DNA of 64,000 nucleotides from Agarophyton chilense. Lineage: Eukaryota > Rhodophyta > Florideophyceae > Gracilariales > Gracilariaceae. Under the pieces are notes generated by a model that worked only from the letters and a program-made list of their open reading frames with translations, made no database searches and had not been told where the DNA came from. Location of the stretch: the NCBI GenBank assembly GCA_030374765.1, contig JARGXX010000007.1, forward strand, positions 310,001 through 374,000, read 5' to 3'. Position 1 is the stretch's first letter. Each line of letters opens with the position of its first letter. Position numbers and translations under genes: made by a program. Shown here piece by piece: positions 1 to 64,000 of this stretch.

Positions 1-114
1 CATAGACCTGATCTTCGTTCTGTAGTGTTCCGACACATGTGTTAAGTCTAGCTCATCGACCAGGCTCTTTGGATCCTTTACCGTTTGCAATTGATCTACA
101 GACGGAGCTTGCAG

Positions 115-417
115 TTATTCGTCTGTGTCACCGACATGGGTTAATCGCAATACTTCTGCGGTAGAAATATGAGTAGGGATCACCACTGTGGGATGAGGCA
201 AAGCTGTTGCAACGACATGATTCTTCGGTATATGATAATCATTATCGGCGAAGTTACTCACTAGTATCCAAAAAAGGCTACCAGGATCAACCTGAGCAAT
301 GCCGTTAGCGACTAGCAATCCACGGGATCCGTACATCCGAGGATTCGGTTGAATTACCGCGAGTCCGTGTCGTTCTGTTCTTACTTGAACCCAAGTTTGG
401 GTTTGCGCCTTGGGCAT
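115..417 (-). pseudogene. CV1-a protease-RT linker domain
   Basis: About 100 residues beginning MPKAQTQTWVQVRTERHG and containing LLVANGIAQVDPG and a hydrophobic ILVSNF strand. This small beta-rich segment is typical of Ty3 polyproteins between protease and reverse transcriptase. The same segment is at 31873-32178 in the plus-strand copy. It is separated from the protease by a stop or frameshift. It has no known enzymatic activity. Confidence 0.65.
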
Positions 418-438
418 GGCACTCTTCGCTACTCGAAT

Positions 439-1095
439 CTACGGCGATACACGTCCTCGGGATTTTCCGTATTCCATAGATGGTGGAAGTGGAGGTGCTT
501 CGGGGCAACGACGCATTGCCTTGCGAAGAATTGGTGCCATTGATCCATCATCTAGTTCCACTAGTTTTCTTCGTGGGCGAATGGCTTCGACAAACTTGTC
601 GCAATAATCACATCCCAATACCACTGGTGCAGCTAACGTCTTACAAACGATGAAGTCGACTAGCACTACAAAGCGTCCCAAACGCACCACGAGTCGAACT
701 GTTCCCAGTGTCTTCACAGCATTTTTGTTGGCATCCCGGATGTCCTGTAAAGGACTGTATCGAATACGTTCTAAGTCAGCAGGAGGGAGCTCCGATTCCC
801 GTATAAAGTTCGGACCAGCACCTGTGTCCAGGATAGTCAATCGACGAGATAACAGATTCCTGTCAGAGCCGATGTCGGCATAGACCTTATAGTTTCTTTT
901 AGACACTACCATGAGGTAACTTTCCCGTTTTGACGGGCAGGTATAACGTCTCCAAGGAAAATGTAACTCACAGTCAAACTGTACTCGCTTTCTGTCCGGC
1001 TGATTGATTCCGTACGGCGGAAATTTGGGAGGCCTCAAGAGAATCTTGGGCTTCCAAGCGCGGGAGCAGGGAGGCGAGCTCTCCCTGGTCAGCAC
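439..1095 (-). pseudogene. CV1-a retropepsin protease region
   Basis: Retroviral-type aspartic protease. The catalytic DTGAGPNFI motif follows a beta-strand-like YKVYADIG lead, and GCDYCDKF follows about 90 residues later, as expected for the second half of a retropepsin. The open stretch of 218 residues starts 12 bases after the gag frame ends and probably belongs to one gag-pol polyprotein. The homologue at 31408 has DTSAGPN, so this copy keeps the better active site. The frame is open, but the element as a whole is disrupted. Confidence 0.82.
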
Positions 1096-1106
1096 TACGG
1101 GATCGA

Positions 1107-3289
1107 CTAGTGCCGACCCCCTAGGGGCTCCCTCACTTTGTTTTCCGGTTGCACCGGTTTCTTCGCCTCAAAGGCGCCTCTTCCTATCGGGGTTCCGGGT
1201 TGTAACACTTCAGCATTCTGAGCAACTGGATTGTCCGTCCGGCGCATTGGTGTCTGAGAAAACCAACTTTTGGCTTTCCAATACATGCCCGCCGGTACGC
1301 GGCTCCTTTCCTCTTCTGAGAGCGCTTCGTAATTCGTCATGATACGAATCAGATCCTTTGCAGGAAGCGTGCATTCTGCACTCAAATGGTGTTTTCCATA
1401 ACATGAATAGCATATCAAACCGTCACGACGGTTGGTCAACATAGGTCGTGAACGGTATGCCGTGCGAGTATCCACCCATCCGGGTTTCCCGTTCTTAAAA
1501 CCTCCTTGTGGTGGCACCGTGTAGCGACGGTAAATAGGGCGACGGCCCTCCATAGCCATTAGGGCTTCCTCGTCCTGAGACTGCGAGTGTGGGAGATCCA
1601 CTGTAGGTACAGAAGAGTCCGTATATTCCATTAAATGGACCGCCTCCTCATGTGAGTCACTCCCTTTGGGTGTCAACGACGAATCTCGTGAGTAAACTGG
1701 AGATTCCAGATGTAGCAGTTTGCTGCGCTGATTAACTCTGGCGGAGATCTTCTCTTTACCCATTGAGGTTCCAAAAGCCACTGAACGACGTGGGCTACCA
1801 CGCGCTCTGGCCGCGTCTCCTTCAGCTTTCGCAAACTGAACTAACTTCAAAAAGGAGACTCTTCCATGCTTCTCTCGATATCGAGCTACCAACGACTTGA
1901 TGCTCGCGTCCAGCCCGTCGATGTACAAGGTAGTCTTGTCCTCCGTCGAGTGGACGTTTCCACAGCAGACTGAAGCTTTAGTAAGCCTTGAGATGTACTC
2001 AGCTTCGCCCTCCTCAGGCTTTTGGGTCACATCCCTTAGGTCCAGGATTGCCTGACGTATCGCGTTTGAAGTCGCGTAATTGCGCAGCAAATACTGCACC
2101 GCCTCTGGCCATGAGGTAACGCCGCCTTCATCGGCTGTCAATGATCCGCATACGGAACGATATTGCTCTAAAGCAAAACCCTTCAAGAAGTGTGGTAAAG
2201 ACACAAATGCCTGTGGTTCACTCAACTCTAGACTGTCTGCTTCGGCAACGAATCGAGTGAGAAACTCGATAACGAGAATGCGGGTTTTCCCATCAAATTC
2301 TAAATCATTAAGACCGATCTTCAATCGTTTGATGTGATCCTTCACCTTCGTGGTTTCGCGTCCTGAGCGCTTCTTGCTCTTCACCTTCAGACGGTAGTAC
2401 CTCTAATTCAGAACCTTCCAATAAAGCGGATTCGTGCACGGGAGCACCTTCAATCCTCTGTTAGGTGAGCCTTTTTTTCTCATCAACCACGAAGACGTGT
2501 TCTTCTTCCAAGATCAGGACCTTCGATGATCATCATCACTGTCGTCGTCATCTGACGTATCTTAATCATCAGAATCATCAGTACTGGAACTAAAACCCTC
2601 CGTACTTGACGATTCATTACTCCAATCACGTGCGGACTTCCGCTTCTTACGTCGTGACTTCGACTTCTTCGAACGAGCTTCCTCCAAAGGAGCTCCTTCC
2701 TCTTCCAGCACGACTGGTTTAGCAGCAGTATACGCATGAACTGCCGCCTCCAGGCGTTCTAAACGAGGGTTAACTCGAGTGAGGACTTTTCTACATCCAC
2801 GGTTAAGCCGGGTAGCGCATCGGGCGTATTCCCGTACCTCTCCAGTAGATGGTTTAAATCCTCACGTAGTGTTTTCACTGATACAGAGACCTGCTTCCCA
2901 TCGTCTTGACGAACAAGTGCTTGATGCGCACTGCGTAATTGTTCGACATCAGAGATAAGAGCAGCGATCTGCGATTCCAACGCAACCATGCGCACACGCG
3001 AAGCGCTTGACTCAGACTTGAGACGACGCACTTCCCTGCGCAAATCATCCTCTTCTTGAGGTCCGACGACCTCAGGGTCAACTACGGCTTCTGGGGTGGG
3101 CGCGACTGCCGCTGCCACAGGGGCCGTTACATCCGAGAGATCTCGTTCATCATTCACCGAGCGTGAGCGCGAAATCGCTTGACGATACAGCCGCTCTCCG
3201 GCTTCAACAGATGAGGAGAGCCTCGGTTTCGGGGGTGGTTCCGCAGGACCGGGGCGACTATTACTCGACTGGCTTCGGGTCTTCGGCAT
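1107..3289 (-). pseudogene. gag: CV1-a gag (coiled coil and CCHC knuckle), frameshifted
   Basis: Gag polyprotein, the capsid and nucleocapsid precursor. Translation from ATG 3289 gives MPKTRSQ, a basic proline-rich head, then a heptad-like stretch (residues ~85-150, VALESQIAALISDVEQLRS) likely to be a coiled coil. The frame breaks near 2760. A Ser/Asp-rich tract continues in another frame at 2737-2483, and the capsid-like part resumes at 2384-1107. That last part holds one perfect CX2CX4HX4C zinc knuckle (CYSCYGKHHLSAEC, about 1400). The coiled-coil head is shared with the gag at 63570. This copy keeps the knuckle and the first gag frame, both of which are broken in the 29038 copy. Confidence 0.85.
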
Positions 3290-3504
3290 CCTAGACCAAA
3301 CCTGAGTCCAGGTGCTAACCAAATGGTGTCTTCGACTTCTCGACCACGTGTTCAACCTCGATGAATTCCGCAATTGCTGGAGGTGGTTTGATAATCAATA
3401 ACTGTAGTGATTCCAATTGTTCCAAGTATCGATATCGATTCCACGTTCCAGGAACGAATTGTTCAGTGCAGCTGACCTCAGTGCTTCTAAATCGGGAGAC
3501 TACT

Positions 3505-4158
3505 TGTAGTATCCGCTCTATCGGAGAGAGCAGACACCTGCAACAGCGTTTGGACTGCCGATGGGTCGCTTGCGGCGAAGGAAAAGGGGTGGTAGAGCTA
3601 CAACACCAGCGAGCTGGAAGTGGGGTGTAAGGCCACTACTCGCCAGCGAGGGTGAACAGTGCAACTGTAAAACGTTGATGGGACGTAGGTACGAGATTGC
3701 TCGTGAAGTGGTTGGGGGCTGACTATCTATCATAGCTCGTCCGGATCTCCGGTTAAGCAATCCTAAGCGAGGAATAGAATAGTCATGATGCCCATGTTGT
3801 GTCCTTTACTTGGAGTCAGCGCTCACCTCTGGTGCACTATATAATGTGTGCCATGGTGAGCGCCCAAATAAATATATAAATAATACCCAGTGGTCAGCCA
3901 CTTAGCCAAACCACAGTATGGGTATGGTCCCTTATGGAAGTCTAGCTACAAAGGGTAGTAAAACCTGCCACGTGGTTCGCCACTACATGCGCCGTTGCAA
4001 GCCAGTCCACTCGTGATACCACGTGTTCCACTAATGTACCCTGCCTCCTGGCATTCTACGCAAGGTGCCGTTTCATATCACAAGTTTGATGACATCACTC
4101 ACTTATGAGTTCGCGAAAAATCATCCTATCGGATTCCCCGACATAGTAGAATACTACA
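3505..4158 (-). repeat. LTR-1 copy A (5' LTR of CV1-a)
   Basis: A 654-bp LTR in minus orientation. It starts TGTAGTATTC and ends GGATACTACA, an 8-bp terminal inverted repeat shared with copies at 8190-8853 and 38100-38765. A TATA-containing imperfect palindrome lies near 3820-3865. Inside the element the LTR is followed by AG and then TAGTCTCCCGATTTAGAAG (3484-3502). This matches the TGGTCTCCCG primer-binding site of the other CV1 copy with one change. Copy A lacks about 12 bp near its U3 start that copy D has. Confidence 0.88.
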
Positions 4159-4204
4159 AGCGGGACCGCGAACTCGCCAATTCGAGGAGGAGAATGTCAG
4201 AAAA

Positions 4205-5340
4205 ATGCTGGAAGAAGGAGTAATCGAAGCAGCTCAATCTGCTTGGGCCTCACCAGTGGTGCTGGTTCCAAAACTTGATGGTTCTTTACGATTCTGTATC
4301 GATTATCGAAAACTGAACGCAGTTACAGTTCGAGATACATACCCGTTGCCTCGAATGGACGAATGTATTGACAGCTTAGGAGAAGCGAACGTGTTCACCA
4401 CGGTGGACGCCAACTCTGGTTATTGGCAGGTGCCTGTAGCGGAAAAAGACCAAGATAAAACCGCATTTGCGTGCACCGGCTACTTTCCAGCGTACTCTGG
4501 ACATCTTGCTCTCAAGATACAAGTGGAAGACTTGTTTAGTCTATTTGGACGATGTGATCATCTTTTACCAGGATGTGGAAAGCCATTCACGGCATGTCGA
4601 GGAGATTCTTAAACCACTACAGAGCGCAGGTATCACCTTGAAGTTCAAGAAATGAGAATGGTTCGCTGGCACCGTCCGGTACTTAGGACATGTGATCAAG
4701 CCGGGACAGCTTGCTTTTCAAGAGGCACAAACAGCGGCTCTTCGCGAAGTACAACCTCCGTCGACACAGAAGCAATTGCGTTCTTTCCTCGGCTTGTGCA
4801 ACGTCTACCGACGATTCGTGCCGCGATACTCGCATATAGCGGCACCGCTTCAAGCAAAGCTGCGTAAAAGACAACCAGTACAGCTAGAACAATTCAGACA
4901 AGCTGAAGCAGAAGCGTTCGACACGCTGAAGACAAAGATTATTACAGCCCCAGTCTTGGCGCTGCCCATCCCCAACCTGCCATACTCAGTGGATACCGAC
5001 TATAGCGAGTACCAAGTAGGGTGTGCCCTTTTTCAAAAACACCCTGATGGTGAACGCAAACCCATTGGTTACTGGTCAAGATCGCTGAACGCAGCTGAGA
5101 AGAAGTATTCAGTTTCAGAAACGGAATTCCTTGCAGTCGTTTGGGCTTTAACCACATCGCGACCGTATCTCTAAGGAGAACGTTTTACCGTCAACACGGA
5201 TCATTCGTCTTTACGATGGTTACTGTCCAGTACAGACCCGTCTGGTCGTCTCACACGAGCGCGCTTACGCCTTTCTGAATTCGATTTCGAAGTGAATTAT
5301 AAGAAGGAACTGGCCAATGTCCAAGCTGATGCGCTATCGC
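4205..5340 (+). pseudogene. CV1-b reverse transcriptase and RNase H, broken
   Basis: RVT_1-type reverse transcriptase: LVPKLDGSLRFCIDYRKLN (fingers/palm), VFTTVDANSGYWQVPV (catalytic Asp), then YLDDVIIFY (the YxDD box) in a second frame. RNase H follows (VDTDYSEYQVGCALFQKH, EFLAVVWAL, NTDHSSLRW). A 50-bp deletion at about 4470, between TGCA-like repeats, removes the RIPFGLTN segment present in the 32527 copy and shifts the frame. Further stops lie near 4655 and 5174. It cannot encode a working polymerase. Confidence 0.88.
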
Positions 5341-6992
5341 GACTCAAAACACTGGGCGAAACCCAAGGCGAAATCGATGAAAAGATACCTTGCTTCTACA
5401 TGGAGACCCATTCACCATCTTTTGAAGAAGAGAAACAAGAGACCCTTGGTGATTATTCGGATGCAGACCCGTTCCTTGCATTAGCAGACACTGACCCTTC
5501 AGTTCAACTCGAGCGAATCTCGGGCACTGAGTTCCCCAATGAGCATCACGCCGATACGTTTTGTGCGTCCATACGCTCTCGTCTTAACGAGGGGGAGGAG
5601 CTCCCCTTTTCACTCGATTCACGAGGAATACTTTTAAGACATGTCGAAAAGCATGATCAAATCGTGATTCCACACGTCTTGAAGAGTCGAGTACTCCATC
5701 TGGCACACTACAGCAGGCTGTCTGGTCATCCAGGAGGAACGAAGTTGTTCATGACTCTAAGAAGAGATTTTTACTGGCCTACTTTGGAAATGGACTGCCA
5801 TGCTACAGTGGGGTTGTGTACAACATGTGCGAAGAATCGCGTGAAGCTTTACAGGAAGCGGAAACCAATGACCTTATTCCAGGCCAAAGCGCCTTTACAA
5901 TACGTCAGTATCGACATCCTAGGGGAATTGATTCGTTCAAGGCGAGGTTATCGCTACCTATTGGTAATCACCGACCGCTTCTCGAAGCTAGTACGGACTG
6001 TGCCGCCGAAGCGGATAACCGCAGCCGTAAGCGCACAAGCGTTTATCAAACACTGGGTATTTATATACGGACCACCAGAAGTTCTGTTATCAGATAATGG
6101 GAATCAATTCGTTGTGAAGTTCTTTCAGAATGTTTGCCGCATTATGGGCATTCGAAACGTGTTTACCACCACCTATCATCCGCAATGCAACGGTCAGGTG
6201 GAGCGTTTCAACCGCACACTGATAGCAGCACTACGACACTACATCACGGACCACCCGAAAGAATAGGACATGTTTACAGATACTCTGTGCTACGCGTACA
6301 ATATGCAAGTGCATACTTCAACAAAGACGGCACCGTTCGATCTCGTGCTCTCATGTAACCCTCCGGCTTTACCGGTTGCGCTTGACGACGAGACAGAATT
6401 GGACTCGCCGACCCCGGCTAAGTACCATCTGAAATGGAGGCATGACCTGAAGGCCGGAGCGGAAGAAGCCGCTAAGGAGGTATCAAAGACGCAAGCTCGC
6501 TATAAGCGACACTATGACGCCAGAAGGCGAAGAGGAAATCCGGAAATCCGAGTAGGAGGTCACGTCTTCGTGCGAGTCGAAAGACCTGACAAACAAGAAG
6601 AATCTCGTCATAAGTTGTTGCCGATAGCCGCTGGACCCTTCAAAGTGGTGGACCTTAAAGAAGACACAGTTTTCATCAAGACAGGTGAGGACGTTGAACG
6701 TGTATCACGCAAACGCGTTGAAGTCGCGCCTGACCCGGAAGTGGAAGTCCAGGTATCTGGTAGAACTAAGGAGGCAAGTGCGACGGAACGTCAAGGCAAA
6801 ATCCCAAGTGACTCTGGGGAGAGTGAACCGCCACCAATGGCTCGAGCAGAGGAGAAAGCTCCTGATCTCCCACCGCCGGCGGTTGCGTACGCCAATCACG
6901 GACAGCTTCCGAAGTATCAGGATATGCCCCGTGGCACGCGCACACCCGTAGGTACAGAAATGGAACCTGAAAGCAGGAAAGATGTGTTTTAA
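5292..6992 (+). pseudogene. CV1-b integrase and C-terminal extension
   Basis: Integrase with the zinc-binding HHCC domain (HLAHYSRLSGHPGG, then LCTTCAKNR), then the DDE core. The acids are in VSIDILGEL, LLSDNGNQF and HPQCNGQVERFNR. The open frame carries the end of RNase H (NVQADALSRL) at its N terminus. A TAG at 6264-6266 splits the core from the next frame (6270-6992), which continues with the GPF-like DNA-binding region and a Pro/Glu-rich tail. All catalytic residues are intact in this copy, although the element is dead. Confidence 0.9.
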
Positions 6993-7464
6993 TTTGGCCC
7001 CAAAAACTTGGAAACGAGTGCACGCGAACATGCGCCGTTGCGGCTTCAGGCTGAACCGTCAGGTGAAGCGCCACTCGCTGTTCCGCCGATATCGGCTCCC
7101 ATCCCTCGTGGGCAGGAAGAAGAAGAGGTATCGCATCCTGTCGTGGTGCCAGCACCATCGTCCACCCAACAGCGGTCAGAATCGGATAAACCGAAGGAAG
7201 TTCATCCACGAATGGAATTGAGAAGTAGCGAGAAGTACGCTTCTATGGAACCTGGAAAACAGGATAGCTCTTTATCTGAGAAAGGTTCTCAAGGAATGAG
7301 TACACTGCCCCTGCTGGCAAAACGACGGTTAGTCGACGAGCGAACGCTTACCGACGCTGAGACTGCTAACACAGAGACGCTTGGGTCAGCCCTAAGGCAT
7401 TTCAAACCTGTTAACAGGAGTCTCGCGCCAACAACGAAAGCATCGGGAAACGCCCAGGAATATT

Positions 7465-7680
7465 ATGGATCGCATATGTGAACATGGCGAACATGAAGAT
7501 ACTAGAGAACTACTGTATCGAGTCCGTTGGTACGGTTTTCCTCCGGAAGTGGATACGTGGGAACCTATAGCTTATATCCCCCGTTCGCAACTCGTGCGAT
7601 GTCATCGACGCATGCGATTACCACTCCCCAGGGAGATCGACTCCTCGATAATCGGGCTCATGGGCACATCCCATTTCTAA
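7465..7680 (+). pseudogene. CV1-b chromodomain
   Basis: Chromodomain at the C terminus of the integrase polyprotein, the hallmark of chromoviruses; it is thought to direct integration to marked chromatin. Visible motif: DRICEHGEHEDT, LLYRVRWYGF, VDTWEPIAYIP. The intact copy at 35720 has EYVVDRIC; here the first residues are altered by a small deletion (AATATTATGG against AATATGTTGTGG). It is preceded by a low-complexity Pro/Glu/Ser linker (about 7008-7460), also broken. Confidence 0.9.
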
Positions 7681-7793
7681 GTATGGACTACAAAGGTAGT
7701 AAAAACTCGAAAGGAGAGAAGAAAAAAAGAAATCATGAAGAGGAAACGTGAAGACACGCAAGCAAAGGACATTTACTGATTATCATCTATGAA

Positions 7794-7852
7794 GAACTCG
7801 AGAAGCGAGAAGAAAAATTGAAGAACTCGAAAAGCGAGAAAAGAAGTCAGGG
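7794..7852 (+). repeat. 29-bp purine-rich minisatellite, 2 units
   Basis: Two units beginning GAACTCGA(G/A)AAGCGAG at 7794 and 7823, in the 3' non-coding part of the element. The other copy (36059-36175) has four units at exactly the same period. Confidence 0.8.
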
Positions 7853-8189
7853 ACTCACTAGGCCTGAAAAAACTGGTAGCATTGGTATTGCTTTGTGACT
7901 CGGGTGTGGCGTTTGCCAAGATCACCAGACACAGTATGATGCAGTGGACTGCTTGCTGAAGCCACACTGGCTGAAGGAACCCTGAAGGCACGACTTAGCC
8001 GTCAATTTTGAAGGGCTGTGACCATTGCCGTTCGTCGCAGGATGTGAAAAGGCGGCTCGCGCCCGAACACCAGAGGACTGGGTGTGCTTAACGAAGTCGT
8101 GAGAACGATGAGTACCCGGAAAGCCGGTTGTCGCACATGTGGTGCACCTGTCTTTCGCCCGATACGGTTCGCGCTTAGCGAGGGGAGTA

Positions 8190-8853
8190 TGTAGTATTCT
8201 ACTACTTCGGCATTCCGATGGTTTCTTTGTCGCAAAGTCTCGTTTGGAACTCATTACTGAGTGGCCTGGTCAGTGCTAGGATAAGAAGCGACACACCGCG
8301 TAGGATGCCAGGAGGCAGGGTACATTGTTGGAACACGTGGTATCACGAGTGGACTGGCTTGCAACGGCGCATGTAGTGGCGATCCACGTGGCTGGTTTTA
8401 CTACCCTTTGTAGATGTAAGTCCATTAGGGACCATACCCATACAGTGGTTTGGCTAAGTGGCCGACCACTGGGTATTATTAACGTATTATTTGGGCACTC
8501 ACCCTGGCACACAGTATATAGTGTACCAGAGGTGAGCGCCGACTCCAAGTAAAGGAGACAACATGGGCATCATGACTATTCTATTCCTCGCTTAGGATTC
8601 CTTAACCGGAGATCCGGACGAGCTATAATAGATATTCAGCCCCCAAACACTTCACGAGCCGTCTCGTACCTACGTTCCATCAACGTTTTACAGTTGCACT
8701 GTTCACCCTCGCTGGCGAGTAGTGGCCTTACACCCCACTTCCAGCTCGCTGGTGTTGTAGCTCTACCACCCCTTTTCCTTCGCCGCAAGCGACCCATCGG
8801 CAGTCCGAACGCTGTCGCAGGTGTCTGCTCTCTCCGCGAAAGCGGATACTACA
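8190..8853 (+). repeat. LTR-1 copy B (3' LTR of CV1-b)
   Basis: A 664-bp LTR from TGTAGTATTC to GGATACTACA. It is preceded by a polypurine tract, GCGAGGGGAG. The central palindrome with AGTATATA is at about 8495-8540. Its right terminus joins LTR-2 at 8854 with no spacer. Confidence 0.9.
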
Positions 8854-9608
8854 AATGCACCCGAGTTCGACAGTTCGAAATACTACGAAGTCGCAATACG
8901 GCATTCATAAGCTATTGCTTGGGCTATACTCGTTTACGAGAAGTTATGAGAAGAATTACTTCATGGAAAGGTTTGGAAAGGAGAAAATTAATCAGGAAGT
9001 ACTGTATTTAGTGTACGTTGTAAGGTGCCATCAAAAAATATTTTATGTGGTATTATTTGGATAGTTGTGTAGTGGCTCGCCACGTGTTTGCATTACTGTA
9101 CAGCACTTGATTTGCCTCTTTGCGCATTGAAAAGCGCAAGCCCCAGGTGAGGACGGCGGAAGGCGAACCAACAACCAACCTAAACACTATTTTGGTGAGT
9201 CCTAGAAATTCTAAAGTGATTTAACACAAAGGGACAGCTATAGTATCAGTTGTTAACCGTTCTGAGTTACAGCTCTTTTTCCGAGGATATACTCTACTGT
9301 TGCGCATTTACCGCTCTTCTTCTCCAACTTTCTGTGTGAGTGTGTGTGTGTCTGTTGCTTTTTGGTTGTTTTCTCTATTGTTACCTGGTGATTTTTGTTA
9401 TCACAAGGGTTTTCGAGCCGACCTCGTGTGCATTATGTACCAGTGTATCTTGAAAGATGCCTCGTGAATACACGTATTATCCTTATTGTTCAGGCACACC
9501 TAGTTGCTTTCCGCACACTCTCTTTTTGTCTTAGAACCGTCGCTCGCAAGACAACACCTGCTATTCGGGGTTAGTTTTGTGGATACACACTACATCGAGA
9601 CCGCTACA
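8854..9608 (+). repeat. LTR-2 copy G, missing its first ~14 bp
   Basis: About 755 bp colinear with the minus-strand LTR at 25096-25852. The other copy starts TGTAGCATTCTGG; here those bases are absent and LTR B abuts directly. The end is taken as GCTACA (9608), which pairs with TGTAGC. Homology to the other copy runs about 9 bp further (GTCTTCAGT), so the true end is uncertain. A short GT-rich microsatellite lies at about 9335-9355. Short ORFs in it (for example 8694-9011) have no recognisable product. Confidence 0.75.
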
Positions 9609-9640
9609 GTCTTCAGTAGAATAACGCATTCAGGTACTAG

Positions 9641-10100
9641 ATGGGTACTTTTAACTTCAAAGAACACTTTCCATATGGTCTATTACATTCCATTTCTTCT
9701 TTTCGTGCGTTCGCTGACGCTTATTTGTGGGGATGGAAGATTTATGAAGAAAAACGGCCCACATACAAGTACGTAAACATCGTCAATAACCCACCAATTT
9801 TGTTGAATTTTAAGCGCCAAAATGAGATTACTCTCTGCTCAGCAGAAGTGGAATATGCCGCGCTTTCTATATGTTTGAAGAAAGAAACTTGGATAAAAAT
9901 CCATTTTGAGTGCTGGAACATCACCGGCTGTTGAGCGAAGGCTTGTATTAAGAAGTTATCAATGTCCTGGTTGAAAGCGCAGATGCATTTTGCTTGACCA
10001 CCAAACCGCATAATCCGGTCAAGGTAAGCATAGTCACTTGAATATTAACCATGCAAGGGAGTTGTCTGGTACAGGAGTTGTTTAACTCAAAGATATTTTA
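9641..10100 (+). pseudogene. Copia-type RNase H fragment
   Basis: Degraded Ty1/Copia RNase H: an ADAxxWGW-like start, KRQNEITLCSAEVEYAALS (compare the usual KRQxTVxLSTAEAEYxALS) and a TWIKIHFE tail. A weak HLNINHA-like match (about 10040) could be the end of the domain. It is truncated upstream, directly after LTR-2. No LTR of its own is seen. Confidence 0.65.
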
Positions 10101-10523
10101 AGGAGTGTACAGATCGCATACATAAATGTGTGCTTATCTCCAAGAAGTAAAAAAAACGGTCGGCGTGATGAAACTTCACTGATTTTAGTGTAAAATATTA
10201 GGAACTACTACTAAACTAACTTTTTCTTCTTTTGTGTTTATTATAATAAATTTATTGTTTCGAGTATTTTTTTTGGTTTACTTTTGAATATTTGTTTTAC
10301 TCTTCACAATGATTGTTCTTTTTGTCATAGGAAACGCTTTATTTTTGTCTCAAGAGGTTTTGCACGTGTTTTGTGTTTTGCAGTTTACTTTTGTGATTGA
10401 AATTGTATCAATTTGTGGCAGCAAAGTTAGGTAATTGTTTTACGTTGTCTATGAATTTTTGATCATAACGTCTCTCGCTTTTGAAAGATGCTGTGCAGGA
10501 AAAAGGGAATTCTCGACAAGAGG
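10101..10523. other. AT-rich spacer, no gene seen
   Basis: AT-rich sequence with homopolymer T runs between the Copia fragment and the Tc1 element. No coding potential or repeat was recognised. Confidence 0.6.
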
Positions 10524-10525
10524 TA

Positions 10526-11825
10526 AAGTCTGTTTCAAAATCATATCCCTCGCGCAAATTTTCCAAAAATCGACGTTTTGGCTACAGTACAACTAACAAA
10601 ATCAGTGTGAAAAAATTTTCAAGTAAAAAAACTGTTTCAAAATCATAACCTTTATTGCATCCTTTTTATTCTAACGCGAGTTGAGTAGTTTATTTTTGCT
10701 CCTCTAGCCTGTATAACACTTATACAACGCTTTGGCATTGATTCTATAAAAGGATTGATAGCATTACAGTCAATCTTTTCCCAGCAATCTTTCATACAAT
10801 TTTTCAAATCAAAAACTGTATCAAATTGCCTTTCTTGCCCATAAACCATTCGGGCCAACATTCCCCAAATGTTTTCGATAGGGTTGAGGTCAGGAGAGCG
10901 CGCAGGCCATTCCATAACCGGCATATTTAGACTATTGAACCACTGTTTCATAGAATTAGACTTATGCACAGGTGCATTATCTTGCTGAAAAATGAATTCT
11001 TCTCCGTGCATACAGTATGAAAAAGGTAAAAGATAGTTTTCTAGAACCTCAGCATACTTCTCAGAGTTCATTGTAGTTTCAACAAAAGCCATATCAGTTG
11101 CTCCTTTCGTGGAGATTCCAGCCCAAACCATTACTGATGCGCCTCCTGAATGCCTAGTCACAAATTCCTTCTTTTCTTTTCTTAGATCATGCCAATAAAG
11201 TTTATAGCAATCTGGACCATCAAGGTTAAACTTTTTTTCGTCGGAAAAGATAACATTATTCCATTCCGTTTTCCAATAAGCCTTTTGAGCACACCATTCA
11301 ACTCGATTTTTCTTGTGATTATCTTTTAAAAAAAAAGTTTTCCTCATTTTTGTGTACTTGAACAAATTTTGACGGTGGACTTCACGCCATATTGTAGATC
11401 GTGATAGAGGCAAATTTAGATTTTTGACAATTTTTCCGCAAGATGAAGTGTTGCGGCATAGTTCTCGCTTAATTCCACGCTTATCGGCCGGGGATAGTGC
11501 CGTAGGACGGCCGGTTGAACGCTTTGTTCCGTATGTAGCGAGGTTTTTGATGAAGTTGCTGATTGTTTTTGGGCTGCGCTTGAGTTTTCGGGCTATATCT
11601 GCTGGAATCATACCCTGACCTACTAATGCCATGATTTCCAGCTGTTCAGAGCGTGTCAGAGGTGCGCCACGAGCCATAATTGAGCGAATGATTGTATAAA
11701 GGATATACTTTTGAAACAGTGTTATTGACTTAGTGGTTTTTATTTGTTGTGAAATGTGCTCTACAGTACGTGAAATGCCTTTTTGGCGCAGTTTTTGTAA
11801 AGGGATATGTTTTTGAAACGCACTG
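10526..11825 (-). mobile_element. Tc1-1: intact Tc1/mariner element, 1300 bp
   Basis: A complete DNA transposon flanked by TA (10524-10525 and 11826-11827), the Tc1/mariner target duplication. The termini are inverted: AAGTCTGTTTCAAAATCATA on the left, and the reverse complement of the right end reads CAGTGCGTTTCAAAAACATA. Each end has a second, internal copy of the GTTTCAAAA-TATCC motif (about 10629-10655 and 11697-11722), giving an IR/DR layout with two putative transposase sites per end. It carries one open transposase gene. Confidence 0.93.
10652..11677 (-). CDS. Tc1-type DD34E transposase
   Basis: A cut-and-paste transposase acting in the nucleus on the flanking inverted repeats. It has 341 residues, the usual Tc1 length, and is uninterrupted. 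The N-terminal paired-like DNA-binding region has two helix-turn-helix segments (about 8-50 and 65-110), joined by a GRP-containing stretch (STGRPTALS). The catalytic domain shows FSDEKKF, FQQDNAPVH and SPDLNPIENIWG. I count 34 residues between the second Asp and the Glu, so it is DD34E. The start was chosen at ATG 11677, just inside the inner repeat. With intact ends and TA duplications, the element could be autonomous. A decayed relative is at 40791. Confidence 0.95.
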   Translation of the reverse strand: MARGAPLTRSEQLEIMALVGQGMIPADIARKLKRSPKTISNFIKNLATYGTKRSTGRPTALSPADKRGIKRELCRNTSSCGKIVKNLNLPLSRSTIWREVHRQNLFKYTKMRKTFFLKDNHKKNRVEWCAQKAYWKTEWNNVIFSDEKKFNLDGPDCYKLYWHDLRKEKKEFVTRHSGGASVMVWAGISTKGATDMAFVETTMNSEKYAEVLENYLLPFSYCMHGEEFIFQQDNAPVHKSNSMKQWFNSLNMPVMEWPARSPDLNPIENIWGMLARMVYGQERQFDTVFDLKNCMKDCWEKIDCNAINPFIESMPKRCISVIQARGAKINYSTRVRIKRMQ

Positions 11826-11827
11826 TA

Positions 11828-13687
11828 TCTAAGTTGTTTTTTATTATTGTTGGATCAATCTTCAGTGCGATCCCCAAAGTGAAGATTGTTGAAACCTTGG
11901 CGCTTTGCTTTGAGAGACGGTGTTAATATTCGTGCGCTTCATGCAAAGCAAAGACGCAGCACGACACACGCATCATTACGTGTGCGCTGCGCCGTGCTCC
12001 GTAGCTTGCACTGAAACAAATAAAATGCACGGCCGCCGGCGGTGGTGACACCCACCGTCAGGCAGGCCAAGGCAAGAAGAGGCTTCAGCGCTCCAATCCC
12101 AACTGCCAGTTCCCTATTCTCTTGGAAGATCCGACCGCGCTGCACGAGCGCACATTGGACTCTTTACCAACAGCCCTTTTCACCTTTGCGTATGATCCCT
12201 TTCAACATGTATGGCCTACAGCAAGCTGCGAAAGAGCTACTGTATTCTCTTATGTGACTGCCACCTTGGATTTGTTGTGGTAGCTGGTAAGAATGAATTC
12301 TGATTGATCACTACCCAGACCTGGGTGGTACGCAAATGCGTCGAACTGCGCAGTAGCCAAGAGATAGTTGGCTTTTTGCTGCTGGTCTAGCGGCCTTGCT
12401 TCAAGGTGGATCAACAGGCGGTCGCCTTCGCGCGCCTTTTTCAAAAGCGAAATCGACATCGACATCAGTGTCCAGATTTATGTGTCTCTGTAATTCATGA
12501 GTTTCATCCCCATTTGTGCCCAGACACTGTACTTTTGGAAATAAGAAACAAATATGATGATATGCAAGTGAAAGTTTTAGATTTAAGAGTTCGGGCGGTC
12601 GCTAAGACGTATTCCAAAGTGGAAACATTTTTAAGCAGCCTTGAAAAAGACTTTTGATTTGGTAAAAAAAAGTTTGGACGATGACCACTTGTGAGGTTTT
12701 GACCCACGCAAAAAAGTTCTCATTGTGTCTGTGCATTTTGCAAGAATAAACAAGAATTGGGGTTGTTTTGTCAAAAAACCATCAAAAAGAAAGCGAGTTG
12801 AAGAATTGTATGAATTCTGAATTGCTTGGCAACATTGATTGTGTTGTTGAGTAACGAACTCTCATTTGCACCATTTGCACGTAACTTGTGTGTGAAGCGC
12901 AATGGTTTGGCCTGGACAACGATGAGGCGTGATTTTGTTCAATTGAGTTGCAGTACGTAGCGAGGGTAATAGCATTGGCCGTTACTAATGAGTAACTTTA
13001 AGCCACATTGCAGGATGCAACGCTGGGCAGCGCAACACACGCAGTGGCAGCAGCATGCGAGAGCCACGTGTTGCGCATATATCGCCATCGTGAATCGACG
13101 AATTTATTGATAACCTTCGTAGACATGTAACATTTTCTACAGCATGCATGTGGCTGATTTAGCTGACATCGCCGCGTGTGCCTCGAGCCGTCGCCACGTG
13201 CGCATCAGCCGCAGAGATAGATGCGCCGCCCCCTACGACGTCCAGGCGCCGCCAGACGCTCTTGTGCTCTCTCCCAATGCGTCCACTCTACGTCGCGCCC
13301 CTCTCCCCACTGCACCTCATCTTCCTCACGCACATGCGCACGTACACATTTTGCTTTCCATCAGAGCAATTTTCACCTCTACATATACCGCCGTGGAAAC
13401 GCTCCACGCGATGCCTTGCTCGTTAACAGAAGTTATCTCTGGCGTACCGCAATTCATCAGCTCAAGGCTGTTTGATCTCCAAACCGATGATTTTTGCAAC
13501 ACTTTCTCTCCGATCGTAGCGTGGCGTTCGCTGCTTGAGTCGGCCTGCTCGACCCTTAGCTTATCAACTTGGGGAGCCCTCGTGCAGTTACACGCATACG
13601 AGAGAACGCATGTCATCACGCTACGCTGTCCTCGCTCTAAGTTGGACCTTGGCACCAACTCAATCACTCATCGCTTGCACCCAGCGA
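11828..13687. other. Intergenic region, no gene recognised
   Basis: It holds only short overlapping ORFs on both strands (for example 11939-12145, 12250-12465, 12406-12657) with no motif I recognise. It includes the region upstream of the LPMO gene. The long open frame at 13144-13848 in the GC-rich part looks like chance. Confidence 0.55.
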
Positions 13688-13694
13688 TATATAA
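13688..13694 (+). promoter_or_regulatory. TATA box candidate for the LPMO gene
   Basis: TATATAA lies 205 bp upstream of the chosen LPMO start codon, in an otherwise GC-rich context. If used, it would give a 5' leader of roughly 175 bases without a strong in-frame upstream start near the gene. It is inferred from sequence only. Confidence 0.45.
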
Positions 13695-13898
13695 GATGCT
13701 TCTCCTCCTCCTCCTTACCAATTGCACCATCTCCCTGATCGCTCAAGGTCTGAATCACGAACATCCGCCTGGTCCTGCTCCACGCCTTGGCTTGCCTCAA
13801 TTTCCACAGCATCCCTCCGCGGATTCTGTCATTTTAACCGATTTCTAACGCTGATACCATTCTGCAAAACCGTGTGCCACACCACCATCAGCATCGAA

Positions 13899-15185
13899 AT
13901 GAATCCTTCCACAACTCCACTCATCTACGTGCTCGCCACGTTCCTCTCAGTCCTCTCGGTCGCCTATGCGCATGGTATGATGTGCACTCCCCGTCAACGT
14001 GGTGCATACCATACAGATAAGTGCAGCCCTGATATCGACCCTCCAGGCATGGACATGAACACCATGGTCCCAGATTTCTGCCCCCACTGTCTCAATGGCG
14101 GTGGTAAAGACACCGTCACATCAAATCTTCCCTCCGAGGGATGGGCAGTGTATGAACCAACCAAGAACTTCTTCGGCACAGCTACGCGAACTGGCCTGTG
14201 TGGAGATGCTGTCGGAGATAACGCCCATATGCTTGGTGGATCATTCATGCCGTATCCAGAGGTTCCGATGGTATCCAAGTGGAAGAAAGGTCAACAGGTC
14301 GACTTTGTCGCCGAGATTGATACCAACCACAACGGCTACCTTGAATTCTTCATCTGCAACCTCGACGCATGCGGAAAACCTGATCTTGACGCCAGCTGCT
14401 TTGTAAACAACCATTGCGTCAAGCTCGACCGTGTGGCCCACCCGGAGTGTGAGAATCCATCTGAGGCTACCATCCACGAGTGTGGGCCCATCGATGCCGC
14501 CTACCCAGGACGCTGGTATCTCCCTTGCCGAAACACTGCTCACGTCGGAGTCCATATCGTTGGTGGTGAGTCCGGAACCATGCGTTATCAACTTCCCGCT
14601 GATCTGGAGTGCAAGCACTGCGTGGTGCAATGGTACTGGGCCACTGCCAACTCTTGTGCGCCGCGAGGCTTCAAGAACTACTTTGTCAACTACAACTTTC
14701 CGTTTGGCACCACGTGCGACTCTGATGGTGGCGCAAGAGGAACTTACCGTGCGGATATGGCGGAATGTGGGGGAAGTGCCGTGCCAGAGGAATTTTGGTC
14801 ATGTGCTGATGTGCAGATCACTGCAGATGGTTCGGATGCTGGTGCTGTTCCGGCGCCGTCACTTCCACAGGCCGATTCAGCTGCCACCGAGGACCAAACG
14901 GGTGCAGTGGAGGATAAAGTTGGAGAGGTAAGTGACCCCGAAATGGAAACGGCCGAGACTGCAACTGGTGAAGAAGCGGATACTTCCATGGCTTCCAGTG
15001 AAGAGTCAAGTGATGCCAAGCAAGACGAAGTAGACAGCGACTCGCAGGATTGCGTTGCCAACGATGAGCCCTGTGACGGTGGTACACCGTGCTGCGATTT
15101 ACAGAGTGTTTGTGTATACATTGAAAGCGCAGTCGGGTTCAGGTGCCGCTTCTGGTGGAGCTTGTCTCCAGAATCACGGGGATAA
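13899..15185 (+). CDS. Secreted chitin-binding-type-4 LPMO with Cys-rich tail
   Basis: A copper lytic polysaccharide monooxygenase, which oxidatively cleaves chitin- or cellulose-like chains outside the cell. ATG 13899 was chosen although the frame is open to 13722, because it gives a clean 24-residue signal peptide (MNPSTTPLIY...VAYA) ending right before His25. That His is the obligatory N-terminal residue of the copper brace (HGMMCTPRQRGAY). The second brace His is His144 in DTNHNGYLEFFIC; Phe299 in EEFWSCAD fits the axial site. CPHCLNGGG, LCGD, RWYLPC and CVVQWYWATANSC are family landmarks (AA10/AA15 fold). After the catalytic domain (25 to about 306) come an acidic Ser/Thr/Glu linker and a tail with cysteines spaced C-x6-C-x5-CC-x5-C-x10-C. 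There is no intron. AA15 is likelier than AA10, but this is not settled by eye. Confidence 0.93.
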   Translation: MNPSTTPLIYVLATFLSVLSVAYAHGMMCTPRQRGAYHTDKCSPDIDPPGMDMNTMVPDFCPHCLNGGGKDTVTSNLPSEGWAVYEPTKNFFGTATRTGLCGDAVGDNAHMLGGSFMPYPEVPMVSKWKKGQQVDFVAEIDTNHNGYLEFFICNLDACGKPDLDASCFVNNHCVKLDRVAHPECENPSEATIHECGPIDAAYPGRWYLPCRNTAHVGVHIVGGESGTMRYQLPADLECKHCVVQWYWATANSCAPRGFKNYFVNYNFPFGTTCDSDGGARGTYRADMAECGGSAVPEEFWSCADVQITADGSDAGAVPAPSLPQADSAATEDQTGAVEDKVGEVSDPEMETAETATGEEADTSMASSEESSDAKQDEVDSDSQDCVANDEPCDGGTPCCDLQSVCVYIESAVGFRCRFWWSLSPESRG

Positions 15186-18100
15186 TGTGTGTCAACGCAT
15201 GTGTGTCAACGCGATTAGTGAAATATGAAGTTTTGGGCACACATTGGTGTGGTGATCTTCATCTTGCAAACGTTTATGGGGTTGGGGCCGCGAGACAGTT
15301 TTCCCGTGTACATATGTATGCTTTTGCGTGTGAATACAGCTTTAGATAGAGTAATGACGTTAAGATGTGCGTTTTGAGTTATGCGACTTGTGAGAGAGGT
15401 GTGCCGGTAATTGGCCAAAAACAACTACATTGTCTTCGATTCAATTGCAAGTGTTGTGATCCACAGATGGTACCTCCTCATAGCAACCGTCTATAAATAA
15501 CAGCTGGCACAGTGAGCAGTATCGATCTCCGCAAAACGAAAAGGAAACAAAATCAAACCGGCGCGACGTCGCGCTTTTTGTAATGTTCACCGCTTCGAGA
15601 GCACCACTGAATTGAAGCCCGACGTCGGGAACGCCGCCTTTCTCCGTATTTCACAGCTCATGCGAGCGTATTAATAGAATGGGGCACTCATGAGCACACG
15701 ACAGTCGCAGTTGGAGATGTATCAACCTTGACGTAAGCAGGATGCAGTTTCAGCGCTTCTCGCCCGATTTTCTCATGTACAGCCGTTGCGCACATTTCAA
15801 TGCTGTTAACGAGAGAGAGCTCGCTGTTCGACCACCCAAACATTCACCCAATTCCGAGAATCAATGATGATTTTTGCCAACATACAACCCAACAATGCAT
15901 AATTGATGTCAGCATTCACACCTGTTTGCCCTATCTTTATTGCATCTTTTCATTCTGCCAGAGCACAACAGCAACCGAACCCTCCCAAAATAGATGTCCC
16001 AAGTACCAGTTACCATGTCGCCACGACCGCTCATGCGCCCGAAAATATCAACAAGAGCGTAGGTACGTAACGATATGACTACAAACTGCAAGTATCTAAG
16101 CAATTCAAAAGTCAGTCTCTTCCAAAGCAAAACAAAACCTTCAAACATACTTCCAAAAAACGCCTTATACAATACCCAACTATGAAAGCTCCTGACATGG
16201 AAGGACGCTTAGTGAGATGTTGTACTTCACCGTATTTTCGGCCACACCGCCTCTTCCGCCATTGATTGTTTGATAAACTCACAACCCATCACAATATGAT
16301 TTTCAGTCAGTACTTGTCCTCGTTTCACCCATGCATTTATGAACAACACCATTCACCTTTGTTTTTTTCTCTTTGCTGTACCCAATCACTTCTTTCCTCG
16401 GCCCACCTCTGCAGTGCCTGCAAAATACCTTATAATCTCCGCAGCTCGTTTGAATCCGCAACAACAGCAAATCTCCTCTTAAACAGCCAAATCCACGACC
16501 AATTGTCCAGTTTTTCTTTATCCATCCACAAAAACGCTTTCCAATGGCGTCTCACCAAGAAAACCGAACTCCTCCCCAACAAAAGAAGCCATGCACTACC
16601 CCACAGGCCCCAAAGTCGACTTTGCTCGTGGCGAGCAGTTCACCGTGTTCAATGATTCTGCCTGTTTGCATTGCTGATAATGCACCCAGACAGCTACCGA
16701 GTTCAGCTCGTGGCAGATTCAACACCAAATCAGGGAGACGGGGACAGTAATCTTGACCTTTCCTGTGTCGATGGCAATTATTCAAGTTCCAGACATCTTC
16801 ACTCGTACTGCGCTTATCTCTGACACCGTCGATTGTATTTAGACTCTCATTCTTAATTCTCGCCGAAAGATTTCGTGCACACCGTGGGAACTAGGACTTC
16901 CTTGTTTTTTCGAACCCAACAAGTGCGCTCTTGAAAAGAAGCTATTAGAATCTATTCGACCTCATCGTACAAGAATCTAGGACTGCCGCAGACTTTGGAT
17001 GTGAGGATAATTTGAATAATCATATATTGAATCCACTTAGAAAGAGTTTTTTCGAACTCGGGCACAATGGCAAAAGCTTATTTTTCGGAACAAATGTGTG
17101 TGGAATTGAGTCTGAAATGCTTTTTTTTTCTCGATTAGTTCTATGTTTCCAAGAACGCCTTCATATTTCAAACTCGCTGCCTTTTTCGTTTTGGTTTAGC
17201 GCTGTAGAATGCATTCGATTTTCGTTGAGTTGCGGACAATGAAACAGTAGAGAAAATGAATCTTTTAAAGCACAACTAAAATCTGCAATGTAGCTCTTTC
17301 CTAGACCTCGATTCGGGCTGAACCTTTCTAAGGCGTCTCGCATAGCGCCGACGAAAATCTGAGAGTCAGTGTCGTAAAAGCTACGTATCTCATATGGTAA
17401 GGAAGTCTTTTGCGAACTTCTGGTTGCAACTAGTGACCACACGGACGGGGGTTGAGTTATGGCGAATCTCCAAGATACTTTAATCTGTACTGCAGCCATG
17501 GCGCGAGGCCTATACACGTGTACCCCCCACCCATTTCGTTAAGATATTGAACATCCAAGTAACTGTCGACACGATTCTCAACTATTCCCTGTCGAAGAAA
17601 GACCATGCCATAAATCATACAGCCAGACATCTGTATAAACTTGATCTGAAATTCAATTCGAAATGAATGCGATGGCTCGGTGAATTTTTAGTCACCTTTA
17701 GCCTTGTGAAGCTTAGAGATGAAGAGGTAGTTAAACGCCGTCATTCATCACCCCCGAAGTACTCATTGAATCGCAGTGAAATGCATCTAGCCCTTTATGT
17801 GTGCATATACAATCTTTTCAGGCCCCAAGCCCAGCGCGAGGGAAAGAGCTTTCTACTCTTTAGAATTAATAGTGGCGCGCATGATCTCCGGATCAAGTTC
17901 ATTAAATTTTATCCCGGGAAATCTTATCTGTCGTTTGAAATCGAGCAAGTTGTGTAGTCTGCGCGCATGGACCCGTAAACAAAGCTTTTCAAATTGCAGT
18001 CTTACATTAGATATCAGTTGCCTTATCGTCATCACAGAGTATCTCAAAGAGATGTCACTGAAAACTCAGTATGTCTCTCTACTTCAGAGACGAAAAATGT

Positions 18101-18527
18101 TCTGATTTTTTTTGTTCCTCTAAACCTGTTCACACATAAGACATAAATATTTTATAAAACCGCTCTCAAATAAAAGGTAGGGGATGAGAAATATGAGAAC
18201 TGGTTGGCAAAGAAAAAAACTAAAGTTATTCAGTTTGATTGTATTGTTCTAATAAAATGAGGTTCTAGCGTATTAAAACCCCGCATTACATTGCAATTTA
18301 TATTCATATTGAATTTCTATGACCACCGCTGGACAATACTGAGAGCCTGTACTTCATTTAAAGGTATGACTTTTCAATAATTATAGACAGCTCTTAGCAC
18401 TTTGCTTGACATAATTAAACAAAAGAGCATGTCCTGTTTGTCGTATCGAAATGAACCAATATACTACTAGTTTCTCATATCATAAAGCAGATTCGCATTC
18501 TGCTGGTGGAGGTCTAGTATATCTATG
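15186..18527. other. Long intergenic region, no gene recognised
   Basis: It becomes AT-rich to the right. A TATAAATA-like motif occurs at about 15492, but no convincing ORF follows. Small ORFs (15800-16078, 16266-16655, minus 17161-17517, 17667-17957) show no known domain or repeat. No transposon ends were found. Confidence 0.5.
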
Positions 18528-18533
18528 TATAAA
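18528..18533 (+). promoter_or_regulatory. TATA box candidate for the 18658 gene
   Basis: TATAAA (context TATGTATAAAGAGGAG) lies 125 bp upstream of the ATG at 18658, a plausible core-promoter distance. Inferred from position and motif. Confidence 0.5.
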
Positions 18534-18657
18534 GAGGAGCCACACTCTTGCTTCCAACAGGCCAGTTTTTGAGAGGATGCTCCAAAAAACCTGCATAGGA
18601 CTAGAGGCCATTTAAACAAGCAATATCTATCGAAGCTTTATCGTTCTTCCATGCACG

Positions 18658-19323
18658 ATGAAAAAAGTTCGTTTTGCCGAAGTACTTGACGATGGCGGTG
18701 TCGGTCCTGTCGTGAAACATACGTGGGAAAGTGAGGATCATTTTATGGATTCATCGAGGCTCGCGCGTCACTCATATCCAAGTGACCCTGATCCCTTTCA
18801 AAGTGAGCTTCCTGATGGTTTCAATGACTGTACAAGTTTTGAAGCCACTGACACCGAAAAGCGGATATCAAGAAAAGCAAAATCGAATAATATCGTTGAC
18901 GACACGTATATTAGGTCATGGTCTTTTGAGAATCCGGCAGCCTTCAAGAACGCTAGATGTGACGAAAAATGTCATCTCAAAAATGTTCAATGCAAAAGGA
19001 TACACAAAGAAAGAGCTCAAAGATCTGAACCAAGAGTAAAGTGTGAGCTCGAACAGAATCTCGACATGAATCGCCGGAGAGCAAAAGATTCATCAAAACA
19101 CTTCATGGCAAAAACTGCATGTGTTTTGTCAGAATCAAAGAGACCTCGGCCAAAGAGAATAAGCAAAGCTTTCCATGAAGAAAGGAGTAAATGTAAGAAT
19201 AGGAGAAAATGTTATTGTGAAATTGAAGTCGAGGAAGAAAGTGATGATGAGTACTCGGACGGTCTAGTATCATACCCATGCAATCCAAACGAGTATAGAA
19301 AGAATAGTATGATTTTTTTTTGA
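18658..19323 (+). CDS. Orphan 221-residue charged, Cys-containing protein
   Basis: Product not recognised. It is an uninterrupted single-exon frame of 221 residues, highly hydrophilic, with no signal peptide or membrane segment. The N terminus reads MKKVRFAEVLDDG, a good match to the RVxF docking motif of protein phosphatase 1 partners (K-V-R-F). The middle has clustered cysteines (CDEKCHLKNVQC). The C-terminal third is basic (SKRPRPKRISK), then CKNRRKCYCEIE, then an acidic patch (EEESDDEYSD). A TATA box sits 125 bp upstream and a hairpin just after the stop. A short out-of-frame upstream ATG at 18651 overlaps the start. It may be a regulatory or nuclear protein, but that is a guess. Confidence 0.65.
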   Translation: MKKVRFAEVLDDGGVGPVVKHTWESEDHFMDSSRLARHSYPSDPDPFQSELPDGFNDCTSFEATDTEKRISRKAKSNNIVDDTYIRSWSFENPAAFKNARCDEKCHLKNVQCKRIHKERAQRSEPRVKCELEQNLDMNRRRAKDSSKHFMAKTACVLSESKRPRPKRISKAFHEERSKCKNRRKCYCEIEVEEESDDEYSDGLVSYPCNPNEYRKNSMIFF

Positions 19324-19329
19324 ATGCAA

Positions 19330-19380
19330 GATATATTTCTATTGTGAAAACATAATATGTTTCCACAATAGAAACATATC
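19330..19380 (+). terminator. Hairpin just downstream of the orphan gene
   Basis: Perfect 11-bp arms (TTTCTATTGTG at 19336-19346 and CACAATAGAAA at 19364-19374) are extended by 5 bp beyond one mismatch, with a 17-nt loop. It starts 7 bases after the stop codon at 19321-19323. It could mark 3'-end processing or be a small palindromic repeat. Eukaryotic terminators are not usually hairpins, so the function is open. Confidence 0.4.
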
Positions 19381-21044
19381 TTTCTTACTATGTTCACATA
19401 GTACGTAAAAGTAGAATGAAAGAAAGTTTTCGTTTTTGAAATTGTTTTTTGAGTTTTCGAATAATTTTGCATGCTACCGTTAACTACAATCAACTGCGGT
19501 TCCAGGGCATGCAGACTTAGTGAAACTTCTCGTCAATGTCCAATACTGCGAAATGACATTGTCAACCAATTTGAACAGTTGGCTCCGATTGAAAGGGCCC
19601 AGAGCTACTTGGATAAAAATGCAGTCCGATCACAAGATAGAAGATTAGAAAACCGACCGAGTCTAGTACTCTTTCTCCGGTGTTCTGCCACAAGACGCAA
19701 TTTAGCACAGCAATTTCTTTGGGAAATCTGACTGTGCGACGATGCACGAGCGACAAAAGCTTGCAGCTAAACTACTCTACTACTCTGTGGACATTCACTT
19801 TAATACAAGTTCGTTCTTAGAATCAAAATGTTCTACTTTGAAACTAGTCTTTCTTTTGCAGACAACTACATTACTACGCACACCGCTTCAAGCTGTCTCT
19901 TTTAAAACAGCAATTGTGCAACTCTGGTGCTTCTTTGCTGGTCTTCGGTACCCAGATCATGTCTTCTATAGTCGCGAGGCGTACTAAGAAAAAGCTCAGT
20001 CGCTACGCGCTCGGTCGCAGCCCTAAAATCCAGCCTCAGTCTCACGACAGCCGTTTTAGGCCCGGGCTACCATCTAGAACGGCGCCCGGCTACCTTCGAC
20101 ATTCAGAAAGAGCCACGACTTTCTTCCCAAACGACAACTAGGTTACGTTGGGTAGTATTTCTTCCTCCTTCCTGACGGCTGACATCTTTTTATTTTTTAA
20201 CCTCATACATGGTTTTCTCATGACGATCTCAAAATAGTCATCGAACACGAACTTCGTTCACGCAGTCACTCATGGTTATCTCCACCAAATCGCCTCAATG
20301 TACGCGCCACCACCGCCGGAATCGCTTAGGCGGTATGATGATCATTAACCGCGCCTTATGAATGGCATATAGAGTATTGAACAGAATTCGGGAACTAAGA
20401 GTGGTCTGAGGCGGGCTGGGGAATGCGATGTGGCTGGCTGCGTGGTCGGATGACTGCCCTAATCAGCAGGGGGTGTTTCTATACTGTCAGTCAACTACAT
20501 TGTAATACAACCATTACAACTGCCATCTAAACGGATGCAATGTGATATCTATTCGATTATATTACCCCGTGCACATTACAAATGTTATCGACTTTCATAT
20601 AGTTGCGCTCTCACGGGCCAGTCACCTCTGCGACTTGTCATTGGTAAGAAATGTTCATATCATAACTACCAAAACTTGTGTGAAACAAATACGAGATCCA
20701 ACTTTTTTAGTCATTTGCTACAAGGTTCTCAACTGATAAATAATAAAAAATTTGTATTATTACAGTATTAAGAACCTTCGTTTTTGCTGTGCGAACGCTA
20801 CTAATAGTTCTCACACATAGATGATATACCATAGTTCAAACGACATAAACCTCTTCAACTGGCTTTTCTCTAACGCTTTCTTCTCTTATTGACGATCAAT
20901 AGCTAATTGGACCATAACTCTTCCCGAAAAGTAATCTTTCTTGAGACAAAAACCAAACTCTAAAACATATGAAATAATTCCAAATTGTTACTGATAAATT
21001 GTTTATAAATGAAATAAAACCTTTACTTTAGAAGATTTAACAAA
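19381..21044. other. Intergenic region, no gene recognised
   Basis: Mixed-composition sequence with small ORFs only (19471-19731, 19742-19987, 20535-20771). None shows a recognisable motif. No transposon termini were identified. Confidence 0.5.
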
Positions 21045-21605
21045 TCCTGTAAATGATGCACAAGCTAAACCGGTGCATCATTGTTACTTGATCACTTGAG
21101 CTTCGCCCGAGTGCCTGAAGTGAGGTTGGGCTCAGCTCACACCTCAATTCGTGTTGCCTGCTACCGCTTTTGGGATCCGCCCAAATCCATACGTGATGCA
21201 AGGGCTTATTGCATGCATCACTGTTCTTAGAGTCGTTGGGATTTGTATGAGTGCTTGTAATGAAGTTGAGCTCAGCCCACACCTCAATTCGCGTTGCTTG
21301 CTACCTGTTTTCGGCTCCGCCCGAGACCATACGAGGTGCACGGGCTCAGCCAATGCACCACTGTTTTTTGAGCACTTGGGCTTATTTTGAGTTCTTGAAA
21401 TGAGGTTAGGCTCAGCTAACACCTCACCTCGTGTTGCCTGCTACCGGTTTGGGGCTTCGCCCGAATCCATTCTTGATGCAAGGGTTCAGTGCATTCATCG
21501 CTGTTCCTAGAGTCGTTGGGCTTCGCCCAAGTACTTGAAGTGAGGTTGGACTCAGCCCACACCTCAGTTCGTGTTGCCTGCTACCAATTTTGGGCTTTCC
21601 TTGAG
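21045..21605. repeat. 140-bp tandem repeat, about 4 units
   Basis: The marker G(T/C)GTTGC(C/T)TGCTACC recurs at 21151, 21291, 21431 and 21571, an exact 140-bp period. Units are diverged, especially in the middle. Each contains a near-perfect palindrome of about 26 bp, TGAGGTTGGGCT followed by CAGCCCACACCTCA, and many have a GGGCTTCGCCC-type dyad. Short antisense ORFs across it (minus 21037-21654) repeat the same peptide with each unit and are products of the repeat. Confidence 0.9.
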
Positions 21606-21913
21606 ACGGGTGCAGAAGAAGACATGTTAGCGGTGGCCCAAAACGAATAAACAACGTACAAGATACTTAAGTGTACAAAGAAGAACAGTTTACTAAGGTA
21701 GGATGTCTACCAAATTTTGGAGACGTGTACTTTCTCTCTAATGTTACTTGCGTTTATATTGTAAGGTAAGTGGCGCATTTTGGTGGTTTTCACGGTGGGT
21801 TCTCGGACGAACTTTCAGTCACGCCAGTAATTTTACTTTATTTTTATGGGAGTGGCAATAAAGTGCCCAAAAGCGAGGGTTCGCACGGCAGGTAATTCTA
21901 ATTGTTGGAAATT
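21606..21913. other. Spacer left of the nested stack
   Basis: No gene is visible. The last bases (GTTGGAAATTA) resemble GTTAGAAATTAG near 57430, just inside the 3' LTR of the Copia-4 element. This stretch may therefore be the end of a Copia-4 copy that the Tc1 element entered. Confidence 0.4.
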
Positions 21914-21918
21914 ACAGT

Positions 21919-22145
21919 TGTGAGTTGGGCTTCGGACATGTTTTCGAAGTATATACGTTTACAGTGGTGGGGATAATCTCAACACAAACAATCGCCTGCA
22001 CAAAGGGTCTGCCGGGAGCTTTAAAAGCTTCAAGGACATCTCGGGGGGTTTATATAAGAATACTAGGCGCCCTTTCGGACATCTAAGGTGATATAAAACT
22101 TTGTGTTACCTGTACGTCATCTTCTCATCTTGTACGTGTTTCACA
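21919..22145 (-). repeat. LTR-3, 3' LTR of Copia-1
   Basis: A 227-bp LTR, TGTGAAACACG... to ...ACTCACA, with terminal repeat TGTGA/TCACA. It contains TATATAAACCCCCCGAGATG (promoter-like TATATAAA). It is preceded on the minus strand by a purine tract GACAGGAGGG. It ends with codons for NFENMSEAQLT-like residues, as in the 5' LTR. Confidence 0.85.
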
Positions 22146-22184
22146 CACCCTCCTGTCACGTTAGAATCTTCTAATCTGAACCCC

Positions 22185-22577
22185 CTATTGCCAATTCTCG
22201 GAATCATGACTGACTCCTTTCGTCATATCTTTATCCCAAAATCCATCTCGAAACATGCGATTCGTTTTAGCGGAGTGTACAGTGCTGCGTTTCGTTAGCG
22301 AGTCAGTCATGTTGAGGTTTCCTGGTATCCAGGTAATCTCATCTCGTTCTCCAGCCTCAAAGGGGTCCTTGATAATTGTGACCGTTTTCCCGAGGCGAAA
22401 CTCGCGGCATTTGTGTAGAGTTCTGATGGTATCGAAAATTGCCTTTGAATCCACGAGGATGTAATGCGCGATCTTGATCTTTGGAAAAATGTTCGCGAAT
22501 GTCGTCTTCATGTCATATCTTCTATCTTCTGCTTCAGCACATGCAAGGATCTCGGCACCGAACGAAGAATATGTCAC
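22185..22577 (-). pseudogene. Copia-1 RNase H
   Basis: Copia RNase H C-terminal part: SSFGAEILACAEAEDRRYD, HYILVDSKAIFDTI (Asp) and IDWIPGN-like ITWIPGNLNMTDSLTKR. It ends 40 bp before the 3' LTR, as in complete Copia elements. The link to the RT frame upstream (about 22580-22695) is broken. Confidence 0.87.
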
Positions 22578-22694
22578 GCGTTTCTGTTTCGTACTCGACC
22601 AGTACAGGGGATGAAAAAAATAGGGTTATCGTCTACAACGGTGGTAAACTGAATTCCGCATATTATTCTCGATTGTCCGCACGCGAGATCTCGA

Positions 22695-23687
22695 CTACCC
22701 TGCGATGCGTCGGATAGGGTAATCAGTGTTGCCTTTTCGATCCCAACCGGTCGAATATACTTGACTATCGGCTTCAGGTTTCCTATCTCTTACAGCATTG
22801 CGTTTGCGTCCAAGAGATGTTGATGCTGATGGAAGGACTTCTGAGCCTAGAGACATGAGAGTTCCAGCTAAGGAAAGTAGTTGTCTGATCTCCTCATCGT
22901 TCGCTCTGTTGTCACGTTCCCTTCTTCTTTGTTTCGATAGCTCCATTGGTTTGAGACGTTCCATATTTTGAAGCAATGATAGGATGAGGTTTTGATCTGT
23001 ATCTTTTATAATGTCACAGCCTGCGAAGTTTAGAACTGCTTCGACTCGGACTTTTCCGACTTCGAACTCATCTTCTAGGGTGTCCGTGAAGATACAAATG
23101 TAACCTTCCCGTCCAGCAACTAAAAGATCGTCGACAATCTTGGCGATGATCAATGTGATGGAACCATCTTTGTTTTTCTTAGTGAACAGCTGGGTGACTC
23201 CGTATAATCTTTGATGTTCTGTCGTGCCAATCATCCATGACTCAACACGCTTCGCCGATTGCCTTCCGGCTTCTACAATCCTATACGGAAGTTTCATGCG
23301 TTTCCATAGGACTCCTTTCTTCTTCTAGAATTATGATGCGGGGCGGACGTAGATATCGCACTGTATCGGACAACTTTGAAGGCACGCACCTTTGATGTCT
23401 AAGACTCCAAAGACAAAACCAAGAGAGAGGGCGATGTCAATCAGGAGTCGGACGATTATCATGTCGGCATTAGAACAACCTTTCCTCATCTCTTCCTTCA
23501 CATCATCCCTGTTGCCGCGTGTTACTAGTCGCGCTTTAAATTTCCGGTTATCCTCTTCCTGTACTTTGACTTTGGAAACTGTATTCGAGGATATGAGGTT
23601 TGCCCCGCGCGGTACTTCGTTCTCCGAAACTTTCATGTAGGATTCAGAACAATTGTCGGCATGTTCCTTGTCCGCTGCCTTCTTCAA
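22695..23687 (-). pseudogene. Copia-1 reverse transcriptase (RVT_2)
   Basis: RVT_2-type polymerase: EVPRGANLISSNTVSKVK, FKARLVTRGNRD, then FGVLDIKGACLQSCPIQCD (first catalytic Asp) and IYVRP. In a second frame IIAKIVDDLLVAG is the YxDD box, with Ile for the usual Tyr. A stop near 23331 and a frameshift separate the two halves. The 5' part of the frame is joined to a variable linker upstream. Confidence 0.87.
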
Positions 23688-23951
23688 AATCCAAGCTGGG
23701 GCGAACTACTTCCCTCGCAGTCACATGTCGTGACCCGATTGCTCGCTGTATATCTTTCGAGATTTGTTGTTCTTCGGACCGTAATTTCCGTTTATTCTCA
23801 AGCTCTGGGTTTTTATTAGATTCTCAGTGTAACTACTCATGTCTTTGTATACACGGTCTCTATCCATCTTGTTGACATTTGTAAGGGAATTCATCGTCTC
23901 CACACCATCTTCTTGTGTATTGGTATTGCCGGGGCTGAAAGTAAGGTCTAT

Positions 23952-25095
23952 TTAATACTCCATGAGTCCTTCACTCAATTCTCTTTCGAGCGGAGAGTCT
24001 GGCCGGAGTCGGATATCTTCGAATGCGACTTTCGATATCGCTCCTTTCTCCTTACGTCGAACCTCTACGATGTGATCTAGAGTTTTAACAATAGTGACCG
24101 TGCGCCATTCTTTTGGTTCGTTCTGTTTAGAGCTTCTATGAAAGTAGAGCACCTCTTTGCCAGGTTTTATAGACGATTCGGGTATCGTTGAGTGGTCGTG
24201 AGCTTTCAACAGTTTCTGCATTGTGCCGGTGGCTGTCTGTTCGGTGCATGCTTTCATTAGTTTTTCGGTCACAAGCCTTCGAGGTGTCCTTAAGATCGAA
24301 GGGGCATACCATTTAGCGAGCTCAAAAGAACTCATGACCTTTGATCCCGTGAAACAGATAGACAGGAAGATTGCTCTGGACAATATTGTTTTGTCGCTTC
24401 CACGATTGTAATCCATTTGGAACTTTTCCAGTATCAGCTTCATGAAGCCGTGCTTTCTTTCTACGATCTCTGTTTTATTATGACGTCGTACGGGTCGCGC
24501 TTTGAACTCTACGTCTGTTTCAGAGAGTATCCCGTACCGGCGTGAACGATGTGCATTACGGTATATACACTATCTCGAATCGTACAGAACATGTAGTCTA
24601 TCAGTATCTCCACATTGAACGCTTGATTCAAGTGGTTAATTGATTCTTTCTTCGATGCTATAGGTAGACCAGATTTCCAGCAAATGGGACAATTAGCGCT
24701 GATCTTCCTAATCTCAAAGTACAATTCCTTGGACTTATATCCCGCACGTTCGCATAGTTTGATTATTTCGATCGGATGTCCATGTGTCAGTCGATGTAAC
24801 CTTCTGGCTAGCGTTCTCGGCCTGCTTCGCTCCATTGCTGATCTCAATAGCCCGCAGACTGTCGGGATCATTGCTTTATGAGCCCGCAAATCGTATGGCG
24901 TTGTAGACCTCATGTAGACCCTAAGTATCCTCACTTCCTTATCGGAGGGTCTTTTGATGGCTATCGTTAGTGGATCCACAAAGAAGTCCGTTGTGCTGTA
25001 TTATTTAACGTCTAGTCCAATCGTCAGGGGATGGTTGTCGTCGAATATGTCAAAAGTTAGTTCAGTCGTCTTGTTTGTGGTATGCCACTGAAGAC
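23952..25095 (-). pseudogene. Copia-1 protease end and integrase
   Basis: On the minus strand: a late-protease stretch (ELTFDIFDDNHPLTIGLDVK), an in-frame TAA at 25001-25003, then the GAG_pre-integrase zinc domain (LARRLHRLTHGHP, then CPICWKSG) and the first catalytic Asp in VEILIDYMF. The core then breaks. The C-terminal part (24443-23952) shows the Copia motif VLYFHRSSKQNEPKEWR followed by HIVEVRRKEKG. Its upstream side is cut by LTR-2 at 25096. Confidence 0.82.
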
Positions 25096-25852
25096 TGTTG
25101 AGGTCTCGGTGCAATGGGTATCCACAGAAATAACCGCGAAGAGTGGGTGTCGCCTTGCGAGCGACGGTTCTTAGATAAGAAGGGAGTGTGCGGAAAACGG
25201 CCAGGTTTGCCTGAAAAATGGGGAAAATACGTGTATTCACGAAGCGGATGTCCAGATGTTGCGGTACGTAACGCACACGCGATCGGCTCGAAAACCCTTG
25301 TGACAACACAAATAATTAGGTAACAGTAGAGAAAACAACACACACACACACATACACAGAAAGCTGTTGAAAAAGGGCGATAAACTCGCAACAGTAGAGG
25401 GTATCTTCGGAACAAGAGCTATAGCTCAGAACTGTTAAGAACTGATACTATAGGTGCCCCTTTGTGGTAAACCAATTTAGGATTTCTTGGACTCCCCAAG
25501 ATGGTGTTATGATTCGTTGGTTGTTGGTTGGCCTTCGCCGTCCCCACCTGGTCCTTGCGCCCTTTAATGTGCCAAGAGGCAAAGCAAGTACTGTACAGTA
25601 AGTCATACACGTGGCGTGACACTACCTAATTATCTAAATAATACCAAATAAAATATTTGGTGATGGCACCTTACAGTGTACACTAAATACAGTACTTCCT
25701 AATTAAATTTCTCCTGTCCCAATCTTTCTATGAAGTAATTCTTCTCATGACTTCTCGTAATCGAGTTTAGCCCAAGCAATAGCTTACGAATGCTGTATCG
25801 CGACTTCGTAGTATTTCGAACAGTCGAACTCAGGTGTATCCAGAATGCTACA
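25096..25852 (-). repeat. LTR-2 copy F (3' LTR of CV2)
   Basis: A 757-bp LTR starting TGTAGCATTCTGG on the minus strand. A strong polypurine tract (AACGGGGGGGAAA, 25853-25865) sits immediately upstream, as expected for a 3' LTR. The end, CAACA at 25096, is diverged from GCTACA in copy G. It contains an ACACACAC microsatellite at about 25336-25352. Confidence 0.85.
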
Positions 25853-26030
25853 TTTCCCCCCCGTTAAGACCGGAGCCCCGGCGACGCATTTTCTGTAAAA
25901 GCAATCGCAGCGCGCTTTTCGGAAATTCCGATTCTTCTTTTCGTCTCACAGCCTTGTGTTTTCCCACTCCACATTGCTTTCGTCTTGCTATTCCATCCTT
26001 CAAGCTGTTCTTGTATCCGACATCTCGCGA

Positions 26031-27615
26031 TGAGCAACCTTCCGCCTTACGTGGTCAGACTACCTACGTCATATGAAGATCTCGACAACCCTTCATTTCA
26101 GCAGACCTCTGCGACGCCTAGACGTTCCGCTCCACTGTCCCGAACTGTCCGTTTACCACAATCGGCTTCCATTTCTGGTCCTGCATACATTTCCTGCACA
26201 GGAGCTGTTCTGCAACCTGCGTCCTCCTCCGTGCAGAGATTCTTACATTACGCGGACTTCGTCGGCCGAGACCACCTGCAGCAGTCTGCCTTATACGCGC
26301 GAGCTCCTTGATTTTTCCCTGCGGCGGTCCGTGACGAAGCTCTGATGAATCAGTATGTGGTCGCCGGTCGCCTCCCCGATGGTATTCCATGGCATGTGTT
26401 GTTTACAACAGGTTAATTAAGCCATTGCGCCGTCCCAAACAATGCGATCAGTGGCTTCAGAAACGAGAGCTTGGTCCAGGCGCGCAAACGATTCACCCGT
26501 CTGGTGTACGAGCGACTACCCCCCATTATCGGCTCGGTGCCTCTCAATCAGGATTGACATTTCGATACCTGGTGAGCTAGGACAAATGGAGGGGCCTACT
26601 GGTATGTCGAGAACCTAGCGGCTTTGGATGTCCAAAGGTGTCGCGGTGTTCGTGGAGTATCCAACGGGGCCCTCTATTCCGACACTCTTCAATTATGCGC
26701 GGAATTCCGCTATCTCCGCAAACGGGATACTCCGTATTGGGAGTTACCCCGGTCGGAACGCCGTACCCGATCTCGACTGGGATATTTGGTTCTCTACCAG
26801 ATGCTCTAAGTGGACCGAATTCTATACCTCGCGCGTCGGAGGCTACTTCCCGATTCCTCAATACTGGCATGAGATCAAAAGTCCTCGTGGCTGTCCTCTG
26901 GAGCTTCTTCCTTCAATCACCTACGTAGGTTCCTTACTAGCAAATGATCCGTTTTCCGGTTATTGGGTAGTCGTCTACATTGAATTCATCGCAAAGATGG
27001 CCGTATCCATCTTATAGGATGTGTACGACACATATCGTTTGTGGTATATGAGCCCGATTGCTTGACAACTTGCGTGAGAACTCGATCTGGCGCTCCTCCT
27101 GGGCTCACGTGCCAATCACGAAAAATTTCTCCGCATGATGAATGTGATTGACCAGATGACTGGACCCTTTTCCTTCCGAACAGCAGGGTAGAGGACGTCC
27201 TCGTCGCGACTATTCACCTGGAAGAACCTGTCTCGGCAGTGACTTTGTCTGGTACAACCCTTGGACTAACCAGCATATCGACGGCGATCACGCCAAAGTT
27301 CTGCAAGAAACTCCGCGAGCAATGCCTCCAACCCAGCCGACTGGTTACGTACACAAGCCAACTCCTCACAATGCAGACGCACTCGTCGAGGAGATGCAAG
27401 AAATCGATTACGACGAAGAGCCAGAAGATCTCATCCTCGAGGATCCCGCTTTGGGTGAAAACAACGCCATAGAGCCAATGGTCCTTGCAGCAATGCAGAG
27501 CTCTGTACCTGAGCCTGTTCGACCAGCAGTGGCTTCCTACGATGCCGAGCTTGGCAATCTGAAGCAGGTCCCTGAAGACGCTAGGATTCCTCCCCACCCT
27601 GTTCAAGGTAATTGA
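26031..27615 (+). pseudogene. Antisense ORF of CV2 (aORF homologue), broken
   Basis: A homologue of the roughly 600-residue antisense protein at 36276-38075, here in several frames with stops. Matching blocks run in order: HYADFVGRD (YPHLADFYGRD); GRLPDGIP (GYIPDGIP); RFTRLVYERL (RFTKLIYQRL); AEFRYLRKRDTPYW (AEFRFLRKRDIPYW); SPRGCPLELLPSITYVGS (SPRGCPVELPPAISYIGS); ANDPFSGYW; LGSRANHEKFL; and MPPTQPTGYV (MPPNQLTGYV). It is antisense to the CV2 coding strand and lies between chromodomain and 3' LTR, as in CV1. The start at 26031 (MSNLPPYVV) is tentative; an acidic tail ends at 27615. Function unknown. Confidence 0.8.
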
Positions 27616-27878
27616 CCGAAGATGCTAATTCTCTTGCGCCCCTCGATGGTTATCAACTCGGACACCCCGAATACCTAACTTTCTTGCCTGAAGGCACTGT
27701 AACAAACCGACTAGCGGTAGTCTCGAGATAACCGGAATAAAACGCTTTGATCTTGTGCAACTCCTTTGATTCTTCGTCTTTCTGCGAGGCCTCTCCTCTT
27801 CTTGCTTCACTTCTCACTTCTAGTGGACCTCCACTTCATTCTTCCTCCTCCTGAAGCTACTTCATACTTCTGTAGGGG

Positions 27879-28105
27879 TCAGATCCGATCAAGCTCTCCT
27901 GATACAACTAAACCGACTAGAGCGTCATCAATAGTGTCTGGGACATCCAGTTGAGCACTTCTGCAGTACGCGAGCACGTGTGATCGTGGTAACTTGCTTA
28001 TGGGCTCCCATGTATCGTCTTCGGGTTTATACCCATACCAACGCACTTTAAACAGTAAACTGTTGTCCTTTGCATGCCATCCATGATCTAGATTGCGTTC
28101 CATGA
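27879..28105 (-). pseudogene. CV2 chromodomain
   Basis: A chromodomain on the minus strand: MERNLDHGWHAKDN, LLFKVRWYGYKPEDDTWEP and ISKLPRSHVLAYCR, then a short tail to a stop at 27879. It is about as distant from the CV1 chromodomain as families usually are. The expected first residues (EYYV) are supplied by the reverse complement of the LTR-1 terminus (GAATACTAC) that abuts at 28106. An open frame therefore runs from inside the LTR (ATG 28172) through the chromodomain. The rest of the integrase is missing. Confidence 0.85.
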
Positions 28106-28822
28106 CGTAGTATTCTACTATGCCGGGGAATCCGATAGGTTGGTTTTTCGCGAAGTCGCAGTTGGAACTCATGAGTGAGTGTTATCATCAGCATTGTGAT
28201 ATGAAGCGGCATCCCGCATAGGATGCCTAGAGGCAGAATGTCTTAGTGGAACACGTGGCGTCATGGGTCTAGTGGCTTACCACGGCGCGCGCATAGTTGC
28301 GACCCTTCCTAGGGGAATGCCATATTGGCAACAGCGCATGTAATGGCGATCCACGTAGAAGGCTTTACTACCCTTTGTAGCTAGACTTCCATTAGGGACT
28401 ATACCCATACAGTTGTTTGGCTGAGTGGCTGACCACTGGGTATTATTTATATAATTATTTGGGCACTCACCCTGGTACACAGTATATAGTGTACCAGAGA
28501 TGAGCGCCGACTCCAATTAAAGGAGACAACATGGGCATCTTGACTATTCTGTTCCTCGCTTAGGATTCCTTAACAGGAGATCCGGACGAGCTATAATAGA
28601 TAGTCAGCCCCAAACCACTTCACGAGCCGTCTCGTACCTACGTCCCATCAACGTTTTACAGTTGAACTGTTCACCCTCGCTGGAGAGTAGTGGCCTTACA
28701 CCCCACTTCCAGCTCGCTGGTGTTGTAGCTTTACCACCCCTTTTCCTTTTGCCGCAAGCGACCCATCGGCAGTCCGAACGCTGTCGCAGGTGTCTGCTCT
28801 CTCCGTTAGAGCGGATACTACA
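28106..28822 (+). repeat. LTR-1 copy C (5' LTR of CV1-c)
   Basis: A 717-bp LTR ending GGATACTACA at 28822. Its first base is C instead of the canonical T (CGTAGTATTC). It carries an insertion of about 50 bp (around 28265-28325) relative to copy D. The central palindrome is best preserved here: CTGGTACAC, AGTATATA, GTGTACCAG at 28472-28497. The PBS TGGTCTCCCGAGTTAAAA starts at 28825, two bases after the LTR. Confidence 0.88.
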
Positions 28823-29037
28823 AGTGGTCTCCCGAGTTAAAACCACTGTGGTCAGCTGCACTGAACAATTCGTTCCTGGAACGTGGAATCGATATCGATA
28901 CTCGGAAGAAGTGGAATCACTACAGTTATTGATTATCGAACCACCTCAAGCAATTGCCGAAGTCATCGTGGTTGAACACGTGGTCGAGAAGTCGAAGACA
29001 CCATTTGGTTCGCACCTGGACTCAGGTTTGGTCTAGG

Positions 29038-31184
29038 ATGTCGAAGACCCGAAGCCAGTCGAGTACTGGTCGCCCCGGTCCTGCGGGACCACCCCCGAAA
29101 CCGAGGCTCGCCTCATCTGTTGAAGCCGGAGAGCGGCTTTATCGTCAAGCGATGTTGGGCTCACGCTCGGTGAATGATTAACGAGATCTTTCGGATGTAC
29201 CGGCCCTTGTGGCAGCGGCAGTCACGCCCACCACAGAAGCCGTAGTTGACCCTGAAGTCGTCGGACCTCAAGCAGAGGATGATTTGCGCAGGGAAGTGTG
29301 TCGTCTCAAGTCTGAGTCAAGCGCTTCGCGTGTGCGCATGGTTGCGTTGGAATCGCAGATCGCTGCTCTTATCGCTGATGTCGAAAAATTACGCAGTGCG
29401 CATCAATCACTCGTTCTTCAAGACGATGGGAAGCAGGTCTCTGCATCAGTGAAAACACTACGTGAGGATTTGAACCATCCACTGGAAAGGTACGGGAATA
29501 CGCCCGATGCGCTACCCGGCTTAACCGTGGATGTAGAAGAAGTCCTCACTCTAGTTAACCCTCGTTTAGAACGCCTGGAGGCGGCAGTTCTTGTGCAGAC
29601 TTCTACTAAACCATTCGTGCTGGAAGAGAAAGGAGCTCCTTTGAAGAAAGCTCGTTCGAAGAAGTTGAAGTCACGACGTAAGGAGCGAAAGTCCGCACAT
29701 GATTCGAGTAATGAATCGTCAAGTACGGAGGGTTTCAGTTCCAGTACTGATGATTCTGATGATTCAGATACGTCAGATGACGACGACAGTGATGATGGTC
29801 ATCCGAGGTCCCCATGTCGGAAGAAGAACACGTCTTCGTGGTTAATGAGGAAAAAAGGCTCACCTTACAGAGAATTGAAGGTGCTCCCGTGCAAGAATCC
29901 GCTTTATCGGAAGGTTCTGAATTACAGGTACTACCGTCTGAAGTTGAAGAGAAAGAAGCGCTCAGGACGCGAAACGGCGAAGGTGAAGGATCACATCAAA
30001 CGATTGAAGATCGGCCTTAATGATTTAACATTTGATGGGAAAACCCCCATTCTCGTTATCGAGTTTCTCACTCGATTCGTTGCCGAAGCAGACACTCTAA
30101 AGATGAGTGAACCACAGGTATTTGTGTCTTTACCACATTTCCTGAAGTGTTTTGCTTTAGAGCGATATCGTTCCGTATGCGGATCATTGACAGACGATGA
30201 AGGCGGCGTTACCTCATGGCCAGAATCGGTGCAGTATTTGGTGCGCAGTTACGCGACTTCAAACGCGATACCTCAGGCGATCATGGACCTAAGGGATGTG
30301 ACCCAAAAGCCTGAGGAGGGCGAAGCTGAGTACAGCTCAAGGCTTACCAAGGCTTCAGTCCGCTGTTGAAACGTCCACTCGACGGAGGACAGGATTACCT
30401 TGTACATCGACGGGCTGGACCCGAGCATCAAGTCGTTGGTAGCTCCATATCGAGAGAAGCATGGAAGAGTCTCCTTTTTGGAGTTAGTTCGGTTTGCGAA
30501 AGCTGAAGGAGACGTGGCCAGAGCGCGTGGTAGCCCCCGTCGTTCAGTGGCTTTTGAAACCTCAATGGGTAAGGAGAAGATCTCCGCCAGAGTTAATCAG
30601 CGCAGCAAACTGCTAAATCTGGAATCTCCAGTTGACTCGCGAGATTCGTCGTTGGCACCGAAAGGGAGTGACTCGCATGAGGAGGCGGTCCATTTAATGG
30701 AATATACGGACTCTTCTGTACCTACAGTGGATCTCCCACATTCGGAGTTGCAGGACGAGGAAGCCCTAATGGCTATGGAGGGCCGTCGCCCTATGTACCG
30801 TCCCTACACGGTGCCACGACAAGGAGGTTTTTAAAACGGGAAACACGGATTGGTGGATACTCGCACGGCATACCGTTCACAACCTATTTTGACCAACCGT
30901 CGTGACGGTTTGATATGTTATTCATGTTATGGAAAACACCATTTGAGTGGACGCTTCCTGCAAAGGATCTGAGTCGTATCATGACGAATTACGAAGCGCT
31001 CTCAGAAGAGGAAAGGAGCCGCGTACCGACGGGCATGTATTGGAAAGCCAAAAGTTGGTTTTCTCAGACACCAATGCGCCGGACGGACAAGCCGGTTGCT
31101 CAGAATGCTGAAGTGTTACAACCCGGAACCCCGGTAGGAAGAGGCGCCTTTGAGGCGAATAAGCCGGTGCAACCGGAAAACTAA
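29038..31184 (+). pseudogene. gag: CV1-c gag with in-frame stops
   Basis: Gag frame from ATG 29038 (MSKTRSQSSTGRPGPAG). In-frame stops are TAA at about 29179, TGA at 30367 and TAA at 30832. In copy a the matching codons are sense (GAA, GGA, AAA). It includes the coiled coil (residues ~85-150), a Ser/Asp-rich tract (SSNESSSTEGFSSSTDDSD), and a capsid-like part with SLPHFLKCFALERYRSVCG. At the zinc knuckle (CYSCYGKHHLS, about 30920) a deletion and frameshift destroy the last cysteine. Confidence 0.87.
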
Positions 31185-31407
31185 GTGAGGGAGCCCCTAG
31201 GGGGTCGGCACTAGTCGATCCCGTAGTGCTGATCAGGGAGAGATCGCCTCCCTGCTCCCGCGCTTGGAAGCCCAAGATTCTCTTGAGGCCTCCTAATTTC
31301 CGCCGTACGGAATCAATCAGCCGGACGGAAAGCGAGTACAGTTTGACTGTGAGTTACATGGTCCTTGGAGACGTTATACTTGCCCGTCAAAACGGGAAAG
31401 TTACCTC

Positions 31408-32178
31408 ATGATAGTGTCTAAAAGAAACTATAAGGTCTATGCCGACATCGGCTGTGACAGGGATCTGTTAACTCTTCGATTTACTATCGTGGACACAAGT
31501 GCTGGTCCGAACTTTATACGGGAATGGGAGCTCGCTCCTGCTGACTTAGAACGTATTCGATACGGTCCTTTACCGGACATCCGGGATTCCAACAAAAAGG
31601 CTGTGAAGAAACTGGGAACAGTTCGACTCGTGGTGCGTTTGGGACGCTTCGTAGTCCTAGTCGACTTCACCGTCTGTAAAAAGTTAGCTGCACCAGGGGT
31701 ACTGGGATGTGATTATTGCGACAAGTTTGTCGAAGCCATTCGCCCGCGAAGAAAACTAGTCGAACTAGATGATGGATCAATGGTACCAATTGTTCGCAAG
31801 CCAATGCGTCGTTGCTCCGAAGCACCTCCACTTCCACCATCTATGGAATACGGGAAATCTTGAGCACGTGTCTTGCCGAGGATTCGAGTAGCGAAGAGTG
31901 CCATGCTGAAGGCGCAAACCCAAACTTGGGTTCAAGTAAGAACAGAACGACACGGACTGGTGGTAATTCAACCAAATACTCGGATGCACGAATCCCGTGG
32001 ATTGCTAGTCGCTAACGGCATTGTTCAGGTTGATCCTGGTAGCCCTTTTTGGATACTAGTGAGTAACTTCACCGTTAACGATTATCAGATACCGAAGAAT
32101 CAGGTTATTGCAACAGCTTTGCCTTATCCCACAGTGGTGGTCCCTACTCATATTTCTACTGCAGAAATATTGGGATGA
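31408..32178 (+). pseudogene. CV1-c protease and linker
   Basis: Retropepsin-like frame (31408-31863) with DTSAGPNFIREW, in which the catalytic Asp-Thr-Gly has become Asp-Thr-Ser, so it is inactive as read. GCDYCDKF follows. After a TGA at 31861-31863 the protease-RT linker resumes (31873-32178; TQTWVQVRTERHG, LLVANGIVQVDPG), in the same arrangement as copy a. Confidence 0.82.
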
Positions 32179-32439
32179 ACCCATGTCGGTGACACAGACG
32201 AAGAACTGCAAACTCCGTCTAGAGATCAATTGTAAACGGCAAAGGATCCAGAGAGCCTGGTCGATGAGCTAGACTTAGCACATGTGTCGGAACACTACAG
32301 AACGAAGATCAGGTCTATGCTGAAGAAGTATACATCCATGTAGAGTGGAAAACTAGGAGAGATCCCCGCTACGGCACACCACATTGATTTGGTCCCAGGG
32401 TCACGACCCATCTCCCAACCACCCTACAGAGCGGGACCG

Positions 32440-33690
32440 CGAACTCGCCAAATCGAGGATGAGAATGTCAGCTAAATGCTGGAGGAAGGAGTTATCGAAG
32501 CAGCTCAATCTTCTTGGGCCTGACCAGTGGTGCTGGTTCCAAAACCTGATGGTTCTTTACGATTCGGTATCGATTATCGAAAACTGAACGCAGTTACAGT
32601 TCGAGATACATACCCGTTGCCTCAAATGGACGAATGTATTGACAGCTTAGGAGAAGCAAACGTGTTCACCACGTTGCACGCCAGCTCTGGCTATTGGGAG
32701 GTGCCTGTAGCGGAAGAAGACCAAGATAAACCCGCATTTGCATGTCACGCCGGTCTCTACCGTTTCAAAAGGATTCCCTTTGGCTTGACGAATGCACCGG
32801 CTACTTTCCAGCGTACTCTGGACATCTTGCGCTCAAGATACAAGTGGAAGACTTGTTTAATCTATTTGGACGATGTGATCATCTTTTCACAGGATGTAGA
32901 AAGCCATTTACGGCATGTAGAGGAGATTCTTAAACCACTACAGAGCGCAGGTATCACCTTGAAGGTCAAGAAATTCGAATGGTTCGCTGGCACCGTCCGC
33001 TACTTACGACATGTAATCAAGCCGGGACAGCTTGCCATTTAAGAGGCACAAACAGCTGCTCTTCGCGAAGTACAACCTCCGTCGAGACAGAAGCAATTGC
33101 GTTCTTTCCTCGGCTTGTGCAACTTCTAACGACGATTTGTGCCGCGATACTCGCATATAGCGGCCCCGCTCAACGCAAAGCTGCGTTAAGGACAACCAGT
33201 ACAGATGGAACAATTCAGACAAGCTAAAGTGGAAGCGTTCGACACTCTGAAGACAAAGATTATTACAGCCTCAGTCTTGGCGCTGCCCATCCTCATCTTG
33301 CCATACTCAGTGGATACCGACTATAGCGAGTACCAAGTAGGGTGTGCCCTTTTTCAAACACACCCTGATGGTGAACGCAAACCCATTGGATACTGGTCAA
33401 GATCGCTGAACGCAGCTGAGAAGAAGAATTCAGTTTCAGAAAAGGAATGCCTTGAAGTCGTTTCGGCTCTAACCTCATTGGGACCGTATCTCCAAGGAGA
33501 ACGTTTTACCGTCAACACGGATCATTCGTCTCTACGATGGTTACTGTCCATTATAGACCCGTCTGGTCGTCTCACACGATGGCGCTTACGCCTTCCTCAA
33601 TTCGATTTCGAAGTGAAGTATGAGAAGGGATTGGCCAATGTCCAAGCTGACGCGCTATCGCGACTCAAAACACTGGGCGAAACCCAAGGC
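32440..33690 (+). pseudogene. CV1-c reverse transcriptase and RNase H
   Basis: RT: LVPKPDGSLRFGIDYRKLN, VFTTLHASSGYWEVPV (the first catalytic Asp is now His), FKRIPFGLTNAPATFQ, and CLIYLDDVIIFSQ (YLDD box). After stops near 33040 and 33130 comes RNase H (VDTDYSEYQVGCALFQTH, then NTDHSSLRWLL and NVQADALSRL). The loss of the Asp in the VDA-type motif and the stops make it inactive. Confidence 0.88.
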
Positions 33691-34819
33691 GAAATCGATG
33701 AAAATATACCTTGCTTCTACATGGAGACCCATTCACCATCTTTTGAAGAAGAGGAACAAGAGACCATTGATGATTATTCGGATGCAGACCCGTTCCTTGC
33801 ATTAGCAGACACTGACCCTTCAGTTCAACTCGAGCGAATCTCGTGCACTGAGCTCCTCAATGAGCAACACGTCGATAAGTTTTGTGCGTCGATACGCTCT
33901 CGTCTTAACAGGGGGGAGGAGCTCCCCTTTTCACTCGATTCAAGAGGAATACTGTTAAGACATGTCGAAAAGCATGATCAAATCGTGATTTAACACGTCT
34001 TGAAGAGTCGAGTACTCCATCTGGCACACTACAGCAGGCTGTCTGGTCATCAAGGAGGAACGAAGTTGTTCATGACTCTAAGAAGATATTTTTACTGGCC
34101 TACTTTGGCAGTGGACTGCCATGCTACAGTGAGGTTGTGTACAACATGTGCGAAGAATTGCGTGAAGCTTTACAGGAAGCGGAAACCGATGACGTTATTC
34201 CAGGCGAAGAGGTTATTGCTACATATTGTTAATCACCGACCGCTCTCGAAGCTAGTGCGTACTGTGCCGCTGAAGCAGATAACCGGAGCCGTAGTCGCAC
34301 AGGCGTTTATCAAACACTTTTGTATTTTTATACGGAACACCAGAAGTTCGGTTATCAGATAATGGGAAGCAATTCCTTGCGAAGTTCTTTCAGATTGTTA
34401 GCCCCATTATGGACACCCGAAACGTGTTTACCACGACCTATCATCCGCAATTCAACGGTCAGGTGGAGCGTTTCAACCGCACGCTGATAGCAGCATTACA
34501 ACACTACATTGCGGACCACCCGAAAGAATGGGACATGTTTACATATACTCTGTGCTACGCGTACAATACGCAAGTGCATACCCCTACAAATTTGGCACCG
34601 TTCGACCTCGTGCTCTCACTTAACCCTCCGGCTTTACCGGTTGCGCTCGACGACGAGACAGAATTGGACGCACCGACCCCGGCTGAGTACCATCTGAAAT
34701 GGAGGAATGACCTGAAGGCCAGAGCAGAAGAAGCTGCTAAAAAGTCTCAAAGACGCAAGCTCGCTATAAGCGAAACTATGACGCCAGAAGGCGAAGAGGA
34801 AATCCGGCAATCCGATTAG
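33690..34819 (+). pseudogene. CV1-c integrase core
   Basis: The spacer after RNase H is followed by the zinc domain HLAHYSRLSGHQGG, then LCTTCAKN (34000-34200). A deletion at about 34205-34235 removes the first catalytic Asp segment (VSIDILG of copy b). The frame then continues (NHRPLSKLVRTVPLKQ), and after a shift shows YHPQFNGQVERFNRTL with the catalytic Glu. It ends in a Glu-rich tail. It is non-functional. Confidence 0.85.
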
Positions 34820-34833
34820 GAGGTCACGTCTTC

Positions 34834-35945
34834 GTGCGAGTTGAAAGACCTGACAAACAGGAAGAATCTCGTCATAAGTTGTTGCCGATAGCGGCTGGAC
34901 TCTTCAAAGTGGTAGAACTTAATGAAGAGACAGTGGTCATCAAGACAGGTGTGGACGTTGCCCGTGTATCGCGCGATCGCGTTGAAGTCGCGCCTGACCC
35001 GCAAGTGGAAGTCCAGGTACCTGGTAGAACTAAGGAGGTAAGTGCGACGCAACGTCAATGCAAAAGCCCAAGTGACTCTGGGGAGAGTGAACCGCCACCA
35101 AGGGATCGAGCGGAGGAGAAAGCTCCTGATCTCCCACTGCCGGCGGTTGCGTACGCCAATCACGGACAGCCTTCGAAATATCGGGATATGCCCCGTGGCA
35201 CGCGCACACCCGTAAGTACAGAAATGTAATCTGAAAGCAGGAAAGATGTTTTGGAATTTGCCCCAAGGACTTGGAAACGAATGCACGCGAAAATGCCCCT
35301 TTGCCGCTTCAGGCTGAACAGTCAGGTGGAGCGCCACTCGCTGTTCCGCCGATATCGGCTCCCATCCCTCGTGGGCAGGAAGAAGAAAAGGAATCGCCTC
35401 CTGTCGTGGTGCAAGCACCATCGCCCACCCAAAAACGGTCAGAATCGGATAAACCGAAGAAAGTTCATCCACGAATGGAATTGAGAAATAGCGAGAAGTA
35501 CGCTTCTATGGAACCTGGAAAACAGGATAGCTCTTTATCTGAGAAAGATTCTCAAGGAATGAGTACACTGCCCTTGCGGGCAGAACGACAGTTAGTCGAC
35601 GAGCGAATGCTTAGCGACGCTGAGACTGCTAACACAGAGACGCTTGGGTCAGCCCTAAGGCATTTCAAACCTGTTAACAGGAATCTCGCGCCAACAGCAA
35701 AAGCATTGGGAAACGCCCAGGAATATGTTGTGGATCGCATATGTGAACATGGCGAGCATGAAGATACCAGAGAATTACTGTATCGAGTCCGTTGGTACGG
35801 TTTTACTCCGGAAGTGGATACGTGGGAACCTATAGCTTATATCCCCCGTTCGCAGCTCGTGCGATATCATCGACGCATGCGATTACCACTCCCCAGGGAG
35901 ATCGACTCCTCGATAATCGGGCTCATGGGCACATCCCATTTCTAA
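34834..35945 (+). pseudogene. CV1-c integrase C terminus and chromodomain
   Basis: GPF-like module (LLPIAAGLFKVVELNEET), then a long Pro/Glu/Ser-rich spacer. The chromodomain lies at about 35720-35880: QEYVVDRICEHGEHEDT, LLYRVRWYGFTPEVDTWEP, IPRSQLVRYHRR. The frame 35271-35945 is open for 224 residues, and its chromodomain keeps the aromatic positions expected for methyl-lysine binding (Y, W, W). A frame break lies near 35229. Confidence 0.88.
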
Positions 35946-36058
35946 GTATGGACTACAAAGGTAGTAAAAACTCGAAAGGAGAGAAGAAAAAAAGAAATCA
36001 TGAAGAGGAAACGTGAAGGCACGCAAGCAAAGGACATTTACTGATTATCACCTATGGA

Positions 36059-36175
36059 GAACTCGAGAAGCGAGAAGAAGGATTGAAGAACTCGAGAAGC
36101 GAGAAGAAGAAGTTAAGAACTCGAGAAGCGAGAAGAAGAAGTTAAGAACTGGAGAAGTGAGAAGAGATGAAGACT
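36059..36175 (+). repeat. 29-bp purine-rich minisatellite, 4 units
   Basis: GAACTCGAGAAGCGAGAAGAAG units start at 36059, 36088, 36117 and 36146; the last is slightly diverged. It lies between the chromodomain stop and the 3' end of the antisense ORF. CV1-b has two units. Confidence 0.85.
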
Positions 36176-36275
36176 AGAAGATAAGAAGGGAACGTGAAGA
36201 CACGAAGTCACCGGAGTTTTATTGGTATCAAGATACCACCGCAAGGGTGTTGAATAGGAGTCTTTTCTAGGATCA

Positions 36276-38075
36276 TCAAAGAGACTTGCGAGCACGCAGG
36301 TTCGCAAGAAGCTGTGCGCGATCACCCTCAACTTGGTCCACGGGAAAGCCCGCATCTAAGAGGAACTGCCTCAGCGGATCCAAGCTTGGGTACTTGACCG
36401 GCACCGCACTTGGTTGTTGGGTAAACCCATGACAGTACTCTTGAGCAACTCCCGCCGCTGCGGATTGATCAACGGAAGTGGGTACGCCTGCCAGCTCTGG
36501 CTCGTTTTCGTAACCGAGTTCAGCCACAGCTCCCGGCTCTTCCTCATACGGTTCCTCTCCGTTCTCGGATGGAGTAGCATCGTACACGTATCCAGTAAGC
36601 TGGTTCGGTGGCATGTCACGCGGGTTCTCCCGAAGAAAGCCAGCCTGCTTGGAGGTGATCAACTGGCGCGTCCAGGGGTCGTGCCAAACGAAATCTCCAG
36701 CACTTGCTGTTCGTCCAGGAGAATGGTCGTAGTGTCCTGCACGGGTTCCGCAAGCGGATTGATCAGCTGGCGCTCCAGACCAATCGACATTTTCGATCAA
36801 ATCCACAAGATGGAGGAAGTCGGCATGGTTCGCACGGGATCCCAGGACAAAGGAAAGATCGAAATCTCTCGCGTACTTTCGCGCTGTGGGCGAAATGTAC
36901 CAAACTCTAAAGGTACCATAAGCATCCCACAGGAGGTAGACGGCCATCTTTCAATATCCCGAGAACGGGTCGTTAACCAACGTGGATCCGATGTAGGAGA
37001 TCGCCGGTGGGAGCTCCACAGGGCAACCACGAGGACTCTCGATCGCTGCCCAATGCTCCGGAATACCAATGTAGCGCCCGAAGCGCGCGTTCCGCCGGAT
37101 GTGATCATTCTCGATCATTTGATACGGCTCCAAATAGCCCAAACGTGATCCAGTACGAGGGTCCCAACGGGGATTATCCCAATAGGGAATGTCACGCTTT
37201 CGAAGGAAGCGGAACTCCGCACGGAGAAGAGGTTGCTGAAAGCAGAAAGCTGCATCACGCACACCGCGCACACCGCGCCAACCGCTAACATCGACTTCAA
37301 CGAGTGTCTCGATATACGAGTAACCTTCACCGTCGGTACGGGCTTTCCAGATATCTAGTTCCCATTCCTGTGGGAGGAGAACCGTACTGATGAATCGGTG
37401 AAGACGCTGGTAAATCAGCTTGGTGAACCGCGTACGGGCTTCCGACAAGGTTTCCGTTAAATATCGCACAATCGCGTTGTCTGGCAAAGCAATATGGCTC
37501 GCCCAGTCGTCGCTATAAATCGCGTGTTCCGGAATACCGTCAGGGATGTACCCACCGTGTACATACTGTCGTATCAACGCGTCATAGCGGATAGCAACTG
37601 GATCAAACCAGGGCGCTTGCGCGGAAAGTTCAACGTCGTCGAGAGGATCTCGTCCATAGAAATCCGCAAGGTGCGGGTAGCTCCGCTGAGCACGACGAGG
37701 AGGACCTCGAATCACGCCTGCAGAGGCGACGTAAGCCGCGCTCGGCATCGGAGCCACGGTTGGCTGAGGTAACGGTACCGACCGGAATCCGCTGTACGGT
37801 GTGGGGAACGAACGGTATGGACCAAGTTGAGCAGTAGGCTGCGACGCATAACCAGCAGTGTTGGACGGAGCCCCAGAAGGCACATCCTCAGAGAAGGGCT
37901 GAAACAGGTTGGACCCGGCGTTCGGATCCATCGCGAGAGATCGAGCTGAAGAGCGATTAGGAACAGAAGGCTGTTGAGAACTGTAAAAGTTGGTCGGCCA
38001 GCGAGGATTTCGTGATGGCGATGAGTACCCGGAACACCGGTCCGACTGCGTATAAACGCTTCTTGCGTCCCCCAT
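36276..38075 (-). CDS. aORF: antisense ~600-residue protein of CV1-c, unknown
   Basis: Not recognised. It is encoded antisense to gag-pol between chromodomain and 3' LTR. ATG 38075 lies in ACCATGG, 25 bp inside the LTR. One frame runs 600 codons with a single internal TGA at 36953-36951, so either two ORFs (374 and 223 residues) or one broken gene. The N-terminal 110 residues are Ser/Pro-rich. The rest is aromatic-rich and probably folded (YPHLADFYGRDPLDD, RFTKLIYQRLHRF, AEFRFLRKRDIPYW, SPRGCPVELPPAISYIGS, WDAYGTFRVWYIS). An acidic tail follows, ending in RAQLLANLRARKSL. The TGA arises where CV2 has 27 extra in-frame bases after GYW. There is no signal peptide, membrane segment, zinc motif or catalytic signature that I can name. 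The CV2 homologue is at 26031-27615. Confidence 0.7.
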
Positions 38076-38086
38076 GGTTCGCGCTT

Positions 38087-38099
38087 AACGAGGGGGGTA
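38087..38099 (+). promoter_or_regulatory. Polypurine tract of CV1-c
   Basis: AACGAGGGGGGTA lies immediately before LTR-1 copy D (38100) and is the expected plus-strand primer site. On the other strand it forms the leader just upstream of the antisense ORF start. Confidence 0.8.
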
Positions 38100-38765
38100 T
38101 GTAGTATTCTACTATGTCGGGGAATCCGATAGGATGATTTTTCGCGAAGTCGCGGTTGGAACTCATAAGTGAGTGATGTCATCGAACTTGTTATATGAAA
38201 CGGCACACCGCGTAGGATGCCAGGAGGCAGGGTACATTAGTGGAACACGTGGCATCACGAGTGGACTGGCTTGCAACAGCGCATGTAGTGGCGATCCACG
38301 TGGCTGGTTTTACTACCCTTTGTAGCTAGACGTCCATTAGAGACCTTACCCATACAGTGGTTTAGCTAAGTGGCTGACCACTGGGTATTATTTATATATT
38401 TATTTGGGCACTTACCCTGGCACACAGTATATAGTGTACCAGAGGTGAGCGCCGACTCCGAGTAAAGGAGACAAATGGGCATCATGACTATTCTGTTCCT
38501 CGCTTAGGATTCCTTAACCGAAGATCCAGACGAGCTATAATAGATAGTCAGCCCCAAACCACTTCACGAGCCGTCTCGTATCTACGTCCAATCAACGTTT
38601 TACAGTTGCACTGTTCACCCTCGCTGGCGAGTAGTGGCCTTACACCCCTCTTCCAGCTCGCTGGTGTTGTAGCTCTACCACCCCTTTTACTTCGCCGCAA
38701 GCGACCCATCGGCAGTCCGAACGCTGTCGCAGGTGACTGCTCTCTCCGTTAGAGCGGATACTACA
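38100..38765 (+). repeat. LTR-1 copy D (3' LTR of CV1-c)
   Basis: A 666-bp LTR, TGTAGTATTC to GGATACTACA, with both ends canonical. The central palindrome (38406-38453) has TATATA at 38428-38433. Antisense to its U3 start is an open frame beginning MSSNRDFAKNHPIGFPDIVE (ATG 38166). The right end joins Copia-1 gag at 38766. Confidence 0.9.
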
Positions 38766-39553
38766 ATTATCGTTGCCATCAGACATATTCTTCTGATGGA
38801 AGATTGCTGCTTTCCTTGTTGAAAGGCATTCAGTACAAACTTTCTTCTCATCGTCGTGTAGTTCCCTGGACGATAGCTTATCTAGGATGTCAATGATGAT
38901 TTCCAAACGATCCTTTAATATTATTATTTCAGTCGCAGTGGTCTTGGACTTGTAGACACCACCAGGTTACTGATTATGTTGTTAAATGTTTGTGCCGAGA
39001 TAAATGCATTCAGGAGGAGGAGAATTGCAAAATTCTGGCTATCACTGGAATCTTGTCCAGAATGGGTTAGGTTCACATATGGAATAGAATGTCCCGCGAA
39101 GAAATCGATGAACTCCTCGATAGATTCACCTGGTTTACGTTTGCAACAGTTGATTTCTTTGTAGAAGCGAACGATTTGCTTTAAACGATCTACAGTAGAA
39201 TCTTTCGCGACCATATCTACGACCTCTTTAACCAATGACATCTGGTCAAGTGCTTCATCCTGAAATTGAGCAGTCAGTTGAAGTTCACCAGTGAGTACAG
39301 CCTTTTTGATTACCTCATTCTCTGCGAATTCCAAAGATCGATGGAAAGTTAGACCTACCGTTGCAGCTGCGCCTTTGGCGCGAGAATCGCCTCCGTTTGC
39401 ACATGCCTTCAATGTCTCAGCCCATTCGAAAACAGCTTCACGCCATAAGAGCTTGTCAGTGTTAGGACTTATTTTTGGTTGGAAGCTTGAGCTGAGATTG
39501 TCCCCAGATTTCATAACTGTGAGTTGGGCTTCAGACATGTTTTCGAAGTTCAT
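38766..39553 (-). pseudogene. gag: Copia-1 gag, truncated
   Basis: Copia gag of the UBN2-like type. ATG 39553 (MNFENMSEAQLTVMKSG) lies inside the 5' LTR, so the first 12 codons come from the LTR. The capsid-like part shows LLWREAVFEWAETLKAC and LKQIVRFYKEINCCKRKPGES(I)EEF, a pattern common in Copia gag. The 209-residue frame stops at 38924. A shifted frame continues with DEKKVCTECLSTRKAAIF until the end of LTR-1 copy D cuts it at 38765. Confidence 0.82.
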
Positions 39554-39747
39554 ATGTGTACAGAGGTGGGGACAATCTCAACACAAACAATAGCAGGCAC
39601 AAAGGGTCTTCCACGAGCTCCTTTCAAAGCTCCAAGGACATCTTGGGGGGTTTATATAAGGATTCTAGGCGACCTTTCTGACATCTAAGGTGACGTACGA
39701 CTTTTTGTTACCTGTACGTCATCGTCTCATCACGTACGTGTTTCAAA
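39518..39747 (-). repeat. LTR-3, 5' LTR of Copia-1
   Basis: A 230-bp LTR colinear with 21919-22145. The first bases read TTTGAAAC where the 3' copy has TGTGAAAC. A TATATAAAC box lies at about 39645-39655 on the minus strand. The gag start codon lies within the last 36 bases of the LTR. Confidence 0.85.
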
Positions 39748-39856
39748 ACAGTGCATTTCAAAAAAATATCCTTTCCTAAAAACGGGCCAAAAATGGCGTT
39801 TTCTGTACTGTAGAGCCAATTTCTCACCGAAGAAAACCTTTTTAAGTCACAAAACC

Positions 39857-40743
39857 TGAAGGACAATGCCCTTCAAGGGGGTTTCTTCGCAGAACTTAGA
39901 AGTTTCGCTCGCTTGAGGAATAACTTGGGCTATGAAAAGCTATACCGCTATTGCGTGCTGACGGCCGGTTACGACCGGGAGTGCACCCTGGTGGAACACG
40001 TGGACTGCACGGATGCCGACGCTCGAGTGCGAGGCGTGCCACACGTGGCCCGGATTCTACCCAATGGTTAGTATTATTTAGTAATTTTTAGTATTTATTT
40101 AGCTACGCTATCGCTATTTAGTGTCTCTTTTTCTGCCGCGCGCCCACGGTCAGGGGCCGCGCGCCACACTACTTAGGAGGTTGATGACTGCTCCCCAGTA
40201 AACACCCCCTTGGGAGAGACCAAGGAAGGAGTCTTGGCTCTGAACTCTTCGCCTTCGGCGCGTCATCACCGCGTACTGCGTGAGCGCCCGTCGCACGTTA
40301 GTTCATCCACCCCTCTGTCAACCAGAGTGCTACCACTCCCGTGGGTTCATATTTAATCGCCGACACTTGTCGTGGTCTCGCCCCTGTATAGGGTTTCGCC
40401 CCCGTTTCCTCTCGTTCTCCTTTTTGGCTCTCTTGAGTGGCCGCCTCACTCACCTCACTCGTCCACCTCATACGAGTGTTTCCTCGCTTCTTTTCCGACA
40501 ATCGCCGTGATACCGCTCCGCCTAGGATTGGACACACCCTGGACTGTTCCGTGGTCACCTAAACACTCTAGGTATATCCCGCCAGATTGGCCTCGGTCTT
40601 ACACCCGACTCCGTCGTGCCTTTCCAGAGTGGCTCTGCTTCTGTGCTCCACAGGGACGCGTCTCCTCCGCCTGAGGCGTGTCTCTCAAGAGAGGAAAATC
40701 CCGAACATCTTCGTGGTGTCTCCGCTCCAAGCGTTGTCCTACA
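39857..40743 (+). repeat. Solo LTR-5 (CV3-type) with TSD
   Basis: An 887-bp solo LTR from TGAAGGACAA to TTGTCCTACA (one mismatch from a 10-bp inverted terminal repeat), flanked by AAACC at 39852-39856 and 40744-40748. It is homologous to the LTR at 62581-63446. It interrupts Tc1-2 upstream of its transposase remnant. It is presumably the product of LTR-LTR recombination. Confidence 0.88.
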
Positions 40744-40790
40744 AAACCTTCTTTCTTAAACATATCCTTTATACGATACAGAGCGCCATT

Positions 40791-41800
40791 ATGACTTGTG
40801 TACCTTAATCTCACCAAAAACAAATAACAATTATTAAATTGGACCAAAATGGCATGATCCCAACTTTTATAGCGAAAAAGCAAATAAAAAGCCCAATAAC
40901 AAACAATTAATATAGAACAATCTTTTTTTATGAATTCAAGCAATGTTTGAGCCATACCGCATTTTTTCCTACACAAAAACGCGTATAAGTAAGCGTTACA
41001 TGTTCTGTGATACGTCATCGTTCAAGAATAATTGCAATAGAACTGTATTTGAATGTAAAATGGTCAAAAATATGACGTAAATAAAAAAGTCAAAATTGGT
41101 TAAACTAATCAACAACAGAAGAATTTTCTTTTGAAAGCGCACCATGAACGCAAAAGTGCGTTGTGTTTCTCAAAAAAGGCTCTTTAAAAGAAGTATGAAG
41201 AAAAGATAATTTTTTGGACAAAAAATGGGAATATAGACGGACCAGGTTTCTACAACTTTTCTAGGCATGATAATTGCAAGAGATATTTGAATTTCGTAAG
41301 AAAATTCTTTGTGTAAACATCTGAGATGGTTTTAGAAGGTAAACCTAAGAAAATACCAACTAAAATAACGTGTTGTAAAGCTATAATAACTTAGAAACGT
41401 TATGATAAAGTGTTAAAAAGTTATGTGCTACTTTATTACTACTTAAAAGTACTAATTAAAATTATGGGTTTAGCAGGATAGTGCGTTTGTAAAACAGTCA
41501 AATGTTTAGAGACAGTTCATGAATGGTTGAAATTTGGCTGATACGGATCTCCCATGACGAATTTCCGATGTACATTTTATTGAAAACACGTATGGAGTGC
41601 TAGATTATATGATTTATGTGCATATTAGACAGTTCAGTACCGTTTTTTATTCGAATTTTTATATCACAAATTACTTTGACAAAATTATATCTAATTTAAT
41701 TCATTTTATTATTGAATAAATGATAACACACTCTCTAAGTCTCTTTAGGGTTTAAGAAGCGAAAACAAACTACTGAAATCGCGCTAAGGAGAATATGACT
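40791..41800 (+). pseudogene. Tc1-2 transposase remnant
   Basis: ATG 40791 aligns with the start of the intact Tc1-1 transposase: a methionine, a stop at codon 6, then GMIPTFIAKKQIKSPIT against GMIPADIARKLKRSPKT. The rest is riddled with stops and is AT-rich. The 3' non-coding part aligns again with Tc1-1. It is non-functional. Confidence 0.75.
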
Positions 41801-41934
41801 GACGAAAGGATATGTTTGTGAAACAGTATCTTGACTCTATACTTTTCATGTGTTGTTTTTCTGAAGTGTACTGTAGTTGAAAAGACAATTTACGAAAATT
41901 TTGTGCAAGGGATATGTTTTTGAAACAGACTTTA

Positions 41935-42124
41935 GTCTTAGAACGTCCCAAACACAGCAAACATCAGATTTTGATGTAGTCTGCCCGGTTCGGAGAGTGA
42001 TCACTAGAAAAACATTACTCCAGGCAGTTTGTAGGATAGAGAAGAAAACTACGAGCAGCACTTGTCTTGCTAGTTCCGTAACAAAGGTTAGCAATCCTGA
42101 AAGGTTAATTTGGAACACATGTTA
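41935..42124 (+). mobile_element. Copia-4b: 3' end and part of LTR-4
   Basis: 41935-41974 aligns with the last bases of the Copia-4a internal region (AAACATCA, ATT, TGATGTA). From 41975 it aligns with LTR-4 at 57479 (TGTAGTCTGCC against TGTATTCTGCC; CAGGCAGTTTGT, GGATAGA, AAGAAAACT). This looks like the 3' end of a Copia-4 copy into which Tc1-2 inserted. The LTR's right end is not defined. Confidence 0.65.
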
Positions 42125-42377
42125 AACGACCAAATCATGGTTTCTGGCTATAAAAATGATCCATTTTGTCCAACGCAAAAGCACACAATGTGAAAAGTGC
42201 TTTTATTTGAGACGCCGCTTGGTGACGTCTGCGCTCCACCGATCCAACTCTAACGCATAGAACGCAATCGCTGGGGCACCTCTGCTTCGCACTTTGGTCT
42301 CGAACTTTCCGAACCAAAACGCGGCTCTCTTGAAACACGGCAACGTCGACGCCGCAGCCGTGCCACAGGAACATTCT

Positions 42378-43800
42378 TGTAACCGCCTAGCAAGAACAGG
42401 GGGATGTTTCCGGGTACCTGTCCTGTGGACCGGAGCAATCCCCCTGTCTCTGCACTTGGGACTCCCACACCGATGATTGGTTGGTGTGGAACGGCCAGTT
42501 GGGATGGTGGAAGTGGAAGCGAATCTCGAGATTGAGATTTGCTTCAAAACACACCACCCCGTTCCAAAACCGGCCAAACGCCCATACCGGTCTCCGTCAC
42601 CCAAGACGGCATCGCGACCGTCCGCGGCGCCATCTCCGTCTTCCTCCGTTTGCCCCTTCTTCCTCGGCCACCGCCGCCACCCAGCACCGTCTGGCTTCCC
42701 GCTGCCGTCGCAGCTTTCGGCCGCCCTTGCCCCCGCATCACCAACCTGCCGCGCTTCGTCAAGCGCCCCATCGTCGCTCTGCCGTCGCAGCGCGCATGAA
42801 CCCTCTCCCTTGTCTGCGCCCCAACAGCCTCTTCCGCCTCTTTGTTGTCCGCCTCCATGGCCTCCGCCTTCGCGGCCTTCGACTCCACCGCCTCCGTCCC
42901 TCTCATAGCGTCGCCTGCCCAACCGCGCTGTGTCGCCCAAGCAGGCTGCGTCGCCGCAACGCACTACGTCGACTTCGACCGCGTTGTCAGGTTGAGGGTG
43001 GCCAGCCATAGCGTCATCCACGACCAGTTGGAACTGGTCTACGACCGCTTCTACGGACGCATGGGTGACGCTCTGGTCCACTTCACTGTCCAATTCTTCG
43101 GCTTCAAGGTCCAACACCGGCGCGTATACCGGCTCGCGGCTGGATGAGTCGGTATCGTCGTCAGGTCATCTCTCGAATCAAGGTTGTAGGATTCAGGTTT
43201 GGATGAAACGGTGGAACTGGTGATTCCAGATTCCAACCACGTATTATATAGACGTCATCAGAATAGACAGAGTCTTTCCTAGGGAGGTCTACTAGAAGAC
43301 GTCCCAAATTCAAGGCTGCGGGTGTAGCTTTTGGGCTTTGTCTTATGCATGAGTGGAGTTTATGCAATATTCTGATCGTCTATATAAACCCCCGAGCCGA
43401 GCGCTTCGGCGCCAACTCTGCTCGGGCAGACCACTTTTCCCCGGAAGCTCCTTGGGCACTCTCACTTCTCTCAGCCCTGTCCGGGCCTCTTTTGCCATCA
43501 ACCGTTTCTCTCTCTGCCCTGCTTCCCCCTTTCACTTTCCTTGGCGGCTTGGTCTCCCGCCGTCTTTAGCATCAACCTTTCCCCACTACGAGTGCAGCCC
43601 TGCAGTGGCTTGCGGGCGCTCGTAGGTGTTCTTCGGAGTGGTTGTATCGTTCGTTAGTGCTCCCTGGGCCTTTACTCGTTGGCCTTTTCCGCCGGCCTCT
43701 GTGGTTTTGTCTACGGTTGTAGACTGGTACCCCCTGGCATTTCGTTCTACTGGGTCTGTCACCACCCGCGCCATTAGCAGCCCAGAAAATGGCGTCCACA
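42378..43800 (+). repeat. Gypsy-H 5' LTR
   Basis: 1423 bp, TGTAACCGCC... to ...GGCGTCCACA. A TATATAAAC box is at about 43380 and a second TATATAGAC at about 43245. The GC-rich first half carries long overlapping ORFs on both strands (plus 42481-43011, minus 42203-43117) with low-complexity Pro/Arg/Ser or Gly/Asp/Glu products, repeated in the 3' LTR; they are probably not genes. The gag ATG (43789) is within its last 12 bases. Confidence 0.93.
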
Positions 43801-46800
43801 TGGTACCCCCAGCAGGGCTCCGTCACGCGTGAGTCTGTTTCTTCTTTTGATGGCTCCAACGTTGATATCAGGAAGTTTCTGTTCTACTTTGAGAATGTTG
43901 CGGCAGCTGGCACTGATGGAGGTGAAAAGGCTGTCAACCTGTTAGGCTACCTTGAGGGTGAAGTCTTCGATTTCTACTATGATAATTATGGTGTTGATGG
44001 TACGCTTTCGGAAAAAGCGAAAGATTATGGTCAAGTTAAGTCCGCTCTCATTGAGCGTTTCGGCTCTGTCGAAGAACCGGCGGAAAGAATCCGTCGGGCA
44101 GTTTCAGCACGTTAAGAGTATGCTGACCTCCTTGGGTCCTTGAAGAAGATGGACTCGCTCTTCGAACAGGCAACCTTCAATCTCGAAGCGAAGTTCGGGT
44201 TGCTTCGAAACGCCGTAATGGAATATGCGGACCTGGCCCAGTTTGTTATTTTCCGAGGTGCAGATGACTATCAAGCATTGAAGGCGTTAGTCAAAGATTT
44301 CGTTGGTGGAAAGAAAGCCCTAGGGTCTTATGGTGCTTTGAGCCCCCAGCCGGCAGCTAAGAAGGTCCTACAAAGGCCGAGGAAGAGTGAACTTCCCACA
44401 TCGGCCCCACTTGAAGATAAAGTTGAGAAGCTTGCCGAACAGATGGCGAAGCTCCATCTGATGATGAAGAAAACCCAATCAGGTGGCGCACGCTCGGAGT
44501 CAGCAGGAGAAAGAGTGTGCATATTCTGTCAGCAACCGGGGCACTACGCGAATAGGTGTCCGACGAATCCCCACCGAAACACGCGCTGCAGTTCGTGTGG
44601 AAGGGTAGGACACTCTTCGGCAAGTTGTTGGAAGAAACCGGTTGACGAAGCGTTTAAGAGGGTTTCATTCGCCCAGCCCAACTCAGAGTCCGCTCGTGAA
44701 GAGGCTCTGAAGAATAATCGTCCGGCAGAAAAGAATGAGACGAATCACGTTTCGGTTGTCGTCAATGACTCCTCCGGCGAAGAGGAACTGGTGGCAACGA
44801 CGAAAAGAGATGCGCAGGGAGCTCCGCTCCCAAAGCAGCAAAAGACTGTGCCCCTCTCTGGTATTTCACCGGTGATGTTTCCCGAAAGCCAGGTTACCAA
44901 AGGAGTGACACCAACTGGAAGAAGTACCCCTCGAGCTTCCTCCAAAGCTCGAAAAACCTCTTCGAAGACCACGAAAGCCAAGTCGAAAAAAGTCAAAATT
45001 CAGGAACATATCGCGAAGTACAATGCTTATGAGAAGCTAGCAAAGGCTCCTTCAGGATTAACCTTCGGTAGGTTAGCTCGTGGAGACGCTGAGCAAGCAA
45101 AGAAAGACCTTCGTCGCATACTAGCTGGAAGCTTTTCCGGGCGAAGAATCAATTACGCCCACGTGCAGGCCTTGCCCCCGTCTTTGAAGGTTGTCAATGT
45201 CTCCGTGCATGGAACCAAGTCTCAGGCCTTGTTAGACTCAGGGGCCATACCCAATCTGATGTCCGTTGCGTTGTGTCACAGATTGTCTCTAGAAATGAGG
45301 CCTTCCAATAGAAGGATCGTGGTAGCAGACGGGACAAAGTCGTTGCTTCGTGGTGGATTGAAGAACGTGCCGATTGAGTTCGGTTCTCTGCGAGTACCTT
45401 TGGACTTTTTGGTGGTAGAAAATCCACCCTTTCATTTGATTGTTGGATGCCCCACGTTAGAAGCAGTACAAGCTTGTCTTGACCTTGGAACGCAACAAGT
45501 ATCGATGAAGTTCGATGACGAGGCCACGACTTTGCCGCTCGAATACCATCGGCCCGGAGCCGATTTGTTCGACGAACTGTCATCTACAGATAGTGCAGAC
45601 TTCACTTCCGACACTGATGCTTTGATCTCTGATAGCAGCACCGAGGAAGAAGAGGAACCCATTCACGATAAGAAGAAGAATCTTAATACTTCAGCTTACG
45701 CGTTGGCGACCATTCAAGACAGCAGTTCCCCATCTTCTTGGAGCAGGAAATTTCTGAGCAGACTCCCAGACTATGACGCAGCAGAAGAAATTACTTGCTG
45801 GCATGATTTGGCTACAGTGCGTCCCTTATACATGGCCGAGATTGAGAGTTTGTGTCCAACTTGGACATTAGAAGACGAGCCCGCCTTGCCTTCTGTCGAG
45901 CTGGAGCAGATAGAACAGGCCGTCGCTGAGCAAGTACAAGTGCAACAAGCCTTGGATGAGGAGACAGATGACGAAAATTCTAATGGTTCCCCTCCACCTG
46001 ATCCTCATTTCATTCTTCCAGTAAGAAATGACGTTGTTCTTCTGCATCCCGAAGACATTGATGGAAACCCAGATAGCCTCATTTTTAGAGTGTATCGTCG
46101 TTACCCCGAATTGTTGCCAGGTGACCCGATACATGCTGAAACTAGAGATCTACCATATGGAAATATGGGTGTCCTAGAGCTTGACGACCAGGGAGAATAG
46201 ATTGTTCGGTTCGCAGCCGGATGGCCTATCCCGGACATTGGAGATGACGACCTGTCTCACGCGCCACCTGTAGCAACGGCAGAACGCGAGGGTGGTGGTG
46301 AGCTAGCCCTTGAAGGCCCGAACCCGTCATCGTTTCAGAGTTCTTCTACGGACACTAGCGTTCAGCTGAGAGACAGGGTGGGCCTCGTCTTGATGGACGA
46401 TGCCGACCAAGAGAACGTTAGTGCCCATTCCTCTCCTGAAGAAATGCAAATGTCCGAGACACCCCTTTACCGTGATCCCATCCTTACTATCCCGATTAAG
46501 GATGAGGTTCAATTGCTGCCAAAAGAGGGAGGAGAACCAATAGACGATTTTCTGGAGGTTCGTATCCGGATTCGATACCCTGTTCCCCTACCTGCTCATC
46601 CGCCTCACTTGGGAGCTCACAACCTTCCTTTTAATCGTACTGGAATGATTGAGGAAGATGACGATGGTCATTATGTGATCTCATTTGAAGAAGAACTACC
46701 ACCTGAAGAGTATACGAGTCGGCCCCCGCTCTCCGTGGGTGGAGAAGACGAGGATCCGAATAGACCACCCGCAGAAACTGGCGAAAGATTGCATCAACAG

Positions 46801-49752
46801 AAGAAGGAAGATTCGGAAGCAGGAATTGGCCGAAGTGATACGAACCCCGACATAAATCGGGAAAAGTCCGCGAAAATATGTGTTACTGGTTGCATGAGTC
46901 ATGATGACATTGTGTGCCCACAATCAGAAGATGAGTATTCATGGCAAATGCCCACGAAAATGAAACGAGATGAGAACTCGAACGTCATCGAGAACTTTGC
47001 GCCTGATGCAAGTCAGGAAGAATTGATTGTTGAAAGACTTGTCCATTTGCCTAATGAGGTACAAGACCGGATCCGTTCCATTCTGGGGAGCCTCGATGTT
47101 GTAGCATGGTCTTTGTATGATCTCAGACCGACCAATGTTCCTGTCATGCACGAGTTCACAGTGACATGTGATGCCCCGCTCCATTCAAGAGTTAGGAGAC
47201 TCCCGCCCAGATATGACCAAGTTGTTCGAGAGGAAGTGGACAAGATGCTAAAAGCCGGCATAATCAAGCCATGCACTTCCCCCTGGTCTTTTCCTGTGGT
47301 CATAGCTACCAAGAAGGATGGCAGACCAAGGTTTTGCATTGACTACAGACCGTTGAATAATGTGATGAAAGCCGACCGCTGGCCTCTGCCGCACATGGAG
47401 CAGATATTCGACGATTTGGGAGGTTGTTCATTTTTCACCACCTTGGACCTTTTCTCCGGGTATTGGCAGATAAGAATGTCGCCCAAATGCAAGGAAATGA
47501 CGGCATTCATTTGCAGACAGGGAACGTTTCAATTTGAAGTCATGCCTTTTGGTCTGATGAACGCTCCGTCAACCTTCCAAAGAATGATGGACTCCATTCT
47601 CAGCAAGGTACCGTTCGCCCGCGTTTACAGCGATGACGTAGTGATCTTCTCCAAGTCATTGGAAGAGCATGTCGAACATGTTGAATACGTGTTGAGAATT
47701 GTAGCGTCACATCGATTGAAGCTAAAGATATCCAAGTGTCATTTCGCTCAGCCAAAGATAGAACTCCTGGGGCACGTAGTGGATAAGAACGGCGTGGCCG
47801 TTGACACAAAGAAGATTGAAGCTATTCAACAGGCCCCGATCCCTTCCAATACCACTGAACTCAGAAGCTTTTTAGGATTGGCTGGGTACTACAGACGATT
47901 CATCACCCACTTTGCCGACACGGCTGCTGTACTTCATGCTTAAACAACTGGCAACCGCAAATTGAATTTCACCGATGAGATGCTGGAAGCTTTCAACACC
48001 CTTAAGCAGAAACTTACCAGCCCGCCGGTGTTAGCATTCCCGGACTTCAGTGTACCTTTTCGTGTTGAGACCGACGCCTCTTCCGTTGCATTGGGAGCGG
48101 TCCTCGCGCAGAAGAAATCGGATGGGATGTTTCATCCGATACAGTACGCCAGTAAGACGATGACGGCGGCAGAAAGAAGGTATGTAGTCTGTGAACAAGA
48201 AGCGCTTGCAGTTATCTTCACATTGAAAAAGTTCAGGATGTATCTCCTTGGAACTCAGCCCTTTCAGTTGCTCACTGATCATCAAGCCCTCAGGTATGCA
48301 TTCAAGAAGAAGGATGTTCATGGCCGACTGGCTAGGTGGTTGGACTTTCTCGCTGAGTATGAGTTCGAGATTGGCTACAGACCAGGAGCCAAGAATAGGG
48401 CAGCCGACTACTTGTCTAGATACTCCGTTGCCCAAAACACTGAAAGAGAAGAAAAAGATGTTCCCACGACGATGACCGTCGAGACCGATACCACGTTTGA
48501 GGAGATTGAAGACTTCTACGCGGACATTGGTCGACATTTGAGTATGATGCCGATGAAGGAAAGTGACCCTAAGATGGTAGCAGCCACGAAGAGAAGTAGC
48601 AAGAATTTCATGGTGTGGAACGGGTTGTTGTATCGAAGAACCGGTGCCGGTCTTCGAGGGGTTCCACCCGTGATTGAAAGGATTAGGTTGCTGAAGACCT
48701 TTCACGATGACATAGGACGTTGGGACTTGCGGACCACTCGTAGATTTATCCGTGAAAGATTCTGGTGGCCAAACGTCGTGTCCGATATCGTGGAATATGT
48801 CAAAAGCTGCAAAGCATGCCAGTTCATGGGACCCAATCCATCTTACCGCGCTGGTCAAAGAAATCCTCTTACGGATGTGTTTCACACCTTCTCCATCGAC
48901 TTTGCTGGCCCGTACCGTCCGACGAAGAGTGGCAACCGATTCCTGCTAATTGGAGTAGAACACTTGACTGGATGGCCTATAGCAGTAGCCTCCAGATACT
49001 CTACGGCAACGGAGGTCTTCAAATTCATTAGAAGCGAGATCGTGAGTCCGTTTGGATACCCGCGAACTATCATGTCAGACAATGCAACTTCGTTTCTAGC
49101 CAAGTCCGTTCAGGAATATTTGACCAAGAACGGCATTGAATTGAAGCCTGTTCTGGCTTACGCCCCGATGTCGAATGGGCGTGCAGAACGAATGGTTGGG
49201 ACTATCAAGAAGTCCCTTGAGAAGATCGTACATGGAAATAATATGGAATGGGACGACGCACTCCCCGAGGTTCTGTTTGGATATAGAAGCCGACAACTGA
49301 GGGAAGGATTCTCACCCTTCCAACTGATGTATGGATGTCCTCCACGCATGCATCGCAGTGACCCTCGTGCATTAGTAAAGTTTCCTCATGAAGAACATCG
49401 AAGGATCGAAGTTCAAGCCGCTACAGTCGGTAGGGCGATGCGAGTAGCTCGCCAGCCGATTAGGAAAGATGACTCTCGCTACGGCCATAGGTTCTCAGTT
49501 GGAGATCTCGTCCTAGTGATGAAAGGAGAAGCACTCAATCCTTCTTTCAAATGGCCTGCTTATGTCACAAGGTTCTATGGGCCATGCCGTGTCATTAAGG
49601 CGAATCATCCGCGTTATCAACTAGTGTCGTCAGGTAAGAGAGTGTCTCGCAAAGGAATTCATGCCCGAAGACTGAAGCTCTACAACAAACGACCACAACA
49701 TTTAGAAGATCATGGCCAGGAACCAAAGAAGGCTCACACCACGACACACTAG
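43789..49752 (+). pseudogene. gag-pol: Gypsy-H gag-pol polyprotein, one frame with three stops
   Basis: A single frame of 1988 codons from ATG 43789 (in the LTR) to TAG 49752, interrupted only by in-frame TAA (44113), TAG (46198) and TAA (47941). Domains: gag with two zinc knuckles (CIFCQQPGHYANRC and CSSCGRVGHSSASC, about 44520-44630); protease LLDSGAIPNLMS (about 45230); RT (KKDGRPRFCIDYRPLN, FFTTLDLFSGYWQI, FGLMNAPSTFQ, RVYSDDVVIF, about 47200-47800); RNase H (VETDASSVALGAVLA, LTDHQALRY, AADYLSRY); integrase (FHDDIGRWDL, CKACQF; DDE in FSIDFAGPY, IMSDNATSF, SNGRAERM); and a GPF-like tail. The second zinc-site His is Arg (GRWD). There are no frameshifts. The two gag/protease stops could be CAA or CAG changed by C-to-T. 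Confidence 0.93.
43801..43817 (+). promoter_or_regulatory. Gypsy-H primer-binding site
   Basis: TGGTACCCCCAGCAGGG directly follows the LTR's terminal CA, the standard place for the tRNA 3'-end complement. The tRNA was not identified. It is also codons 5-10 of gag. Confidence 0.75.
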
Positions 49753-49789
49753 TCGTTATTTTTCGGTCGCCCCGGCGAAGCGACCGCTG

Positions 49790-49801
49790 AGCAAGGGGGT
49801 G
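49790..49801 (+). promoter_or_regulatory. Gypsy-H polypurine tract
   Basis: AGCAAGGGGGTG immediately precedes the 3' LTR start at 49802. Confidence 0.75.
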
Positions 49802-51224
49802 TGTAACCGCCCAGCAAGGACAGGGGGATGTCTCCCGGTACCTGTCCTGTGGACCGCAGCAATCCCCCTGTCCCTGCACCTGGGACTCCCACACCGATGA
49901 TTGGTTGGTGTGGAACGGCCAGTTGGGATGATGGAAGTGGAAGCGAATCTCGAGATTGAGATTTGCTCCAAAACACACCACCCCGTTCCAAAACCGGCAA
50001 AACGCCCATACCGGTCTCCGTCACCCAAGACGGCGTCGCGACCGTCCGCGGCGCCATCTCCGTCTTCCTCCGTTTGCCCCTTCTTCCTCGGCCACCGCCG
50101 CCCCCCAGCACCGTCTGGCTCCCCGCTGTCGTCGCAGCTTTCGGCCGCCCTTGCGCCCGCATCACCAACCTGCCGCGCTTCGTCAAGCGCCCCATCGTCG
50201 CTCTGCCGTCGCAGCGCGCATGAACCCTCTCCCTTGTCTGCGCCCCAACAGCCTCTTCCGCCTCTTTGTTGTCCGCCTCCATGGCCTCCGCCTTCGCGGC
50301 CTTCGCCTCCACCGCCTCCGTCCCTCTCATAGCGTCGCGTGCCCAACCGCGCTGTGTCGCCCAAGCAGGCTGCGTCGCCGCAATGCACTGCGTCGACTTC
50401 GACCGCGTTGTCAGGTTGAGGGTGGCCAGCCATAACGTCATCCACGACCAGTTGGAACTGGTCTACGACCGCTTCTACGGACGCATGGGTGATGCTCTGG
50501 TCCACTTCACTGTCCAATTTTTCGGCTTCAAGGTCCAACACCGGCGCGTATACCGGCTCGCGGCTGGATGAGTCGGTATCGTCGTCAGGTCATCTCTCGA
50601 ATCAAGGTTGTAGGATTCACGTTTGGATGAAACGGTGGAACTGGTGATTCCAGATTCCAACCACGTATTATATAGACGTCATCAGAATAGACAGAGCCTT
50701 TCCTAGGGAGGTCTACTAGAAGACGTCCCAAATTCAAGGCTGCGGGTGTAGCTTTTGGGCTTTGTCTTATGCATGAGTGGAGTTTATGCAATATTCTGAT
50801 CGTCTATATAAACCCCCGAGCCGAGCGCTTCGGCGCCAACTCTGCTCGGGCAAACCACTTTTCCCCGGAAGCTCCTTGGGCACCCTCACTTCTCTCAGCC
50901 CTGTCCGGGCCTCTTTTGCCATCAACCGTTTCTCTCTCTGCCCTGCTTCCCCCTTTCACTTTCCTTGGCGGCTTGGTCTCCCGCCGTCTTTAGCATCAAC
51001 CTTTCCCCACTACGAGTGCAGCCCTGCAGTGGCTTGCGGGCGCTCGTAGGTGTTCTTCGGAGTGGTTGTATCGTTTGTTAGTGCTCCCTGGGCCTTTACT
51101 CGTTGGCCTTTTCCGCCGGCCTCTGTGGTTTTGTCTACGGTTGTAGACTGGTACCCCCTGGCATTTCGTTCTACTGGGTCTGTCACCACCCGCGCCATTA
51201 GCAGCCCAGAAAATGGCGTCCACA
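49802..51224 (+). repeat. Gypsy-H 3' LTR
   Basis: 1423 bp, colinear and equal in length to the 5' LTR without indels that I can see; most differences are C/T or G/A. Because it contains the gag ATG, transcripts leaving this LTR would start MAST and then read flanking DNA, stopping soon. Confidence 0.93.
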
Positions 51225-51807
51225 ATTCCCATCACCTAACCCTCGAAACCCCCAAAGATCTTTTCGCCTAAATCAGCAGAAGCATGCAACAACTTTCGTT
51301 TGAAACATGGGCAGATTGAAACCTCTAAAACTTTCCCACTTCTACTGGTGCGTTTTTGTTTTCCATCGCACTATGCAAATCACCGGTAACATTACCTACA
51401 TTTGTCAACCACAGCACAATAATACTACCGAGACAATCTGTACTTTTCTTCGTAGTGCGTACTGGAGCACGCAAAGACACAGATTCTCAAAGTATTTGAT
51501 TAGTGGTGTGGTGGTTCTAGGAAACATTTCTATCCGACGTGAGATCATCTGTAGGACTTGACGATTCTCGCATAGTCTAGTTCACATTGACCAACACCAA
51601 GAAGTTAGTGTGTTACAAGTGTTTCGATCTCCGTTCGCTGTCACCGAGCTTGTCCTTTCCAACACCTCCGTCAGAGCTGCCATGGTAGATTCTGCGCTTC
51701 AAGTTTGTAAGAAACTTGTAGACCATCGGACAAAACCCAAATTTAGTGAAGCTACAAATTATGGTTTCAGTAGATACAGCACGATACGCCGCAACAGCTA
51801 GTTTCAG
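51225..51807. other. Spacer right of Gypsy-H
   Basis: No gene or repeat recognised. It probably continues the sequence at 42125-42377, into which Gypsy-H inserted. Confidence 0.5.
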
Positions 51808-52553
51808 TTAGAACATAATGTAAGCATTTAGGAACTTTCCGGTAAGGAGAAAGATATCGTGAAGTTCTCTGGTCTTGGTTTTTAACCTTTTGTTGATCAA
51901 AAAATCGCAGGTTTGCAGAAAGTAGAACGTAATTGTGGGGAGCTGTATGATATGAACATTGAACGCATCGAAACCGTCACGCCAGCGATGAACTTTCCGA
52001 GAACTGTGCCCATGCCGAAGCAGGAAAATAGAATCGTCTTTGGGAATAAATCTTCTCAAATACTACGCGAAATAATATACAAATGCTGACAATGTTTCTC
52101 GATTCATTGACTGTTTCTTCGTGCAACGTACCATGTTGCCATTTGAGATCCAGTTATCACTGCACAGCCATCTGTTCATTGGGGGAGCAACATACCTGTT
52201 TCATTATCAACTTAATTCATCCACGATGGTATGGCTCTTTTTCCGGCGGCAATGAAAAACGGTGGAGTCATTAGTCCTGCAGCAGAAGTGGCGATACGCG
52301 CTGTAGAGTGCTTACCGTTTTCCTTTGTATTGTGGCGTCGTCCTGAAAAGTGAGTGTCCTTCGGACTGAACAGTTTGACTTTTTTCTCATACAGGGCGTT
52401 GACGCTCGTTGTTTTGTCGAGATTCCAGATGCGCATGTGGTCATAAAATATCTGGGGTTTTTTCAAATGCAACGCTTGCAGCGTACGATCTAGAGTCTTG
52501 AATGTGAGGCATATTCTCACCCTCGGAACATTTAAGGGACATATGTTCCGCAT
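51808..52553 (-). pseudogene. DDE_1 (pogo-like) transposase remnant
   Basis: Two minus-strand pieces resemble the DDE_1/pogo endonuclease. The first (52553-52212) has IWNLDKTTSVNALYE, like the usual WNxDETG, and HSTARIATSAAGLMTPPFF. The second (52059-51808) has LLRHGHSSR, where the second catalytic Asp is normally in LLVDGHxSH, and HIIQLPTITFYFLQTCD. The catalytic acids are altered and the frames broken. No terminal inverted repeats were identified. Confidence 0.65.
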
Positions 52554-53559
52554 TGCGGTATGTTAGTGAACGATTTTGGGCTCTTTAGTACCTCAGTGAA
52601 TCGTAGGAGGGTATACCCGTCTTTTACACTGGTCTGGGTTCCTTGCAAATTGCGGCCAAGAGGCTTTTCTCTTCGTGGGCGCCAAGGGCAAGGCCCCGGC
52701 TGGCTGCAAATAACACACGTTTCACGATTGCGTCTTTTTCTGGCTTAAGAAGGAGAGTTTACCTTCTTTGTTTGTACATAGTAGGGTGGAAAAGGCGGTG
52801 AAGTTTCTCTTTCGCATTCGTTTTTAGCGCATGTTGAATTCGGTAAGCTGCGGTACGGGAGAAAGTACATGTGGACGCTACGGTACGACCTGAAACGCTT
52901 CGCTTGAGTAATTCCCATGCTCGATGGCGTTTGTTTTGCTGTTCGGAAAGGTCCTCGATTTATCGCTTCAGCCGCGCGGTGTGCCTTCTCATAGAAAGTG
53001 ACATGGCACAGAACGAAGGTGAGGCTTGGGTTGAGAGAGTTGTTTTGCGGAGTGGCTGTATGAAGGCGAGATTGATCTCGAGACAAGCAGAATCTTGCCC
53101 ATTGCCCGTTTATTGGTTGGGAGGTGGATCGTCCCCAATGAAGCCGGTTCTCAAATAAAGCCGGGATGATCGCTAATCCAGCTTGAGATCTATGAAAAGG
53201 CAACGCTGCAGTGCAATCTGAAAGATGTATAAAATTCCAAATCAATCTGATCCAATCTAAGTTTGAAGAGGTGATGGGCCCAGCTGGCAGTTTTAAGAAA
53301 TCTTCTTAAACTGAAACTTTCAACTGCAACAATTCCGGTTTCACTTTTTGACATCTTGAAGTTTTCCTTTGCCTCTGATGAAGGCATAAAACTACTAAAT
53401 CTAATCTAGAATTTTGAAACTGATCTTTCGTGATAGAAAAGTATGAGATTGGTTTTGGATAAGAAGTCGAAGACAAAACCGACACAGAAAGAACGGAAGA
53501 AGCAACAAGATTCGGATGAGGAGAAAACTCTCGAGAACGTTTAACGATACTAACAAACT
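52554..53559. other. Region before Copia-4a, no gene recognised
   Basis: It holds small ORFs on both strands without recognisable motifs. A 5' LTR of Copia-4a might lie here, but I could not align one to LTR-4. Confidence 0.45.
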
Positions 53560-54480
53560 GGGCTGTCGTGCATTATACATTCTGTGGAAGAGTCTTGCGG
53601 GGTGCCCTTCATCGATGCCAAGGAGCCGTCTGTTGTGTGGAAACGATTTAAAGACATATTCCAAATGATGTGCATAGCCAACTTTAATGCACTACTAGAG
53701 CAGTACCAGTAAATTTGAATGTCGTCTTCAGGGACAGTAATGGAGTACTTCAACCGGTTGAAAGTGATGAAGTACAAGCTAAACAGCTTTGGACGCGTAG
53801 TTAGAAACGTGAGGAAGACAAGGCTGTTGTTGAGAGAGTCGGTTTAGAAATTTAAAGTCACAGCTGAGGGGAATTGCGGAACTGGAAAAAAATTATGAAA
53901 GATTTATATCTTTTGACTGCGTAAGAAGCGCAACTCGAACGAGATGGTCTAAAAAGGACGCAAGGAGAATGTGAAACATTGTAAGTGCGCATAATGCATT
54001 GCAAGTCGACGAGAACTTGTTTGTTCTCTAACAAAAAAAGCCATCTAAAGAAGTATTTTGCTGGAGAAATCTAAGAAGCATGGAATACAAAAGGGAAAAG
54101 GATAACATGAAGAATAGATATCGTTCTTTGGACCAGGAGAGTATAGGTCACAATGCGTGTGACCCCTTTATCATATCACATCTTCTGCAGAAGCAAGTAC
54201 AGTACGTCTTGAAGGAGGACCGGCAGTGTCTGGACTCTGGTGCTTCAAGACGCATTGCCAAATTTGACAAGGCCTTCAATGGCGGATTACGGAGGGCTGA
54301 TAGACGACACATATCGATGGGACATGGATAGGAGTTTGCTGTCAAGGGTCAAAAGAAATTGGATGTGGTAGTGAAGATGAAGGTAGAATGGAGCAGATCA
54401 GTCTAGGCGGTGTTCTATACACACCCGAGCTGATATGCAAGCTTCTATCGGGCAGAGCTGTCAAAAAGAAATGAATCGTG
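53560..54480 (+). pseudogene. Copia-4a gag and protease fragments
   Basis: Gag-like pieces: SVVWKRFKDIFQMMCIANF, stops, then GTVMEYFNRLKVMKYKLN. The protease lies in frame 54080-54331: RQCLDSGASRRIAKF carries the Asp-Ser-Gly active site, as in other Copia proteases. Downstream, GGVLYTPELICKLLSG-like codons (about 54410) match the end of a Copia protease. No CCHC knuckle is visible. Confidence 0.7.
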
Positions 54481-56047
54481 ACTGTTTTCACGTCAGACAG
54501 TGAAGGTTGTGAAATCTACGAGATATCAGAAGATGTGAATGAGATGGTTGTAGCTGCTGCGATGGAGACCGCTGAAGGCCTGCGTGTACTAACGATCTGT
54601 TCCGCATTCAAAACAGGTGAAAAGGCTTTGGTCACTTTTTCTAATGAAGAGTATACGAAAAAGTGGCATCAACGGCCGGCAAATCCATGTCAAGTGCACT
54701 TGCGCAAGACGTTGGCTGTCATCGAAGGTGTTCCGAGTCAGCCATTAATACCAGTGAGACACTGTAAATCATGCGTAGAAAACAAGTCAGAGCGAACACC
54801 AAGGAGTTCGATGGAGACATCTCCATTATACAGTGCCTACTTTCTGGAGTTGGTTTACTCCGACGTCATAGGACCCATTAAGGTTTCATCCTTGCGCGGA
54901 AGTCTGTACGTAGTTACTGTGTATAAAGACAAGAGTCACCTCTGTCTTCTGCAATTTTTGAAAAAGCGAAGCCACGTGCACGAGTCAGTGTTGGAGAAGA
55001 TTTCAGAGCCAGAAACGCAGTCGGTCAAGCGTCTCAAGAAGATAGAGACGACAACGGGGGATAGTTTTTTGCGGAGTTATTCCAGTTTTGGCTTCGAGAG
55101 AAAGGGATAATCTGGGAACGAACCCCACCCTAAAGTCCAGAGTCAAATAGAAATGCTGAACGGTTGAACAGCACACCGTGTGATTAGTCAAGGAAGATGT
55201 TCCGGACAATTGTGGAAACCCCACGGCATGAGAAGCTATGGGCAGAAACCATCTATACAGCCAACTATCTACGGAATTGAATGTTTTCCAAACGACCGAA
55301 TGAACGAGAAATGACAATGCACGAGGCATTCATGAAGAAAAAGCCGAATGTGTCAAATGTGAGAGTGCTTGCGTCAGTTTCACATTTGTTTCAGCCCAAG
55401 GAGAGGAGCGTAGGCAACCGAAACTAAATTTCGTCGACGATTAAAGGTATCTTAACTAGCCTCGATAGAGAACGCTGCTACAAGACATATTGTCCAGAAG
55501 CCGGGAAGTAGATCGTCAGTAAGGAGGTAGTCTTCGATGACGACACACTGGGATGGTAGACGACTGCGGATATGCTGGAAGACATTTCTCTAAAGCCGTT
55601 TAAAAACTTTAAGGAAAATGGGGGTGGTAAGGCTGTCAAAGATGAAGAAATGGTGAGAGAACCAGCATCACATAGCACGGAGGCGAAGAAGAACAATGAT
55701 CACATGTCGGACGATGAATTTGAACATGCGAAGTGAGAGCTCATATACGGCGAAGAGTTGGTGACTAACTTTTCCTTTGAGCCTCGATGTTCCTCGCGCA
55801 TAAATCAATTTTCATCGTAGTTCTTCCCTGAAACACTCTTCGCTCTCCTGGCGCAAAACATACTCGGAGTAACAGATCGATTCATGAAGACGTACTACAG
55901 AGAAGTAGTGAGAGGGAATGAATCCGCGCAATGGAATCATGCTATGACTGAGAAAATGGCGCACATGGAGAAGCGCAAAGTCTGGAAAGCGGTAGTACCT
56001 TCACTTACAATAGATGGCTCTACTTTGAGAAGATGCATGCCTGAGGC
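54478..56047 (+). pseudogene. Copia-4a integrase, degenerate
   Basis: The frame 54478-55110 has a GAG_pre-integrase-like zinc domain (WHQRPANPCQVHLRK, then CKSCVENKSER) and the first core Asp in ELVYSDVIGPIKVSS, followed by SLYVVTVYKDKS. From 55110 to 56047 only scattered Copia-like phrases remain, with stops in all frames. The second Asp and the Glu are not recognisable. Confidence 0.75.
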
Positions 56048-57240
56048 TTGTTAACGTTTTACTGGGTGGAACTAATGGCTCGGGGATTTCGCCAGAAGAC
56101 AGGAATCGACTACGCAGAACTATTTGCACCTGTGGAAAACTATAATACTTTGAGATGGATGCTGAACGAAGTGGCGGAACGCGGCTTGGAAATTATAAAG
56201 TTTGATGTTCGCACCGTATTTCGCTACGGCTTCCTTCAAGAAAAACTCTACATGACGCAACCGAAGGGCTTTGTACCGAGTGGAAAGTAAGACCAAGTAT
56301 ATCGGCTGCAAAAAGTTACATATGGTTTGAAGCATGCGTCAAATGCCTGGCGAAGTAAGTTCAAGGCTGTCGTGGTGAGAATGTAATGCACTACATCTAC
56401 CACACACTCGAAAATGTTCTTTTATTTGCTTGCTAAGGACCTCATTACTATCATAGTGTATGTTGACGATGTATTGATCACCGAAAAACACAAAGAGGAC
56501 TTGCTACGATTCGTGGAGGAAATTGAAAAGTTCGTTGAACTACGCATTGAGAAGAAGCAGACAAAGTGTTTTGGAATGATTGTCGAACAGTGTCAGAAGA
56601 GCGAAACGGTTTAAGGGCACGACAAACCGATGATACAGCAATTGGTATTAGAGTTACATGTCGGAAATGAAAAGAGGTTTACTGTTTCTCTGTTGGACGT
56701 GTCAGAATTGAGTGTACTTTATGCAACAGAGGAGTGACTAAACCTTCTATTTAGAGAGCTCACCGGTTTGTTAATTCAATTGGCAAATACAGTCCGCCCC
56801 GATGTCAGGTTTTCAGTAGAATATCTTGCGTGATATATGAACGAGTACTCCCAGATGCATCGGAAGATAGGTCTGAATTTGATGAAGTACTTATCATGCA
56901 CAGCTGAACTGGGAATTATGTTCAATGAGGCGCAGAAAAAAGCGATCCTGGGATACTCTAATTCTGACTCAGCTAGTGACAAGAAGGAAAGGAAGTCTAC
57001 CAGCGGATACGTGTTTCTGTAAAAAGGTGTGGCCATTTCATGGAGCAGCAATATGCAGACTGTTGTGGAATTGTCGACCGTAGAAGCCGAGTATTGTGCC
57101 TTTTTCTACGCAGTTCGAGTATCACTATGGCTACAAGGGCTTGCAAAAGAGGCAAGTCATGCTAAAGGAGGGATGATACTGATTTATGCAGATAATCAGG
57201 GCTCAATCGCTCTGAGCAAGACTTTAGGTATCTATTAACT
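56048..57240 (+). pseudogene. Copia-4a reverse transcriptase and RNase H
   Basis: RVT_2: ARGFRQKTGIDYAELFAPV, IIKFDVRTVFRYGFLQEKLYMTQP, then IIVYVDDVLITEK (YVDD box, about 56455). A frame break separates the RNase H part: GYSNSDSASDKKERKSTSGY, SSNMQTVVELSTVEAEYCAF and IYADNQGSIALSK. The order and spacing are those of a normal Copia pol. Single stops (for example after GYVFL at about 57020) interrupt it. A conserved Asp in the RNase H start is kept. Confidence 0.88.
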
Positions 57241-57478
57241 CCCTAAAAACATTGAAGGCAAGAATCATTTGATATGAGACGCTTTGGAGAAGGTACTGGT
57301 CTACATTGATTACATGTCAACTACGGAAATGGTTGATGATCTGTTCCCAAAAGCATTGCAGAGGTGTTGCAAAAGAATTTTCGGTCTTCTTGGAGTAATG
57401 TTGAGAAGCTTGGAACGCGGGAGAGTGTTAGAAATTAGTACTAAGAACGATCCAAATCTAGAAAACATCAAATTGTGA

Positions 57479-57590
57479 TGTATTCTGCCTGGACTGGGCA
57501 GTGATCATTAGAAAATCATTTTCCAGGCAGTTTGTGGGATAGAAAAGAAAACTGCGCGCAGCACTTTTCTTGGCATTTCTGTGACCAAGG
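57479..57590 (+). repeat. LTR-4, truncated 3' LTR of Copia-4a
   Basis: Starts TGTATTCTGCC at 57479 and aligns for about 110 bp with 41975 onward, then stops matching where the Gypsy-I protease frame begins. The minus-strand frame 57508-58122 reads through its last part. Confidence 0.7.
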
Positions 57591-59398
57591 CGAAACATTT
57601 CAGCTCGTCGGGGTCATCTTCCCCTATACCAACATAAACGTCGGAGTATTCCAAGCAATCGCGCTCAGCGCCGCTCTCTGAGTGAAATGATCCAGTATCC
57701 AATAGCGCCGTCACAAGCGTGGGAGGGTCGTCATCTTCCAAGTGCACGGCGCTTCGAAGTTTATCGCTGAGCCGCTGCTTGCTCTGCTCAGCCAGTAACG
57801 TGGGCATATCCGCTATGCCGTCCAAGCGCTCAGCCGCAGCCTGCAGCGGTAACTGGTTGTTTAGTCCTAGCACCGAGAGATCCTCACGTCCGATGAGTAC
57901 GCACGTGATTTCCTCGTTGGCCACATGCCACCACGTATACCGTAGCAAGATCCTAGATCCGTGCTTGATGCGTAGCGTGACGTCCAGCCGAATCTTCTCC
58001 AAGCACGTGAACTTAAAGGCCTCAGTCCTCAGTACAGTGTCATACGGTAGGATTTTGCGGCCTCCAATTTCAACGCATTCTTGACAAAACCGGTCTTTTA
58101 GATCTCCTAAGCGACATTCCACTGTAATGCATTGATGTCAGATCACTGATCCGTCATCACCACAATTTCGATAGCACCTCCTGCCATCGACGTACTGAAT
58201 AGTGTGGAGCGGTTGTCTAATGCTGCGGCGCCAATACCGTTCACCGATCCGTCGCTGCGCCCAGTTTTTGACTTACTACTACTGGCGTCGGTTCTTTTCT
58301 GTCGTTTTGCACGATAGTCTGCAATCAGCTCACGTCTCTTCGCCTAAAAGATCTTACTGCAGTCGCGCAAGGTGCTGGTCACAGTAGGGGTTTAAGCACT
58401 GGAATGGCTCAAATTTGCGCTTGCCTTTCTTTCTTTTAGGCACCCCATTCTTTTTCGTGGAATTAAAGGCATGGACTTCCTTGGAGAGGCCCGTCTCTTT
58501 CTTTTTGTGACCCTTGTGAGCCATGCCACCAGACCCATGGCTGGAACGATGATGGGCCTCTACGCACTCCACCTTCTCCACAACGATGGCCTCTCCAACC
58601 ACGACCTCCACATATTACAAAAAGTTGTTCTTATGGAGCATCTCTTTTGATCACATCGCGATAAAAGCTTTCATATGGGTCTTTAGAAGTCCAGTTCTGG
58701 TGCGGCTTCTAATGTTAGAGATAGCAACAGCAGGACACTTCTCCAGAACGTTCTTGTAGCCCTCGGCCTCGAGCGCTTCTTCTTAGTCTAAAACGAGTTA
58801 TCAAATGCGACTATCAAATGCGACCACGAGCATCACGAATGCTCATGTCCATTTTGAAGTCCTTGAAGATGCATTCTCTGTCCTCATTGCGCAACTCGTC
58901 GAACGCAACTTGGGAACTATTCTTGAGGCACTTCTTTAGCTTCTCTTCGGTGACATCTTCGACGGAATCCGCTTCCAGGAACTTACCACGCCAAAGCATG
59001 CTCTAAACTGCGAGCACGATTGAATTCTTGAGAGGATCGGCTTTAAAGTTGTGTTAAAATAGACATTTTTCTGCTCTATCTGAGACTCATATAGCTTGCG
59101 CTTCTCGAGAAACTTAGCAATAGCAGGAATATCAATTCTCGTCAATCGAAAAGCCTCGAGCCCAACTACAGTAGTTTGCCGAACAAAATCTTCGAAATTC
59201 TTGCCCGAAGCTTCTTTCTTTTCATTGACCATTTTTGAGCAGACGAATACTGCCGGCAGCACAAGCAATAGTCCGAATCCACGAACCGTTCTCGCGAAAG
59301 TAATTACTCTGCCGCCTCGTGGGTCCATCTCTGTCTGTATTGCGCGTGATGGGAATCGGCTCCGTGGCCTGCTCTGCAAAAAAATTCGGGGCATTGTC
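57591..59398 (-). pseudogene. Gypsy-I gag and protease, minus strand
   Basis: A decayed 5' part of a Ty3/Gypsy element. Gag-like frames: 59430-58936 (MDPRGGRVITF, NFEDFVRQTTVVGLEAFRL, IAKFLEKRKLYES) and 58999-58814 (VEDVTEEKLKKCLKNSSQV). 58611-58354 ends with a zinc-finger-like CLNPYCDQH typical of this gag group. Protease and linker follow (58122 onward): FCQECVEIGGRKILPYDTV, ITCVLIGREDLSVLGLNN, and LPLQAAAERLDGI. It stops at the Copia-4a LTR. It probably belonged with the RT-integrase block at 60039-61945. Confidence 0.65.
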
Positions 59399-60038
59399 TG
59401 TATTATCCACTCTGCGGAGAGAGCAGACACCTGCGAATGTGTTGGGGACCCCCGATTGGGTGCTTGCGTTTAAGGGGAAGATGTGGTAGAGCACAACACT
59501 AACGAGCTACAATGGGGGTTGTAAGGCCCCACTCGCCAATGAGGGTGGTTGGAAGTATGAAACGGACAACCACTTCTTGTAGCTTGTCCGGATCTCCGGT
59601 TAAGGAATCCCGAACAAGAAAAAGTGAGTTGTGAACCGGTTTTTTGTCTCCTTTACTTTGAAGTCGGCGCTCCTCTCTCTGCTTTAAGTACTGTGCACAG
59701 GGGTGAGCGCCGCACACAATAATATCTAGATATCACTTGGTTAGCCCCCTCTACAGTACGGATTAAGTAGCTCTAAGTGGGTGTCCGCCTACGAAGGACA
59801 GTCCTGAATTCCACGTGGCTACCCACTATATGCGCCGTTGCCAATCCATTATTTTCCTACAAAGGGTCGAGTCGGATGCTCTGTTGCAGACCGAGATCCC
59901 ACTTGTAACATACCCCCTCACGGACTATCTGCGGGGTGCCGCTTTATAACTTCATCCTAGCCGTTTCACTCACTTAAGAGTATCATCATACTTAGCCAAA
60001 AAATTTCCATCGGCATTCCGACAGTGCAGAATACTACA
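59399..60038 (-). repeat. LTR-1-like copy E, diverged
   Basis: A 640-bp LTR in minus orientation, TGTAGTATTCTGCACTG... to ...GGATAATACA. It is related to LTR-1 but clearly diverged (shared AGAGCAGACACCTGCGA, CGGATCTCCGGTTAAGGAAT and GGTGAGCGCCG blocks on the plus strand). The palindromic TATA core is degenerate. No PBS follows it and no PPT precedes it, and the 5-bp flanks do not match. Confidence 0.82.
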
Positions 60039-60421
60039 GGTTTCGTATCATGGATTGCAGACCCGAGAGACCTGGGCACGGTAAATCCTGGGTGACTAGC
60101 GATGCGGTGGATGCCGGATGCCACGAAGTCGTTCACATATTTGTCCATAGAGTCCCACCAGAAGTGTCTCTCGATATTTATGTTTGTCACTTCATTTTCT
60201 CGGTGTCCTGTAGATCCGGTGTGTGCTGCGATCAAAACTCTTAGCATGCGCAGTGTGTCTGACTTTGGTACCCATTTACGCCCTGAACTCTTTCGCCAAA
60301 TGCCTCGATTCTGCTTGAATCTGCTGGGGGGCTTCTCTGTACTGCTACGTGGTATGTTCTCCAGGTCTTTGAGATTAGGCCAGTTGAGTTCCAGCTTCAC
60401 TTCAGGGCTTATTGGCGCCAT
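60039..60421 (-). pseudogene. Gypsy-I integrase zinc domain
   Basis: Minus-strand frame with LIAAHTGSTGHRENEVT (two His) and ERHFWWDSMDKYVNDFVASG, where the expected Cys pair is degraded (SGIHRIA for CxHC). The DDE core is absent because LTR copy E begins at 60038. Confidence 0.75.
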
Positions 60422-60450
60422 GAGAGCAGTCTTTCATGCTCTCAGATGGA

Positions 60451-60955
60451 CTACTTTGACTTTGTCAGGAATTTTACAGCCCTACATGTCATCATATCAG
60501 GCCAATCATTCCGTTTCCTCGGTAGGTGCTGTATGATATACCTGAAACCTTTGAGCTTCAATGCCAATCTCATCAGCTTTCTAGCGGCCTGGCGTGGTGC
60601 GCTGGGGTTCCTTCCGAACGGGTCGTACATGTTGACGAGGTTTGCGTCCTCCGTGAAATACGAGACCATCCGACCGGATAGGAGATAATCCAGCTTACTC
60701 ATAGCCTACACGATGGAGAAGCCTTTCGTCTCCGGGGTGCTCCAGTGCTTCGCGACGCCGCGCAGTGCTCCATAGAGGAATGCAAGGGGCCCATTTTTCG
60801 GGTCCCTGAGGTCGAGTTTGCGATGCTCTTTTAGGATTTGGTGATAATTGCAGCCCAATGGGTTTCAGAAGCGTCGGTGAACAGGCAAAGAATGTGTTCT
60901 TCTTTGGTTTAGGACAGTTTTGTTGCAGAGATGAAATGGCATTTGATATTGTCAC
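60451..60955 (-). pseudogene. Gypsy-I RNase H
   Basis: Two frames: 60955-60695 includes the end of the RT-RNase H link, with KKNTFFACSP-like codons and LRDPKNGPLAFLYGALRG in another frame. 60702-60451 has LDYLLSGRMVSYFTEDANLV, ARKLMRLALKLKGFRYIIQHLP and NDWPDMMTC, a pattern seen in this Gypsy group. Frameshifted. Confidence 0.75.
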
Positions 60956-61036
60956 GCGCGACCTGGTGTGTTGGGTTCCAATTTCTGCTACGCTGAAATT
61001 TATTCCTGCGCTCTTCTTTCGTGACCCTGCTTGCTT

Positions 61037-61945
61037 TTAAATTTCTTCCATGAGATCTTGCAATGGTTCTACTCTCTTGGTGTAGTCTAGGATTGACATA
61101 CACATCCAATTAGTAGCGCAGAGCAGTTGCTGTAGCTCACTTCCGGTGTTTGGAGCTTTCATGCCGATGAGAACCTTTAATAAACGTGGATCATACTGTA
61201 CTCCGTCCTCTGAGATGATACGTCCACAGAACTTCACTCTTCTTTGAAAAAAGTGGCTCTCCTTTGGGTTTAGTCGGAAGCCAAATTTGCGGCATACTGC
61301 TAAAAACTTCTTGATGGCGACTAAGAGTTCGCTCTCGTTTTTTGCATATAGCAGGAAGTCGTCTATCCATTGAATGAGGTTTGGCACTTCTTCCGCAAAG
61401 ACAGCCTGCGTGCAAGCTTGGATGTGGTTTCCCGAGTCTGTACCTCCCTGCATCATACGTCGCGGCGAATATATACCCAGCGGCGTCTGGATAAACATGA
61501 GTTCAGGACAGTCAGAAGATAGATCAGACTGTCAACATCCGTGGCAGAAATCGATGTTGGTGAACACTTCCGAGCCTCCGCACTCCTGCAACTTCGAATC
61601 GAGATGTGGCAGTGCCGACTGCATGGGTATGGTTTTGATGTTTACGAAGCGGAGGTCGACTGTGAAGCGCAGAGTGTCAGTCCTGCGCTTCGGTTCAGCC
61701 AGGGCAAGACTGGCTCACCTGGCTGCTGGGTTTCTATACACTGCGCCGATTTTTTCCAGCTGCTTGATCGTGTGACTGATGAAAACTCACTGATTCTGCG
61801 CGTAGCGCCTCTGAGAGCAGCGGATTATTTTGGCTCCAGGGCGCAGTTCGATCTCTAATGAGGACACTTTGGCGAGCAACGCGTGCGCGTATAACCGGTC
61901 GGTGCACCATTCATATGGTATCCGATATATCGGGGACCACGTAAC
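61037..61945 (-). pseudogene. Gypsy-I reverse transcriptase
   Basis: RT on the minus strand. The N-terminal part (about 61945-61500, several frames) has LEIELRPGAKIIRCSQRRY, IKQLEKIGAVYRNPAAR, TLRFTVDLRFVNIKT and VFTNIDFCHG. The open frame 61498-61037 continues with IQTPLGIYSPRRMMQGGTDS, IQWIDDFLLYAKNESEL (IDD in the YxDD position) and FRLNPKESHFFQRRVKFCG. It is broken upstream by stops. Confidence 0.85.
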
Positions 61946-62580
61946 TTTATTTATGAGTAATATTAGTTTTTAGTAGTCTAGATACCTTAGAAGGTATTTT
62001 ATTCAAGTCTCTACAGTAAAACCGTAGTGGACGGATGGACGTGCAAGGATGGGGTTATAGGCATGATACATGTATGGGCCAGGGATTTTTTGCACTACTA
62101 TAGTCTACACGTGTAGTTGACTGTCTAGAATAGACTTTAGCGATGGCTTCACCGCCATCGCTACCACCAAGTAAATGGAAGCTTGGGGCTTGGCTCTAGA
62201 TTATGTCGCCTACACGAGTCTCCGTCTCTCAACGGGAGGAACCGCGACCAGTTTGGCTAATCTATCCCCTCGGGAAGCTCAGGTGTCACTGTACCATTGT
62301 TATTGGTGTATTTATTTCTTTTGTTGGGCTTCCTGTGTTTAGGGTAGTACATCGCCAATGTATAGGGTTGCTTTTACCCGTCTTCGTTCCGATTATCCAG
62401 AGTGGATACCTCTTTTATGGGTGTGTATGCGTGGTCGTGCGTCCTATTTCGCCCTACGTTTTCGCCCTACATTTCGCTGTTGTCTACGTAAAATCTTTGA
62501 CCTTAGATCCCCCCTTGATATTTCTCCTTTCCTGGGTTCATCACCTTCGTAGGTATTGCCTGACCCACTGTGGTCTTACA
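61946..62580. other. Spacer before the CV3 LTR
   Basis: No gene recognised. It includes a perfect 10-bp-arm hairpin at 62138-62163 (TAGCGATGGC, loop TTCACC, GCCATCGCTA). The open frame 62203-62583 is hydrophobic but matches nothing I know. The sequence ends TTACA just before the LTR. Confidence 0.45.
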
Positions 62581-63446
62581 TGAAGAGCAACGTCCTCTAG
62601 GGAGGTTTTTGGGGACTTAAGTTTTTTTTCCGGAGCCTCCGGCGTGCAACCTCGTTATGAGTAGGAGTAATCCGTTTTCACGGCGATGGCCAGAACGCCG
62701 GTGATGCACCGGCGGGGTCGGGTGCCATACACGTGGCCGCAGCGCCCGCGCGACACGTGGCCGCCAGATTGGCCCCTTTGTTAGACGGACATTTAGCTAT
62801 TTAGGATAGACTTTATTTATTCTATTCTACGGTGACTACAGTACTTAGGCCGCCGGCCTCGCGGCCGCCGGTCCAGTAAAGTCTCCCCAACAAGGGTGAT
62901 CTTGGTCTTCCAGATCTTGGCTCTGGGTCGAACCGCCTGCGCGGATATACAACTCCTTACGGAGGGATTTCCCGTGGTGCACGGCTTCCCAACCCCCTTG
63001 GACGTTCAAGCAGCCTTCGTGTGTTGGGTATCTATTCCCACTTTCGTGGTTCCGCCCGTGTATACGGTTTGCTACACCCAGCAGTGCCGGCTATTCCCGA
63101 GTCCTCTCTTGCGACTCGTGGTCAACCTCGCCCTCTTGCCTCCGTTCCCATTTTCCTTCCCTTTTCCTCCCCTTCATTGGGCAATTCCCGCTCTTGCGGC
63201 TCGCACTGACACCTGTCGTGCTTGCCACTCTCGTGGGTTTTGCCTCCTCAGAGGATACGCAAGCACCGCTTCGGCGGATATTCTCGGCTTCTTTCAGCCT
63301 CCCTGCGCCCGTCGCGACGGTTCGGCTCCGGCTTACACCCGGCATTGCGCGCCGATCCCTGGGAGGGCTCTACCGCGCCGATTACCTCGTGAGAGGAAGA
63401 TCCGGACGTCTTCGTAGGTTTTCCCCCTTGGGGGAATTGTCCTACA
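62581..63446 (+). repeat. LTR-5, 5' LTR of CV3
   Basis: An 866-bp LTR from TGAAGAGCAACGTCC to TTGTCCTACA, homologous to the solo LTR at 39857-40743. It contains a GC-rich palindrome (GCCGCCGGCCTCGCGGCCGCC, about 62850-62870). It is followed after AAT by TGGTCTCCCGACTTAGAAG (from 63450), a PBS with the same first 11 bases as CV1. Confidence 0.83.
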
Positions 63447-63569
63447 AATTGGTCTCCCGACTTAGAAGTCAAGACCGCTTGTGTCCTCTCTGAGGTTGTT
63501 TTCCGTTTAACGGGTTTTCTCCGGTCTCACCGGTTTGCTTTCTATTCTTCCGTCGAGACGGTGTGGCCA

Positions 63570-64000
63570 ATGCCAAGGAAACCGCCTAGCATGGAGCCTC
63601 CTGCAACTCGCAGCCGTTCCCGCCAAAGCGGTGATGTCAGGGGCACTGATGTTCCACAGGCTCTGGCTCCAACACCGGATTCCCGGGAGATACCGGTCAC
63701 CGGCACTGAAGACCCGCAGCCCGATTCCGGTTTAACGACCGTCGTAACGGTGGTTTCTCCGCCTCCGCGGTTGGTCGACCAAGCGCGGATTGTACGCTTG
63801 GAAGAGCAGCTCCGCTCCCTGCGGGCTGCTCACAATACCCTCTCGAGGGAGTTCACCTCTTTACGAGGAAGCCTCGCTAACCCCCCTCCAAGTGAGTTAG
63901 CCGAGGATATCCGCGTATTGCGATCGCACGTCAATACACTACTCGAGTGTTTTGGCGCGCCGTCTTCCTTCGTAGAAGGTATGGAGAATCGCTTCGAGCG
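63570..64000 (+). CDS. gag: CV3 gag, N-terminal part, runs off the window
   Basis: Open frame from ATG 63570 (MPRKPPSMEPPATRSRSRQS) to the window edge, 143 codons without a stop. It has a proline-rich basic head, then a predicted coiled coil (ARIVRLEEQLRSLRAAHNTL, about residues 75-115) and LAEDIRVLRSHVNTLLECFG. This aligns with the CV1 gag coiled coil and LREDLNHLLERYGN. It starts 124 bp after the LTR. Product: a Ty3 chromovirus capsid precursor. The rest lies beyond 64000. Confidence 0.8.
   Translation, partial: MPRKPPSMEPPATRSRSRQSGDVRGTDVPQALAPTPDSREIPVTGTEDPQPDSGLTTVVTVVSPPPRLVDQARIVRLEEQLRSLRAAHNTLSREFTSLRGSLANPPPSELAEDIRVLRSHVNTLLECFGAPSSFVEGMENRFE

Follow-up and report, generated by a model that had tools for sequence, protein, structure and literature searches.

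In chromoviruses of the red alga Agarophyton chilense, a coding frame lies antisense to gag-pol between pol and the 3′ LTR, in the same arrangement as the aORF-3R of PMC7264820, and the substitutions among its copies indicate that it is almost certainly a protein gene kept by selection. This frame (aORF) was evaluated in the window, i.e., the whole 64,000-nucleotide stretch of DNA that was analysed, and in the genome assembly. The original prediction described a minus-strand frame of 600 codons with one TGA in the 3′ region of the element CV1-c, which was borne out on re-reading 36,276–38,075 (−). The sole internal stop was the TGA at codon 375. According to the alignment, a short stretch beside this TGA was absent from the window aORF compared with its relatives; hence, the window aORF was taken to have decayed rather than to contain a programmed stop. 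The conserved start (MDPNAG...) was placed by alignment at 37,931, inside the span first proposed, which gives a gene at 36,276–37,931 (−) with a matching ATG in subfamilies A and B and a protein of approximately 556 amino acids in the homologue P0001. A further in-frame ATG at 38,075 was also present in most of the A copies and had no counterpart in B.

Carrier elements and copies in the genome

The carrier is a Ty3 chromovirus with a Ty3-type reverse transcriptase and RNase H, a chromodomain at the integrase end and LTRs, a class that was assigned from the Pfam RT, RNase H and Chromo matches together with the LTRs and that extends to the Ty3 level, not to a lineage within Ty3. In CV1-c, the plus strand carried the 5′ LTR (28,106–28,822), a reverse transcriptase segment (32,527–33,039; Pfam RVT_1, E 7.9e-30), an RNase H segment (33,205–33,990; Pfam RT_RNaseH, E 1.2e-27) and, on the strand opposite the aORF, the chromodomain (35,724–35,852; Pfam Chromo, E 1.7e-07). 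A polypurine tract read from the sequence (38,090–38,099, +) adjoined the 3′ LTR (TGTAGTATTC...GATACTACA; 38,100–38,765, +). Purine-rich short repeats (GAACTCGAGAAGCGAGAAGAA-like) occupied 36,059–36,150 (+), between the chromodomain and the aORF end.

The best database match of the aORF was P0001, an NCBI protein product of Agarophyton chilense, which matched one place in the 79.8 Mb assembly at 99%; its presence in the database is not evidence of expression. The homologue in the second element of the window, CV2 (subfamily B; 26,030–27,666, +), was located by tblastn with P0001 and P0007. It was collinear with P0001 over residues 50–551 at 35–58% identity and had 9 stops in 485 mapped codons, and it was considered broken because the homology ran through three successive frames. 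Thus, the homologous antisense reading with sequence blocks in the same order, as claimed at the outset, was confirmed in a frameshifted form, and the different LTRs and diverged chromodomains of the two elements were likewise found by comparison. The aORF had also been described as shared by two chromovirus families; its conservation across families held, whereas the number did not, since at least three subfamilies, each differing in LTR and chromodomain, were found in the genome.

In the assembly search with P0001, the best 78 of 1792 candidate places were scored, of which 18 were free of internal stops and most lay in open frames approximately 611 codons long. The best 79 of 1733 candidates were scored for P0007, the best 99 of 1600 for P0008, and the best 40 of 345 for a 330-base piece of the window aORF. 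A set of 48 loci fell into three groups, namely, A (n = 15, CV1 type), B (n = 23, CV2 type) and C (n = 10), with near-identity among some A loci; these are the best-scoring places, biased toward complete or intact copies, and not a census. The chromodomain was found beyond the aORF end on the opposite strand in 47 of the 48 loci and on the same strand in none; it was not found in L042. The median distance between the aORF end and the chromodomain was 336 nt in A, 252 nt in B and 199 nt in C. In 42 of 48 loci, an LTR of one of the window types (1 or 2) was positioned, in element orientation, upstream of where the aORF starts; in L028 it was about 1 kb from the aORF. The loci without such an LTR were L031, L039, L043 and L046–L048, five of them in group C, whose own LTR was absent from the queries because only the two window types were used.

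Groups A, B and C were each monophyletic in both the aORF and the chromodomain trees (midpoint-rooted), in which the support for group B was only 0.80 and 0.74. Because the two trees gave the same groups, the aORF seems to have moved with its element rather than between subfamilies.

Several other arrangements were observed in these loci and in the window. In L048, the first codons of a subfamily-C aORF contained an LTR of the subfamily-A type (93.7%; L048:3097–3763), apparently a solo-LTR insertion in the orientation of the element. In L007, a second aORF-like fragment that had diverged (38% identity; L007:4016–4591) directly adjoined the LTR of the copy, which suggests that elements are nested or clustered there. 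The window also held two 1.4 kb direct repeats (42,378–43,800 and 49,802–51,224) that were 98% identical, 7.4 kb apart and similar in appearance to LTRs flanking a young element, and a tandem unit of about 140 bases at 21,057–21,607 with copies 73–80% alike. ORF fragments at 22,695–24,979 (−) resemble a decayed Copia-type polyprotein, from which they may derive.

Selection on the antisense frame

The selection on the aORF was explored by dN/dS between and within the subfamilies, and the two window copies were counted within A and B. With saturated pairs left out (0 of 160 for A–C, 177 of 384 for A–B and 225 of 240 for B–C), the median dN/dS between subfamilies was 0.136 for A–C, 0.159 for A–B and 0.169 for B–C, and the values involving B, for which fewer unsaturated pairs were available, should be taken only as lying well below 1. 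The median pS between groups was 0.70–0.77, which was near saturation, and the median pN was 0.23–0.35. The sites without a shared base between groups numbered 75, 57 and 154 at codon positions 1, 2 and 3 for A–B, 62, 54 and 175 for A–C, and 56, 55 and 111 for B–C. The ratio of 0.136–0.169 was hence low instead of near 1 and was accompanied by a third-position excess between subfamilies, which supported the original prediction of an accessory protein maintained in the chromovirus lineage.

The reading frames differed clearly in their behaviour. The aORF frame contained a median of 2 stops per copy, whereas the other five frames contained 10 to 20. In the A–C and A–B comparisons, ratios exceeded 1 in both other frames of the aORF strand and in all but one of the three opposite frames. 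The exception, which mirrors the third positions, gave a ratio of 0.28–0.32, yet the median number of stops in its copies was 20. Only the aORF frame behaves as coding. Within subfamilies, dN/dS was 0.62–0.76, values that alone would look nearly neutral, and third positions accounted for 35–37% of the singletons and 35–45% of the shared variants. This pattern within groups is as expected for dead copies that decay nearly neutrally from sources under selection.

The chromodomain of the same loci served as a yardstick. Its pN was 0.197 for A–C and 0.399 for A–B, and that of the aORF was 0.227 and 0.322, respectively; the longer integrase tail gave 0.370 and 0.452. The aORF protein is conserved about as well as the chromodomain.

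Two other origins of the open frame were considered and rejected. A mirror of a sense gene was ruled out because the median number of stops per copy in the sense frames was 10, 20 and 14.5, and a low ratio was seen among them in frame rc1 alone, as expected from mirrored third positions. A chance frame was ruled out by the stop counts and by the match between the N-terminal part of the window aORF and P0001 (E 1e-176), a similarity far beyond a chance origin.

Candidate transcription signals and copies that lack the gene

The sequences on both sides of the aORF suggested that the gene probably forms an antisense transcription unit of its own. In CV1-c, AATAAA on the aORF strand (36,218–36,223, −), a putative poly(A) signal, was situated 52 nt beyond the aORF stop. 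The same motif followed the stop in 15 of 15 A copies at one fixed place, in 17 of 23 B copies at a near-constant place and in none of the 10 C copies, 4 of which had CATAAA at this position. Dinucleotide shuffles gave AATAAA in 2.5% (A) and 7.1% (B) of cases. The presence of the motif in both A and B is the telling point, because the copies within a group are related and A and B are near synonymous saturation. Short trailer motifs past the aORF stop looked similar by eye in A, B and C and might fold into a small hairpin ahead of AATAAA.

On the other side of the gene, a TATA-like box (TTTATAC on the aORF strand; 38,050–38,056, −) was situated 43 nt inside the 3′ LTR edge of CV1-c. In the 31 of 48 loci with a placeable LTR edge, TATA-like stretches were present at +40 to +46 from this edge in 12 of 14 loci of group A, in 11 of 12 of group B and in 3 of 5 of group C, a result that is only suggestive because the motifs were picked after the sequences had been viewed. 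Their forms were TTTATAC in A, TATAAA (4) or GTAAAA (7) in B, and TATATA or TTTATAT in C. In the same loci, the distance of the ATG from the LTR edge was +168 in 13 of 14 A loci (one shifted by a base) and +176 to +179 in 10 of 12 B loci.

Elements without the gene were also present. In CV1-b, 326 other bases (7,840–8,165, +) stand where the gene is located in CV1-c, and the ORF, the TATA-like box and AATAAA are gone; both motifs were absent in all three aORF-less copies read. This spacer had 25 matches in the genome, the window's included, and 18 of the 25 were nearly full length at 88% identity or more. A piece of 25–36 nt resembling the aORF leader was retained, so the aORF-less copies look derived by loss. 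In the simplest reading, this type arose by loss of the gene and multiplied afterwards. The multiplication of aORF-less elements suggests, moreover, that the aORF is dispensable in cis.

The protein, its proposed role and known systems

Outside the genome, relatives of the protein were found in three Gracilariopsis chorda proteins and in further ones labelled ena or lgn, with identity to P0001 down to 30%. In keeping with the first reading, in which no family was recognised, neither profile nor structure searches gave a significant match. No significant Pfam match was obtained for 27 homologues (E up to 5) or the window copy (E up to 1). No DNA-binding domain was found in these searches, where the E3_binding-like match (P0001 351–370; E 0.029, 15.0 bits, cut-off 23.7; 5 of 27 members) and the Ish1-like match (48-residue C-terminal piece of P0007; E 0.0033, 18.2 bits, cut-off 26.6; 1 of 6 pieces) fell below the Pfam cut-offs. 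Two PDB sequence searches gave nothing significant (one match at E 0.48 in one search, none in the second). Of two AlphaFold models, the better had a mean pLDDT of 65.6 and a confident, mostly helical core, and at this middling confidence the models matched no solved fold. P0001 and P0007 share a layout in which a Pro/Ser/Ala/Gly-rich N-terminus is followed by a core predicted to be mostly helical, then by an acidic stretch toward the C-terminus and lastly by a short C-terminus of two helices. Together, Pro, Ser, Thr, Ala, Gly and Gln made up 62–64% of their first 85 residues. The acidic stretch after residue 450 had a charge of −16 in P0001 and −6 in P0007. The N-terminal composition and the acidic stretch were weaker or otherwise placed in three more distant proteins.

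These results may be joined into the following mechanism. Chromoviruses of at least three subfamilies carry a third protein gene opposite gag-pol in the interval between the chromodomain and the 3′ LTR. Its transcription would start at a TATA-like promoter in the approximately 170 nt between the 3′ LTR and the ATG, and the transcript would end at the poly(A) signal ahead of the chromodomain. The product would act in the nucleus, in trans, as an accessory protein controlling the expression, silencing or integration of the element. A trans-acting accessory role is suggested because a selected protein is encoded on the opposite strand, away from the element's promoter, and because aORF-less copies have spread. 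A nuclear regulator is favoured because the published analogues gene23 and TRP28 are argued to be regulators; this part of the proposal, drawn by analogy, is plausible at slightly under an even chance. A selected antisense accessory gene with its own unit and a nuclear regulatory product is the best explanation as a whole, and we consider it evenly balanced between right and wrong.

An anti-silencing factor directed against host chromatin silencing of the element would be a special form of such a role. Chromoviruses are thought to target heterochromatin, and trans action would fit the spreading of aORF-less copies; however, no domain supports this form, which is indistinguishable here from a general regulatory one, and it is rather unlikely. 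Alternatively, the antisense unit may supply the particle with a structural or co-assembly protein, i.e., a second Gag-like or Env-like protein. The mostly helical core in both models, the conservation of an element-borne protein and the gag of the element, a separate sense ORF with a weak Pfam match, are compatible with this. However, no significant capsid or envelope match was obtained by sequence or by fold (with models of middling confidence), and no membrane helix as in an Env-like protein was apparent from hydropathy in five proteins (maximum 19-residue Kyte–Doolittle mean 1.0–1.4). Furthermore, structural genes of LTR elements are expected on the genomic strand, and a particle protein is less probable still. 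An antisense RNA could be the main function, in which case the element would be controlled by dsRNA and the protein would be a by-product. Such RNA would be produced by an antisense unit that has its own ends, and the review PMC7264820 raises the dsRNA idea for plant antisense ORFs, but an RNA function leaves dN/dS of 0.14–0.17 and the third-position excess unexplained and is very improbable. A captured host gene or nested transposon, to which the absence of the region in the CV1-b type could point, can practically be discounted, since the gene occupies the same place in three subfamilies with congruent tree groups, aORF-less copies retain the leader-like piece and so appear derived by loss, no Pfam family matched significantly, and the gene, far from being confined to the copies first seen, was listed at dozens of places in the genome and has relatives in other organisms.

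The preferred reading, a regulatory accessory gene, was compared with known antisense genes at the 3′ end of LTR elements. Grande and RIRE2 belong to the Tat/Retand group, and HTLV-1 carries an antisense regulatory bZIP gene, HBZ, in such a position. The original prediction pointed to the antisense ORFs of plant elements such as Grande/Tat, rightly, as Grande gene23 and the antisense ORFs of RIRE2 and Retand are the closest systems. These are elements of flowering plants, whereas the aORF carrier is a chromodomain element in a red alga. In PMC7264820, maize gene23 is reported to encode a nuclear protein and to be driven by a promoter that lies upstream of it. The TRP28 proteins of Retand are predicted DNA binders with a proposed regulatory role, and the region between pol and the 3′ LTR of Retand is 2.9–6.6 kb, compared with about 2 kb here (PMC11963269). 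Moreover, Retand with TRP28 is not a chromovirus, whereas CV1-c has a Pfam Chromo match. TRP28 (PF04195) was not among the families matched by the 27 homologues (E up to 5) or by the window copy (E up to 1), and a search of the genome with its model gave no match, as did the controls of that search.

HBZ shares with the aORF the antisense strand and the location at the 3′ end of its element, but its promoter is located within the 3′ LTR, whereas the putative aORF TATA box is outside the LTR. No bZIP family was among the Pfam matches of the 27 homologues. The antisense promoter of HTLV in the 3′ LTR is mentioned in PMC7264820. The same source and PMC8365987 report that the Gypsy element Boty of Botrytis cinerea, outside plants, has an extra antisense gene, brtn, in the same place, a likeness to the aORF in position and strand. 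No description of the aORF was found in the accessible texts on red algae, Gracilaria, chromoviruses and antisense ORFs, a scope that leaves out Repbase and most subscription literature, and a 2025 paper on Gracilaria sex chromosomes (PMC12502185) contained no mention of LTR or Gypsy elements. The antisense arrangement is already known, and the protein family, in its red-algal host and chromovirus type, appears to be new.

It is tentatively proposed, with rather less than even confidence, that an undescribed protein family without a detectable relative of known fold is expressed from a self-contained antisense unit and acts as a nuclear regulator in trans across red-algal chromoviruses, that aORF-less elements survive on the bearers, and that the arrangement of Grande/Retand was invented here independently. 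Antisense accessory genes adjoining the 3′ LTR are reported from elements of flowering plants, a fungal Gypsy element and deltaretroviruses; because the aORF protein of the red-algal chromoviruses is apparently unrelated, it is suggested that the arrangement arose more than once. The three aORF-bearing subfamilies and the aORF-less derivative, which lacks the putative promoter and poly(A) signal, provide natural contrasts for the role of antisense genes.
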